Shown: piece after piece, positions 1 to 47,449 of the stretch
How positions within the stretch are numbered: the stretch's first letter is position 1
How the letters are laid out: every line of letters starts with the position of its first letter
Source of the DNA: a virus
Virus record (IMG/VR): IMGVR_UViG_3300046530_000369
Span: 1 to 47,449 of that record
Strand: one strand, 5' to 3'
DNA: 47,449 nt
The notes under the pieces: generated by a model
What the model saw: the letters and a program-made list of their open reading frames with translations, nothing else
Database searches by the model: none
Told to the model about the DNA's origin: nothing
Position numbers and translations under genes: made by a program

Positions 1-1164
1 TTACGCTTCTTTCCTTTCTGCCCAATTTTCCAAAAGTGTCAGATTAGTGTCATTGATGCCAATCATGTCATCGATTTTGCGTGCGTGCTCGGTCAAATGG
101 TTTGGCGACATGTGGGCATAGCGGCGCACCATCTCAATCGATTCCCAACCACCCATTTCCTGCAATGCAGAAAGTGGAACCCCGGCCTGAACCAACCAGC
201 TTGCCCAGGTGTGTCTCAGGTCATGAAACCTGAAGTCAGTGATACCTGCGCGATTAAGGCCAATCCGCCAGGCGGAATTATCATCAACACGCATCTTTCG
301 CACATCAGGCGTCTTTGAACCGTCAGCACGGTAACTTGCCTTGGTGTGCACAAAAACAAAGCGACCATGTTTCCCAATCTGTTCGCGAAGCACCTTGCAT
401 GCGGTATCATTCAGAGCCACGCCGATAGCCTTGCCCGCTTTAGCGTTTTCCGGATGTATCCATGCAACCTTTCTTTGCATATCGACCTGTGACCACTCCA
501 GGTCGATAATGTTGGATCTGCGCAGTCCGGTCGATAGTGCGAAAATAACGATCGGTTTTATGCTCTCCGGCATGCAGTCAATAAGCACCCTCGCTTCATC
601 CCTGGTTAGCCAGCGAATCCTTTTGCTGACAGGCTTCCTTGCCTTTATCACTGGGGCCTGTCGCAGCCACTTCCATTCATCAGCTGCAATCCTCAGCATG
701 CTTCTTATCAAAGACAGGTACTGGCTACGAGTTGCGGCCGCTAAAGGCTTAGGCTTATAGGCCGGTACTGGCTTTCCCTTCCTTAAAGCTGCATCTCGCA
801 TGGTTTCCCATCTGTGAAGATGATTTCTGTTCACCATGCCCGAGACTGACGCGATCACCTTCTCCTCTGAAATGGCCGAAAGGTTCATACCTGAAAAGTG
901 ACCAAGAAAATACTCAATCTTAGTGCGGTCGTCATCCAGTGACCGCTTGTGTTCCTTCTCCGTTAACCACCTCAGGCAAGCCTCATCGAAGGTGTGCTCA
1001 GGTATCTCCCCAAGCTTATTCACCCTCCATGATTCCGCCCTCAGCCGGTCATAGAGTTCCTGCGCTTGCTTCCTGTCTGTCGTATCAAGGCAGCGCCTAA
1101 CTCTTTTGCCACCCGGCTCGACGAAGTCACAGTACCAATTTCCGTAACGTTGTTTGAGCGCCAT
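1..1164 (-). CDS. int: Prophage tyrosine integrase
   Basis: Site-specific recombinase of 387 residues that integrates and excises the phage at a tRNA gene. Visible parts: a basic N-terminal arm-binding domain, a core-binding domain (about 55-175) and a C-terminal catalytic domain. The catalytic set is complete: Arg215 (in STGLRRS), probable Lys242 (AKAGK), His314 and Arg317 (HDLRH), Trp340 (GGW) and Tyr349 (RRYAH). The start has GAGGAAA a few bases upstream. The stop codon is at the window edge, so the outer att site lies just beyond position 1; this is inferred from the related integrase at 45377, whose stop is about 25 bp from the tRNA-derived core. Transcribed last in the leftward early operon, after xis. 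Confidence 0.95.
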   Translation of the reverse strand: MALKQRYGNWYCDFVEPGGKRVRRCLDTTDRKQAQELYDRLRAESWRVNKLGEIPEHTFDEACLRWLTEKEHKRSLDDDRTKIEYFLGHFSGMNLSAISEEKVIASVSGMVNRNHLHRWETMRDAALRKGKPVPAYKPKPLAAATRSQYLSLIRSMLRIAADEWKWLRQAPVIKARKPVSKRIRWLTRDEARVLIDCMPESIKPIVIFALSTGLRRSNIIDLEWSQVDMQRKVAWIHPENAKAGKAIGVALNDTACKVLREQIGKHGRFVFVHTKASYRADGSKTPDVRKMRVDDNSAWRIGLNRAGITDFRFHDLRHTWASWLVQAGVPLSALQEMGGWESIEMVRRYAHMSPNHLTEHARKIDDMIGINDTNLTLLENWAERKEA

Positions 1165-1406
1165 ACAGCTTTCCTCTCTGAATGGCCGTTCTCTGCATTC
1201 ACGGCCTGATTCTGTTGCTGATTGTGAATATATTCAAGACAAGAAGACTTAAGGATTTCCAACCGGCCTCCGCCATTGGAGCCAGACTTGCCTGCTCGAA
1301 GCTTTCTGTCTTTGATCAACTGACGGACTGTGCGGGGGGATTTCCTCAGGAAACTGGCCGCATCACAGAGATTGAACAGAACGTCATCCATTCTGAAATC
1401 AGTCAT
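1041..1406 (-). CDS. xis: Excisionase-like HTH protein
   Basis: A 121-residue protein whose first 60 residues (LCDAASFLRKSPRTVRQLI) form a MerR/AlpA-like winged helix-turn-helix, the usual fold of phage excisionases and recombination directionality factors. It precedes int and overlaps it by 124 bp in another frame, which suggests coupled translation. I chose the ATG at 1406 because GAGG lies seven bases upstream; the longer reading frame from 1529 has no good ribosome site. The tail beyond about residue 65 is low in recognisable structure and may be only frame read-through over int. The directionality role is inferred from position and fold. Confidence 0.75.
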   Translation of the reverse strand: MTDFRMDDVLFNLCDAASFLRKSPRTVRQLIKDRKLRAGKSGSNGGGRLEILKSSCLEYIHNQQQNQAVNAENGHSERKAVWRSNNVTEIGTVTSSSRVAKELGAALIRQTGSKRRNSMTG

Positions 1407-1488
1407 GGTTACCTCGTTCAGAGTATTTTGAATATCGCCCAGGCGGCGATCACGAATGCTATTGCGATGAGAATGTGGGGAAGGGTGA

Positions 1489-1788
1489 TCACCTACTGCG
1501 AAATCCATTACAGCCTTGAAGAAACTCAACCAGGTATTCTTTCATCCGATGATGGGCCTCTTTGTCATTCCCATTTACCCAACCATCTGGAGGTGTCCAT
1601 GGCTCAATGAGGTCAGCCATCTTTTTTGCTTTAGCGGCGGTTACTTCTAAAGGGTCGTTAGTGAGCTGGGTGTTTATAAGTTTATCCATGCCCGGTATGG
1701 CGAGCACTTTGAACCACGTTCCGTTAGGAAGGGCGATACCACAGACGCGATCTGCTGCACGTCGTTTATCTGTTAAATCAACTGACAT
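1489..1788 (-). CDS. Small phage protein of unknown function
   Basis: A 99-residue soluble protein that I cannot assign. It has a Trp-Pro-rich centre (EPWTPPDGWVNGNDKE) and no membrane segment or cysteine motif. An AGGAG Shine-Dalgarno lies seven bases before the ATG. It sits between the HNH gene and xis in the leftward early operon, where lambdoid phages carry dispensable accessory genes. Confidence 0.7.
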   Translation of the reverse strand: MSVDLTDKRRAADRVCGIALPNGTWFKVLAIPGMDKLINTQLTNDPLEVTAAKAKKMADLIEPWTPPDGWVNGNDKEAHHRMKEYLVEFLQGCNGFRSR

Positions 1789-1798
1789 TGTTCATCTC

Positions 1799-2347
1799 CT
1801 ATCCACCACGCCCCAGCCGCTGACACACGCAATTCAGGCTATTAGGAATTGGTGAGAATTCACCAAAATAATTAACTTCCGCTAGCATCCTTGCTCTTTT
1901 AGCATCCTCAATTTCATCGTAAGTTCCCAAGTTGATCATTTTATTTTCGATGACTATATATGCCTGCCATCGCTTGCCACTTTTGTTTTTTCTTATGCCA
2001 CGAGCACCACTAACGCTGTCCCTCCTTACGCCCTTGTTCACAAGGTTTTGCTTGGTTGTTGCTGCTCTTAGGTTATTGATTCTGTTATCATCCTTAACTC
2101 TATTAATGTGGTCTATTTCTTCAGGCTGAATTCCGGTTGATATAAAATAAATAATTCGATGAGTCTTATATATGACCCCATCTATTTTAATTAACCTGTA
2201 ACCATATGAATCAAGGAAACCAGCAGGGGTATTAGTTTTAGATGATGAACTTCTTTTCTCTTTCCAGAATAACAATCCACTATCAACATCATGGTTTAAT
2301 AATTCATTTAATCTTTCAAGAGAAGGCAGGACTATGGCTTTAGGCAT
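1799..2347 (-). CDS. HNH homing endonuclease with AP2 domain
   Basis: A 182-residue putative homing endonuclease. An HNH nuclease motif occupies about residues 65-100 (THRIIYF, then EIDHIN, DDNRINNLR), and an AP2-type DNA-binding domain follows (about 113-165, GIRKNKSGKRWQAYI). It is more A+T-rich than its neighbours and free-standing inside the early operon, as expected for a mobile endonuclease gene inserted between phage genes. It is a relative of the HNH gene at 16965: EIDHINR, DNRI.NLR and the AP2 part match. Target site unknown. Confidence 0.85.
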   Translation of the reverse strand: MPKAIVLPSLERLNELLNHDVDSGLLFWKEKRSSSSKTNTPAGFLDSYGYRLIKIDGVIYKTHRIIYFISTGIQPEEIDHINRVKDDNRINNLRAATTKQNLVNKGVRRDSVSGARGIRKNKSGKRWQAYIVIENKMINLGTYDEIEDAKRARMLAEVNYFGEFSPIPNSLNCVCQRLGRGG

Positions 2348-2377
2348 TGAGTATCCCTCTATGAGTTTTTAAATTCT

Positions 2378-2575
2378 TTAACTGCAGCTCGCGCTGTGCT
2401 GTTGATCGCGTTCTGAGACTCCGGCGACATTCTGCCTCCCGATACAATCCATCCACACCTCACGGGCCAGAGTGCAGCGCGGTATGCTCCAGATTAAGCG
2501 GCGCTTTCCGGTCTGGCCTGCCCACTGGATAATCTCATCCATGTAGTGCTCAAAGGCTTTCTCTGCTTGAGTCAT
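2378..2575 (-). CDS. Small conserved phage protein (early left operon)
   Basis: A 65-residue protein beginning MTQAEKAFEHYMDEIIQW, with a basic centre (TGKRRLIW). The ATG is preceded by AGGAGG at five bases and overlaps the stop of the zinc-finger gene upstream as ATGA, so the two are translationally coupled. A diverged copy lies at 46064-46222, identical over most of the first 42 residues and then ending differently; this shows the gene is shared between the two prophages. Function not recognised. Confidence 0.75.
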   Translation of the reverse strand: MTQAEKAFEHYMDEIIQWAGQTGKRRLIWSIPRCTLAREVWMDCIGRQNVAGVSERDQQHSASCS

Positions 2576-2799
2576 GCCACCCTCCTTTGTTTGGCTGCCC
2601 ACTGATTAAGCTCATCATCTTTCCTGCACTCCGGGCAGCAGTAGCTCGCACCCGGCTGAGATGGCTCTCCACAATCGCCATTGCGGCAAATGAGTGACGG
2701 CGGTTCCGGCTTCTTCCTGTTAGCCAAAGCGATAGTCCTTTCCAGTTCTTCAAGCTCAGCGGCCTGGTCAGTTATGTCTGCATGCATGGGGTGACTCCT
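2448..2799. repeat. Left copy of a 352-bp direct repeat
   Basis: This stretch aligns without visible indels to 46095-46446 at a constant offset of 43647. It covers most of the 65-residue gene and all of the TraR-like gene. The copies differ by scattered substitutions, so this is shared ancestry of two prophages rather than a recent duplication. Confidence 0.85.
2572..2787 (-). CDS. DksA/TraR-type small zinc-finger protein
   Basis: A 71-residue protein: an N-terminal acidic helix (MHADITDQAAELEELERT) followed by a four-cysteine C-terminal finger (CRNGDCGEPSQPG, then YCCPECRKDDEL). This is the arrangement of short TraR/DksA-like proteins carried by phages and plasmids, which bind in the RNA polymerase secondary channel. 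Whether this one does is inferred from the fold. The start at 2787 has AGGAG seven bases upstream. A copy with a premature stop is at 46219-46434. Confidence 0.75.
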   Translation of the reverse strand: MHADITDQAAELEELERTIALANRKKPEPPSLICRNGDCGEPSQPGASYCCPECRKDDELNQWAAKQRRVA

Positions 2800-2811
2800 A
2801 AATTTGGGCGT

Positions 2812-2835
2812 AAAAAAACCACCGCTTGGGTGGTT
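2812..2835 (-). terminator. Rho-independent terminator in left operon
   Basis: Read on the minus strand: a stem of AACCACC with GGTGGTT closing a short loop, followed by seven T. It follows the gene at 2856-3143 and would stop leftward transcription unless N-modified polymerase reads through. Confidence 0.8.
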
Positions 2836-2855
2836 CAGTTTTAAGGAGATAATCT

Positions 2856-3143
2856 TCAACCATTAACAAGGTGGTTATCAATTTCTTCTTGGTGCTCTTT
2901 AACAAGTCTCAGCGCCAGCTCGCTATCTGGTTCGTGTTTATTGACCAGATAAAAGAACTTGTCTTGAACACCTTTAGTCAAAAGTTGCTCACCCAAAGCT
3001 TCTTTAGTTTTCAAGTCAATAAACTCGGCCACGGAAATTCCTAAAGCCTCTGAATATTTTCCTGCGTCTTTCCGAATTTGATTCAAAAGAAGAATATTAT
3101 TTTTACGAAATTCGTCTAATTCCATCTGATAATAATCTTTCAC
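2856..3143 (-). CDS. Hypothetical phage protein, GTG start
   Basis: A 95-residue acidic, helical protein (FRKNNILLLNQIRKDAG, EALGISVAEFIDLKTKEALGE), unassigned. The middle could form a short HTH-like pair of helices, but I would not rely on that. Translation appears to start at a GTG with AAGAAGG about nine bases upstream; the in-frame ATG six codons later has no ribosome site. A terminator follows directly. Confidence 0.65.
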   Translation of the reverse strand: MKDYYQMELDEFRKNNILLLNQIRKDAGKYSEALGISVAEFIDLKTKEALGEQLLTKGVQDKFFYLVNKHEPDSELALRLVKEHQEEIDNHLVNG

Positions 3144-3146
3144 GTT

Positions 3147-3239
3147 TTATGCCTTCTTTGATATTGGTCGGTTTCCTGCTAAACCATACTCCATGCCGTT
3201 CTGTCTTTCCACCCAGCCCACATCATTATGGCTATGCAT
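3147..3239 (-). CDS. Possible 30-residue phage peptide
   Basis: A short frame (MHSHNDVGWVERQNGMEYGL and so on) fills the gap between the genes at 3256 and 2856. Composition looks protein-like (WVERQNGMEYGLAGN), but the ribosome site is weak. Kept as a candidate because the operon is otherwise packed without gaps. Confidence 0.4.
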   Translation of the reverse strand: MHSHNDVGWVERQNGMEYGLAGNRPISKKA

Positions 3240-3255
3240 GTGACGTCAAAGGCAA

Positions 3256-3705
3256 TCAGGTTATGGCCACCGGCGCTGGTGCATGTTCAAGAAGCGCATA
3301 ATACGTATCGCGCATATTGCGGCTTTCATTGAATTCATCAATAGCAGCCTCTGTCATTGCAATGGTTGGCTCAACCGGCACCAGCTTCCAGCCATCCGGC
3401 GCGCTGGGGGCTGGCGGGGTGGTGTAGAGTGGTGATATGTAATAATCATCACCTGAATCCCTGCGCAGGTCATTGAGAACTGGTTTTAAATTATTTTCTG
3501 TGTCAGCTACGCAATTCTCATCTAGCCACGCTGAACCATCCGGATTGCAGATAGCGAACAAAGATGGCCTCTCCCGCGCATCCATCACCGCCAGCAGGGC
3601 GCGTGCCATGTGACGCATCTCATACGCAAATAATGTAGTGACATCGCTGCATTGAGACATCTCTTCAAGCCTTTCGCGGCTGAGGGTTGTGATTGGATTA
3701 GTCAT
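3256..3705 (-). CDS. Ead/Ea22-like modular phage protein
   Basis: A 149-residue protein with an N-terminal helical part (MTNPITTLSRERLEEM, then RHMARALLAVMDARE) and the very common phage linker module SPLYTTPPAPSAPDGWKLVPVEPT near residues 90-115, followed by AMTEAA. This patchwork is typical of Ead/Ea22-type accessory proteins of lambdoid left operons. Their function is unknown. The start at 3705 has AGGA nine bases upstream. Confidence 0.75.
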   Translation of the reverse strand: MTNPITTLSRERLEEMSQCSDVTTLFAYEMRHMARALLAVMDARERPSLFAICNPDGSAWLDENCVADTENNLKPVLNDLRRDSGDDYYISPLYTTPPAPSAPDGWKLVPVEPTIAMTEAAIDEFNESRNMRDTYYALLEHAPAPVAIT

Positions 3706-3826
3706 CGTTTTCGTCCTCGTCAAAATCAATTGAAGCATCACACGAAGGGCAATAGCCATCACACTCACGCACACTGCTAACGGCGACCGTCTTAGAACAA
3801 GACCAACACTCGATTACCTGTTCCAT
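3698..3826 (-). CDS. 42-residue zinc-ribbon protein
   Basis: A tiny protein with two Cys-x2-Cys knuckles (CWSC, then CPSC) and an acidic tail (DFDEDENDD), most simply a single zinc ribbon. Its ATG overlaps the stop of the upstream gene as TAATG, and a GGAGG-like site precedes it, so expression is coupled. Partner unknown. Confidence 0.65.
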   Translation of the reverse strand: MEQVIECWSCSKTVAVSSVRECDGYCPSCDASIDFDEDENDD

Positions 3827-4290
3827 TACTCGCCCTCCACCTGATATCCGGCTGCACGAATGGCTTTCTTGATATCCATTACCGGGATGCATTCAACCTC
3901 TGATGACAACTCGTCATGCTCATACCAGAGTGTGCGGCACTCGCTTAAATCAATCGGCTTCATCACTGTTGGCGGCAACGCTGACGGTTGGGCGGCGGTG
4001 AATAGAACTCTGGTTTTAACACCATGCTTAGACTGACTGAACAACACTGATTCAGAAACGTCAATCCACTGGTCATCATCTAACTGAACCTGATAAACAG
4101 ACTCAATTTCTTCGGCATCCCTGTGCGGTCGTTTGTCATTTAAGCCTTCAATGTTGCGCAACATCCTGGCTCGGCAGGCGTTCCATCCCATGGCCGCAAT
4201 CTCACTTCCTGTTGTAGCTTCGCCCGGCACCAGTTCAGCCAGGTTAACGATGTGGGTCGCCATCTCTTTCAGCTTATTCAGTTCGCTCAT
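3826..4290 (-). CDS. Hypothetical phage protein
   Basis: A 154-residue soluble protein, unassigned. A helical N-terminus (MSELNKLKEMATHIVNLAEL) and a middle segment (YQVQLDDDQWIDVSES) resemble modular accessory proteins of lambdoid left arms. It overlaps its upstream neighbour by ATGA and its downstream neighbour by TAATG, so it is part of a coupled chain. Confidence 0.65.
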   Translation of the reverse strand: MSELNKLKEMATHIVNLAELVPGEATTGSEIAAMGWNACRARMLRNIEGLNDKRPHRDAEEIESVYQVQLDDDQWIDVSESVLFSQSKHGVKTRVLFTAAQPSALPPTVMKPIDLSECRTLWYEHDELSSEVECIPVMDIKKAIRAAGYQVEGE

Positions 4291-4490
4291 GGCTTCACCT
4301 CACCGTAAATAGCTGCCTGTTCAATTAATTCCTTGGCGTCCACGATAAAGGCGTGAACAGTTTCCATGCCGCCGACTTTGCCGCCCACAAGACGATGCCC
4401 GGTATCATCATCTCCGATACAAAGTGAGAATCCGCCGGACTGACTGCGGCAAACCTCAATCTTCACCTTTCCTTTTTCGAGTTTGCTCAT
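4287..4490 (-). CDS. Small hypothetical phage protein
   Basis: A 67-residue protein (MSKLEKGKVKIEVCRSQSGG) that reads as an alternating beta-type N-terminus followed by a helix (HAFIVDAKELIEQAA). Coupled to both neighbours by four-base overlaps. Function unknown. Confidence 0.65.
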   Translation of the reverse strand: MSKLEKGKVKIEVCRSQSGGFSLCIGDDDTGHRLVGGKVGGMETVHAFIVDAKELIEQAAIYGEVKP

Positions 4491-5074
4491 GGCTGATCCT
4501 TCCTGTAGCTTTCAATTTTCTTTACAAGGCCTTTAAATAAAAAAGGATGAATAGAGTCGCAAAGATTATTGAATTCATGTGCTTGCTCCATCTTCTTTTC
4601 ATGCCATTTCAAATGAGCTTCATGTGGGCAGTAGTAATGACCGAGGAAAATTTTCCCTCCATGGCCGTCTCGAATCTGAGCTTTAAAGGCTTTATGTTTC
4701 TTTGAAAAGGATACGCCAAGCGGAAAATCTCCCACCCTAGATGGATTTGATAGCACAAAGCTATTCAAAGCCCTTGGGATGTAAACGCACTTTTCTGGGC
4801 TATAAATTTTGTTACCTAAGCAGAGTATGTCTTTATCTATTTGCCAGCCTTGCCTATAGTTTTCATTAAACCATTTGTGGAAATCTGTAAATTTCACCCA
4901 CTCAACACCCATCTCGCAACCTCTATAAGAAGGTCTTCTGGCTAAGTCGTCCTCCCTGTAGCAACGGCATAATATTTGATACCAAGCCTTGTAGCTTTGA
5001 AGTCCGCCAGTGTTGAAATCAGCATCATTTACGCCTACTCCGTATATTAATCTCCTCTTACTTAAGTAAATCAT
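4487..5074 (-). CDS. AP2/HNH-type putative homing endonuclease
   Basis: A 195-residue protein with the layout seen in free-standing phage endonuclease-like genes: an N-terminal YKAWYQILCRCYRE and SYRGCEMGVEW segment, a catalytic-like core (QIDKDILCLGNKIYSPEKC, then YIPRALN), and a C-terminal AP2-like part (LGVSFSKKHKAFKAQI, LGHYYCPHEAH). A+T-rich against its neighbours. It overlaps the next gene by four bases, so it is transcribed with the early operon. The nuclease assignment is by pattern, less secure than for the genes at 1799 and 16965. Confidence 0.7.
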   Translation of the reverse strand: MIYLSKRRLIYGVGVNDADFNTGGLQSYKAWYQILCRCYREDDLARRPSYRGCEMGVEWVKFTDFHKWFNENYRQGWQIDKDILCLGNKIYSPEKCVYIPRALNSFVLSNPSRVGDFPLGVSFSKKHKAFKAQIRDGHGGKIFLGHYYCPHEAHLKWHEKKMEQAHEFNNLCDSIHPFLFKGLVKKIESYRKDQP

Positions 5075-5479
5075 TCAGCCTCCATTGCGAAGTTTGGCGG
5101 CGATATTGACCGTGCCGATGTAAGCAGAGTCGCCACATTCGTCTGACGTAAGGCCTCCGAGGAATTTAACTACCTCATCAACCGCCTTAGCGCCAACCTC
5201 GCGGATAACTGCGTCGGCTGCGAATTTCGGCTTCAGAAGGCACCGCTGGTAGGTGGAAGTTGCTGGATCATCGTCGAAGACTGGCAATTGGATGTAGCCC
5301 ATCTCTGCGCCGTTTACGATAAATACTCTGCGCTCTTCAGCTAAAGCAGCCAGCTTCTGCACCTGCTCTTGCAGCGCTATGTGCTTTTCTGCCAGCCAAG
5401 TAATTACCTCTTCGTGATCCTTGCCGATAGCTGATGGCGGGCATCCCTCCGCCATTTTTTGAATTTGCTCTGGTGTCAT
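5075..5479 (-). CDS. Ead/Ea22-like phage protein
   Basis: A 134-residue protein. It has a predicted coiled segment (HIALQEQVQKLAALAEERR) and the AADAVIREVGAKAVDEV module that recurs in Ead/Ea22-type accessory proteins of lambdoid phages. Function of the family is unknown. It lies between recT and an endonuclease gene. Confidence 0.7.
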   Translation of the reverse strand: MTPEQIQKMAEGCPPSAIGKDHEEVITWLAEKHIALQEQVQKLAALAEERRVFIVNGAEMGYIQLPVFDDDPATSTYQRCLLKPKFAADAVIREVGAKAVDEVVKFLGGLTSDECGDSAYIGTVNIAAKLRNGG

Positions 5480-5526
5480 TTCATAGCTCCGTAATGAGGG
5501 CCAGCCGCAGCCAGCCCGGAGATTAG

Positions 5527-6402
5527 TTACGCTGCTTCGGTGAGTTCATCCCGGCGAATGCTGTAGACATCCGTAGCCAAATCCAACTTTTCCGTGTCAT
5601 TGGCGAGGTGCTTAGCGGCGTACTTATAGATACGATCCAGTTCCTTGGCATCAGTCGCCTTGCTGGCTGCTTCGGTAAAGGCTGCAAGGAGTTCATCTGG
5701 CGTGCGTTCAGCTGACTGCTGCTGTGAGGTTTCTTCCGTGGTGGGCTTCTGGTTGATTAGGTTGTTCAAATCCTGCCGGGTGCGCGCCGGTGTAACATCG
5801 CGTTCAACACGCTCTCTCTGCTCAAACTCGTCCGGGGTATAAACGCCGAGAATGACGTCCGGGCAGTAGAGGCGCGCCCAATATTTCACGGCCAGATATG
5901 CCATCTGCTGCTTTGGCGCTGTCTTCCAAAGCGGTGAGTTGCGGGTTGTGATGAATTCGAGGAACAGCCATTCGCCCCAGGTGATCTCCGTTTCCCCGCG
6001 AAGCACAGCTCCCACACGAATGCACAGGCCTTTCTCATTAGCGGCATTGGCTGCTCCGGGCTTGAAGGCATCCCAGTCGCCGCCGTACTCGTATTTGAAG
6101 CGACCCTGAACGGCAGTTGAGCTGGTCACTACCGCATTAACCAGCTGAGCTTCATATCCCAGCGTGCCGTTCACCAGATGCGTTTTCTGCGCCACCGCGA
6201 ACGGGTTCATCCCCCACTGAGCAGCCTGTAATGCCACCGCGAGGCAGTCTGCCGGCTTACCGGCCAGATGTGCCGGCACTGTCGTTTTACCTTCTGCCAT
6301 GACCGCGGCAAATGCCTGAAGCTTTTGCAGGCCTGACGGGCTGAAGATGGCTGCTTTCGTATCGGCCTCGTTAGCCGGGGCGTGGATGATTTCGTTGCTC
6401 AT
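5527..6402 (-). CDS. recT: RecT single-strand annealing protein
   Basis: A 291-residue RecT-family recombinase that anneals complementary single strands produced by RecE. Recognised from the core stretch (CLAVALQAAQWGMNPF, KTHLVNGTLGYEAQLVNA, PKQQMAYLAVKYWARLYCPDVILGVYTPDE). The C-terminal third is a variable, helical tail, as usual. The start overlaps the recE stop by ATGA, so the pair is co-translated, giving a complete RecET recombination module for phage replication and repair. Confidence 0.93.
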   Translation of the reverse strand: MSNEIIHAPANEADTKAAIFSPSGLQKLQAFAAVMAEGKTTVPAHLAGKPADCLAVALQAAQWGMNPFAVAQKTHLVNGTLGYEAQLVNAVVTSSTAVQGRFKYEYGGDWDAFKPGAANAANEKGLCIRVGAVLRGETEITWGEWLFLEFITTRNSPLWKTAPKQQMAYLAVKYWARLYCPDVILGVYTPDEFEQRERVERDVTPARTRQDLNNLINQKPTTEETSQQQSAERTPDELLAAFTEAASKATDAKELDRIYKYAAKHLANDTEKLDLATDVYSIRRDELTEAA

Positions 6403-7217
6403 GAGTAATCCTTTTTCTTCGCCCAGGCTGGGCGGGTGATTTCTTCGATGCCGCCCCAGTTATCGGTAGTCCGGCATTCGTGATAAGTGTTCAGGCTGGT
6501 GCGGAAGAGGTTATAACCATCCTCGGTATCATCAGGCTGAATCTGGAAGGTGCGAACCGGATAGCGGCCGCAGTCGATGGTTTCGCTGACGCAAAGGAAA
6601 ATAAACATTGGATATTCGCCAAAGTGGCGCAGATAACCTTCGCGATACATAGCGTCCTGCATGTGATAACGGAACTCAGCCAGGTGGCGCGGGAAACGGT
6701 CCATATCCGCCACCTTTTTGACGTCAACGATTACCGGCTGGCTTGTCAGGAACTTGTCAGGCCTGATGCGGCATAACTCACCGGTTTCATCATCGTTCCA
6801 GTAGATCGAACCCTCGCAGTGTCCTTCAGCTTCAAGCAGCCATCTGGCCGCCGGATGCGCCAGTGCGCTCTCACGCATCAGTTTCAGCTTCCTGCCTTGC
6901 TCTGCATCCATGACTGTCATGCCGCCGCCTTCACAATCCTTTAGAAAGCGAGCTTCTTCTTCCTTGCCTGCGGTTGTGCGGCGGTTGAATTCCGGCGCCA
7001 CGATGAATCGCTTGTCGAACTCCAGCGGCTCCAGCAAAAGGCAGTGCAGGGCGGTACCCATATCAAGTGCCTTAAGCTTTTCTGTATCCACTGGTGCTTC
7101 CTTGCGCCATTTATAAATGGCCGGGTTAGTTGCAATATCATCCAGTTGAGATTTGCTAACCCCGGCGCCTGAGTGGTAATCCTCGTTGCTGATATCGATG
7201 TACATTCCCGGTTCCAT
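6399..7217 (-). CDS. recE: RecE exonuclease VIII, catalytic-domain form
   Basis: A 272-residue 5'-3' double-strand exonuclease corresponding to the C-terminal nuclease domain of Rac-prophage RecE; the long N-terminal part of the Rac protein is absent, as in most phages. The PD-(D/E)xK nuclease signature is visible: His58 (TALHCLLLEP), Asp154 (RPDK), Asp165-x-Lys167 (VDVKK) and the Q-Y-like helix (YHMQDAMYREGY). Rac RecE has VKT where this has VKK. Translationally coupled to recT. Confidence 0.93.
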   Translation of the reverse strand: MEPGMYIDISNEDYHSGAGVSKSQLDDIATNPAIYKWRKEAPVDTEKLKALDMGTALHCLLLEPLEFDKRFIVAPEFNRRTTAGKEEEARFLKDCEGGGMTVMDAEQGRKLKLMRESALAHPAARWLLEAEGHCEGSIYWNDDETGELCRIRPDKFLTSQPVIVDVKKVADMDRFPRHLAEFRYHMQDAMYREGYLRHFGEYPMFIFLCVSETIDCGRYPVRTFQIQPDDTEDGYNLFRTSLNTYHECRTTDNWGGIEEITRPAWAKKKDYS

Positions 7218-7531
7218 CAGGCCACCTCACTATATGAGTGCTTGTCCTTCCAGATAGACTCAGCCAGGCGCTGCTCTTCATTTTTGGTCACATAATCCCA
7301 AAGGAATTTATGTGCCAAATCCTGAGCATCTGAACCATCCTGAGCGCGGCCAACCATTTCCATATCGTCGCCTTGCTTGGAGAAGAACACCGTCATAGCG
7401 GCTTCCACAGGGTTGTGCTTGAGAGGCTCAACAATCTGCTCGACTATCTCCCGCACCTGTTCATGCTCAACATCACCAAATCCTTTGATGATGGTTTCGA
7501 TTTCCTGTCTGTCTTTGAATGTGAGCCTCAT
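7217..7531 (-). CDS. Hypothetical protein of the recET cluster
   Basis: A 104-residue acidic helical protein (QEIETIIKGFGDVEHEQVRE, AQDLAHKFLWDYVTKNEEQ), unassigned. Its stop overlaps the recE start and its ATG overlaps the stop of the small gene upstream, so it is made with RecET. No catalytic motif is visible. Confidence 0.7.
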   Translation of the reverse strand: MRLTFKDRQEIETIIKGFGDVEHEQVREIVEQIVEPLKHNPVEAAMTVFFSKQGDDMEMVGRAQDGSDAQDLAHKFLWDYVTKNEEQRLAESIWKDKHSYSEVA

Positions 7532-7641
7532 TTAACCGACCTCCGAAGTAACCGCATTGCCATCGCCCAAAGCGGGGCATCTCCAGTCAGCTGAGCCAGC
7601 CGGCAAAGCTCTTGAGCGCGATTGAAGTAACGAGTTTTCAT
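7528..7641 (-). CDS. 37-residue basic peptide of the rec cluster
   Basis: A complete small frame (MKTRYFNRAQELCRLAQLTG and so on) with GGAGG seven bases before the ATG, one base beyond the stop of the upstream gene, and an ATGA overlap downstream. Helical and basic. Small proteins at this place in lambdoid phages include host-takeover factors, but no such assignment can be made here. Confidence 0.65.
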   Translation of the reverse strand: MKTRYFNRAQELCRLAQLTGDAPLWAMAMRLLRRSVK

Positions 7642-7779
7642 TTAAGGCCTCCCGTGCTGGTTCAGAATGTCGATTAGGCTGCGGAATGACTTACGCAGAC
7701 GTTCGGTAAGTCGTGAAAGCTGTGACGGGTAAAACTGAGCGGAGCCCACAATGGCCCCGCCCTCGATGGCATAGTTCAT
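7642..7779 (-). CDS. 45-residue phage peptide
   Basis: Starts at 7779 (MNYAIEGGAIVGSAQFYPSQ) with AAGGA seven bases upstream; the longer frame to 7875 is not needed. The stop TAA is directly followed by the next ATG, so the two small genes are coupled. The C-terminal half is an amphipathic basic helix (LSRLTERLRKSFRSL). Function unknown. Confidence 0.65.
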   Translation of the reverse strand: MNYAIEGGAIVGSAQFYPSQLSRLTERLRKSFRSLIDILNQHGRP

Positions 7780-7808
7780 CGTGGTTCCTTGGTTTTGGTA
7801 TGGATTGA

Positions 7809-8810
7809 TTAGTAGGTGATGCGGATAGCGCTGACTGCGCCCTTGGCAATAGCTGTAATGCAGACCTTGGCACATTCTTCCGGTACGCCAGCGGCAACCA
7901 GATCGGCCAGTGCTTTGTTATTCACTGTCTTGCGGTGCTCAATGTCAGCAGCGCGGGCGGCTGCCTCATCGGCAATGCGTTTTTCTTCAGCCAGGCGAGT
8001 GGCTTCTTTCTGCTCGGCTTCCCGCTTGATGCGATCGGCTTCCTGTCGCGCCTTTATTTGTTCTGCTTCGATAGCCTGCTGCTTTTCCCTTTCAGCCTTT
8101 TCCTTTGCCTCTTTAGCTTCACGCTCAGCACGTTCCTGTGCTTCGATGCGGTTACGCTCTGCCTGCTCAGCCGCTGCCTTTAAATCGGCCTCACGCTTGG
8201 CTGATGCTTCACGTTCCTGCTGTGCTTTCTGCTCGGACTCAATGCGTTCCTGCTCGATAGCCTGCCGCTTAATCTCTTCCTCACGGGCAACGCGCTGGCG
8301 TTCTGCTTCGGCTTTTGCTTCAGCTGCGTCCCTGTCGAATTTGTCATTAAGCAGAAGGGCGATTTCGTGATCTGATTCGATTTGCTTTTTCAGCGCTTCA
8401 GCCGCGGCCAGCTCTTCAGCTACGATGCGCTGACGCTCTTCTTCAGCGGCCTTTTCAGCAGCAATCCGCTCCTGCTCAGCTTCCCACTCGGTTAGTGGCT
8501 GGCGAGTGGCATCGCGCAACTCGTCACAAGCATCAACGAACCGCTTAATTTCCGCCTCAGCAGGCTTTACAGCTTCCTTAAGTCGCTTCAGATACTCACG
8601 ACCCGGCTTTTCAATAGCTGTCTTGCTACGTGATACCTGAGCTGCCAGTGAAGCTACCCGAGCGCGGCCCTTTGCAGTGGTCAGGTCAGGGACTTCATTC
8701 ACAGCCTGCTTAATCTGCTCAATGTACTGATCGAGACCGTTCGGCACATAAACAGCCGGCGCCTGCTCTGGCTTAATTTCGAGTACTGCGATATCCGTTG
8801 TTTCGCTCAT
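7809..8810 (-). CDS. Long coiled-coil phage protein upstream of recET
   Basis: A 333-residue protein. A globular-looking N-terminus (about 1-110) is followed by some 190 residues of Glu/Lys/Ala/Arg-rich helix (repeats such as AEREAKEAKEKAEREKQQ) and a short conserved end (ADLVAAGVPEECAKVCITAI). Such genes are often labelled TolA-like because of composition alone; nothing here shows a membrane anchor. The start at 8810 has AGGAGAGG upstream. Its constant place before the recET genes suggests a recombination or replication accessory role, which is inference. Confidence 0.75.
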   Translation of the reverse strand: MSETTDIAVLEIKPEQAPAVYVPNGLDQYIEQIKQAVNEVPDLTTAKGRARVASLAAQVSRSKTAIEKPGREYLKRLKEAVKPAEAEIKRFVDACDELRDATRQPLTEWEAEQERIAAEKAAEEERQRIVAEELAAAEALKKQIESDHEIALLLNDKFDRDAAEAKAEAERQRVAREEEIKRQAIEQERIESEQKAQQEREASAKREADLKAAAEQAERNRIEAQERAEREAKEAKEKAEREKQQAIEAEQIKARQEADRIKREAEQKEATRLAEEKRIADEAAARAADIEHRKTVNNKALADLVAAGVPEECAKVCITAIAKGAVSAIRITY

Positions 8811-8829
8811 ATTCCTCTCCTGTGGGCAT

Positions 8830-8852
8830 AAAAAAAGGCCTCCGGAGAGGCC
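8830..8852 (-). terminator. Rho-independent terminator in left operon
   Basis: On the minus strand GGCCTC and GAGGCC pair across TCCG and are followed by a run of T. It sits just upstream of the coiled-coil gene, so expression of recET from pL would need N-dependent read-through. Confidence 0.85.
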
Positions 8853-8949
8853 AAGCTGAACAATAACGGCCAACGCCACCTTGTCTAAAGCGCGTTGGTT
8901 GATGACTGGGCGCCATCGTCAAGCGGTCACGTATAACCGCTTTGCGATG

Positions 8950-9153
8950 TCACTCAGATGGTGGTGCTGGCAGCTCAGCCCAGTGCGTGTAATGCTTTCT
9001 CCAGTGCTTATTCAGAAAGAAAACATTGCTGATACCATACTGAGGTCCACAATCTGGAGCGTCCTTGTGCCATACCAGGTAGCAAGTGGCTCCGCCATCA
9101 TCTTCCAGCGTCTCCATTGGCATGCTGTCTTCGCTGCATTTAATCCAATCCAT
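8950..9153 (-). CDS. DUF551 family phage protein
   Basis: A 67-residue protein starting MDWIKCSED and ending THWAELPAPP, the N- and C-terminal hallmarks of DUF551 proteins common in lambdoid early regions (function unknown). AGGAG lies seven bases before the ATG at 9153. The ATG lies inside the end of the upstream gene. Confidence 0.8.
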   Translation of the reverse strand: MDWIKCSEDSMPMETLEDDGGATCYLVWHKDAPDCGPQYGISNVFFLNKHWRKHYTHWAELPAPPSE

Positions 9154-9313
9154 CACTATCTCCTTTCCACCTCTCAAACTGGTCTTTGTTCATCTGCTGG
9201 CTGATTACCTTGCCTGCAAATACCCCTTTACCTTCTGTTAAATCAGCACGCCAATGACAGCCACAGGCCATCTGTGTGACGCGCCATTTACCGTCTTTGC
9301 GGTTGACTATCAT
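9140..9313 (-). CDS. 57-residue phage protein
   Basis: A small frame starting MIVNRKDGKWRVTQMACGCH, with GGAG six bases before the ATG and a 14-bp overlap with the DUF551 gene. A Cys-Gly-Cys-His cluster may bind metal. A terminator lies immediately upstream. Confidence 0.7.
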   Translation of the reverse strand: MIVNRKDGKWRVTQMACGCHWRADLTEGKGVFAGKVISQQMNKDQFERWKGDSDGLD

Positions 9314-9336
9314 GGTGTGCTCCGAAATTCAGGCGT

Positions 9337-9356
9337 AAAAAAAGCCGCTTATGCGG
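9337..9356 (-). terminator. Rho-independent terminator in left operon
   Basis: On the minus strand GCCGC and GCGGC pair across ATAA and are followed by seven T. It separates the 43-residue gene from the downstream genes and is another N-dependent barrier. Confidence 0.85.
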
Positions 9357-9360
9357 CCTG

Positions 9361-9492
9361 TTATTCGTAGTTTTCACTTAACCAGTCGAGTAATGCTTCC
9401 ATTGCTTCCTCTCTGGTCTGGTAGGTATTTGGTAGCCAGTCACCATTCCATGATACTACCCAACTGCCTTGGTCAAATTCGACTTCCCACAT
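9361..9492 (-). CDS. 43-residue acidic phage protein
   Basis: A small frame (MWEVEFDQGSWVVSWNGDWL) rich in Trp and acidic residues, ending in a helix (REEAMEALLDWLSEN). It has a modest ribosome site (GGGGTGAG) and fits the gap between two terminator and gene borders. Function unknown. Confidence 0.65.
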   Translation of the reverse strand: MWEVEFDQGSWVVSWNGDWLPNTYQTREEAMEALLDWLSENYE

Positions 9493-9545
9493 CTCTCACC
9501 CCTGCGGCAGCGCCGCTGTTAAAGGCCCACTAAGCGGATAGCCTT

Positions 9546-9752
9546 TTATCTAAATTGACGCTTTCGAGAAGCAATGAAATCTTCAAAAGAAATGTTCTTC
9601 GCATCATGTATGTATTTTTCCAAGTTAGAGATAAGCTCTGTGCGAGCCCGTTCAAAAGCCTGGCGATGATTTCCTAGGCACTCCTCATGAGGGGCCGGAA
9701 AGTAATAGTCATCAATTCTTCTCGCGGAACTGGACTTACTGAACCTATCCAT
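9546..9752 (-). CDS. Hypothetical protein downstream of N
   Basis: A 68-residue basic helical protein (ERARTELISNLEKYI, FEDFIASRKRQFR). GAGG is six bases before the ATG, which lies two bases from the N stop codon. Second recognised gene of the pL operon, where lambda has ral-type genes, but no similarity is evident. Confidence 0.65.
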   Translation of the reverse strand: MDRFSKSSSARRIDDYYFPAPHEECLGNHRQAFERARTELISNLEKYIHDAKNISFEDFIASRKRQFR

Positions 9753-9754
9753 AT

Positions 9755-10036
9755 TTACCTCGCCGTAACTGAATCAGTTTTCTTGCGGAATCCCGCGCTA
9801 TAAATCGCCACATCACCCATGCAGATACTCCCTGCACTTTGCTCCGGTTTACTACGCACTCCAGGTGCTGTTACTGCTCTGAATACCGAGCTGCTGCATC
9901 CTGTAACCGCCTCAGCAAAGTTACGCGCCAGAGACTTATCGAAACTGCGCTCTGCAACCTTCGCTGCTCTGCGTGCTTTGTAGCGGCTTTTAGCTGTGCC
10001 TTGCGGCTTAGGTTCTTTCCAGATGATGGTTGCCAT
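9755..10036 (-). CDS. N: N-type transcription antiterminator (phage 21 class)
   Basis: A 93-residue very basic protein. Residues 13-24 (GTAKSRYKARRA) match the arginine-rich motif known from phage 21 N, which binds the nut boxB hairpin; the remaining N-terminus (MATIIWKEPK) also fits that family. N bound to nut RNA with host Nus factors makes polymerase ignore terminators. Context agrees: first well-supported gene of the pL operon, several rho-independent terminators downstream, and nut sites with CUAAC-containing boxB loops on both early transcripts. The C-terminal half is divergent. GGAGG lies six bases before the ATG. Confidence 0.85.
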   Translation of the reverse strand: MATIIWKEPKPQGTAKSRYKARRAAKVAERSFDKSLARNFAEAVTGCSSSVFRAVTAPGVRSKPEQSAGSICMGDVAIYSAGFRKKTDSVTAR

Positions 10037-10735
10037 GATTGACCTCCGGGTTAGATGATTTTGGTGATTGGATGGCCGGTGCTGATCTCCGGCTTACTGG
10101 TTGGAGCGCCCACACCACCAGTGACTCTGTCTTGAGGCGCCGGTTGATTACGGCTTGCCATGGGCGCTGTTTATACATCGGTCGCGCATCAGCCTGCGCA
10201 TTCATCCAATCCCAAAATCATCTCTGCTTTGGTACTTCGCCACACTCTCGCAGTGGCCGCGCTCATGCCCTTGAGCTACTGTCGCAATGTGCCGCTAATA
10301 ATCGGTGCGCGTCTGGCTTTCGCGCTGCTTTACCGAAGCCACTTTTGATATAAACCTTGACCCGATGCTAAGCAGGCTCACTCAATGGTGACTCAGGGCA
10401 GCATCACTACTGCTGCATTGTCTGACTTGGTGTAAACACATCCGGTCTATTTGCACTAAGGCATACGAGAGAAGCACCTGCCTGTTTACTGCCTTCTCTG
10501 GTACATGCGTTACTCTGCATGCGGTTCGCGTTCATTTGCCAACTCACCCGGCCTAACTCGCCCTCCAGGGCTACTATGTTGCTAAGTCAAAGACTGCGGT
10601 CTAACCGCGTTAGTTCACCATTTAGGCACCTCCTGTTGGTTAGTTGTTTTGCTCCGCCTGTTAGAGCGGAAATCCCAATTGTTAAAGTGACTGCGTTCCC
10701 TGTCGTACTGCTTCAGCGTCCTGCTGTGGGATTAA
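10037..10735 (-). other. pL leader region, no firm gene
   Basis: Roughly 700 bp of leftward leader between N and the left operators. It holds nutL. Two short frames are possible but weak: 36 codons at 10051-10161 (MASRNQPAPQ, ending just before the N ribosome site; no Shine-Dalgarno) and 42 codons at 10407-10535 (MNANRMQSNACTREG; moderate GGTGAG upstream). A three-codon frame follows a perfect AGGAGG at about 10625. I see no transposon, tRNA or repeat here. Confidence 0.5.
10654..10689 (-). promoter_or_regulatory. nutL: boxA-like and boxB hairpin
   Basis: On the minus strand a boxA-like ACTTTAACAA (10678-10689) is followed by CCGCT-CTAACA-GGCGG (10654-10669), a five-pair hairpin with a CUAACA loop. 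Phage 21 boxB has a CUAACC loop, so this matches the N class found at 9755. Placement is right: about 70 bp downstream of the left operators. Confidence 0.65.
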
Positions 10736-10737
10736 AT

Positions 10738-10820
10738 ATATCCAAAGCTATTATCACTGTAAATAGCCAAAGATATATTTATATCACTTTGGCTATTTTA
10801 TCTTTGATATCTAAAGGAAT
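10738..10820 (-). promoter_or_regulatory. Left operators OL and promoter pL
   Basis: Copies of a 14-bp near-palindrome of the type ATAGCTTTGGCTAT occur at 10738-10751, 10763-10776, 10783-10796 (one poor half) and 10807-10820 (weak). The same motif recurs at OR. On the minus strand GGCTATTTACAGTGA mirrors GGCTATTATCACAGTGA at pR, placing the pL -10 near 10760. CI and Cro are the expected ligands. Confidence 0.7.
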
Positions 10821-10838
10821 TTATTTTTATCGAGGCGT

Positions 10839-10860
10839 AAAAAAACCCACCGAAGTGGGC
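10839..10860 (-). terminator. cI terminator
   Basis: On the minus strand GCCCAC and GTGGGT pair across TTCG, followed by seven T. It lies about 35 bp beyond the cI stop codon, so the repressor message ends before OL. No rex-like genes lie between. Confidence 0.85.
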
Positions 10861-10892
10861 TCTTTTAGCTATAGAAGTGATTTTATGAGGCG

Positions 10893-11621
10893 CTACCAGC
10901 TATGGGATGACCAGAAAACTTTCCCTATAACGCGCACGCTACGCTGAAATTCTTCGCGAGATACGATCTCATCGGGGTACTCAGGCCTATTGATTGACCG
11001 GATGATAAAGCTGTCTGGAAGCGCGATAAGCGTTTTCACCCTCAGTAGGTCAGCCTGGCATATGGCGTAAGTCTTCCCGTCCCTAACCGTGGTCTCCTGC
11101 GTGTTAACGCCAACCACATCACCATCATTAAGCGTGGGCTCCATGCTTCTACCTGAGACACGAACCAATTTGGCCGCATCCTCAGGAACGCCCATCTTCC
11201 TTAGATAGTAACGCCGGAAGACCAACGCAAACTCTGAGGACTCTTCTACTTCACAACTTCCATCACCGGCAGCTAAAGAAACATTCAAAAGCGGTATCTC
11301 TACAAATTCATCCGTGTCTTGATGATCCATATCCTCCCAAACCGTGGCCTTCAGGCTGGTATCCCTGATATTGGATCCTTCCAACTTCACAGGGACTTGT
11401 CCCTCTGCGCGAATTGGTTCTTCCCCAGTGGATAACCACTCAGGGCGAACTCCGAGAACCTTGGAGATCTCGTATAGCTTCCGGGTGTTTTTAGTTACAC
11501 CAGAAGTCAGCTTCCAAACACTGGGCTGAGCCATCCCAATAGCATCAGCAAGTGATACCTGGTTGAACCCTGCCTCTTTCATTGCGGCATTAAGCCGGTC
11601 TGCAAATGTCATTTTTTCCAT
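10893..11621 (-). CDS. cI: CI prophage repressor, S24/LexA-type
   Basis: A 242-residue repressor: N-terminal HTH (about 5-60; NQVSLADAIGMAQPSVWKLT), linker, then a LexA/UmuD-like C-terminal domain. The self-cleavage apparatus is intact: Ala118-Gly119 cleavage site (LAAGD), Ser159 (SGRSM) and Lys196 (LRVKT), so RecA-stimulated induction is expected. It binds the operators on either side of the gene to shut pL and pR. The start is taken at 11621; an ATG three codons later is equally possible. Divergent from cro across OR. Confidence 0.93.
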   Translation of the reverse strand: MEKMTFADRLNAAMKEAGFNQVSLADAIGMAQPSVWKLTSGVTKNTRKLYEISKVLGVRPEWLSTGEEPIRAEGQVPVKLEGSNIRDTSLKATVWEDMDHQDTDEFVEIPLLNVSLAAGDGSCEVEESSEFALVFRRYYLRKMGVPEDAAKLVRVSGRSMEPTLNDGDVVGVNTQETTVRDGKTYAICQADLLRVKTLIALPDSFIIRSINRPEYPDEIVSREEFQRSVRVIGKVFWSSHSW

Positions 11622-11632
11622 GCCTGCAACAT

Positions 11633-11695
11633 ATAGCTAGAGCTATCAATTTTCAAATATCTAAAGCTATTTACTTTCCGAATAGCTTTGGCTAT
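11633..11695. promoter_or_regulatory. Right operators OR with pR and pRM
   Basis: Three 14-bp operators: ATAGCTAGAGCTAT (11633-11646), ATATCTAAAGCTAT (11657-11670) and ATAGCTTTGGCTAT (11682-11695), spaced 24-25 bp, between the divergent cI and cro starts. A pR -10 (TATTAT, 11693-11698) overlaps the cro-proximal operator, with a weak -35 (TTTACT) 17 bp upstream. The site nearest cI would control pRM. Confidence 0.8.
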
Positions 11696-11727
11696 TATCA
11701 CAGTGAAAATCAAAGCAGGAGCTATTT

Positions 11728-11958
11728 ATGGTCAACAAAGCTATTAAGTCGGCTATTGACGTCTTGGGCAGCCAGCAAAAGTTAGCTGAAGCCTGTGATG
11801 TTAAACAGCCATCTGTATGGGCTTGGTTGCACGGGAAGAAGAAAGTCTCAGCCGAAAATGCAATGCGCATTGAGAAGGCGACTAACGGAACTATCCCTGC
11901 TTACCAGATCCGCCCAGATTTGCCTGACCTGTTTCCTCACCCGAACCAGGCAGCATAA
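11728..11958 (+). CDS. cro: Cro-like repressor (YdaS type)
   Basis: A 76-residue HTH protein (SQQKLAEACDVKQPSVWAWL at about 15-35) of the YdaS/Cro type. First gene of the rightward operon, divergent from cI across OR, with AGGAG seven bases before the ATG. It is expected to repress pRM and damp early transcription after induction. Confidence 0.88.
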   Translation: MVNKAIKSAIDVLGSQQKLAEACDVKQPSVWAWLHGKKKVSAENAMRIEKATNGTIPAYQIRPDLPDLFPHPNQAA

Positions 11959-11972
11959 GCACTAAGAAGTAC

Positions 11973-12011
11973 CGCTCTTTAAACAATCAGGCCGCCCGTC
12001 TAACCACAGGC
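11973..12011 (+). promoter_or_regulatory. nutR: boxA and boxB
   Basis: BoxA CGCTCTTTAAACA (11973-11985) is close to the enterobacterial consensus. Eight bases on is GCCCGT-CTAACC-ACAGGC (11994-12011), a hairpin with one C-A mismatch and the CUAACC hexaloop known from phage 21 boxB. It lies between cro and cII, as nutR does in lambda. Confidence 0.75.
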
Positions 12012-12035
12012 ACAAACCCAAGTGACTTGCTCACC

Positions 12036-12049
12036 GCAAAGTCACGCAA
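12036..12049 (-). promoter_or_regulatory. CII-binding site of pRE
   Basis: On the minus strand TTGCGTGACTTTGC gives the CII recognition pattern TTGC-N6-TTGC. It sits between cro and cII and points leftward toward cro and cI, exactly as lambda pRE. The same bases take part in a plus-strand hairpin (12022-12045, GTGACTTGC with GCAAAGTCAC) that could be a tR1-like element. Confidence 0.75.
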
Positions 12050-12080
12050 CCAACAAATTCAACACGGAGAAGTATCACAG

Positions 12081-12377
12081 ATGGAAAGTGCAAAGTACCG
12101 CAAAAAGGCGTCTCGCATTGAGTCGCAATTACTAGGGAAGTTGGCCGTTATGGGCCAGTGCAGGTTCGCCAAGCTAATGGGTGTTCATGACTCAAAGGTC
12201 AGCAGGATGAAGGAAACCTTCTTTCAGCAGATGAGCATGGCAATAGCGATTCTGGAGTACGGGATAGACGACACGGAGATAGTTGAACTGGCGCGGCGGT
12301 TTGCAGCTGTGCTTACAAAGCAAAAATCCCCCACCGGGCAAACGGTAGAGGATTCTCAAATAACCATCGAGTTCTGA
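12081..12377 (+). CDS. cII: CII transcriptional activator
   Basis: A 98-residue homologue of lambda CII, aligning end to end: RIESQLLGKLAVMG, the HTH (RFAKLMGVHDSKVSRMK) and the C-terminal ARRFAAVLTKQKSP. CII activates pRE and integrase transcription and so favours lysogeny. I start at 12081 (MESAKYRKKA), matching lambda; the longer frame has no support. A matching TTGC-N6-TTGC site is just upstream. Confidence 0.92.
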   Translation: MESAKYRKKASRIESQLLGKLAVMGQCRFAKLMGVHDSKVSRMKETFFQQMSMAIAILEYGIDDTEIVELARRFAAVLTKQKSPTGQTVEDSQITIEF

Positions 12378-12397
12378 CCGAACCGACAGGAGTAATT

Positions 12398-12541
12398 ATG
12401 CCAAAGAAACATCATGTTTGCCAGGCACAAACGCATAAGTCAATTACCCGCGATCAGTACCTGAAGTCACTGCATCCTTCCATTGCTGAAAAGCTGAAGT
12501 GGATTCTGGAAGAGCACAAGCCAAAGGGGAAGGGTAAATGA
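12398..12541 (+). CDS. 47-residue protein between cII and replication genes
   Basis: A small basic protein (MPKKHHVCQAQTHKSITRDQ) with a perfect CAGGAG eight bases before the ATG and an ATGA overlap with the initiator gene. Helical C-terminus (IAEKLKWILEEHKPKGKG). Function unknown; made with the replication proteins. Confidence 0.7.
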   Translation: MPKKHHVCQAQTHKSITRDQYLKSLHPSIAEKLKWILEEHKPKGKGK

Positions 12542-13392
12542 ATAACGTCAGAAGTTTAGCCAAAGCTAGAGAGGCCAAACGCTCACAGGACACGCCGAAA
12601 GAGGTCGGTAAGGGGTTTACCTTGCTGCACAGAAAAATACAGGAGACGGAGTTCTACAGAAAGGATTCTCAAGCTGTTCATCTGTGGGTTCATCTGATCA
12701 TGTCAGCAAATTACACAGAGGCGGCTGTAAAAACAGAGTATGGGGTCATCCAGTTGCAGCGCGGCCAGTTTATTACCGGTCGCAATACCCTGGCTAGCGA
12801 GACAGGGATCGAACCAAATCGGGTTCAGTACCTGCTGAAAAAGTTCAAAAAGCTGGGAATGATTGAGACCGCATCGCCGGGTAAATTCACTGTAATTACC
12901 ATCTCAAAATACGGTGAATATCAGGGGGAAATTGTCCCAGAAGATTCCCAGAAGATTCCCAGACCAAACGCAGATGTGGCGCGGCTTCCAGAGAAGGTTG
13001 TCCCAGAAGATTCCCAGAAGATTCCCACAACTAACAATATAACTAATAAATCATTATCTAACGATAATGATATGTCATCTCAGTATGACGTATCGCCTCG
13101 CAAGAAATCCAAGCCAATCCCATATCAGGCTGTGATGAATGCCTATAACAATTCGGTTGGTGACAAGCTTCCAAATGCTGAATCACTCAACCCTAAGCGT
13201 AAGCGGGATATCAAGCGCCTGCTTAGCGAACTTGCAGAGCCAACGGTCGATGCTGCTGAGAAGTATTTCAGTGCCTTCATGTGCAGGGCAAAGCCGTTTT
13301 ACTTCGGTGCCAATGACACTGGCTGGGCTGCAAACTTCGATTACCTGCTGAGAAGCGAGACGCTTACCAAAACCCGGGAGAACTGCCTGTGA
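12538..13392 (+). CDS. O-like replication initiator
   Basis: A 284-residue protein. N-terminal winged-helix DNA-binding domain (about 25-135: VHLWVHLIMSANY, RNTLASETGIEPNRVQYLLK, KLGMIETASPGKFTVI), a repetitive linker containing VPEDSQKIP twice, and a C-terminal domain (about 200-280) that should recruit the helicase. The linker is encoded by the candidate origin iterons, the lambda O arrangement. It is followed with overlap by the DnaB-type helicase gene. Function inferred from fold and position. Confidence 0.85.
   Translation: MNNVRSLAKAREAKRSQDTPKEVGKGFTLLHRKIQETEFYRKDSQAVHLWVHLIMSANYTEAAVKTEYGVIQLQRGQFITGRNTLASETGIEPNRVQYLLKKFKKLGMIETASPGKFTVITISKYGEYQGEIVPEDSQKIPRPNADVARLPEKVVPEDSQKIPTTNNITNKSLSNDNDMSSQYDVSPRKKSKPIPYQAVMNAYNNSVGDKLPNAESLNPKRKRDIKRLLSELAEPTVDAAEKYFSAFMCRAKPFYFGANDTGWAANFDYLLRSETLTKTRENCL
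12934..13080 (+). other. Candidate replication origin inside the initiator gene
   Basis: Two blocks of tandem CCCAGAAGATT units (12934-12963 and 12999-13030), about 66 bp apart, are followed by a strongly A+T-rich stretch (about 13028-13080, AACAATATAACTAATAAATC). This is the layout of lambdoid origins: iterons bound by the initiator next to an unwinding region. Not tested experimentally. Confidence 0.65.
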
Positions 13393-14825
13393 GTGAATCA
13401 TACCTGACACCCCCACACAGCATTGACGCTGAGCAGGCGGTTCTGGGTGGCCTGATGCTGGATGGCGGCGAAGAACGCAGCCAGAAGGTGCTGGCAATCC
13501 TCAAACCTGAAAGTTTCTACAACAAATCTCACGGAGCCATCTTTGAGGCAATGCGCGACTTGCTGAAGAGAAATCAGCCAATCGACCTGCTGACCCTCTC
13601 TGATGAACTTGAATCCCGATCAACACTTCAGCAATCCGGCGGATTCGCTTACCTGGCTGAGATGAGCAAGAACACCCCATCAGCTGCAAACATCGTGAAC
13701 TACGCGCTGGTAATACGCGACAGGGCGATGGAGCGTTACGCCATCCAGAAGCTGACCGAAGCCACTGAGATGCTCTACACGCGCAGCACGCTGACCGCAG
13801 TGGACAAGCTTGAAGCCTTGAACAGCCTGACAAGCCAGATTAGCGACTATGCCAAAACCGGCAACCGTCGCGGCCTGCGCTCATTCGGTGAGGTTATGGA
13901 TGACTGGGTAGTGGATTTGGAGAAGCGCTTCGATCCGGCTGGCGAAACTCGCGGACTTAGCTCTGGCATCCCGTCACTGGATCGCATGTTGGCACCTAAA
14001 GGGCTGGTGAAAGGCTCTCTGTTCGTTATCGGCGCAAGGCCGAAGATGGGCAAGACGACGCTGTACAGCCAGATGGCCATCAACTGCGCCGTCCGGGATA
14101 AGAAACCATCGCTGATGTTCAGCCTGGAGATGCCATCTGACCAGATCCTGGAAAAGTTGGTAGGTCAGAAGTCCGGTGTAAACCCAAGCATTTTCTACAT
14201 GCCGGCTACGCAGGACGAAGAGGACTCTTACCAGGGGAATTACGATGAGGACTTTGGCAAGGCCATCGCCACAGCTAACCGCCTGCGCGAACTGGAACTG
14301 CTGTACATCGACGACACCCCGGGCCTCTCACTGGCTCATATTGTTGCGGAAAGTCGAAAGGTGAAGCGTCAGAAGGGCAGTGTGGGCATGATTCTGGTCG
14401 ATTACCTGACTCTCATGACTGCTGAAAAGGCCGATCGTAATGACCTGGCATACGGGATGATAACCAAGGGGCTTAAGAACCTTGCCAAGGAATTGGGATG
14501 CGTTGTCGTGCTGCTGACTCAGCTGAATCGTGAATTGGAGAAGCGCGTCAACAAGCGACCACTGCCTAGCGACTCCCGCGATACGGGTCAGATTGAGCAG
14601 GACTGTGATTACTGGGTGGGAATCCACCGTGAAGGTGCTTATGACGATACCGTGCCACCAAGCGAAACTGAGCTGATCCTGAGGCTTAACCGTCACGGAA
14701 ACAGCGGCACCGTTCTGTGCATGCAGCGTGATGGGGCTATCTACGACATGGACCAGGCTTCGGCGCGCGCTGAACGAGATTCACGCCAGCAGCAGGGTAA
14801 ACCGCAAAAGGCAGGGGGCTTCTGA
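13389..14825 (+). CDS. DnaB-type replicative helicase
   Basis: A 478-residue hexameric-helicase homologue. N-terminal DnaB domain (PPHSIDAEQAVLGGLMLD), Walker A at about 215-223 (GARPKMGKT), Walker B (MILVDYL, about 334-340), and the conserved QLNRELEKR and later DSRDTGQIEQDCD motifs. Phages with their own helicase do not need a lambda-P-type loader of host DnaB. The start is GTG, overlapping the initiator stop (GTGA) with GGGAG upstream. Confidence 0.93.
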   Translation: MSESYLTPPHSIDAEQAVLGGLMLDGGEERSQKVLAILKPESFYNKSHGAIFEAMRDLLKRNQPIDLLTLSDELESRSTLQQSGGFAYLAEMSKNTPSAANIVNYALVIRDRAMERYAIQKLTEATEMLYTRSTLTAVDKLEALNSLTSQISDYAKTGNRRGLRSFGEVMDDWVVDLEKRFDPAGETRGLSSGIPSLDRMLAPKGLVKGSLFVIGARPKMGKTTLYSQMAINCAVRDKKPSLMFSLEMPSDQILEKLVGQKSGVNPSIFYMPATQDEEDSYQGNYDEDFGKAIATANRLRELELLYIDDTPGLSLAHIVAESRKVKRQKGSVGMILVDYLTLMTAEKADRNDLAYGMITKGLKNLAKELGCVVVLLTQLNRELEKRVNKRPLPSDSRDTGQIEQDCDYWVGIHREGAYDDTVPPSETELILRLNRHGNSGTVLCMQRDGAIYDMDQASARAERDSRQQQGKPQKAGGF

Positions 14826-14968
14826 TGGACAGTGCGGGATCGCAATTTTTCCACTGGTACACCAACCATTACGAAGGTGAACTGACAATGAATGCAGCTT
14901 ATCTCATTTGGATTGAGGGCTACAAATCTGCCACGGCAGGCCAGCCAGCGCGTAAGGGAGGAGAGTGA
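14825..14968 (+). CDS. 47-residue phage protein
   Basis: A small frame (MDSAGSQFFHWYTNHYEGEL) whose ATG overlaps the helicase stop as TGATG, with AGGGGG upstream. Rich in aromatic residues, ending in a basic tail. Unknown function. Confidence 0.6.
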   Translation: MDSAGSQFFHWYTNHYEGELTMNAAYLIWIEGYKSATAGQPARKGGE

Positions 14969-15327
14969 TGTTAACGCTAAAGCACTTTTTCGACAGGCCA
15001 TCGTGGGCAGCAGTTGCCGGTTACGATTTCAATATCATCGACTGCATGTCAGAGGCCGCTAACCGCATCAATATCTTCCAGGGGATATGGGCGCTGCTCT
15101 GTGAAATTCCAGATATCGAGATGAGGGAGGTATGGAAGGTTCCATTCAACCTGCTAGTTTGCATCCTTGCGTTGTTCTGGGGGTTTATCTACCCATTCGC
15201 CGGACTGGCAATTTACTTCCGATGCAAGAGGGCCGTGAAAAAATACCCATTACGTAGCGAGTGGCCACCGATAGTCGAAAGGAATATTTCATCTTGGCTG
15301 AAAGAATGCGAAAGGAAATTCAAATGA
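14968..15327 (+). CDS. Single-pass or hairpin membrane protein
   Basis: A 119-residue protein with one strongly hydrophobic stretch (about 61-85, LLVCILALFWGFIYPFAGLA) long enough for one helix or a short hairpin, flanked by a helical N-part and a basic C-terminus. The ATG at 14968 has GGAGGAG upstream. Membrane proteins are uncommon between helicase and ninB; a role in host interference is possible but not shown. Confidence 0.65.
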   Translation: MLTLKHFFDRPSWAAVAGYDFNIIDCMSEAANRINIFQGIWALLCEIPDIEMREVWKVPFNLLVCILALFWGFIYPFAGLAIYFRCKRAVKKYPLRSEWPPIVERNISSWLKECERKFK

Positions 15328-15521
15328 CCAACAGCGATGAGCTTGAGCGGCAGAAGTTTGAAGAGTGGATGGCCAAAGATAATTTGAAGTATGACCTGGC
15401 TAAGATTCAGGGCAACAGAATATCTGCCAATGATTACTGTGACGAAGCCTTGTCGATCTGTTGGCAGATATGTTCAGCCGCCTGGAACACTCGCGCTGAG
15501 ATGGAGAAGAGTGATGAATGA
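15324..15521 (+). CDS. Small nin-region protein
   Basis: A 65-residue protein (MTNSDELERQKFEEWMAKDN), coupled by ATGA to the membrane protein gene, with AAAGGAA upstream. The N-terminal ELERQKFEEW motif recurs in lambdoid accessory proteins of unknown function. Confidence 0.65.
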   Translation: MTNSDELERQKFEEWMAKDNLKYDLAKIQGNRISANDYCDEALSICWQICSAAWNTRAEMEKSDE

Positions 15522-15870
15522 TTACAGCAAGATGAGCGATGAAGAAGTTTCAGCAAGAGTCGGTGATTTGCTGGGCGTGAAATGGGCAAATATTGATAAT
15601 AACTATCATCCGTTATCTGTATGGGGTGATGGTGGGTTAAGAGTATTTAACCCCTGCAACTCATGGGCTGATTCCGGGCCGATTATTGTGGAAAACAAAA
15701 TAAGTCTTAATGCCCACGGCCTTCACGCATGGATGGCATGGAAAAACACTGGTAGTAACCTTGAAGAAATAAGCAGCAACAGGCATCAACACAGTGCTGT
15801 TTGGGATAACCCACTCCGCGCCGCGATGATTGTCTTCCTGATGATGAAGGAGCCCGAAAATGACAGCTGA
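15514..15870 (+). CDS. NinX/DUF2591 family protein
   Basis: A 118-residue protein that I place in the DUF2591 (NinX-like) family from MNDYSKMSDEEVSARV, FNPCNSWADSGPIIVENKIS and the C-terminal NPLRAAMIVFLMMKE. These are common in the early regions of lambdoid phages and have no established function. Overlaps both neighbours. Confidence 0.75.
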   Translation: MNDYSKMSDEEVSARVGDLLGVKWANIDNNYHPLSVWGDGGLRVFNPCNSWADSGPIIVENKISLNAHGLHAWMAWKNTGSNLEEISSNRHQHSAVWDNPLRAAMIVFLMMKEPENDS

Positions 15871-16039
15871 AGTTATCCCACTAAAACCCCGTATTGACCA
15901 CCTGGCAGAAGTAAGCAATGCGCTGCTACTGCTTAAAGTGATGGTTGCCCAAAATCACAGCCCGATGGTAATCAGCGAGATTCTGCTGAAGGCTGAGAAT
16001 GAGCTTGCGCTGCATCGGGAGCAGATGAACCGGAGGTAG
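15860..16039 (+). CDS. 59-residue hypothetical protein before ninB
   Basis: A small helical protein (MTAEVIPLKPRIDHLAEVSN) with AGCCCGAA rather than a strong ribosome site; it probably depends on coupling to the gene it overlaps. The stop TAG is five bases from the ninB ATG and the GGAGG inside its end serves ninB. Function unknown. Confidence 0.6.
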   Translation: MTAEVIPLKPRIDHLAEVSNALLLLKVMVAQNHSPMVISEILLKAENELALHREQMNRR

Positions 16040-16043
16040 ACCA

Positions 16044-16481
16044 ATGGACAAACAAACGTTTTTCCTGCGAAACGAGCAGGTACGACGAAACCTGATAGAC
16101 GCAATCAACAAACTTCCCCTGAACGACCATCACCCCCTCAATGTACGCATCTCTGACTTTGACCGCTCACTGCTACAAAACAGCCTCTTCCATGCACTCT
16201 GCGGCGATACCGCTAAACAGGCCATCTGGCTTGAGAAGCCCCGCAACCTGGTTCAGTGGAAAACGTTGTTTGTATCCGGCCACGCGATGGCTACAGGATT
16301 GGGTGCTGAAGTGGTGCCGGGGCTGGAAGGGGAGTTCTGCAACATCAGGGAATCAACCGCAAAGATGGGTATCAAGCGCATGACGAGCCTTATCGAATAT
16401 TCCCAAGCTTGGGCAGTCGGTAATGGCGTACAGCTGCGTGATGTTCGCTACAGCAACGATTATTACGGGAGAGCAGCGTGA
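16044..16481 (+). CDS. ninB: NinB/Orf recombination mediator
   Basis: A 145-residue member of the NinB (Orf) family. In lambda, NinB is a DNA-binding protein that assists recombination, replacing RecFOR-type functions. Family marks here: NVRISDFDRSLLQN near the start, QWKTLFVSG in the middle, and RESTAKMGIKRMTSLIEYSQAW near the end. GGAGG lies nine bases upstream. Confidence 0.88.
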   Translation: MDKQTFFLRNEQVRRNLIDAINKLPLNDHHPLNVRISDFDRSLLQNSLFHALCGDTAKQAIWLEKPRNLVQWKTLFVSGHAMATGLGAEVVPGLEGEFCNIRESTAKMGIKRMTSLIEYSQAWAVGNGVQLRDVRYSNDYYGRAA

Positions 16482-16765
16482 ATAAATTCTACACGCCATA
16501 CGAAATTAGCCGCATCAGGACGCTGGCTAAAACCCTAACCGCAAAGCAAGTAGCCGAAAAGCTCGGGCGTACCACGATAGCAATCCAGCAGGCAGCCTTC
16601 CAGCGAGGAATAAAGTTTGGTGTGGCCAGCTACCACAAACACACCACGAAAGAAGTTAGCAGCGTTCTGTCTCTGCGCTGTGAAGGGAAAACCTTCCGTG
16701 AAATTGCCGAGGTGACTGGCCTGAAAGCCGATAGTTGCAGGCACTTGTGCCGGAGGTATGGATGA
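16478..16765 (+). CDS. Two-HTH small DNA-binding protein
   Basis: A 95-residue protein with two helix-turn-helix-like parts: LTAKQVAEKLGRTTIAIQQA (about 20-40) and CEGKTFREIAEVTGL (about 69-83). Starts at GTG overlapping ninB, with GGGAG upstream. Probably a regulator or structural DNA-binding protein of the nin region; target unknown. The first motif resembles the peptide at 47031-47165. Confidence 0.7.
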   Translation: MNKFYTPYEISRIRTLAKTLTAKQVAEKLGRTTIAIQQAAFQRGIKFGVASYHKHTTKEVSSVLSLRCEGKTFREIAEVTGLKADSCRHLCRRYG

Positions 16766-16968
16766 CCAAGTCCTGGTTCCACCACTCAGACTGCACCACC
16801 GAAGGAGCAAACCAGTTAATCCTCAGCTACACCGCCCGCAACATCAAAACCGAAAAGCACCTCGCCGCCGACTACAAGTCCTGGACGGTATCGGCACTTT
16901 TGCCAGAAGCCAAACACGAACCTATCCCGAGCAAGCGATGGGCGCAGCCGATATGGAGCAGGGTATGA
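16762..16968 (+). CDS. Small nin-region protein
   Basis: A 68-residue protein (MTKSWFHHSDCTTEGANQLI) of a type often found next to ninG in lambdoid phages; it ends in a Trp-rich segment (KRWAQPIWSRV). Coupled by ATGA on both sides. Function unknown. Confidence 0.65.
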   Translation: MTKSWFHHSDCTTEGANQLILSYTARNIKTEKHLAADYKSWTVSALLPEAKHEPIPSKRWAQPIWSRV

Positions 16969-17483
16969 AGAGTGATGAGAGCGCCAAAATAACCCATTCA
17001 AGGTTAATGGAGATTGCAGAATATAACCCGGAGACGGGACTATTCCACAGAACTGCAACCTTAAGCAGTAGAGCAAAAAAAGGAGACGCATTGGGTTCTC
17101 CGCATAGCGCAGGTTATCTCGAATGCCGAATTGATGGGGTTAGATATTATTTGCATCGATTGGCTTGGTTCTACATTCATGGAGCCTGGCCGACAGGTGA
17201 GATTGACCACATAAACAGAGATAAGCTAGATAACAGAATTGCTAACCTCAGGGACGCCACGCATCAAGTAAATAACATCAACAAAGGGCTCATGGCAAAC
17301 AACACGTCAGGGCATTCAGGTGTTTACTATCAAAACAAATCAAAGTCCTTTCGAGCGCAGATAATGATAAACAGGAAAATGATCAGCTTAGGTGGATTCA
17401 AAACCAAAGAGGAGGCGGTTAAAGCTAGGCTTTCTGCTGAGGAGAAATATTTCAGCAAGTTACTCGAGGTTGCCCATGGCTAA
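16965..17483 (+). CDS. HNH homing endonuclease with AP2 domain
   Basis: A 172-residue putative homing endonuclease. HNH core about residues 60-100 (LHRLAWFY, EIDHINRDKLDN, IANLRDAT) and a C-terminal AP2 domain (GVYYQNKSKSFRAQI, LGGFKTKEEAVKA). I use the ATG at 16965, which overlaps the upstream stop and has GGAG six bases before it; the longer frame would read through the previous gene out of phase. It overlaps ninG by 8 bp, so it looks inserted between two ancestral nin genes while keeping coupling. Confidence 0.85.
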   Translation: MKSDESAKITHSRLMEIAEYNPETGLFHRTATLSSRAKKGDALGSPHSAGYLECRIDGVRYYLHRLAWFYIHGAWPTGEIDHINRDKLDNRIANLRDATHQVNNINKGLMANNTSGHSGVYYQNKSKSFRAQIMINRKMISLGGFKTKEEAVKARLSAEEKYFSKLLEVAHG

Positions 17484-18105
17484 AGGCACACAGCCGAAAC
17501 CGCCTAAGCCGAAGAAGTGCCCCATCTGCACCACCGAATACACCCCCCGATCCTCACTTCAAAAAGTCTGCCATGACTGGCACTGCGCCATCGAATTCAA
17601 TAAGCAACGTGATGCAGAGAATGCTGCACGTGAAATTCGCAAGCAGGAGAAGCTACAGCGCGATGACTTGAGGCAAAGAAGGGAAAGGCTAAAGGGAAAA
17701 TCGGAGTGGTCTAAAGAGGCGCAGATTGCGGTAAATCGGTACATATTTTGGCGTGATTTTGGGCACCCCTGTATTGCTTGCGGGAAAGATCTGAATTACG
17801 GCGTCCGTGGCGGAGCGGTAGACGCCAGTCACTACAGGTCTCGCGGTTCCGCATCACATCACCGTTATAACGTTTTCAATATTCATGCCGGGTGCGTTCG
17901 CTGCAATAGGGAGCTTTCCGGGAACCTGATCCCATTCCGTATAAACCTCATCGAGAAGATTGGCGCTGATCGCGTTGAGCAACTCGAACACGACAACACC
18001 CCTCGCAAATTCGATATCGAGTATTTGAGACGCATCAAGTCAATTTTCACCCGAAGGGCAAAACACTATGAGCGGCTAAGGCGGCGGCTAATGGAGGCAG
18101 CATGA
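17476..18105 (+). CDS. ninG: NinG/Rap recombination protein
   Basis: A 209-residue homologue of lambda NinG (Rap), a structure-specific DNA endonuclease acting in recombination. Visible: an N-terminal zinc-binding part (CPIC, then CHDWHC), a charged helical middle (REIRKQEKLQRDDLRQRRER) and the conserved C-terminal core (HPCIACG, DASHYRSRGS, IHAGCVRCNRELSGN). Start at 17476 with GAGG upstream. Confidence 0.9.
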   Translation: MAKGTQPKPPKPKKCPICTTEYTPRSSLQKVCHDWHCAIEFNKQRDAENAAREIRKQEKLQRDDLRQRRERLKGKSEWSKEAQIAVNRYIFWRDFGHPCIACGKDLNYGVRGGAVDASHYRSRGSASHHRYNVFNIHAGCVRCNRELSGNLIPFRINLIEKIGADRVEQLEHDNTPRKFDIEYLRRIKSIFTRRAKHYERLRRRLMEAA

Positions 18106-18632
18106 ACTTAATCTGTGAATTCAGAAAGAATTATTCAGTAGATGAAAATGGTGTTGTAAGGAGGGTTGAGCCGGGAAGAGGAACGAGAATCGGTCAGATA
18201 TTAAAGCTAAACATGAACTCAAATGGTTATCACAAGGTTTGCCTCATGAATAACGGCAAGGGAAAGAGTTTCTTGGTTCACAGGCTCGTGGCTGAAAAGT
18301 ACATTCAAAATCCAAATAATCTCCCCCAAGTAAACCACATAAACGGCGTTAAAACCGATAACAGGGTTGGGAATCTTGAATGGTGCGACGCCTCTTATAA
18401 CGGAAAACACTCTTACGCCCATCTTTCTCGTCGAAAAACATCTCTTCCTGGTGAAAGAAACGGAGCCGCGAAGCTGAGCGAAGAAGACGTTAAGCGGATT
18501 CTTTTTCTACGCGAAGCGGGAGCAACACTAAGCGCAATTGCAAAGGCAATGGGAGTAAGCGTATCGCTGATAAGCATGATTTCTTCAGGATCTAGGTGGA
18601 GTCATATCAGCAAAGTAACGGAGGCCGCATGA
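18102..18632 (+). CDS. NUMOD4/HNH homing endonuclease with HTH tail
   Basis: A 176-residue putative homing endonuclease of the NUMOD4-HNH kind: YSVDENGVVRRV at the start, HNH core about 65-100 (FLVHRLVAEKYI, QVNHINGVKTDNRVGNLEWC), then a C-terminal HTH (LSEEDVKRILFL, LSAIAKAMGVSVSLISMI) that would set target specificity. Different subfamily from the genes at 1799 and 16965. Coupled to ninG by ATGA. Confidence 0.88.
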   Translation: MNLICEFRKNYSVDENGVVRRVEPGRGTRIGQILKLNMNSNGYHKVCLMNNGKGKSFLVHRLVAEKYIQNPNNLPQVNHINGVKTDNRVGNLEWCDASYNGKHSYAHLSRRKTSLPGERNGAAKLSEEDVKRILFLREAGATLSAIAKAMGVSVSLISMISSGSRWSHISKVTEAA

Positions 18633-18763
18633 TCGACTACCTCCGCCAAAAATGGCGCCACCTCAGGCTTTACCGCACACGCAACACCTTCCCGATTGAC
18701 TACCGCATCCTTCGCAACACAGCAAAGCTAATGGGAGCCAGAAATGAGCGTACGAGAGCTTAA
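18629..18763 (+). CDS. 44-residue basic protein before Q
   Basis: A small strongly basic protein (MIDYLRQKWRHLRLYRTRNT) with GGAGG five bases before the ATG, overlapping both the HNH stop and the first 20 bp of Q. Function unknown; short genes in this position are usual in lambdoid phages. Confidence 0.65.
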   Translation: MIDYLRQKWRHLRLYRTRNTFPIDYRILRNTAKLMGARNERTRA

Positions 18764-19232
18764 TCTAAACAAAAATCAGCATGACTGGCTGAACAACTGG
18801 CTGGAACTTTGGGGTGCGTGGGTTTATTCCGGGCGACTGGAGAAGCGGCAGAGCAGCATGATCGCTCAATGGATGGCCAGTGTAGAGCCACAACCGGGAA
18901 TGTCCCGGCCAATGTGTAATGACGATGACGGAATGTTGATTTCTCAGGTCGTGGATTCCGTCATGTGCATCGATAAAAAAGCGTTTGGCATCCTGTTGAG
19001 TTATTACTCGCATGGCTCAACTGAATACGCCATTGCAGTGTATATGCATAAGTGCGCAAGTCCTCGCAAAATCGCTACAAGGGGAGGCAACCGCCTTAAG
19101 GCACCATCACTGGCAACATGCAGGCGGGAGGTGAAGGAAATATTGGCGGCGAGCATGTATCTGATTTACTTCCCGCTGCTAACGGCAATGAACGAACGTA
19201 AAAAGGTGCACAAAATTAAGAAAGCTGCATAG
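18744..19232 (+). CDS. Q: Late antiterminator Q (phage 21 class)
   Basis: A 162-residue protein of the PF06530-type antitermination family, recognised by LWGAWVYSG, the SRPMCNDDDGMLISQVVD stretch and the HTH-like C-terminal part. Q loads at the late promoter just downstream and lets polymerase pass the terminators at 19276-19390 into lysis and structural genes. Good ribosome site (GGGAG). It agrees with the phage-21-like N at 9755. Confidence 0.85.
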   Translation: MSVRELNLNKNQHDWLNNWLELWGAWVYSGRLEKRQSSMIAQWMASVEPQPGMSRPMCNDDDGMLISQVVDSVMCIDKKAFGILLSYYSHGSTEYAIAVYMHKCASPRKIATRGGNRLKAPSLATCRREVKEILAASMYLIYFPLLTAMNERKKVHKIKKAA

Positions 19233-19238
19233 AACGTG

Positions 19239-19267
19239 TTGACTTCAATGAGCAAATGAGCAATCAT
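19239..19267 (+). promoter_or_regulatory. Late promoter pR' with Q-site repeats
   Basis: TTGACT (19239-19244), 17 bp, then AATCAT (19262-19267), 6 bp after the Q stop. Between the hexamers and reaching the -10 are tandem 8-bp repeats AATGAGCA AATGAGCA (19247-19262), which suit the direct-repeat recognition reported for phage 21 Q. Inferred from position and motif. Confidence 0.65.
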
Positions 19268-19275
19268 TCTCACAT

Positions 19276-19320
19276 AAGCTGCCGTAAGTGTTCTTAGTGA
19301 ACGCAACGGCGGCTTTTTTT
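19276..19320 (+). terminator. Late-leader terminator 1
   Basis: AAGCTGCCGT pairs with ACGGCGGCTT over a long loop and is followed by seven T. It lies about 10 bp beyond the late promoter -10, the place of tR' in lambdoid phages; Q would read through it. Confidence 0.8.
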
Positions 19321-19333
19321 ATGTCTGAAATTT

Positions 19334-19390
19334 GGCCCATGAGCCGAATAACGAATTTAATCGGCTCACCAGTTGGTGGGCCGTTTTCTT
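19334..19390 (+). terminator. Late-leader terminator 2
   Basis: Nested stems GGCCCA/TGGGCC and TGAGCCG/CGGCTCA followed by GTTTTCTTTT. With terminator 1 it blocks the late operon in the absence of Q. The stretch from here to 19497 has no convincing gene. Confidence 0.7.
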
Positions 19391-19497
19391 TTGCGCTCCG
19401 TGAATCCCTTAAAGACTCTCCTGTGTCCATTCTCACGGCAGCGCATTTTATTCCAACAGCAAAAGAGCCGGTCTGACCGGGATCGCCGGAGACGGCT

Positions 19498-19905
19498 ATG
19501 GCATTTGATATAACCAAAGAGTTCTTCATTGGTGCTGGCGGTTCTCTGGCCGCATCCATTGCTGGAGTCATGGCGTTTGGTCGTTACTGGGTTAGCAGCA
19601 GGGCTCAGAACGCTAACGACAAATCTCAGATCAACATGCTGCAGTGGCAGATGGATCAGTTAAAGCTTTCCAAGGAAGAGAACAAGCAGCTGCGTGATGA
19701 GATAGAAGAGCGTGACGAGACGATCAGAAAGTATTGGGCTGAGATATCAGAAACCAAAACTACGCTCCAGATAATCCAGTTATCCCAAAAACACCTCGAA
19801 GAACAAAACACCCTACTTAAGGAGCAGGTGAAAGAATTGACCACTTCAAACATGGAGATGGTCAAGCAACTCATCGAGCTTCGAGAATCCCTGAGGGTTC
19901 AATGA
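19498..19905 (+). CDS. Membrane-anchored coiled-coil protein of the lysis region
   Basis: A 135-residue protein: an N-terminal weakly hydrophobic segment (FIGAGGSLAASIAGVMAFG, about 10-28) and then about 90 residues of coiled coil (LKLSKEENKQLRDEIEERDE and on). First gene of the late operon, with GGAG upstream. Could be a holin antagonist, a spanin-like accessory or an exclusion factor; the sequence does not decide. Confidence 0.7.
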   Translation: MAFDITKEFFIGAGGSLAASIAGVMAFGRYWVSSRAQNANDKSQINMLQWQMDQLKLSKEENKQLRDEIEERDETIRKYWAEISETKTTLQIIQLSQKHLEEQNTLLKEQVKELTTSNMEMVKQLIELRESLRVQ

Positions 19906-20141
19906 TGATTAAGAACTCCCAAGGTGAAACCATCCTTACCTGGCAAATGCTGGTGATTATTTCCTTAACGTCATTCGCAATATTCCTTGGCGGGGTTTCA
20001 TCCGGTTACTTCTATTTTCGCGCTGAGTACCTGCCAAAGGCAGAGGCCCGCGACAAGGTAGTTGAAGAGATTAAGAAGCAGGTCGATCAGCTTCCTACTC
20101 AAAAAGAACTCAAGCAGGCGGTAACGGAGGATTCGAAGTGA
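19902..20141 (+). CDS. Small single-pass membrane protein of the lysis region
   Basis: A 79-residue protein with one membrane helix (about 16-36, MLVIISLTSFAIFLGGVSSG) and a charged cytoplasmic or periplasmic tail (DKVVEEIKKQVDQLP). Coupled by four bases to the coiled-coil gene and to the endolysin. It may be a holin or holin regulator; the 114-residue protein downstream fits known holins better. Confidence 0.7.
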   Translation: MMIKNSQGETILTWQMLVIISLTSFAIFLGGVSSGYFYFRAEYLPKAEARDKVVEEIKKQVDQLPTQKELKQAVTEDSK

Positions 20142-20605
20142 GCCAGGCAATTCAGATACTCAACTTTGAGGAAGGTTACAAAGAATCCCCATACATCGAC
20201 ACGCTTGGATATCCTACCGTGGCGGGTGGTGTGCGGATTGGCCCAAAGGGCGCCTCACTCGCAAATTATACTTTTACCGTTCCCCGCGCCGCTGGTGATG
20301 TTTGGAAGCAGGTAATTCTCGATGGCAAGATTTACGACATGAATAACCGGCAAAGCATTGCAGTAGCTCTTAAGCAATGCAATCCAGCGCGTTCAGACAT
20401 CCTTTACTCAATGGCATATCAGTTGGGTGTGGATGGTTTGGCGGCGTTTAAAAACACGCTGGTACTCATTTCAAACGGCAACTTCACCAGCGCCTCAAAC
20501 GAGATGCTGAAAAGTCTTTGGGCAAAGCAGACGCCAAAGCGCGCACAGCGCCATGCTGAAGTAATGCGCACCGGTAGTTATGACGCTTACAAGGGGCTGA
20601 TATGA
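20138..20605 (+). CDS. Endolysin, T4-lysozyme-like (GH24)
   Basis: A 155-residue muramidase of the glycoside hydrolase 24 type that cuts peptidoglycan at lysis. The Glu...Asp...Thr catalytic arrangement is seen at the N-terminus (NFEEGYKESPYIDTLGYPT). No signal-arrest-release N-terminus is present, so export depends on a holin. GTG start overlapping the previous gene. It is placed before the probable holin, the reverse of lambda. Confidence 0.82.
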   Translation: MSQAIQILNFEEGYKESPYIDTLGYPTVAGGVRIGPKGASLANYTFTVPRAAGDVWKQVILDGKIYDMNNRQSIAVALKQCNPARSDILYSMAYQLGVDGLAAFKNTLVLISNGNFTSASNEMLKSLWAKQTPKRAQRHAEVMRTGSYDAYKGLI

Positions 20606-20946
20606 GCCTGTTAATTTTCTTCGTCATCATCCTGATCGCCATCTTCGCCTTGCTGCTAATCCGCAAATACTCATCCATTGAATTTGTGGCACATGCACGG
20701 CTGCTGTTTAAAGCCTGGTCCGTGTGGCTGGCTTCGATCGGTTCAGCTCTAAGCGCATGGGTTCAGTCTTTCCCTGATGCCGCTATGAATGGCTGGAACA
20801 TGCTGCCACCGGACATTAAGTCGTTTCTGCCTCAGAACTACCTTGGCCTTATCGGGGCATTCATGGTGGCAATGGCCGTCATGTCCCAGTTCATCCGCCA
20901 GCACAAACTGGTAGAGCAGAAGCAGGAAATGGAGCGCAGGCCATGA
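20602..20946 (+). CDS. Probable holin
   Basis: A 114-residue protein with two membrane helices: a very hydrophobic N-terminus (MSLLIFFVIILIAIFALLLI) and a second near 80-97 (LGLIGAFMVAMAVMSQFI), separated by the segment PDAAMNGWNMLPPDIKSFLP that is shared with annotated phage holins. It would permeabilise the inner membrane and release the endolysin. Four-base overlaps on both sides. Confidence 0.78.
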   Translation: MSLLIFFVIILIAIFALLLIRKYSSIEFVAHARLLFKAWSVWLASIGSALSAWVQSFPDAAMNGWNMLPPDIKSFLPQNYLGLIGAFMVAMAVMSQFIRQHKLVEQKQEMERRP

Positions 20947-21239
20947 ATGAATTCATCTCGCTGTTTACGGGTAGCTGGGGCTGGTTAGCCGGCATCGGCC
21001 TGGTGGCCGCAGGTTTCATTGGTAGCTACTTCGGCGGCAAGAAGATTGGCACCGTGAAAACTCAGGCGGCCGCTGATGTTACCGCGGCAAAAGTCGAATC
21101 AGCCCAGGTATCTGCCGTTGCTGAAAAGCAGAAAGAAAACACACAGGTGGTGAAGGATGTTCAGCAAAGCAATTCTGCTCTCAGCGATGACGCTGCTCGC
21201 AACAAGCTGCAGCAGTCCCCATTCAACCGGCCAGAGTAA
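20943..21239 (+). CDS. Rz: Rz-type inner-membrane spanin
   Basis: A 98-residue i-spanin: one N-terminal membrane helix (LAGIGLVAAGFIGSYFGG, about 15-32) and a periplasmic coiled region (AAKVESAQVSAVAEKQKENT). With the o-spanin encoded inside its 3' end it fuses inner and outer membranes in the last step of lysis. Confidence 0.8.
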   Translation: MNEFISLFTGSWGWLAGIGLVAAGFIGSYFGGKKIGTVKTQAAADVTAAKVESAQVSAVAEKQKENTQVVKDVQQSNSALSDDAARNKLQQSPFNRPE

Positions 21240-21396
21240 CCCAACCACTGTAGCTGACTCCAGCTGCACGCTGTTCGGCCCCATCTATACCTACGGCAAA
21301 GATTCAGAGCTGATGGACATCCGTACCGTCAGGGAAATCAACACGCATAACGACACCTACGTGAAAGTTTGCGGAGAGCCAAATGAATATCCTTAA
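21157..21396 (+). CDS. Rz1: Rz1-type outer-membrane spanin lipoprotein
   Basis: A 79-residue lipoprotein starting inside Rz in another frame and running past its end. The signal peptide and lipobox are clear (TLLATSC, Cys18). The mature part has more non-Rz1 sequence than lambda Rz1, but the embedded position after an i-spanin is diagnostic. Confidence 0.8.
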   Translation: MFSKAILLSAMTLLATSCSSPHSTGQSNPTTVADSSCTLFGPIYTYGKDSELMDIRTVREINTHNDTYVKVCGEPNEYP

Positions 21397-21646
21397 ACGA
21401 GCCTGGCTATGGCTCACCACAAAACACCAGAAGGAAACACCTGTGACCGACATTACAGCATCAGACGCCGCCCCAGAAGCAGTTACCACCGTGCAGGCCG
21501 TGACAGTTGACCCAACCCCGGTAGCAGTGGTTAAGACTGGCGTGAAGGATTTCGAAGCGGCATTCGCATTCGTTGAAGATGGTGTTGCTCAACTGGGTGA
21601 CGCGGCCAAGGATGAACTGAAAGCGCTGGCCCAAAAGTACCTGTAG
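21383..21646 (+). CDS. Hypothetical late protein
   Basis: An 87-residue protein with a basic Trp-rich start (MNILKRAWLWLTTKHQKE), a long Val/Thr/Pro-rich spacer and an amphipathic end (DAAKDELKALAQKYL). It overlaps Rz1 by 14 bp. Function unknown. An imperfect inverted repeat (AGAGCCATT/AATGGCTCT) follows at about 21656-21682 without a T tract. Confidence 0.65.
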   Translation: MNILKRAWLWLTTKHQKETPVTDITASDAAPEAVTTVQAVTVDPTPVAVVKTGVKDFEAAFAFVEDGVAQLGDAAKDELKALAQKYL

Positions 21647-21715
21647 GACATTACAAGAGCCATTAACTTTTCCAAATGGCTCTGATAATGCCTTACCCGA
21701 AGAGAGGAATCGAAC

Positions 21716-21937
21716 ATGAGCACTAAATGCATGTCAGTCGGCGGCTACCCGGTAGACGTAGCAACGCCAGAAGATGTGGAGGGTGGAGATTACACGCTGC
21801 CAGCCGCAACGACGGCTGAAATCGGCGGAGTGAAGAAAATGACCAATCAGGCCAACACAGCAGCTACTGATGTGGCTGGTCTGGTGACTGATTTCAACGC
21901 GCTACTGGCAAAGCTTAAAGCGGCAGGAATGATGTAA
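21716..21937 (+). CDS. Head-fibre-like small structural protein
   Basis: A 73-residue protein whose C-terminal half (LPAATTAEIGGVKK, then ATDVAGLVTDFNALLAKLKAAG) resembles small head-fibre proteins: a bead of beta structure followed by a trimer-forming helix. It overlaps the terminase small subunit by one base. Assignment by pattern only. Confidence 0.6.
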   Translation: MSTKCMSVGGYPVDVATPEDVEGGDYTLPAATTAEIGGVKKMTNQANTAATDVAGLVTDFNALLAKLKAAGMM

Positions 21938-22488
21938 TGGCAAAGCTCACCGACAAACAAGAGCTGTTTGCCCGTGAGTACCTGAAAGACCTCAATGCCA
22001 CTCAGGCAGCTATCAGGGCGGGATACAGCGAGAAGACCGCCAACGAGCAGGCATCACGCCTGTTAGCGAATGTTAACGTGCAAAACTTCGTTGCTGGGCT
22101 TAAGGCTGAGCGAGTAGAGAAGACTGGTATCGACGCTGCCTACGTACTCCGCCGCCTGGTTGAGATAGACCAGATGGATGTGCTGGATATCCTCCTGCCC
22201 AATGGCGAGTTGAAGAAGATCAAAGACTGGCCCAAGACCTGGCGCACAACCTTGTCAGGAATGGACGTAACCGAGATGCCTGGAGATGTTCCGGGATTCC
22301 TCAAGAAAATTAAGTGGCCAGACAAGGTTAAGAACCTCGAGCTGCTTGGCAAACATGTTGATGTCCAGGCTTTCAAAGAGAATGTGAAGACTGAGCAGTC
22401 AGGAACGGTGCAGGTGGTGAGCTACACCCCGGCAGATTACGCAGCAGCACAATCGCAGCTGGAGGAGAAACTAGACGGGTTGGACTGA
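21937..22488 (+). CDS. Terminase small subunit
   Basis: A 183-residue Terminase_2-family protein: LTDKQELFAREYLKDLNATQ, AAIRAGYSEKTANEQASRLL and RLVEIDQMDVLDI are the typical N-terminal HTH and central motifs. It recognises the packaging site and hands DNA to the large subunit encoded next. Confidence 0.92.
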   Translation: MAKLTDKQELFAREYLKDLNATQAAIRAGYSEKTANEQASRLLANVNVQNFVAGLKAERVEKTGIDAAYVLRRLVEIDQMDVLDILLPNGELKKIKDWPKTWRTTLSGMDVTEMPGDVPGFLKKIKWPDKVKNLELLGKHVDVQAFKENVKTEQSGTVQVVSYTPADYAAAQSQLEEKLDGLD

Positions 22489-22489
22489 T

Positions 22490-24166
22490 ATGAGCAAAGT
22501 CATCGAATGGGAGGATTTAACTTTCCCTGAGCGTGTTGTGCTTAAAACAAAGTCCACCAGGTCGTTTCTCAATTTCACTCGCCTCTGGTTTGAACTAGTG
22601 CAAGGCGATCGCCTGCTGGTTAACTGGCATCACAGATTAATGGCATCGAAGATTGATGACCTGATAGCCGGGCGCCTTAATCCGCGCAACCTGATTATCA
22701 ACATCCCACCGGGCGGCACAAAAACAGAGTTCTTCTCAATCCACTTTCCGGCCTACGTGAATGCGCTGGTGCAGGAAGGAAGATTAAAGCGCTTTCGTAA
22801 CCTGAACATCTCATTTGCTGACACGCTGGTTAAGCGTAACTCACGCCGCACCCGTGACATTATCGCCAGCAAAGAGTACCAGGAACTCTGGCCCTGCGGC
22901 TTTGGTGTTAACCAGGCTGAAGAGTGGGAGATTATCGATACCAAAGCCCGATCAACCGGTCAGACAATATCTCGCTCAAGCAACGGGCAGATTACTGGTG
23001 GTCGCGGCGGATATTACGGCGATCTGTTCTCTGGCGTGGTGATGCTGGACGACTATAATAAGCCTGTTGATATGCTTAGCGAGTCACGCCGCAATAGCGC
23101 CAATACGCTTCTGGTTAACACCATACGTTCACGTCGTGGTGATAAGTCTAAAGAGCATCCAACCCCATTTGTGAGCATTCAGCAGCGCCTGCATACCGAT
23201 GACGCAACAGGATTCATGCTTTCAGGCGGAATGGGTGTCAGATTCCACCACGTAGCCATCCCGGCGATGATTGATGAAAAGTACATTCAATCGCTTGCTG
23301 AACCGTGGCGGTCACTGTGCTGGGAGACGGTTAAAGATACCGACTCTGTTGAGGTGTCAGGCACCAGGTACTGGTCATACTGGCCTCAGATGGAGGATGT
23401 GAACGATCTCCTTCAGTTGTGGGAGAAAGACCGCTACACCTTCTTGTCTCAGTATCAGCAGAACCCGATGGCGCTTACCGGCGGCATCATTGATACCGAC
23501 TGGTTCCAGACCTACACCACGCTGCCAAAACTTCAGTATCGCGCCGTATACGTCGATACGAACAGCGGCAAGGTAGAAGACTGGCTCGACTACACCGTGT
23601 TCACGCTGGTTGGCATGGGTGTGGATGGCAATCTCTACATCATCGATGTGGTGCGCGGTCGCTGGGACCCGGAAGACCTGCTGAAGAAGGCAGAAGAGCT
23701 TTGGGTTAAATGGAGTGCCGCCGGTTCATTGCGAACAATGCCGATGCGTTATGCGGCCATTGAAGAGAAGCAGGCCGGACAGGGGTTGATCACAACACTG
23801 AAAAAGCGCAGTGCCACCCCCGGACAGTTGAGCATTCCCGTTAAAGAAATTCCCCGCGGCGCCGGCCAAAACAAACTGGTCCGGTGCCTGAACGTTATCC
23901 CTCAGATTAAAACCGGAAAGGTTTATGTTCCTGCCACGCACAACCACGATGGTGCGGCGATCATGCATGTCTATTACGAAGACGGCACAGTGGCCGGTAC
24001 AAGCTCATGGGTGCTCACGGCTATGACAGAGTGCGCAGCGTTCTCAGCGGATGACAGCCATGACAACGACGACATTATCGACACGTGGATGGATGCAATT
24101 GACGACAACCTGATCTCAGGTCGCGCGCCTATGGCTATAGACCCGAATCAACTCAGGAGAATTTGA
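22490..24166 (+). CDS. Terminase large subunit
   Basis: A 558-residue packaging motor. ATPase P-loop variant NIPPGGTKTEF (about 70-80) and Walker B GVVMLDDYNKP (about 181-191); C-terminal RNase H-like nuclease starting YVDTNSGKVEDWLDYTVF, with YIIDVVRGRWDPEDL. The unusual PPGGTKT P-loop is typical of this subfamily. Confidence 0.95.
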   Translation: MSKVIEWEDLTFPERVVLKTKSTRSFLNFTRLWFELVQGDRLLVNWHHRLMASKIDDLIAGRLNPRNLIINIPPGGTKTEFFSIHFPAYVNALVQEGRLKRFRNLNISFADTLVKRNSRRTRDIIASKEYQELWPCGFGVNQAEEWEIIDTKARSTGQTISRSSNGQITGGRGGYYGDLFSGVVMLDDYNKPVDMLSESRRNSANTLLVNTIRSRRGDKSKEHPTPFVSIQQRLHTDDATGFMLSGGMGVRFHHVAIPAMIDEKYIQSLAEPWRSLCWETVKDTDSVEVSGTRYWSYWPQMEDVNDLLQLWEKDRYTFLSQYQQNPMALTGGIIDTDWFQTYTTLPKLQYRAVYVDTNSGKVEDWLDYTVFTLVGMGVDGNLYIIDVVRGRWDPEDLLKKAEELWVKWSAAGSLRTMPMRYAAIEEKQAGQGLITTLKKRSATPGQLSIPVKEIPRGAGQNKLVRCLNVIPQIKTGKVYVPATHNHDGAAIMHVYYEDGTVAGTSSWVLTAMTECAAFSADDSHDNDDIIDTWMDAIDDNLISGRAPMAIDPNQLRRI

Positions 24167-25689
24167 TGTGGTGGTTTAAGAAAAAAGAAATCGCCGCGCC
24201 TGAGCCGGTGAAAGAGCCTGAAAAGGTTCAGATGAAGATTAACCATGAAGCAGTCACAGCAATCCACCCAACGCCACCCCGTGAATTTCAGCGCTATGAG
24301 CCACCTAAAGGCGTCATCCCTGCCGCAATAGAGCGTGGCATTCTTGCGATGGACTCAACGGACTACGGCGCGCTGAATGATGCTTACGGCATGGGGTACG
24401 GGACACTGGATTCATTTCCCGGATACCCCTATCTGGCGGCGATGGCGCAGAAGCCTGAATACCGCAAGATGGTCGGCATTATTGCTGAAAAGATGACGGC
24501 GAAATGGGTAAAGATTAAGACTGTTGGCAATGACGACAAATCTGAGCGTGTGAAAAAGCTCGTTGCGGCAATGGAGCGTTTCGAGTTACGCGATAAGTTC
24601 AAAGAAGCCATGGAGCATGATGGCTACTTTGGGGGCGGGCAGATTTATATCGACGTCCTGTCACCAAAAAACGTATCGGCCTGGACGGATGAACATGAGC
24701 TGAAGCAGAAGCTTTTTCTCAGTGATAAGAAAATCACCAAGGGGAGCCTGAAGGGGTTTCAGGTGATTGAGCCTGTATGGACATACCCTGGCGTCTATAA
24801 CGCGCAAAATCCGCTTAGCCCTGATTTCTACAAGCCGACAGAATGGTTTGTTATGGGTAAGACGGCGCATGCCAGCCGGATGCTCGACTTCATTTCAAGG
24901 CCTGTCCCTGACTTACTCAAAGCAGCGTATAACTTCCGTGGCCTTTCATTAATTCAAATGGCTGAGCCCTACGTCAACAACTGGCTGCGCACGCGTGACA
25001 GCGTCAGCGACATGATCCACTCCTACAGCATCCCCGTACTTGGAACGGACATGAGTCAGGTTCTGATGGGGAATGGCGCTGATGAGTTGCTGGCTCGAAT
25101 GGAGCTATTCAACCGCTGCCGAGACAATAGAGGCGTTTTTGCCAAGAATAAAGTTGGCGATCAGGAAGAGTCAGTAGAGTTCGTTAACGCGCCGCTGTCA
25201 GGTCTTGATTCATTACAGAATCAGGCACAGGAGCAGATGGCATTTGCCCCAGGTATTCCATTGGTGTTCCTGCTCGGCATCACCCCGGATGGCCTCAATG
25301 CTTCATCTGAAGGTGAGATTCGGGTTTTCTACGACTACATCCACGCCCTGCAAAACGCCGTTTATAAAACGCCATTGAAGCGAGCTATCGACATCATTCA
25401 ACTATCAGAGTTTGGCGACATCGACCCGGATATCACCTTTGACTTCGAGCCGCTCTATGAGATGAGTGCGAAAGAGAAAGCAGATATTCGCAAGGTTGAT
25501 GCTGACACAGATGCGGTTTACGTCGCTGCTGGCGCACTATCTGCCAATGAGGTGCGCGAGAAGATTGCTGATGACCCTGAAAGCCCTTATCACTCACTGG
25601 ACTTAAGCGATGACCTCGAAATCGAAGAAGGTGACATCGACGAAGACGAAGAAGCCGGCTCCGAATACGATCCGCCCGACAAGGCCTAA
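24166..25689 (+). CDS. Portal protein (DUF1073 family)
   Basis: A 507-residue DUF1073-type portal, the ring at the head vertex through which DNA passes. Recognised from PGYPYLAAMAQKPEYRKM near the start, GLSLIQMAEPYVNNW in the middle and the LLGITPDGLNASSEGEIR stretch. Starts at ATG 24166, overlapping the terminase stop (TGATG) with AGGAG upstream. The acidic C-terminus overlaps the next gene by 80 bp. Confidence 0.92.
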   Translation: MWWFKKKEIAAPEPVKEPEKVQMKINHEAVTAIHPTPPREFQRYEPPKGVIPAAIERGILAMDSTDYGALNDAYGMGYGTLDSFPGYPYLAAMAQKPEYRKMVGIIAEKMTAKWVKIKTVGNDDKSERVKKLVAAMERFELRDKFKEAMEHDGYFGGGQIYIDVLSPKNVSAWTDEHELKQKLFLSDKKITKGSLKGFQVIEPVWTYPGVYNAQNPLSPDFYKPTEWFVMGKTAHASRMLDFISRPVPDLLKAAYNFRGLSLIQMAEPYVNNWLRTRDSVSDMIHSYSIPVLGTDMSQVLMGNGADELLARMELFNRCRDNRGVFAKNKVGDQEESVEFVNAPLSGLDSLQNQAQEQMAFAPGIPLVFLLGITPDGLNASSEGEIRVFYDYIHALQNAVYKTPLKRAIDIIQLSEFGDIDPDITFDFEPLYEMSAKEKADIRKVDADTDAVYVAAGALSANEVREKIADDPESPYHSLDLSDDLEIEEGDIDEDEEAGSEYDPPDKA

Positions 25690-26428
25690 TGCTGGAGTCG
25701 AATCCTGGTACCGCAGGCAGCTGGATAAGCTGATCGCTGAAATGAACGACTCGGTGACCTACTGGCTGAAGGCTAACTATCGGGCATCCGGCGCTATGGC
25801 AATGGACGCATCGCCCGCTGTGTTTATGCGTGACGCGATGAAGAAGTTAGCCACGCGCTGGCAGGGGCGTTTCGATGATGTAGCCGCAAAGCTAGCTGAC
25901 CGGTTCGCAGGGCAGGCACAGAAGAATTCTGACGTGTCGCTCTATAACGCACTGGAAACGGCAGGTTTCACTGTTCCATTCAAGATGACGCCAGCGATGA
26001 ATAACGCATTGCAGGCGACCATTACGGAAAACGTGAATCTGATCACCAGCATCCCTGAGCAGTACCTGACGCAGGTTCAAACGCTGGTCATGCGGTCCGT
26101 AAGCCGCGGACGCGACCTTTCGACGCTGACTGATGAGCTGCAAAAGCGATATGGCATAACACGCCGCCGCGCAGCACTCATCGCACGTGACCAGAACAAC
26201 AAAGCCACTGCAGTTATGCAGACAGCCAGACAGCAGTCTCTCGGAATAACTGAGGGAATCTGGCGCCACTCTCACGCTGGTAAAGAGCCGCGGCAATCAC
26301 ATGTGAAAGCTGACGGTGAGAAGTTCGATCTGTCGAAAGGGTTATACCTCGATGGTAAGTGGACTCTTCCGGGAGAAGAGATTAATTGCCGCTGCACATG
26401 GTCCCCGGTCATCCCCGGACTCAATTAA
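25610..26428 (+). CDS. MuF/SPP1 gp7-like head morphogenesis protein
   Basis: A 272-residue minor capsid protein. The C-terminal domain carries the MuF signature: RAALIARDQNNKATAVMQTA, then WRHSHAGKEPRQSH and GEEINCRCTWSPV. Such proteins sit in the procapsid and assist head assembly or DNA ejection. The overlap with the portal is long but both frames are well supported. Confidence 0.9.
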   Translation: MTSKSKKVTSTKTKKPAPNTIRPTRPNAGVESWYRRQLDKLIAEMNDSVTYWLKANYRASGAMAMDASPAVFMRDAMKKLATRWQGRFDDVAAKLADRFAGQAQKNSDVSLYNALETAGFTVPFKMTPAMNNALQATITENVNLITSIPEQYLTQVQTLVMRSVSRGRDLSTLTDELQKRYGITRRRAALIARDQNNKATAVMQTARQQSLGITEGIWRHSHAGKEPRQSHVKADGEKFDLSKGLYLDGKWTLPGEEINCRCTWSPVIPGLN

Positions 26429-26440
26429 ACGGAAACACAC

Positions 26441-27757
26441 ATGACTATCGAACGGTTAGCGTTTGACCGCGCATCCGTGCGCTCATTCGATGGTAACGGC
26501 AGACTTCAGGTAACTAAGAGCAATATCAGCAAGGCGAATGTCTGCCCCTACTACGGACGCGAGATTCCCAATGCTGATGCGCTAGGCCTTGACCCGGACA
26601 AGATTTACCGGCTCTGGCGCCACCCAGATGAACTGAAAAAAGCCGCACCAACATTCAACAACATTCCCGTTCTCTGCATCCATACCCCTGACTTCCCCGG
26701 CGACCCGCCTCGCGAATACCGCGTAGGTACGACTCACTCTGGTTGCGATTTCGATGGCACCTATCTCTGTAACGGCCTGTCCGTTTGGGATAACTCGGCG
26801 ATCGCGGGTATTGAGACTGAAGAACAAAAAGAATTGTCGTCCTCGTACCAATACAGGGCTGACATGACTTCCGGCACCACGCCTGATGACGAAGCATTTG
26901 ACGGCGTCATGCGTGACATCGTCGGGAACCACGTTGCACTGGTCGAAACCGGCCGCGCAGGTAGCGACGTACTGGTCGCTGATTCACTCCCACTGGAGCT
27001 TAAATACATGAAGTTAGACCGCAAAGGCGTTGCCATCCGTGCCGCGCTGGGAGCGTTTCTGAAGCCGCGCCTGGCTCAGGATGCTGCACCCAAAGACCTC
27101 ACTGCCATCCTGAATGCGAACAAGTCACCTAAAGCTATCGCTCAGGCCGTTGCCAACAAATACAAAACCCGCCTGGCTGCCGATATGGAGCTGGAACCGG
27201 AAGAGCTGGTAGAAATCATCGAAGCGTCATCTGATGGTGTTGAGCCAGAAGACGAGCCAAAAGTAACAGGCGATGACGACAACGAGTCGATTATCTCTCT
27301 GCTGCGTGAAGCCGGTGTTTCTGAAGAGCTGATCGCCAAAATCTCTGCCGCTCTGTCTCCGGCCGTTGCTGAAGACGAAAACAAAGATGAAGAAGACGAT
27401 AAGAAAGACGACAAGGTCTCCAAGACCGCTATGGACTCTGCTATTCGTCTGGCCTCTGACAGTGCAACTCGCAAGGCTGCTGAGAATTTCCGCGCCGTGC
27501 GTGAAGCTGAGCAGGCTGTTCGCCCACTAATTGGCGATGTGATCGCAATGGACTCCGCTGAAGACGTCTACCGCACTGCGCTTGAGCAATGTGAAGTGGA
27601 TATCGAAGGTGTTCACCCATCTGCATACCGATCGCTGGTTAATCAGGCCATCAAGAACAAAGAAAATAAACGTCCTGTCATTGCTCAGGATTCCGCTTCC
27701 GCTGACGAGTTCGAGAAAGCTTTTCCGACCGCCGGCAAACTGAAACGAGGTTTCTAA
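26441..27757 (+). CDS. DUF2213 prohead protease with scaffold-like tail
   Basis: A 438-residue protein. The N-terminal DUF2213 part (about 1-185; [12 protein letters not shown], then [20 protein letters not shown] and [10 protein letters not shown]) is a capsid-maturation protease-like domain. The rest is helical and acidic with a poly-charged stretch ([15 protein letters not shown]), as expected of a scaffold. This matches the protease-scaffold fusions of tailed phages; see the internal start entry. Confidence 0.85.
27008..27757 (+). CDS. Possible internal-start scaffold protein
   Basis: In-frame ATG at 27008 ([20 protein letters not shown]) just after the protease domain, preceded by GGAG nine bases upstream. 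It would give a separate 249-residue scaffold from the same gene, as lambda Nu3 is made within C. Not proven; an in-frame Met with GGAG could be chance. Confidence 0.45.
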
Positions 27758-27758
27758 C

Positions 27759-28241
27759 ATGGCAGGTTTTCAGAGTGTAATTAACCAGTACCCAGCACCG
27801 GGTATTGAAGGCGGTTTCGCCAGCACCAACCCACACGCCACTTACCTGGCTGGCGAAGCTGCTCTGGTCGCCGGTACCAATGGCCTGACTATTGGCCGCT
27901 TTGCATGGGACGTTAACGGCGTTGCCTCTAACGCTGGCACGGGCGCACCGTCTGGATTCGTTCATCGTGATGGTCAGGCGGTAATCACCACCTGGCTGGG
28001 CGATGCGTCAAACGTTATCCAGTCCGGTCGCGAAGTAACCCTGATGGTTGCTGGTGATTTTTGGGCGCGCACATCAACGGCTGCAACCCGCGGTCAGAAG
28101 ATCTTCGCTTCTATCACAACCGGCCAGATTCAGACCGGTGCAGCAGGCGCAACCATTGCAGGTTATGCCGAAACAAACTTTGAAGCTGGCAGCGTTGCTG
28201 CGGCGGGCGAACTCGTCAAAATCAGCACCTGGAGCAACTAA
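27759..28241 (+). CDS. Capsid cement/decoration protein
   Basis: A 160-residue beta-rich protein ([51 protein letters not shown]) of the structural-cement type encoded between protease and capsid in DUF2213/DUF2184 phages. It is expected to stabilise the mature head. Confidence 0.8.
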
Positions 28242-29281
28242 TGAACGAATTTCAGAAGCACTACGCCGCAGCGAGCGGTAAATACGGCATCGTGTTGCGC
28301 GGCGCTGAAAAGGCTCAATACCTGAAGCCTGAGTTTGCAGATAACTTCGCTTTGGCGATGGATGCTCAGCCGACCATGGTTACTACAGGTAGCTCTGGTA
28401 TTCCGGCGTACTTCACCAACTACGTTGACCCTGAGCTGATCCGCGTTCTGGTTACCCCGATGAAAGCAGCTGAAATCATCGGTGAAGTTAAAAAAGGTGA
28501 CTGGACCACACTTACCGCGCAATTCCCGATCGTGGAATCAGCAGGTGAAACCAGCTCCTATGGTGACTACAACAACAACGGCATGACCGCCGCGAACGTT
28601 AACTGGGTTCCTCGCCAGTCATACCACTACCAGACCCATACCCGCTGGGGTGAGCGTGAGCTGGACATGTACGGTGCCGCCCGTATCGGTTATGCCGCTG
28701 AACTGAATGTGGCATCTGCTCTGGTGCTGAACAAGTTCCAGAACAAGTCCTACTTCTACGGTATTGCTGGCCTGCAGAACTACGGCCTGCTGAATGACCC
28801 GAGCCTTCCGGCTTCGATCACCCCCGGCGCAACTGGAACTGGCAGCGCGCTGACCTGGGCAACCAAAGATGGCCAGGCTGTGTATGACGACATCCTTAAG
28901 TTGTTCGGCCAGTTGGTATCTCAGACCAAAGGTCTGCTAGATATGAGCACGCCAATGACCCTGGCGATGTCCCCGGCTATGTCTGTGAACCTGGCTAAGA
29001 CGAACATGTATAACGTGAACGTCTCCGACCTGCTGAAGAAAAACTTCCCGAATCTGAAGATTGAGACTGCTATCGAGTACTCAACTCCGGCCGGTGAAAT
29101 GGTTCAGCTGATTGCAGATCGCCTGGGTGAGCAGGACACCGCGTATGCCGCCTTCACCGAGAAGATGCGCGCGCATGCAGTGGTGACTGAAGAATCATCC
29201 TGGAAACAGAAAAAATCCGGTGGCACCTGGGGTGCAATCATCCGTCAACCGCTGGCAATCGCCACCATGCTGGGAGTCTGA
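28241..29281 (+). CDS. Major capsid protein (DUF2184)
   Basis: A 346-residue HK97-fold coat protein of the DUF2184 family: [60 protein letters not shown] and a C-terminal [16 protein letters not shown]. Directly follows the cement gene by a one-base overlap. Confidence 0.92.
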
Positions 29282-29283
29282 TC

Positions 29284-29613
29284 ATGTCTGAAGTCGTAAC
29301 TGTAGGATGCAAACTGCCGAATGGCCTGGTGCTGGATGTTGAGGGTTCTCAGCCGATCGTACTGAATGGCGCAAACTCAGCCACCGTAATTGGTGGCTAC
29401 GGCCTGACAGAGAACGTAGATAAGGCAGTTTTCGATAAGTGGCTGGATCAGCATAAAGACCAGCCCTATGTGAAAAACGATCTGGTTTTCGCGCAAGCCA
29501 AGACTAACAGCGCTGAATCAAAGGCGAAAGAAAACGCTGACGTTAAGTCAGGTCTTGAGGGATTACCTCAGGATAAGCCGGCGCCGGGCATCGAGAAATC
29601 TGACGGGAAATAA
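29284..29613 (+). CDS. Head-region protein of unknown function
   Basis: A 109-residue protein with a small beta domain ([19 protein letters not shown]) and a charged C-terminal tail. It lies between capsid and connector genes, where related phages carry a short capsid-associated protein. No firm assignment. Confidence 0.7.
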
Positions 29614-29615
29614 AG

Positions 29616-30059
29616 ATGGCTATCGTTGCTTTTGATATTGACGCGTTCCGCGAACGTTACCCGGAATTCGAATCGGTAAGTGACACGCTGCTGAACGCGT
29701 ACTTCGTTGAGGCAACGGTCTATCTGAATAACACCGATACCAGCCCGGTAACAGATGTTGCTGTCCGGGCGGTATACCTGAATATGCTGGTTGCTCACCT
29801 TGCCGCAATAAACAGCGGAGTAGGCGGGCAGGCATCAAGTGGATTAGTTGGGCGGGTAACGAGCGCATCCGAAGGTTCGGTTTCTGTATCTGTAGATGCC
29901 GGACCATCAAGCGCATCCTCATGGTGGTACATGCAGACCCCATACGGTGCAGCCTACTGGCAGGCCACGCTGCCATATCGGACGATTCGTTACCTGCCTG
30001 GTGGCTCGCCGTCAATGTACCCCTATCACTACAACCGCAGAGGCTATTACCGGAGGTAG
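29616..30059 (+). CDS. DUF4054 head-tail adaptor
   Basis: A 147-residue protein of the DUF4054 type ([18 protein letters not shown] at the start, [17 protein letters not shown] in the middle, then [18 protein letters not shown]). It corresponds to the adaptor that docks on the portal. Confidence 0.82.
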
Positions 30060-30061
30060 AG

Positions 30062-30562
30062 ATGGCATCATTTAGTGGTGGAGAAGCTGTCGAAAAAAAG
30101 CTGGCGGAGATAGCCAGAAAGGTTGGCAGCGGGAACACTGTAAAGGTTGGATTCCTAGATGGAGCAACATATCCGGATGGAACCAGTGTACCCATGGTTG
30201 CTGCGGCGAATGAATTTGGCGACCCTGGCATGAACAGGCCACCAAGGCCATTTATAAGAAACATGATTCAAGAAAAATCACCGGATTGGCCGGATGAAAT
30301 CAGCAAGATACTTGTAGCCACAGGATATGACAGCAATGCCACATTCTCTTTGATGGGTGAAAGAATTAAGAGTCAGATGCAAGAATCAATCAGGGAATTT
30401 TCAGAACCTCCGCTTGCAGATAGCACTATTGCTAAAAAGGGTTTTGATAAACCTCTTATTGATACTTCTGTGATGATTAACTCCGTCGATTATCAGGTCG
30501 AATCTTCCCCGACAGCTTCCCCATCTTTCCTGCAGCGTATTGTTAATTTCTTTAGGGGATAA
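30062..30562 (+). CDS. HK97 gp10-like head-tail joining protein
   Basis: A 166-residue protein: VKVGFLDGATYPDGTSVPMV, AANEFGDPG and PPRPFIRNMI are the marks of the gp10-like tail completion family. Start at 30062 with GGAGG upstream. Confidence 0.8.
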   Translation: MASFSGGEAVEKKLAEIARKVGSGNTVKVGFLDGATYPDGTSVPMVAAANEFGDPGMNRPPRPFIRNMIQEKSPDWPDEISKILVATGYDSNATFSLMGERIKSQMQESIREFSEPPLADSTIAKKGFDKPLIDTSVMINSVDYQVESSPTASPSFLQRIVNFFRG

Positions 30563-30564
30563 CC

Positions 30565-30939
30565 ATGAACCTGCATGGAATTGTTCGACGCGCCATAACC
30601 ACAGTTAATCCTGATGTGCCAGGTCAAATGCTGGTAAGCCTCGGAACATACACCACTGACGCTGCCGGGCATAGAGTGCCAGCTTACAGCGAGCCTCAGG
30701 ACGTAACGATTCAACTTCAGCCACTCAGCTATACGGACCTTCAGAAAATCGACGGGCTTAACCTGCAGGGCATCCTGAAGGCGGCATACGTCAATGGAAA
30801 CTTCGAAGGTGTGAACCGATTGAAGGGTAAGGGCGGTGACAAGTTGGTGGTGAAAGGCGAGACATGGCTGATCACTCAACCACTGGAAGAATGGCCGGAC
30901 TGGTGCAAGTTCGTGGTTACGCTGCAGGTGAAAACATGA
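30565..30939 (+). CDS. Head-closure/connector protein
   Basis: A 124-residue beta-rich protein (LQPLSYTDLQKIDGLNLQG, KGGDKLVVKGETWLITQP) in the usual slot of a stopper. Assignment rests on position and fold-like pattern. Coupled by ATGA to the next gene. Confidence 0.7.
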   Translation: MNLHGIVRRAITTVNPDVPGQMLVSLGTYTTDAAGHRVPAYSEPQDVTIQLQPLSYTDLQKIDGLNLQGILKAAYVNGNFEGVNRLKGKGGDKLVVKGETWLITQPLEEWPDWCKFVVTLQVKT

Positions 30940-31475
30940 CTGCAACTATCAGCATTAAACAGGATGACCTGACAACCGCCTTGCGCGGTTTTTTATTGTC
31001 CCTGATTGACGCAGAAATCTTTCTGTCTCAGGAAAACCTCGTGCCGATGCCAATTGGTGACTTCATCACGATGACGCCAATGAACTCTACCGGGCTATCC
31101 ACAAACCGGGTTGCTTACGATGACCCGGGTGTTGGGCTTGGCAGTGAGCTAACCCAGCGCAGTAATCAGTGGCGATGTCAGCTCGATTTTTACGGCACTT
31201 CCGCTCAGGAATACTCACAAATTGCCGCCACCATGATCCGCTCAGAGTATGCCGGTGAATGGTTCAGGCAAAACAACTCACCACTTCGCCCGCTTTATGC
31301 GGGCGAGCCCCACCAGACCACGATGATTAACGCTGAATCTCAGTATGAGAATCGCTGGACTCTGGACTTTAACGCTCAATACAACGCCGTGATTGCCACA
31401 CCTCTGGCATTCATGGATGGCATCACTGTAGGCATTGTAGCCGCAGATTTAAAATACCCACCGGAGAGTGCATAA
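30936..31475 (+). CDS. Neck/tail terminator protein
   Basis: A 179-residue protein ending the connector block before the sheath gene. Motifs such as FITMTPMNSTGLSTNRVAYD and QWRCQLDFYGTSAQEYSQIA fit neck terminators (gp12-like). I use the ATG at 30936, overlapping the stop before it. Confidence 0.72.
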   Translation: MTATISIKQDDLTTALRGFLLSLIDAEIFLSQENLVPMPIGDFITMTPMNSTGLSTNRVAYDDPGVGLGSELTQRSNQWRCQLDFYGTSAQEYSQIAATMIRSEYAGEWFRQNNSPLRPLYAGEPHQTTMINAESQYENRWTLDFNAQYNAVIATPLAFMDGITVGIVAADLKYPPESA

Positions 31476-32954
31476 ATGGCAATCCCATTGCGCAAAGATG
31501 TGCAGATTAACCCTGGAGTCCTGCCAGCGGGCGGGTCTGCGGTAGATCTGAATGGCCTTATCCTTACCGAAAGCGAATATGCACCGGTTGGGGCAGTTGC
31601 TTCATTCACTACAAAAGAAGATGTTGCCAGCTATTTTGGCAGCCAGTCAGTTGAGTACAGCATGGCCGCGATTTATTTCAACGGTTATGACAACTCAACT
31701 AAAACCCCTGGCACTCTTCTGCTCTCACGCTTCAATTCAGCTCCGGTTGCGGCATTCCTTCGCTCGGGGTCGATGGCAAGCGTGACGCTAGATCAGCTGA
31801 AACTGATGAGCGGCGTTCTGACGCTGACAGTTGATGGAACTTCGCATACATCCACAGCCATCGATCTGAGCGGTGTTACAAGCTTCGCTCAGGCTGCCCA
31901 GTCCATCGAGACTGGTATCGGCAGTAGTGTTGATGTGACTTACGACACTACGCAGAAGGCTTTCGTCATCACCTCAGCCACTACGGGCGCAGCAAGCACC
32001 ATTACCTATGCTACCGGCACTCTGTCTGCTGACCTGAAGCTTACCGCAGCTAATGGCGCGATTCTCTCCCAGGGTGCTGACGCCGCCGTTGCTGTGGATG
32101 CGATGACGGCTGTTCTGGAAAAATCACAGGATTGGGCGTTATTCACCACAGCCTTTGATGCAACAGATGAGCAGCACTTAGCGTTCTCGGCGTGGGTATC
32201 CAGTGAGAACTATCGCTTTGGTTATGTGGCTCACACACTTGAAGATGTCGCGAAAGTAAGTGGCAGCACTGACACGCTGGCGTACAGCATCATCACTACT
32301 AAAGACTACGCAAACGTGATCGTTGTTTATGGTGACGAAGTAAAAGCAGCAAACGTGCTTGGCTATGCAGCGGCTATCGACTTCGAGCGTCAGGAAGGGC
32401 GAGTGCCGTTCAAGTTCCGCTCTACCTCTGGACTGGCTGCCGACGTAACGAGCTCGAGTGATTACGATGCTTTGATCGCCAACGGATACAACTTCTACGG
32501 CGCTTACACTGCTAATAACTACTCAACAACCTATTGGGCTGATGGCACGATTTCTGGTGACTTTAAGTGGATCGACTCATTCTGCTTCCAGATTTGGCTC
32601 AATGCTAACCTTGCGCAGGATGCGATTGAGCTATTCCAGTCAAACCGCTCAATTCCATACAACGCCCGCGGCAAAGCGATCATCGAAGCATCGTTTGCTG
32701 ACACTATTTCACAGGGTGTTTTGTTTGGTGGCATTCGGACCGGCGTCACACTTTCAAGTGCGCAGAAATCAGAAATCACAAATGCTGTTGGTGCCGATAT
32801 CTCTGCATCATTGCTGGCCAAGGGTTACTACCTCTACATCGCTGATGCCACACCGGAACAGCGCGCCGCGCGGACAAGCCCAAGCATGACCTTCTGGTAT
32901 TGCGATGGCGGCTGTGTTCAGAAAATCACTCTTGCCAGCATCGAGGTTCAATAA
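31476..32954 (+). CDS. Contractile tail sheath protein (DUF3383)
   Basis: A 492-residue DUF3383 sheath-family protein: [20 protein letters not shown] at the start, [20 protein letters not shown], and a C-terminal region ending [21 protein letters not shown] sheath shows that this phage has a contractile (myovirus-type) tail despite its lambdoid early region. Confidence 0.9.
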
Positions 32955-33394
32955 TGTCTAATACCATTACCAGTGCTGACGCAATTTTCGCGCTCACTGT
33001 TACCAATCTTTACCCTAGCGCACAGACGCTAGAGGGTTATGCGGCAGATGCCATGTTTGCCTTGGGTGACACTGAGATGGCGGTTTCTGTCCGTGGCGCC
33101 GATGGCAAGTTATCGGCTGGCTTCGTTTTCGGTGAGTATCTGCAGACGATCACCATCATGCCCGACAGCTCAAGCCGGGAATTCTTTGAGACCTGGCAGC
33201 TAACATCTCAGACATCAAAAGCAGTTTTCCGCTGCAACGCGACAATCATTCTCCCGGCGATCAGCAAGAAGTTCACGCTCACCAATGGCGTGCTTCAGCG
33301 AGCCAAAGCAATGCCGGATGCTAACCGCGTCCTGCAGCAGATGACATACCAGATCAACTGGGAAACCGTGGTCTCAGAAGCCTACAACGCATAA
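32954..33394 (+). CDS. Tail tube protein (DUF3277)
   Basis: A 146-residue tube protein of the DUF3277 type (FALTVTNLYPSAQTLEGYAA, FGEYLQTITIMPDSS, PDANRVLQQMTYQINW). The start overlaps the sheath stop as TAATG. It stacks inside the sheath. Confidence 0.85.
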   Translation: MSNTITSADAIFALTVTNLYPSAQTLEGYAADAMFALGDTEMAVSVRGADGKLSAGFVFGEYLQTITIMPDSSSREFFETWQLTSQTSKAVFRCNATIILPAISKKFTLTNGVLQRAKAMPDANRVLQQMTYQINWETVVSEAYNA

Positions 33395-33402
33395 GGTCAG
33401 AT

Positions 33403-33807
33403 ATGGCGCGCAAAGAACTTTACTACACAGTCGAATCGAAAGGCCGCGACACTGGCAAGATGTTCTTCATCAAAGAAATGCCGGCATCACAAGCGGAATG
33501 GTGGGCTATTCGTGCAGGTATGGCGATGGCGCGCAATGGCGTTGAATTGCCGGAAAACTTCGCTGATATGGGCATGGCAGCCATGGCGGCCACTGGCTTA
33601 TCAATGGTCGCCAAAGTCCCCACGGATGAGGCTAAGCCGCTGCTTGATGAGCTGATGAAGTGCGTTCAATGCGTGCCTAACCCGGCAGACCAGAACATCA
33701 AACGAAACCTGATCGAGGATGACATAGAAGAGGTGGCAACCCGCATCAAACTGCGCGCAGAGGTGTTCAAGCTACACGTGGATTTTTTGCAGGGCGCCGC
33801 CGGATAG
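33403..33807 (+). CDS. Tail assembly chaperone, short form (gpG-like)
   Basis: A 134-residue protein between tube and tape measure, the slot of the tail chaperones. N-terminal ELYYTVESKGRDTGKMFFI and a helical remainder. Its final codons carry the slippery sequence at 33783, from which a -1 shift makes the long form. Confidence 0.8.
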   Translation: MARKELYYTVESKGRDTGKMFFIKEMPASQAEWWAIRAGMAMARNGVELPENFADMGMAAMAATGLSMVAKVPTDEAKPLLDELMKCVQCVPNPADQNIKRNLIEDDIEEVATRIKLRAEVFKLHVDFLQGAAG

Positions 33808-34019
33808 ATATTCCCCCGATGATGGGTGGCGATGTCACCGGGCTAACAGATTATGTCAACGTTCCGAAAACCATCTCTACCGTCGTTTCCTCCAGGCTGG
33901 CAACCCTTTACGAGCTGGATTCTGTCTACGGCGTAGAGGATATGTGGCGCCTGCTGGAAATCATCACGGTGGATAACTACAACCGGATGGTTGTGAACAA
34001 ATCGCAAGAGGCTAATTGA
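33403..34019 (+). CDS. Tail assembly chaperone, frameshifted long form (gpGT-like)
   Basis: If the ribosome slips back one base at T-TTT-TTG (33783-33789), translation avoids the stop at 33805 and continues without interruption to the stop at 34017-34019, giving a fusion of about 205 residues. The added part (RIDIPPMMGGDVTGLTDYVN onward) is also open as a free 66-codon frame from 33819, but that has no good ribosome site. The G/GT arrangement is nearly universal in long-tailed phages. Two partners of this sort hold the tape measure during tail assembly. Confidence 0.75.
33783..33789 (+). promoter_or_regulatory. Programmed -1 frameshift site
   Basis: Heptamer T TTT TTG in the reading frame of the chaperone, fitting X XXY YYZ. 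It is 15 bases before the short-form stop and the -1 frame is open on both sides. Short G/C-rich stems are possible downstream (GGTG/CACC near 33825-33840). Confidence 0.7.
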
Positions 34020-35866
34020 TGGCAACGGTAATTGATGCTCTGGTAGTCACGCTTGGCCTCGATTCTTCCGGTTTTAAGAAAGGCCAGCAGGATACAAAAG
34101 AAGGCCTGCAGCAGACCCGTAAAGATTCTGAGCAAACAGCAAAGGATATGGAGGCGGCAGGTAAAAGGGCCGCCTCTTTCTTTGGCTCGATCCGCACAGA
34201 ATTGCTTGCCTTGGTTGGCGTCACACTGTCGGCGCAGGGTATTAAGACGTTCGTCACAAGCATGACCAGCAACCTTCAGGAGCTGGCAGTAAACTCCAAA
34301 TCACTGGATATGTCCGCTAAGTCGCTGGATGGATGGCAGCGCGCGGCTGAGGCTGCAGGCTCCAGCGGTGAAAAGATTACCGGCGTTCTTGGCGGGCTGC
34401 AAAATGCACTTACCCAGATCCGCACCGGTGGCGGACAGGACAACCCGCTATTTGCAGCTCTCTCATCCTTCGCTGGAGCAACAGGAGCTAACTTCGATTA
34501 TCAGAATGATAATTCGGAAGAGGTTATGCGCAAGATTGCTGCCAACTGGAGCAAACTTAGTAAAGACGCTCAGCGACGCTTTGGTGGCATGTTTGGATTT
34601 GATAATGCCACACAGCAATCCCTTAGTAATGGCAACCTGGTAAACGATGCCGATCGCTTTACGAAGATATCCCGCGCCACTGAAGATGCCACCAATAAAG
34701 CCCAGGAGTTCAACCGCCGACTGGTTGAGATGAAGCAGAACTTCTCTGCAGCTGCTCAGGTGCTTTATGAAGCAATGATCCCCTACATTGAAAAACTAAT
34801 TCCCCTCATCGAAAAATTCGGAATCTGGATAACAGAGAACGGACCAGCGATAGAGAAGTTTTTCTCTGACTCAGCGAAAGAAATCAATAACGCTGTTGAC
34901 GCTGTAGGCGGCTTGCAGAACGCGCTTGAGATTCTGGCCGCTTTCGTTGCCGGTAGTTGGGCGCTTAAGATGCTTTCAGGCATATCGCGGGTCTCTAAGG
35001 GATTCGGTCCTCTATTGATAGCGATGGCTGCTGTAAGTGCGTGGGATAAAATAGGAAGCGCTCAGGAGGATGCTCAGAAGGCTGGCATGTCAACTGGCGA
35101 GTACCTCGTCAAGAAGATGAAAGACCAGCAAAAAACCAATGAAAACTCCGGAAACACTATAGGTGACCGGATACTTTCTTGGTGGGCTGGAATTGGCGGA
35201 GGTAGCGCCCCTTCAGCATTGTCACCACAGCAGCAGGCCGCACAAGACTCAATCAAAAATGCTGGATTCCCAGCCATGCTCAGCCAGCCCCGCGGTATCC
35301 GTAACAACAACCCCGGCAACCTGAATTACGCAGGTCAGGCTGGCGCCTCAAAAGAGGGTGGTGACAACGGCCGGTTTGCCGTGTTCAGCAGTATGAGTGA
35401 GGGTGTTGCTGCTCTCTATCGTCAACTTCAGCTTTACATGAAGCGTGGAGTTAACACCATTGAGTCGATCGTAAATAAGTACGCCCCTGCCAGTGACAAC
35501 AACAATGTTGCCGCCTATATCCAGCAACTGGTTGGTGCTACCGGCAAAGGAGCGGGCGATCAGCTTTCTACTGATGACCAGGGAACCATATTCAAGCTGA
35601 TGCGCGGCATCATCAACCATGAGAATGGGAAAGGCTACCTCAGTGACTCCGACATCATGGGCGGCATTCAGCTTGGCGCCGGGGCATCTGCAATGCGCAA
35701 TTCACCTGGCGGAATGGGTGGCGGCAACAACGATAAGACCAGCATTCACATTGGAGAGGTAAACATGCAGACATCAGCATCAACTGCTGGCGCGCTGGGT
35801 GATGACCTGAACCGCAATGTGCGCCGTAACAGCCTTGTTACTCCAATGATGTCCGGGCAGGGGTAA
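34019..35866 (+). CDS. Tape measure protein with hydrolase-like domain
   Basis: A 615-residue tail-length protein. N-terminal VIDALVVTLGLDSSGFKKGQ is a typical tape-measure opening, followed by helical segments and two hydrophobic stretches. Residues from about 420 (RGIRNNNPGNLNYAGQ, FSSMSEGVAALYRQL, TIESIVNKYAPASDNNNVAA) form a lysozyme-like domain that probably opens peptidoglycan during DNA entry. Starts at ATG 34019, overlapping the chaperone stop. Confidence 0.9.
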   Translation: MATVIDALVVTLGLDSSGFKKGQQDTKEGLQQTRKDSEQTAKDMEAAGKRAASFFGSIRTELLALVGVTLSAQGIKTFVTSMTSNLQELAVNSKSLDMSAKSLDGWQRAAEAAGSSGEKITGVLGGLQNALTQIRTGGGQDNPLFAALSSFAGATGANFDYQNDNSEEVMRKIAANWSKLSKDAQRRFGGMFGFDNATQQSLSNGNLVNDADRFTKISRATEDATNKAQEFNRRLVEMKQNFSAAAQVLYEAMIPYIEKLIPLIEKFGIWITENGPAIEKFFSDSAKEINNAVDAVGGLQNALEILAAFVAGSWALKMLSGISRVSKGFGPLLIAMAAVSAWDKIGSAQEDAQKAGMSTGEYLVKKMKDQQKTNENSGNTIGDRILSWWAGIGGGSAPSALSPQQQAAQDSIKNAGFPAMLSQPRGIRNNNPGNLNYAGQAGASKEGGDNGRFAVFSSMSEGVAALYRQLQLYMKRGVNTIESIVNKYAPASDNNNVAAYIQQLVGATGKGAGDQLSTDDQGTIFKLMRGIINHENGKGYLSDSDIMGGIQLGAGASAMRNSPGGMGGGNNDKTSIHIGEVNMQTSASTAGALGDDLNRNVRRNSLVTPMMSGQG

Positions 35867-35868
35867 TC

Positions 35869-36675
35869 ATGGCCTTTAATCTCAACGAAACAACGATACT
35901 CAGCGCCATCAAGAGTGGTAGCTTGCTTTCGGTGGTGAATAGCGTCCTGGTACCCGGATACGGCGTCTACTTTAATGACGGCACGGGAAAAGCACTAAGC
36001 CCAACGTCATTCCTTGGGATTGAATATGGCGCTGATGCCTCAGTGGTTTCCGCGCCCATTCAGGCTGGATCATACAGCTCTTATAACAAGGTTAAGCGTC
36101 CGCCAGTTATTCGCGTGCTTTTCACCCTGGAGGGTTGGTCAGGATTCAGTGGCTCACTGCCAAACCTAACCAATTTATCCCTGGTTAGCAGGGCGGATAT
36201 GCTGGCGGCGCTGGACACGATGGTGGCAAGTGCGGTGGTCTACGACATCGAAACCCCTGACACCACCTATGAGAGTTACGACCTGATCCGTTATAACTAC
36301 CGGACATCAGATCGCGATGTAACTCTTCTTACCGTGGAAGCAATATTCCAGGCGGTTCTGCAGGAGGCTGAAGTAACGCTGACCAGCACTACCGCCAACA
36401 GCAAAACTACCACCAATGATACCAGCAAGGCCGCCAGCGTAATCACAGAGAAGACTAACTCATCATCCAGTGGCGCAACTCTCGATAACGTTAAGGGCGC
36501 TTTGACGGGGCTGAAAAACTCAGTTTCCAGCGCGGCCACCACTGTGGCTAATTCAGTTTCTACTACTGTCAGCGGTGCTACTGCAGGGGCAACCAGTGCG
36601 ATTAATGGCGCAGCAACATCAGCTATTAACAAGCTCTCTGATGGCGTGACTCAACTCGTTTCGGGGCTTTCATAA
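35869..36675 (+). CDS. Baseplate-proximal tail protein
   Basis: A 268-residue protein with a beta-rich N-terminus ([36 protein letters not shown]) and a Ser/Thr/Ala-rich C-terminal third. It directly follows the tape measure, where Dit-like or hub-initiating proteins are found. Exact class not certain. Confidence 0.7.
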
Positions 36676-36986
36676 TGCAGATAGTATCGTTGCAGCCTAA
36701 GAAGGCCCAGGAGACGACCGTTGATCTTGGCGACCAAAGCGTAACCCTGAGGATAGTGCAGCGAACCACGGGCCTGTACATCGACATTGGCATTGATAAT
36801 AAGTGGATTGCGCAAGGGGTGTTATGCCTGAACTGCAATAAGCTCGTTCGTTATCCTTACCTTGGATTTGCAGGTGAGTTGTTCTTCGCTGACACGACCG
36901 GCAGTGATGACCCATCCTATGAAGGGCTTGGTAGCCGGTTCATTCTCTGTTACGCCTCAGCTGAAGAAATGGAAACCGCAGCATGA
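36675..36986 (+). CDS. Baseplate plug-like protein
   Basis: A 103-residue protein ([40 protein letters not shown]) resembling the small plug proteins that close the baseplate hub of DUF3383-type myoviruses. Coupled to both neighbours by one- and four-base overlaps. Confidence 0.7.
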
Positions 36987-37840
36987 CCTACAAAAAGCGC
37001 AGCCTAAAATTTCAGTTCACGCTGAAGGAAGGGAAGTTTGATGACAAGGGTAATGACATCCTTACGATCGACAACATCAAGGCTGAGGTCGAGATGGGTG
37101 CTTATGGCGGGGTTTCCGGGACAACAATGGAAGCAAGGGTGTATGGATTAAGCCTGGAACAAATGGCATTCCTCAGCTACAAGGGGATTCAGCTTAATGG
37201 CGCAAAGCAGAATATGATGAAGGTCTGGGCTGATGGAGTGCCGATATTTTACGGCGCTATCATGAATTGCTTTTCTGACCTGAACCAAATGCCAGAAGCC
37301 CCTTTGATAATCTCAGCTTTTGCGACTGGCTTCGATCAATCCATACCAGCAGCCCCATTTAGCCAAGTTGGTTCAGTTAATGTTGCAGACATAATCACTT
37401 CCATTGCCAAAAGCATTGATTACACTGTTGTTAACAATGGCGTTAAAAGTCAACTATCCAATCCATACTTCGACGGCAATCCGATTTCACAAATAAATAA
37501 ATGCGCCCATGCAGCAGGGATTGAAATAGATTTCAGGCTGAATGTCGTTTACATCTGGCCCCAAGGTGGTTCTGTGGATGAGAAAATACCATTCATTTCC
37601 GCCGCGACGGGCTTGGTCGGTTATCCAACTTTCAGCAATTACGGCGTTACTTTTCAATGCCAATATAGCGACCTGATCCTCAGGGGCAGAAAAGTCCAGA
37701 TTGAGACTGATATGCCTAATGCTAGCGGCATCTATACGATCCAGCAGGCATCCCATTATTTGTCTTCGTGGACTGAGGGCGGGCCATGGGTAACTCAGGC
37801 TTGGGCTTCTTTAGGTGAGCTAACGCCAGTGAGGCAGTAA
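36983..37840 (+). CDS. Baseplate hub protein
   Basis: A 285-residue hub (gp27/gpD-like). Typical pattern: [58 protein letters not shown] and a late [17 protein letters not shown]. It carries the central spike encoded next. Confidence 0.8.
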
Positions 37841-38541
37841 TGAATTTATTAACAAGCAGGCCGCAAGACACCTCAACAGATGCGAATGCCCAGGCGTTTA
37901 TGATGCAGCAGATGCTTATGAGTAATGCATTCATAACACTGGCTGTGGTTTCAGACGTGAGTGAAGACGGTGAAATAGTTTCTGTAAAGCCTATGGTTGA
38001 TGGATTTACCGGGGCGGGCGATAGAATTCCAAAGACAATAATTTACGGAGTTCCGGTTTGGAGGCTGCAGCGAGGGGCCAGCGCAGTGATTATGCCTCCT
38101 ATCATTGGAGATATCGGCTTAATTGCTATCTGTGATCGAGATATCAGCGGAGTGAAGGCAACCAAAGAAAATTCCCTGCCTGGCTCAAACCGAACTCATA
38201 ACTATGCGGATGCTATTTATCTCGGTGGGGTGCTGAATGCCGAGCCCAGCCAGTATGTGAAGTTCTCCAGTGATGGCATAGACATAGTATCCCCACTGCT
38301 TGTTAACGTTACTGCTCCCATGATTGAAGTAAACGCCGAGTCTTCATTCACAGTCAACGCATCCAATATTGTCCTTAATGGCCCGGTAAGTCAGGGCGCT
38401 GGAAGCTATTCTGGAGACTTTGAGTTTGCTGGGAATATCACTGCGGCTGGCGAAGTCACTGGTAATGGCGTCAAGCTATCAACTCATACACATGGCGGTG
38501 TTGAAAGTGGCTCATCGCAAACTCAGAAGCCTACTTCATAG
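37840..38541 (+). CDS. Baseplate spike (Gp138/gpV-like)
   Basis: A 233-residue spike: an N-terminal OB-fold-like Gp138 domain (about 30-115), a repetitive beta-helical part, and a C-terminal tip LSTHTHGGVESGS with the His-x-His motif that holds iron at the tip of P2-type spikes. It pierces the outer membrane on sheath contraction. Confidence 0.85.
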   Translation: MNLLTSRPQDTSTDANAQAFMMQQMLMSNAFITLAVVSDVSEDGEIVSVKPMVDGFTGAGDRIPKTIIYGVPVWRLQRGASAVIMPPIIGDIGLIAICDRDISGVKATKENSLPGSNRTHNYADAIYLGGVLNAEPSQYVKFSSDGIDIVSPLLVNVTAPMIEVNAESSFTVNASNIVLNGPVSQGAGSYSGDFEFAGNITAAGEVTGNGVKLSTHTHGGVESGSSQTQKPTS

Positions 38542-39013
38542 CCTTTCCATATCCCCAGTACATAGCCCCGGATACCGCCCTAAACTGGAATGGGTCGGTC
38601 ATGGTGTTGGAAATGCTATAGAGGTAGCTATCTAACGTTGCTTGCGGTTGCGTACTTTCACCGGCGCTGTATCCAGATACACAAGCTCTTTGAGCTATCA
38701 ATGCCCATCCCTCTGGGGTGTCTGATACGCTACTGGATGACGTTCCATAGTATTTCATTGCCATGCTGAACATCTGCTTGGATATTTTCAGGGAATACGC
38801 GTCGCAACCAGTACTCCTTAATTTATTGGCGTAATCCTTTTGATTCGCATCTTCTTGCGCCTTCATTTTGGCTTCTATGGCCAAGGTTTTACTGCGATCT
38901 GATTCTGGTTCAGCTCTACCTGTGCCTTTTAATGGCCGGGTAGCTTCACTTGAACAGCCAGTGATTGAGATGATGAGTAGGGATAAAAATATTATTCGCA
39001 GCATATCTGTCAT
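38531..39013 (-). CDS. Reverse-strand lipoprotein (moron)
   Basis: A 160-residue predicted lipoprotein: hydrophobic signal and lipobox ITGC with Cys20, a charged stretch (DRSKTLAIEAKMKAQEDANQ) and a C-terminal domain with Cys pairs. It is the only minus-strand gene in the head/tail operon and ends 11 bp inside the spike gene, so it must use its own promoter; TTGACA occurs on the minus strand near 39031. The ATG at 39013 is very close to AAGGAG; an ATG three codons later has an 11-base spacer. Expression from the prophage, perhaps for superinfection exclusion, is a reasonable guess. Confidence 0.8.
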   Translation of the reverse strand: MTDMLRIIFLSLLIISITGCSSEATRPLKGTGRAEPESDRSKTLAIEAKMKAQEDANQKDYANKLRSTGCDAYSLKISKQMFSMAMKYYGTSSSSVSDTPEGWALIAQRACVSGYSAGESTQPQATLDSYLYSISNTMTDPFQFRAVSGAMYWGYGKAMK

Positions 39014-39081
39014 TTCTCCTTAATTTAATATGTCAATTTTAAGGTTTGACTGTCGCAATTGCATGCAAAATATCAAAGAAA

Positions 39082-39103
39082 CACCCGCTCCGGCGGGTTT
39101 TTT
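39082..39103 (+). terminator. Terminator inside the tail operon
   Basis: ACCCGC and GCGGGT pair across TCCG, followed by six T on the plus strand. It sits between the lipoprotein gene and the gp25 gene, so it faces the late operon. Q-modified polymerase would pass it. Confidence 0.8.
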
Positions 39104-39118
39104 ATGCCCGGAGAAAAC

Positions 39119-39478
39119 ATGATCACCAAATCATTAGAGCTTGAAACTGACTCCTGGGACTTGTCTCTCGATGACTCTGGAAGCCTTGCTATCACAGCCA
39201 ATCCCTATGCGGTTGCTCAGGACGTGGCGTGCGCATGCTCAACATTTCTTGGCGAAGCCTGGTATGACACGTCGTTGGGCATTCCGTATTACCAGAGAAT
39301 TTTAGGTCACTGGCCCGGAACTCAGTTGATTAACACCAAGTACGCAGCTGAAGCCAAAAAGCTTCCATACGTCCAGTCAGCATTTTGCACAACGGTTGTG
39401 GGTAATAACGATCGCATTGCTACCGGCGTTATGACCATTACCGATACCAACAACACATCCAGCACCATTCAATTCTGA
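39119..39478 (+). CDS. Baseplate wedge protein, gp25/gpW-like
   Basis: A 119-residue gp25-like protein (ITANPYAVAQDVACACSTFL, EAWYDTSLGIPYYQRILG) forming the sheath-initiating part of the baseplate. Start at 39119 with GGAG five bases upstream. Confidence 0.85.
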   Translation: MITKSLELETDSWDLSLDDSGSLAITANPYAVAQDVACACSTFLGEAWYDTSLGIPYYQRILGHWPGTQLINTKYAAEAKKLPYVQSAFCTTVVGNNDRIATGVMTITDTNNTSSTIQF

Positions 39479-39491
39479 TACTGAGGCTTAC

Positions 39492-40727
39492 ATGGCTGAT
39501 TCTGTAACCGTCACGACTGCTGTGCCGGCAGTGACCATTTCTGAAACTGGCCTGGCCGTTCCGGACGAGATTGATATTTTAAATGGGCGACTAACCGACC
39601 TCGATACTGCGATGGGCGGGGGCATGAGCAAGAGCCTCACCACACCGCAAGGTCAGATCGCCATGAGCGACACCGCCATCATTGCCGATAAGAATGATCA
39701 GTTGCTGTATGTGGTTAACAGCGTCAATCCGGACAATGCATCAGGTCGGTTTCAGGATGCCATCGGTAGGATCTATTTCCTCGACCGCATATCAGCATTA
39801 GGGACTACGGTCACCGCCACATGCACTGGCCTGGTGGGAACCGTGATACCTGAGGGGAGCGTGGCGCAGGATGATAGTGGCTATCTGTATAGCTCTCTGG
39901 CGGCAGCCACTATTGATACCACTGGCTCAGTAGATGTCGTATTTCAGAACCAAACCACGGGCGCCATCGCCTGTCCGATCGGCGCACTAAACACGATTTA
40001 CAAGGCTGTAACCGGATGGTCCGGGATAACCAACGTAACCGCTGGCGTGGTGGGGAATGCGGTAGAGACTAGGGCTAATTTCGAATACCGGCGTAAGCAG
40101 TCGGTAGCGCTCAACGCCAAAGGAACCCCTGGCTCAATATACGCCGCTGTTCTGGCGGTCGATGGCGTAAGTGATGCCTACGTCTACTCAAACCACAAAG
40201 GCATACCGGTCACAATCGGGGCCACAAATTACAGCGTGCCAGCGCATTGCGTTTACATCGCCGTATATGGCGGAGAGGCTCAGGACATTGCGCAAGCCAT
40301 CTTCATAAAGAATCAGGCTGGCTGCGATATGGTTGGTAACACTGACTATGAGATAACTGACACGGAGAGTGACAGCCAAAATCCGCCGAAATACACAATG
40401 ACATGGAATACTCCCACTTCCACAAGAACTTATTTCAAAGTGCAGGTAGCGAATAACTCACTTGTTCCATCGGATGTTGTTAGCCTGGTGCAGTCGGCGA
40501 TCGTATCCGCGTTCAATGGAAATGGTGATTTGGCGAAAGCCAGGATTGGCGCGAAAGTCTATGCAGGAAGTTATTATTCGGTCGTCAATGGCGTGGCATC
40601 CAATGCAATAAATGCACTCGACATCAGCATAAGCCTGGACGGAGCAACATTCACATCATCGGTTGAATATGGCGTCGATCAGATACCTTCTCTTGATGCC
40701 AGTGACATCTCAGTGGTGCTGGTATGA
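39492..40727 (+). CDS. Baseplate wedge protein, gpJ-like
   Basis: A 411-residue baseplate J-family protein. Visible family segments: ETRANFEYRRKQSVALNAKG, GSIYAAVLAVDGVSDAYVYS and HCVYIAVYGGEAQDIAQAIF. Wedge component between gp25 and fibre-attachment proteins. Confidence 0.9.
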   Translation: MADSVTVTTAVPAVTISETGLAVPDEIDILNGRLTDLDTAMGGGMSKSLTTPQGQIAMSDTAIIADKNDQLLYVVNSVNPDNASGRFQDAIGRIYFLDRISALGTTVTATCTGLVGTVIPEGSVAQDDSGYLYSSLAAATIDTTGSVDVVFQNQTTGAIACPIGALNTIYKAVTGWSGITNVTAGVVGNAVETRANFEYRRKQSVALNAKGTPGSIYAAVLAVDGVSDAYVYSNHKGIPVTIGATNYSVPAHCVYIAVYGGEAQDIAQAIFIKNQAGCDMVGNTDYEITDTESDSQNPPKYTMTWNTPTSTRTYFKVQVANNSLVPSDVVSLVQSAIVSAFNGNGDLAKARIGAKVYAGSYYSVVNGVASNAINALDISISLDGATFTSSVEYGVDQIPSLDASDISVVLV

Positions 40728-41398
40728 ATAATGTGACAGACACCATTCTCTCGCAATATGCCAGCAGCACAAAGCTGAGGGGTATTATTGGAAGCCTAAA
40801 CGCTGGGCTGGATATAAGCGATTTTACGGACGACTTCCTTACCACTATCTGGGACGTATCAACCGCTGATGATTATGGCCTCGATGTATGGGGAAAGATT
40901 GTCGGCGTATCCCGCTACCTGAACGTCAATGAAACCACCCCAACATTTGGTTTCGATGAAGCCCTTATATCTTCGTCGGACTCTGGCCCAAAGCCATTCG
41001 ATGAAGCACCTATGTACGATGGGGTACAGCTCACATCAACATTCAGGTTAAGCACCGAAGCGTATCGGGTTTTGATAATGGCTAAGGCCATGTCAAATAT
41101 CACTGATTGCACAATCCCCAATATCAACAAGCTTCTCCGGTATCTCTTTCAGGGAAGGGGGGATGTTTTTGTGGCGATCACCGGAACAATGTCTATCAGG
41201 TATGTTTTCGGCTTCCAGTTAACAGACGTAGAAATGGCGATCATGCTCAGCTCTGATGCGGTCACCAAACCAGCCGGGGTGTCAGTAGACCTTATGTCTG
41301 TCGACTTCAATAACACCTTCGGATTTAACGAATCAAACCTTTCCCCATTTGACAGCGGAACATTCTTCCCTGATTCAGGAATACAAAATGCAAACTAG
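40724..41398 (+). CDS. DUF2612 baseplate protein
   Basis: A 224-residue DUF2612 protein (functional analogue of gpI): ILSQYASSTKLRGIIGSLNA, YGLDVWGKIVGVSRYL, LSTEAYRVLIMAKAMSNITD. Connects the wedge to the tail fibre. It overlaps both neighbours. Confidence 0.88.
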   Translation: MNNVTDTILSQYASSTKLRGIIGSLNAGLDISDFTDDFLTTIWDVSTADDYGLDVWGKIVGVSRYLNVNETTPTFGFDEALISSSDSGPKPFDEAPMYDGVQLTSTFRLSTEAYRVLIMAKAMSNITDCTIPNINKLLRYLFQGRGDVFVAITGTMSIRYVFGFQLTDVEMAIMLSSDAVTKPAGVSVDLMSVDFNNTFGFNESNLSPFDSGTFFPDSGIQNAN

Positions 41399-42734
41399 TT
41401 CATCTCCGAAAAAACTACCCGTTCCGTTTGCCGATGCCGGGTCAAAACAAGATATTCCCTTAGATTCACAGATTGGTATCACTGGTGGCCGTGCCTCATA
41501 TACGGATGGATTTCCACCACTTACAAGAACACCACTGAGTGCCGGCGGTATTCCTCCATTCGGTACTGATTTCAACGGTGTGCTGAACGACATCACTGCC
41601 TCTATTCGCTGGCAGAATGCCGGATCTAATTACCCGTTCGATGGCGCATTCGCCGCCTCAGTTGCCGGATATCCAAAAGGGGCTGTAATCCCTTCGTCGC
41701 TGTATGACGGTTATTGGCTAAACACAACGGAAGCAAACTCCGCAAATCCAGAGGTAACTAATGGATCGCTTACTGGCTGGGTGCCGGTAGAAACCTATGG
41801 TGTAACTACAGTTGCCGGGCTTGCTGCATCAAGCGTCACCCTAACCAGCCTGCAGGCAGCCAAAGAAAGAATCAGGCTCACCGGCACACTGACATCAAAC
41901 ATCAATATAGTGGTTCCGGCTTGGGCAAAAAAATGGACTGTAGTAAACAATTGCGCAGGTAGCTTTAGTGTCACAATTAAAACCCCTGCTGGAACAGGTG
42001 TTTTAATACCCACCGGAATGACGGCGCAAATTGTTGGTGATGGAACCAATATTACCCAAGATACAAATATCATTGGTTTCAGCGGTAGGTTGTTAAACAT
42101 CCAAACCTTCACGACAAGCGGGACTTACACCCCAACACCAGGAACATCAAAAGTTAGAGTAAAACAAGTTGGCGGCGGTGGTGCTGGAGGCGGGACATTA
42201 ACAACCACTTCTGCTCAAGTTGCGTCTGGTAACGGGGGCAATGGTGGAACTTTCGGCGATACAGGATTGATGGTAGTACCGACCTCATCTGTTGCTGTAA
42301 CTATCGGCACTGCTGGGGTAGGCTCTGCCGGAGGAAATGGTGGTAGTGGTGGAAACACATCGTTTGGCGCTTATCTTATTTCGCCAGGCGGTGCTGGCGG
42401 CGGTGCGGGTGCTGCTGGGGGGGCGGGGTCACTTGCATCTGACAATGTATCAAATCTGGCATCTACCGGAACGAACGTATCAACGACAATTCCGGGCGAC
42501 AAAGGTACGGGCGCATTTAACATATCTGTCCAGAGTAACGGCATTAAATCAGGCGGCGGTGGCGACAGTCAGCTTGGTATCGGTGGTGGGGGGATAAATG
42601 GCACCACATCCCCGCGAGTCGGTGTTGGTTACGGGGCAGGCGGCAGTGGCAACGCAGCTGGACCCGGCGCCTCATTAAACATTGCCGGTGCAAATGGCAC
42701 TGCGGGGATTTGTATCATTGAGGAGTATGCATAA
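41388..42734 (+). CDS. Tail fibre with glycine-rich C-terminal domain
   Basis: A 448-residue fibre. The N-terminal attachment region (LPVPFADAGSKQDIPLDS, GGIPPFGTDFNGVLNDIT, YPKGAVIPSSLYDGYWLN) is the common phage form. From about residue 255 onward comes a domain packed with Gly runs (GGGGAGGGTL, GGNGGSGGN, SPGGAGGGAGAAGG), the polyglycine-sandwich type known from receptor-binding tips. Likely determines host range. Start at 41388, overlapping the previous gene. Confidence 0.85.
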   Translation: MQTSSSPKKLPVPFADAGSKQDIPLDSQIGITGGRASYTDGFPPLTRTPLSAGGIPPFGTDFNGVLNDITASIRWQNAGSNYPFDGAFAASVAGYPKGAVIPSSLYDGYWLNTTEANSANPEVTNGSLTGWVPVETYGVTTVAGLAASSVTLTSLQAAKERIRLTGTLTSNINIVVPAWAKKWTVVNNCAGSFSVTIKTPAGTGVLIPTGMTAQIVGDGTNITQDTNIIGFSGRLLNIQTFTTSGTYTPTPGTSKVRVKQVGGGGAGGGTLTTTSAQVASGNGGNGGTFGDTGLMVVPTSSVAVTIGTAGVGSAGGNGGSGGNTSFGAYLISPGGAGGGAGAAGGAGSLASDNVSNLASTGTNVSTTIPGDKGTGAFNISVQSNGIKSGGGGDSQLGIGGGGINGTTSPRVGVGYGAGGSGNAAGPGASLNIAGANGTAGICIIEEYA

Positions 42735-42949
42735 TGGCCGTATCTCTTGCCATGATTAAAAATGGTGATAATCAGGTAGAAAATACAATTGTTGCAGACG
42801 ATAATTCTTTCAACGTTGATGGTTATTACTTCATTGACATTGATGGAAAGTTTTGCCAGACAGGGATGTATTACAACAAAAAGGATGGTTTATTTTATTA
42901 TGATGAAGAGTTTACTAAGTTAGTTGAAGTGACCACAGAGAACATATGA
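42734..42949 (+). CDS. Small protein following the tail fibre
   Basis: A 71-residue protein rich in Asp, Tyr and Asn (VDGYYFIDIDGKFCQTGMYY), A+T-richer than the fibre gene. It overlaps the fibre stop by one base. Position suggests a fibre assembly partner; no similarity seen. Confidence 0.65.
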   Translation: MAVSLAMIKNGDNQVENTIVADDNSFNVDGYYFIDIDGKFCQTGMYYNKKDGLFYYDEEFTKLVEVTTENI

Positions 42950-43000
42950 TTCGCCAGTAGCAAACTATACTGAATACCATATCTTCATCCAGTAAACGAC

Positions 43001-43022
43001 AAAAAGCCCGCAAGTGCGGGCT
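43001..43022 (-). terminator. Terminator between late operon and morons
   Basis: AGCCCGC and GCGGGCT pair across a four-base loop, with five T on the minus strand. It ends the acyltransferase message; from the plus side the T tract is poor, so it may only partly stop the late transcript. Confidence 0.8.
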
Positions 43023-43047
43023 TAAAGTATATTGTTATGGATTGTTT

Positions 43048-44094
43048 TTATACTACAAGTTTGCGGATGTATTTTATTTTACGGAAAATTGAGTAATACA
43101 AAAGGCAGGATGCGTAAGTAGCTGTCGCCATAAAAGCAAGCTGAATAATTATACTACAATCATCAAAAAAAGGACTTACTAAAAGTAACTCAAGTGGGAT
43201 TAAATGAAACAGGTAGACGCAAAAACTTGACGCGCTCAGAAACTCTAATGGCATCAAAAAATTCGAAAGAGTCTTGTCATTAATCTTACTTAACAACAAG
43301 AATGCGAATGCACTTACCAAGAAAATACCTAAAGAGTTGTACCAAGTAAACCCCTCGCCATTAATCAGAGAGCCTTTTATTTTTAAATAAAACTGTATGC
43401 ATAACACAAAAATAACGGATAGAGCTAGACCTAATGATATACTTAATGAGTTGAGTTTTCTTGATATGAATCTGTCTGTAACCAAATATCCGAACACGAA
43501 ATAAGCCAGGTAAGTACCTAGAAACTCACCATTGACAGCCGTGTAAATAGGATAAGAGTTGATGATAATCTTCTGAGAGACAGGTATGAAATAGGCAATT
43601 AAACATAGTGACAGGTATATCGCTATTTCCTTGGTTGTTAAGTTCTGTAACATTCTCCCAACAAAAGGTGCAACTAAGTATAGACCTATTATGGTATACA
43701 TAAACCATAGCTGATAAGCATGAAATGTATTACCGCTTGCCAGTTGATGCATCAGCTCGCCAATATTCAAATCTCCGTGATGCAATCCTATGTAGGTTAA
43801 GTTTGTAGCGAAAAAGTACACCACCAATACTAAGACAAACTGCGGTATTCTTTTTTTATAGAATCCAAAAACTGTAATTTTACTAACGCCGGGCAGTATA
43901 AGTGACCCCGAAATCATGATGAATAATGGAACGCCGATTCTTCCGAATATTCTTATTACTTGATAAATTGACCAGTTGAAATTACTTAATGCAGCGTGTT
44001 TAATCATCAGTTGATCGGATGTGTGAAGGATAACGACAAAAGCCATAGCTAGAAACCGTGCAAGATCCATCCACGCAATTCTATTTTTAGTCAT
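43048..44094 (-). CDS. Acyltransferase 3 membrane protein (O-antigen acetylase-like)
   Basis: A 348-residue integral membrane acyltransferase of the Acyltransferase 3 family with about ten membrane helices. Family marks: WMDLARFLAMAFVVILHTSD with the conserved Asp, Arg and His24, then GRIGVPLFIMISGSLIL, and a late CVYLFHL. Such phage-borne enzymes usually O-acetylate lipopolysaccharide in lysogens and change phage receptors. Clearly more A+T-rich than the phage genes. Own transcription on the minus strand. Confidence 0.88.
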   Translation of the reverse strand: MTKNRIAWMDLARFLAMAFVVILHTSDQLMIKHAALSNFNWSIYQVIRIFGRIGVPLFIMISGSLILPGVSKITVFGFYKKRIPQFVLVLVVYFFATNLTYIGLHHGDLNIGELMHQLASGNTFHAYQLWFMYTIIGLYLVAPFVGRMLQNLTTKEIAIYLSLCLIAYFIPVSQKIIINSYPIYTAVNGEFLGTYLAYFVFGYLVTDRFISRKLNSLSISLGLALSVIFVLCIQFYLKIKGSLINGEGFTWYNSLGIFLVSAFAFLLLSKINDKTLSNFLMPLEFLSASSFCVYLFHLIPLELLLVSPFFDDCSIIIQLAFMATATYASCLLYYSIFRKIKYIRKLVV

Positions 44095-44110
44095 TTTGAA
44101 CCTTTAGAGG

Positions 44111-44296
44111 TTAAGTGTTATTTTTCTTTCTTTCTTTATACCATGAGAATTCACTAAAAACCCATGCAACCAACATTATGAAATCAATTATCAAAAAGTT
44201 ATCAACTTCCATATTTTTACTTCTAGTTAAGTAAATGGCGTTAATAATTGTTGCCAAGCTATAACATCCCACCAACCTAAATAATAATCGAATCAC
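44111..44296 (-). CDS. Small membrane protein upstream of the acyltransferase
   Basis: A 61-residue protein with two hydrophobic segments (LLFRLVGCYSLATIINAIYL and FLIIDFIMLVAWVFSEF). Start appears to be GTG with AGGT upstream; no better ATG exists. A+T-rich like the acyltransferase and 16 bp before it, so probably the same unit. Function unknown. The next 260 bp to the right have no supported gene. Confidence 0.6.
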   Translation of the reverse strand: MIRLLFRLVGCYSLATIINAIYLTRSKNMEVDNFLIIDFIMLVAWVFSEFSWYKERKKNNT

Positions 44297-44558
44297 TGTT
44301 CCATACCTGCACTCAAAAAAATAAGTGATATAAGAATAGAGGCAAAGTTATCACTATTCCAGCTCTTTGTTTACATAACCCTTACAAAATCACATTATTA
44401 GGCTTCTCAAGCCAACACCTTGGGCAATAGATACTGATGGCACCCTTTCGATCATGTGCATTACCACTTCACTCCGGCTACAAGCTAAATCTTCCCGAGC
44501 ATCAACCATCTAACACTCCCATCTCAAAATCCCCTTGATAGCCTGCGCCGATCAATAC

Positions 44559-44578
44559 TACTGTATGTGCATACAGTA
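44559..44578. promoter_or_regulatory. LexA box upstream of the UmuD'-like unit
   Basis: TACTGTATGTGCATACAGTA is a full palindromic SOS box: CTGT-N8-ACAG with TA on both ends. It lies 20 bp before the ATG at 44598, so LexA would repress that two-gene unit until DNA damage. Confidence 0.88.
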
Positions 44579-44597
44579 TTTTGTGAAGGAGATTATC

Positions 44598-44840
44598 ATG
44601 GCACGCAGAGACGACATAGCAACAGCATTCAGAGCAAGCATCAGAATAGCGCCGAACGGCAAGCGCACGGTGACCACGGTCGACTTCGTTGAGCACCTGA
44701 CGAAGTTGAACCATGATTTCACTCTGGCTGAGGCTAACCGGTGGATTGAGCACTATCAGGGCAGCTTCCGCGACATCTCGACAGAAGAGGGTGAGCGCCG
44801 GACGTTCCATCTGTTCAATCCAAACAACGGAGGCCACTGA
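44598..44840 (+). CDS. SOS-controlled small phage protein
   Basis: An 80-residue basic protein (MARRDDIATAFRASIRIAPN) that reads as a helical DNA- or protein-binding domain (TTVDFVEHLTKLNHDFTLAE). AAGGAG is seven bases before the ATG. First gene after the LexA box, one base before the UmuD'-like gene. I do not recognise a characterised function. Confidence 0.75.
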   Translation: MARRDDIATAFRASIRIAPNGKRTVTTVDFVEHLTKLNHDFTLAEANRWIEHYQGSFRDISTEEGERRTFHLFNPNNGGH

Positions 44841-44841
44841 T

Positions 44842-45165
44842 ATGGGATTTCCATCACCGGCGCAGGACTACGTAGAATCGCGGATCGACCTGAACGAGAT
44901 AATGGTGGCCAGGCCGTCGGCAACAACCATCTATACCGATGGTGACACGCTGCATGTGATTGACAGGTCCATGCGGCCGAAGCCGGGAGAACCATTCTAT
45001 TACGAGCTGCTGGGTGAGTCAGGGCTGGGCAGGATGATGGGAGGCGCATTGGTGACGAGTGCCGGCGAAAGCATCGAGGGAGAGGTGCTGGATGAGCTTA
45101 ATGTTATCGGAAAGGTAACCTTCTGCGCCCGACGCGTTTACGAGGAGCGCCGGCCGACAATCTGA
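44842..45165 (+). CDS. UmuD'-like protein lacking the protease dyad
   Basis: A 107-residue protein whose first 27 residues (MGFPSPAQDYVESRIDLNEI, then ARPSAT) match UmuD beginning exactly at its Gly25, the residue exposed by self-cleavage. It therefore starts as a ready-made UmuD'. Beyond this the chain diverges: no SGDSM serine motif and no clear catalytic lysine, so it cannot cleave itself. By analogy with phage HumD it may act with UmuC or modulate SOS mutagenesis; that is inference. Confidence 0.75.
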   Translation: MGFPSPAQDYVESRIDLNEIMVARPSATTIYTDGDTLHVIDRSMRPKPGEPFYYELLGESGLGRMMGGALVTSAGESIEGEVLDELNVIGKVTFCARRVYEERRPTI

Positions 45166-45166
45166 T

Positions 45167-45255
45167 GTGTCGCACTGGAAGGTGTCAGGGTAGTGACGTC
45201 ACTGCGGTGTCATTGGAGTGTCACTGTTACGTCACTGCTTGCCATTCCGTCACTT
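45167..45255. repeat. Cluster of GTCACTG-type repeats next to att
   Basis: Copies related to (A/T)(C/G)GTCACTG occur at about 45196, 45219, 45229 and 45247, with weaker ones near 45167 and 45208, spaced roughly 10-18 bp. Short direct repeats beside a core are what integrase arm-type sites look like. No gene covers this stretch. Confidence 0.6.
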
Positions 45256-45307
45256 GTGAATGCAGATAAGGCCAGTGTTTACAGTCAGTTAATTAGACCT
45301 CGACGTT

Positions 45308-45352
45308 CTTCTAAGCCGTAGGTCACAGGTTCGAATCCTGTAGGGCGTACCA
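45308..45352 (+). other. att core: 3' part of tRNA-Arg(UCU)
   Basis: 45 bases that form the 3' part of a tRNA: anticodon loop CTTCTAA with anticodon TCT (45310-45312), variable loop, T arm ACAGG-TTCGAAT-CCTGT, acceptor strand AGGGCGT, discriminator A and encoded CCA. It closely follows E. coli argU. The bases before 45308 do not make a proper anticodon stem, so only the 3' piece is here, as expected at the far end of a prophage that used the gene as target. The intact copy should lie left of position 1. Confidence 0.88.
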
Positions 45353-45376
45353 TTATATTTCAATGAGTTGCAAGGC

Positions 45377-46063
45377 TCACCCTGACTTCAAATTTTCCTT
45401 GTGGGACAGATTTGGGACAGAGGCACTATAAATCGCATCAATATGACGTGCATGCTCGGTCAAATGGTTCGGTGCCAGATGAGCATAACGCTGTACCATC
45501 TCGATACTTTCCCAACCTCCCATTTCCTGCAATGCTGACAGTGGCACTCCTGCCTGAATAAGCCAGCTCGCCCACGTATGTCGCAAGTCGTGAAAACGGA
45601 AGTCCTCTATACCCGCCCGAACAAGTGCGGCTCTCCATGCAGTATTTGAATCAACCCGCATTTTCCTTTCCTGAGGAACCTTAATTACCGGCCCTTTTTC
45701 GATCCACTTCCAGTCACGCTCCGCCGCCCGCATCAATGCTTTCATTAAAGCCAGGTGCTTCGCCTTCGTTGAAGTTGAAACCGGCTCCGGTTTATAAACC
45801 CCCATATCGATTCCCTTCTTCTGCATCCCTGCAGCCCGCTGTTTCCAGCGCTCCTCAGACTTCCTATTATTCATCCTGCTTACAGCGGTGTAAATCTTCG
45901 CTTCGGTAATGTCCTTCAACAGAACACCCTCAAAGTGAATCAGCCAGAATCCCATCCGGCCTTTATCGGCATCCAGTGACTTTTTGTGTGCTTTCTCTTC
46001 AAGCCAGCGCATGCAGGCTTCGTCAAAAGTCACGCTGGGAAAATCACCGAGTTTCTCTATCCG
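45377..46063 (-). pseudogene. Remnant integrase of a second prophage
   Basis: Homologous to the integrase at 1-1164 but doubly damaged. The N-terminal half-domain is missing: homology begins at the [13 protein letters not shown] segment next to a stop near 46064. An in-frame deletion joins GPVIKVPQ to ERKMRVDSN, removing the equivalent of residues 178-288 including catalytic Arg215 and Lys242. HDLRH and the tyrosine (QRYAHL) remain. The frame is open for 218 codons from a GTG, so a product is possible but cannot be an active recombinase. Its stop lies 25 bp from the tRNA core. Confidence 0.88.
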
Positions 46064-46222
46064 CTACAGCTCAGCTTTTCTTTGGTCGTGCAATTCCATC
46101 CACACCTCACGGGCCAGAGTGCAGCGCGGTATGGTCCAGATTAAGCGGCGCTTTCCGGTCTGGCCTGCCCACTGGATAATCTCATCCATGTAGTGCTCAA
46201 AGGTTTTCTCTGCTTCAGTCAT
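46064..46222 (-). CDS. Remnant copy of the 65-residue early gene
   Basis: A 52-residue frame (MTEAEKTFEHYMDEIIQWAG) nearly identical to the gene at 2378-2575 until REVWM, where it switches to ELHDQRKAEL and stops. The stop abuts the truncated integrase, so this end is the deletion junction. Still coupled (ATGA) to the gene before it. Confidence 0.7.
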   Translation of the reverse strand: MTEAEKTFEHYMDEIIQWAGQTGKRRLIWTIPRCTLAREVWMELHDQRKAEL

Positions 46223-46446
46223 GTCACCCTCCGTTGTTTGCCTGCCCACTGATTAAGCTCATCATCTTTCCTGCACTCCGGGCAGCAGTAGCTCGCGCCC
46301 GGCTGAGATGGCTCCCCACAATTGCCATTGCGGCAAATGGGTGACGGCGGTTCCGCCTACTGCCTGTTAGCCAAAGCGATAGTCCTTTCCAGTTCTTCAA
46401 GCTCAGCGGGCTGGTCTGTTATGTCTGCATGCATGAGGTGGCTCCT
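46095..46446. repeat. Right copy of a 352-bp direct repeat
   Basis: Collinear with 2448-2799 at an offset of 43647 bp with scattered substitutions. With both copies in the same orientation, recombination between them would delete nearly the whole intact prophage and the att core. Confidence 0.85.
46219..46434 (-). pseudogene. TraR-like zinc-finger gene with premature stop
   Basis: Same length and layout as the intact gene at 2572-2787, but ANRKKPEPP has become ANRQ-stop-AEPP (TAG), cutting the product to about 25 residues before the zinc finger. The cysteines remain encoded after the stop. Confidence 0.85.
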
Positions 46447-46458
46447 GAATTTAGAAAA

Positions 46459-46480
46459 CAAAAAACCGCCCGAAGGCGGT
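46459..46480 (-). terminator. Terminator after the 135-residue gene
   Basis: On the minus strand ACCGCC and GGCGGT pair across TTCG and are followed by six T. It lies about 20 bp beyond the stop at 46502. Confidence 0.88.
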
Positions 46481-46501
46481 CACATTAATCAAAAATATGT
46501 A

Positions 46502-46909
46502 TTACGGATTACGATATTGTTCATAGGTGCGTGGTTTGGGATCGGTGGCAGTACGATACTGTTCAATGCTTTCTTTGCGTTGCTTAAGGTACATCAATGT
46601 CTCATTGAGCTGATTTTGCTCATCAATAGGCATAGTGAAAACACCAGAATCATTCTTTGATTTAATCTTATCCATGATTTCAATGGCTAAACCAATCATC
46701 TCGCTATCGGTCAAAATCTCGTTTCGATACACTTCACAGCGGTTTTCGAGATCGTCAACTTTGCTTTCTAATTCCCCGACCTGATTGAAATAGCCTTCAA
46801 TCTGTGACTGCGCATCGCTCAGCGCTACGTCCGCATTAATAGCGAGCTCTTTCAATTCGTTGACTTTTTCAATTGCTTGACTAGCAAGTTGTTCAGCTGT
46901 ATCAGACAT
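46502..46909 (-). CDS. Coiled-coil protein with upstream LexA box
   Basis: A 135-residue acidic, fully helical protein (DTAEQLASQAIEKVNELKEL, IEGYFNQVGELESKVDDLEN) with no membrane segment; the coiled-coil pattern spans about residues 5-70. AAAGGAA is about seven bases before the ATG. It has its own terminator and a LexA box 83 bp upstream, so it may be an SOS-inducible gene kept intact in an otherwise decayed prophage. Function unknown. Confidence 0.78.
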   Translation of the reverse strand: MSDTAEQLASQAIEKVNELKELAINADVALSDAQSQIEGYFNQVGELESKVDDLENRCEVYRNEILTDSEMIGLAIEIMDKIKSKNDSGVFTMPIDEQNQLNETLMYLKQRKESIEQYRTATDPKPRTYEQYRNP

Positions 46910-46992
46910 GATTAATTCCTTTTCAGTTTAGTAGTTTATCGTATTGACTCAGGAAAAATAGTAACCGAAAACTAATCATTTTCAAAGCAGAA

Positions 46993-47012
46993 TACTGTAT
47001 ATAAATACAGTA
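46993..47012. promoter_or_regulatory. LexA box in the prophage remnant
   Basis: TACTGTATATAAATACAGTA differs from the ideal SOS box by one central base. On the minus strand TTATGA, 17 bp, TATACA could form a promoter overlapping it, leading to the gene at 46502-46909. Confidence 0.88.
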
Positions 47013-47030
47013 TTTGTGTCATAAACTTGG

Positions 47031-47165
47031 CTAGGATTTTGCTAGCAGACCCACACCGCGAGCAGTTAAGAAGCGGATGCCCATCCGTTTAGCCATCTGA
47101 CGAATTGATTCACATGAGCGGTTTATTTTTCGGGCGATTATTTTAGGAGGTAGAGAAGAGGCCAT
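47031..47165 (-). CDS. Possible 44-residue HTH peptide
   Basis: A small frame (MASSLPPKIIARKINRSCES, then IRQMAKRMGIRF) with GGAGAG about five bases before the ATG. The pattern IARKxxRSxxSIRQMAxxMGIRF matches the single HTH unit of phage proteins such as that at 16478. Probably a real remnant-prophage gene, but short. Confidence 0.55.
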   Translation of the reverse strand: MASSLPPKIIARKINRSCESIRQMAKRMGIRFLTARGVGLLAKS

Positions 47166-47449
47166 TCTCTCTCCGGCTCTAATCCAATGTCAGGGGATAT
47201 GCTCTGTTTCGAGCTTTAAGGCGAAAGGGCGGCAGGCAAGATAATAGGGCAGTTAAGGGAAGGGCATTCAGTTCCGACTCTTGCCATCACATAGTTAATG
47301 TGATGAGTAAAGATACCTTATATTAAACCCGCCACCAGGCGGGTTTTTGCTTTCTGGGAGCAAGCTTTAGGTAAGCTAGGCCACTTCCTGAAAGCAAAGA
47401 AGTAGAGCGAGATGTAGTGGATCACTGGAATTGAAAGAACCAGAGCCAT
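47166..47449. other. Right edge, no supported gene
   Basis: The last 284 bp contain the terminator at 47325-47348 and nothing else I can support. A minus-strand frame starting at the last base (MALVLSIPVIHYI) runs through that terminator and is not credible as given. Confidence 0.5.
47325..47348 (+). terminator. Rho-independent terminator
   Basis: CCCGCC and GGCGGG pair across ACCA, with AAA before and five T after on the plus strand. It belongs to no gene seen here and may mark the edge of the remnant. Confidence 0.75.

What the first reader, a model, noticed from the sequence alone, without database searches (positions are those of the whole stretch)
44559..45165. LexA-boxed unit encoding a pre-processed, protease-dead UmuD'-like protein
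A near-ideal SOS box sits 20 bp before an uncharacterised 80-residue gene and a gene whose product starts exactly at the Gly exposed by UmuD self-cleavage, yet has lost the Ser/Lys dyad. The phage thus seems to make UmuD' directly on DNA damage, with a divergent C-terminal part and an unknown partner. It could redirect host UmuC, block it, or act in induction timing.
Basis: partly seen in the sequence, partly recalled or inferred. Interest (0 to 1): 0.68.

Follow-up and report, generated by a model that had tools for sequence, protein, structure and literature searches.

The report
Phage SOS operon encoding ready-cut UmuD'
A prophage carries a small two-gene unit, switched on by the host's DNA-damage alarm, that makes an already-activated and protease-dead version of the bacterial mutagenesis subunit UmuD'; it is a widespread, shortened cousin of phage P1's HumD rather than something wholly new.

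Summary
A LexA box (44559-44578, 0 mismatches to TACTGTATN4ATACAGTA) lies 19 nt before an 80-aa gene (44598-44840). One nt after its stop, a 107-aa gene (44842-45165) starts Met-GFPSPAQDYVESRIDLN, the sequence exposed when UmuD cuts itself. The family profile matches UmuD' over its whole length (E 4e-13) and the AlphaFold model matches UmuD' crystal structures. The active-site loop with Ser60 is deleted and Lys97 is Gly; Ser60 and Lys97 are missing in all 134 distinct short-class relatives. All 115 distinct gene-1 upstreams carry a LexA box. dN/dS is 0.03-0.19. So it is a real, conserved SOS unit at the attR end of an integrated prophage.

It is not a new idea in biology. P1 HumD is a LexA-regulated, pre-processed, functional UmuD', and relatives are already annotated 'UmuD-like' (phrog_3469). 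The short class is a derived variant that fails the UmuD and HumD cut-offs. Most likely it supplies ready-made UmuD' to host UmuC during SOS. The pocket it lost is the one that, in a published Pol V model, holds UmuC's C-terminus, so it may act as the arm-donating subunit beside host UmuD'. Gene 1 (predicted winged helix) is an optional partner of either UmuD' class. Function is inferred, not shown.

The parts
44535..44540 (+). -35-like hexamer TTGATA, 18 nt before TACTGT (the -10 position, inside the LexA box)
   Evidence: sequence; a hexamer matching TTGACA in at least 4 of 6 bases lies 16-18 nt before the box in 123 of 148 distinct relatives against 13% in shuffles; the simple scan did not list it because the -10 is weak
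44559..44578 (+). LexA (SOS) box TACTGTATGTGCATACAGTA overlapping the inferred -10
44586..44591 (+). Shine-Dalgarno AAGGAG, 6 nt before gene 1
   Evidence: sequence
44598..44840 (+). gene 1: 80-aa protein, phrog_3893 (unknown function), predicted winged-helix topology H1-S1-H2-H3-S2-S3
   Evidence: phrog E 4e-30; AF2 pLDDT 83; weak winged-helix Foldseek neighbours such as Fur, FoxO, TubR, PadR; dN/dS 0.12
44828..44833 (+). Shine-Dalgarno CGGAGG inside the end of gene 1, 8 nt before gene 2 (coupled translation likely)
   Evidence: sequence
44842..45165 (+). gene 2: 107-aa short-class UmuD'-like protein without prodomain
   Evidence: phrog_3469 E 1.6e-23; profile vs UmuD PDB 8gmt E 4e-13; Foldseek vs UmuD' 1ay9 prob 1.00, TM 0.71
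44842..44895 (+). codons 1-18: conserved UmuD' N-terminal arm MGFPSPAQDYVESRIDLN
   Evidence: FPSPA in 134/134 distinct short-class relatives; arm dN/dS 0.04 in the Erwinia group
44938..44943 (+). site of the 11-residue deletion that removes the Ser60 loop (between Asp33 and Gly34 in this alignment)
   Evidence: alignment
45028..45030 (+). codon 63 (Gly) at the position of catalytic Lys97; next residue Arg64 = Lys98
   Evidence: G 80, A 51, V 3 of 134; none Lys
45139..45162 (+). last 8 codons: C-terminal tail YEERRPTI, absent from E. coli UmuD
   Evidence: P-x-[IVLMF] ending in 114/134 short-class and 13/20 HumD-like proteins
45172..45355 (+). phage attP/attR region with tRNA-Arg(UCU)-like 3' half; prophage end at about 45355
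   Evidence: 98% identical to phage vB_EhrS_59 up to 45355, then diverges; the tRNA identity is my reading of the sequence

Best explanation
This is a LexA-repressed prophage operon. On DNA damage LexA leaves the box that overlaps the promoter, and a small putative winged-helix protein and a UmuD' homologue are made together. Because the UmuD' homologue lacks the first 24 residues, it needs no RecA-stimulated self-cleavage and lacks the N-terminal ClpX recognition sequence of UmuD. It most likely joins host UmuC, since no UmuC lies beside the unit, and inserts its conserved N-terminal arm into UmuC as mature UmuD' does, giving early pol V-type translesion synthesis on damaged host and phage DNA. 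Because it has lost the pocket (Ser60, Thr95, Lys97) that holds UmuC's C-terminus in the published Pol V model, it probably works as the arm-donating subunit of a mixed dimer with host UmuD'. Shown here: sequence, regulation signature, fold prediction, selection, distribution. Inferred: UmuC as partner, sign of the effect, mixed dimer.
For: Arm FPSPA invariant in 134/134 short and 20/20 long-class proteins. Whole-length profile and fold match to UmuD'. LexA box in 115/115 gene-1 relatives, and at the head of the unit also where gene 1 is absent or replaced. Strong purifying selection. Gene 1 is followed by the short class or by the HumD class interchangeably: 64 vs 10 loci, at least 7 forced label changes on the gene-1 tree; this suggests the two classes do the same job, and HumD complements UmuD' (P1 record). 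All 12 host genomes tested that carry the short or HumD-like class encode UmuC. Arm insertion into UmuC: PMC11791011 and PMC12926913. ClpX recognition in the UmuD N-terminus: PMC5342242.
Against: No experiment. UmuC is common in these hosts anyway, so 12/12 is weak. The lost pocket could equally make the protein a blocker. The UmuC-tail pocket rests on a published model, not a solved structure.
Confidence: 0.5

Rival explanations
1. Blocker: the short UmuD' pairs with host UmuD/UmuD' or plugs UmuC with its arm and keeps pol V from being completed, so that the lysogen or the replicating phage suffers less mutagenesis or fork inhibition.
For: The pocket for UmuC's C-terminus in the Pol V model (UmuD' S36/T71/K73, read here as UmuD S60/T95/K97) is gone in the whole short class while the arm is kept, which is what a dominant-negative would look like.
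Against: It swaps freely with the HumD class in the same operon slot, and HumD supports mutagenesis (title of McLenigan 1999, cited in PMC4713147).
Confidence: 0.22
2. RecA modulator: the protein acts on the RecA filament (as UmuD' can inhibit recombination) to tune cleavage of the phage's own S24-type CI repressor or the recombination of phage DNA, so it sets induction timing.
For: The prophage has a CI-like S24 repressor (10893-11621) and RecT; UmuD binds RecA filaments (8gmt); arm changes alter inhibition of recombination (PMC5342242).
Against: The active-site region of cleavable substrates is the part that was lost; the arm conservation is better explained by UmuC.
Confidence: 0.15
3. Gene 1 is the business end: a winged-helix SOS-induced regulator of phage or host promoters, with UmuD' as a passenger.
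For: Winged-helix topology predicted; gene 1 always directly behind the LexA box; occurs without UmuD' in a few loci.
Against: UmuD' is the constant member: it occurs without gene 1 or with an unrelated small first gene. No significant fold match (best PDB E 0.07).
Confidence: 0.08
4. Decayed remnant with no function.
For: The protease site is lost.
Against: dN/dS 0.03-0.19 in both genes; intact in over 130 distinct relatives.
Confidence: 0.02

Closest known systems
Phage P1 HumD (NF051876)
   Same: LexA box about 20 nt upstream, starts Met-GFPSPA without prodomain, phage-borne, shares a C-terminal tail ending P-V-I; class mostly lacks the Ser/Lys dyad
   Different: 129 aa and keeps the Ser60-loop region and Lys97; no gene 1 in P1; window protein scores 35.7 against a cut-off of 120 and only over the arm
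E. coli UmuD/UmuD' (pol V subunit)
   Same: arm nearly identical, same fold, whole-length profile match
   Different: no prodomain, no self-cleavage site, Ser60 loop deleted, Lys97 to Gly, extra C-terminal tail, not next to umuC
PHROG 3469 'UmuD-like protein' with PHROG 3893
   Same: these are the families of gene 2 and gene 1 themselves
   Different: PHROGs states no mechanism for 3469 and no function for 3893
YqjX/YolD-type small subunits of PolY mutasomes (PMC12926913)
   Same: subunits that keep only the arm and change the body: the same design theme
   Different: not homologous in the body as far as tested here; Gram-positive systems; those are next to their polymerase
ImpC-ImpA-ImpB plasmid operon (my own knowledge, not tested)
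   Same: LexA box, small first gene, then a UmuD homologue
   Different: ImpC is DinI-like as I recall, while gene 1 has no Pfam match; no ImpB/UmuC here

Membership tests
UmuD (autoproteolytic pol V subunit, NF007621) | score above curated cut-off (110 bits) | tested here: not met
   39.5 bits, residues 2-31 only
UmuD (autoproteolytic pol V subunit, NF007621) | Ser60/Lys97 dyad and Cys24-Gly25 cleavage site | tested here: not met
   Ser60 loop deleted, Lys97 is Gly, protein starts at Gly25
UmuD (autoproteolytic pol V subunit, NF007621) | UmuD' fold | tested here: met
   Foldseek to 1ay9/1umu prob 1.00, TM about 0.7; profile E 4e-13
HumD (NF051876) | score above curated cut-off (120 bits) | tested here: not met
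   35.7 bits over residues 1-35
HumD-like (functional sense: LexA-controlled, prodomain-less UmuD') | LexA box directly upstream of the unit and start at Gly25 | tested here: met
HumD-like (functional sense: LexA-controlled, prodomain-less UmuD') | supports pol V mutagenesis in a umuD mutant | not testable with these tools
   needs a complementation assay
PHROG 3469 UmuD-like protein | full-length profile match | tested here: met
   E 1.6e-23, residues 1-105 of 107 against 1-104 of 106
PHROG 3893 (gene 1) | full-length profile match | tested here: met
   E 4.1e-30, residues 1-78 against 1-78 of 79
Peptidase_S24 (PF00717) | Pfam match at gathering score | tested here: not met
   no match for the window protein; 9 of 53 relatives match weakly, best E 0.016
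winged-helix DNA-binding protein (gene 1) | significant match to a winged-helix fold or family | tested here: inconclusive
   topology fits but best PDB match E 0.07, no Pfam family

The most novel reading that the evidence does not exclude
Phages have evolved a separate class of UmuD' that has lost not only self-cleavage but the whole pocket for UmuC's tail. It therefore builds a deliberately asymmetric pol V (one phage arm-donor plus one host UmuD') or a recruited variant of it. A phage-specific C-terminal tail, resembling the acidic tip of SSB in some members (EFDDCPVM), might add a new contact, and a winged-helix helper is made from the same SOS operon.
Probability: 0.15. Interest if true: 0.65.

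Novelty: new variant of a known kind. Interest (0 to 1): 0.42.

Why it matters
Temperate phages of enterobacteria, including E. coli and Klebsiella, widely carry this unit, so lysogens may have a pol V whose activation step (UmuD cleavage) is bypassed and set by the prophage. That could change damage-induced mutation rates of the host. The short class is also a natural experiment on which parts of UmuD' are needed: the arm is frozen while the active-site pocket is gone. It can test the recent model in which one UmuD' inserts its arm into UmuC and the other holds UmuC's tail.

Tried and rejected
Upstream start (150-aa ORF from 44713): rejected, because it overlaps gene 1 and in 31 of 74 relatives no upstream start could add 12 or more residues. 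Decay/pseudogene: rejected by dN/dS. Gene 1 as a DinI/ImpC-type protein: no Pfam match. Gene 1 as anti-phage defence: no PADLOC match. UmuC encoded next to the unit: no UmuC-like ORF beside it in the window. UmuC remnants next to the unit in L072, L092 and L165 are fragments; L116 is an ordinary chromosomal umuDC picked up by the arm pattern. I first read the record as a permuted free phage; the attP comparison showed an integrated prophage instead. The tRNA search found nothing, as expected if only the 3' half of the tRNA is present. The text of McLenigan 1999 is not held. E. coli whole-genome search with the pair from phage Flotzy: 16 of 5,426 genomes over at least 80% of its length, partial matches in 174. 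The first translation of gene 1 was off by one base and was corrected.

Full report
WHAT IS THERE. The window is an IMG/VR virus record. Position 1 is the integrase end, and the sequence after gene 2 is 98% identical to the attP region of Erwinia phage vB_EhrS_59 up to 45355, where it departs into other DNA. So the record is an integrated prophage plus about 2 kb of flank, and the finding lies in the last gene unit before attR. Order: -35-like TTGATA (44535), LexA box (44559-44578) covering the -10 position, gene 1 (44598-44840), gene 2 (44842-45165), attR with the 3' half of a tRNA-Arg-like gene.

REGULATION. The box has no mismatch to TACTGTATN4ATACAGTA (0.12 matches expected in the whole window at three mismatches). 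Among relatives, 115 of 115 distinct sequences upstream of gene 1 carry a LexA box with both CTG/CAG cores intact, almost all 12-23 bp before the start. In 123 of 148 distinct units a -35-like hexamer sits 16-18 nt before the box, against 13% in shuffles. Where gene 1 is missing, the box mostly lies 10-22 bp before UmuD' itself (19 bp before P1 humD, L096); where another small gene takes its place, the box lies before that gene. This comparative pattern makes LexA control very likely, although no expression was measured.

GENE 2. Single-sequence search finds UmuD' only through the arm, but a profile of 53 relatives aligns to UmuD over residues 25-136 at E 4e-13. The AF2 model (pLDDT 84) has UmuD' crystal structures as its best matches (prob 1.00, TM about 0.7). 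The alignment shows why Pfam S24 fails: an 11-residue deletion removes the Ser60 loop, and Lys97 is Gly (80), Ala (51) or Val (3) in 134 distinct short-class proteins, never Lys. By contrast FPSPA is invariant in all of them. In the HumD-like class (20 distinct sequences, which include one chromosomal UmuD from a Burkholderiales MAG, L116) the loop is present, but the serine and lysine are mostly lost as well. 'Pre-processed and protease-dead' is thus common among phage UmuD' proteins, and the window protein belongs to the more extreme class. Selection is purifying: dN/dS 0.03-0.05 against the closest relatives, arm 0.04 and core 0.19 in the Erwinia group; in the Pantoea group arm and core are equal at 0.15. 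Caveat: the relatives fetched with gene 2 were seeded by the peptide MGFPSPAQ (one search used it alone, among six peptides), and the sorting script also required a PSP motif; the gene-1-seeded set is free of the seeding bias and shows nearly the same N-termini, with a few variants.

GENE 1. phrog_3893, unknown function, no Pfam family. The model (pLDDT 83) has the order H-S-H-H-S-S of a winged helix and weak neighbours that include many winged-helix proteins, so DNA binding is a guess. Seeding with gene 1 alone, 64 loci have a short UmuD' next, 10 a HumD-like one, 3 none and 3 are cut. On the gene-1 tree the label HumD needs at least 7 changes on starred branches (few columns, so read with care). 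Gene 1 therefore stays while the UmuD' type is exchanged, which argues that both types do the same job.

DISTRIBUTION. 87 phage records match gene 2, 36 gene 1, 893 plasmid records at low identity (this count probably includes HumD and UmuD kin). In bacterial genomes almost all hits are Enterobacterales. All 12 host genomes tested carry UmuC, often several matches. In the annotated phages the unit sits between tail genes and the integrase in most cases.

MECHANISM. In the published Pol V model (PMC11791011; summary in PMC12926913) one UmuD' inserts its arm between Palm and Little finger of UmuC, and armless UmuD' is inactive. The other UmuD' holds the UmuC C-terminus; K422 contacts UmuD' S36, T71, K73 and E69. 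If that numbering counts from Gly25, as UmuD' numbering does, these are UmuD S60, T95, K97 and E93, i.e. the old active site. The short class keeps the arm and lacks S60, T95 and K97. Hence the proposal: the phage protein can be the arm-donor but not the tail-holder, and would work in a mixed dimer with host UmuD', or as a blocker if the mixed complex is dead. That HumD is functional (P1 record; title of McLenigan 1999) and swaps with the short class tips the balance to 'helper' (0.5) over 'blocker' (0.22).

VERDICT. Observation confirmed; interpretation partly supported; the class is known by annotation and has a tested cousin (HumD). What I could not find described: the complete loss of the active-site/UmuC-tail pocket in a large class, the interchangeable operon slot, the optional winged-helix partner, and a shared C-terminal tail. 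The literature check covers only the open-access library searched here.

Noticed in passing
window 45139-45162; L096 (P1 humD) and relatives: Phage UmuD' proteins of both classes end in a tail absent from E. coli UmuD: P-x-[IVLMF]-COOH in 114/134 short and 13/20 HumD-like, often EFDDCPVM/I in the HumD class. From memory this resembles the SSB acidic tip (DFDDDIPF).
   Followed up: partly
window 46993-47012: A second near-perfect LexA box (TACTGTATATAAATACAGTA, 19/20) in the flank beyond attR, 83 nt before a 135-aa ORF (46502-46909, minus) without Pfam match.
   Followed up: partly
window 45377-46249 (minus): Beyond attR lies a second, broken integrase (74% and 41% identical pieces to the prophage's own, with an internal deletion and an in-frame stop), as if an older element used the same site.
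   Followed up: partly
L165:2951-4094: Here gene 1 behind its LexA box is followed directly by a deleted umuC instead of UmuD', as if gene 1 had recombined into a umuDC operon.
   Followed up: partly
L092:3276-3425: The short UmuD' stop is followed at once by the last 32 or so codons of a umuC gene; either a relic of a umuD'C operon or a recombination junction.
   Followed up: no
L079-L091: About a dozen short-UmuD' units have a different, unrelated small first gene behind the LexA box.
   Followed up: no
L003:8013-8321 (phage vB_EhrS_59): The closest named phage also encodes an SRAP/YedK-type SOS protein in its early region; PMC12926913 links SRAP proteins to UmuC-like polymerases.
   Followed up: no
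window 43048-44094 (minus): An acyltransferase (PF01757), perhaps for surface-polysaccharide modification, is a second likely lysogenic-conversion gene next to the unit.
   Followed up: no
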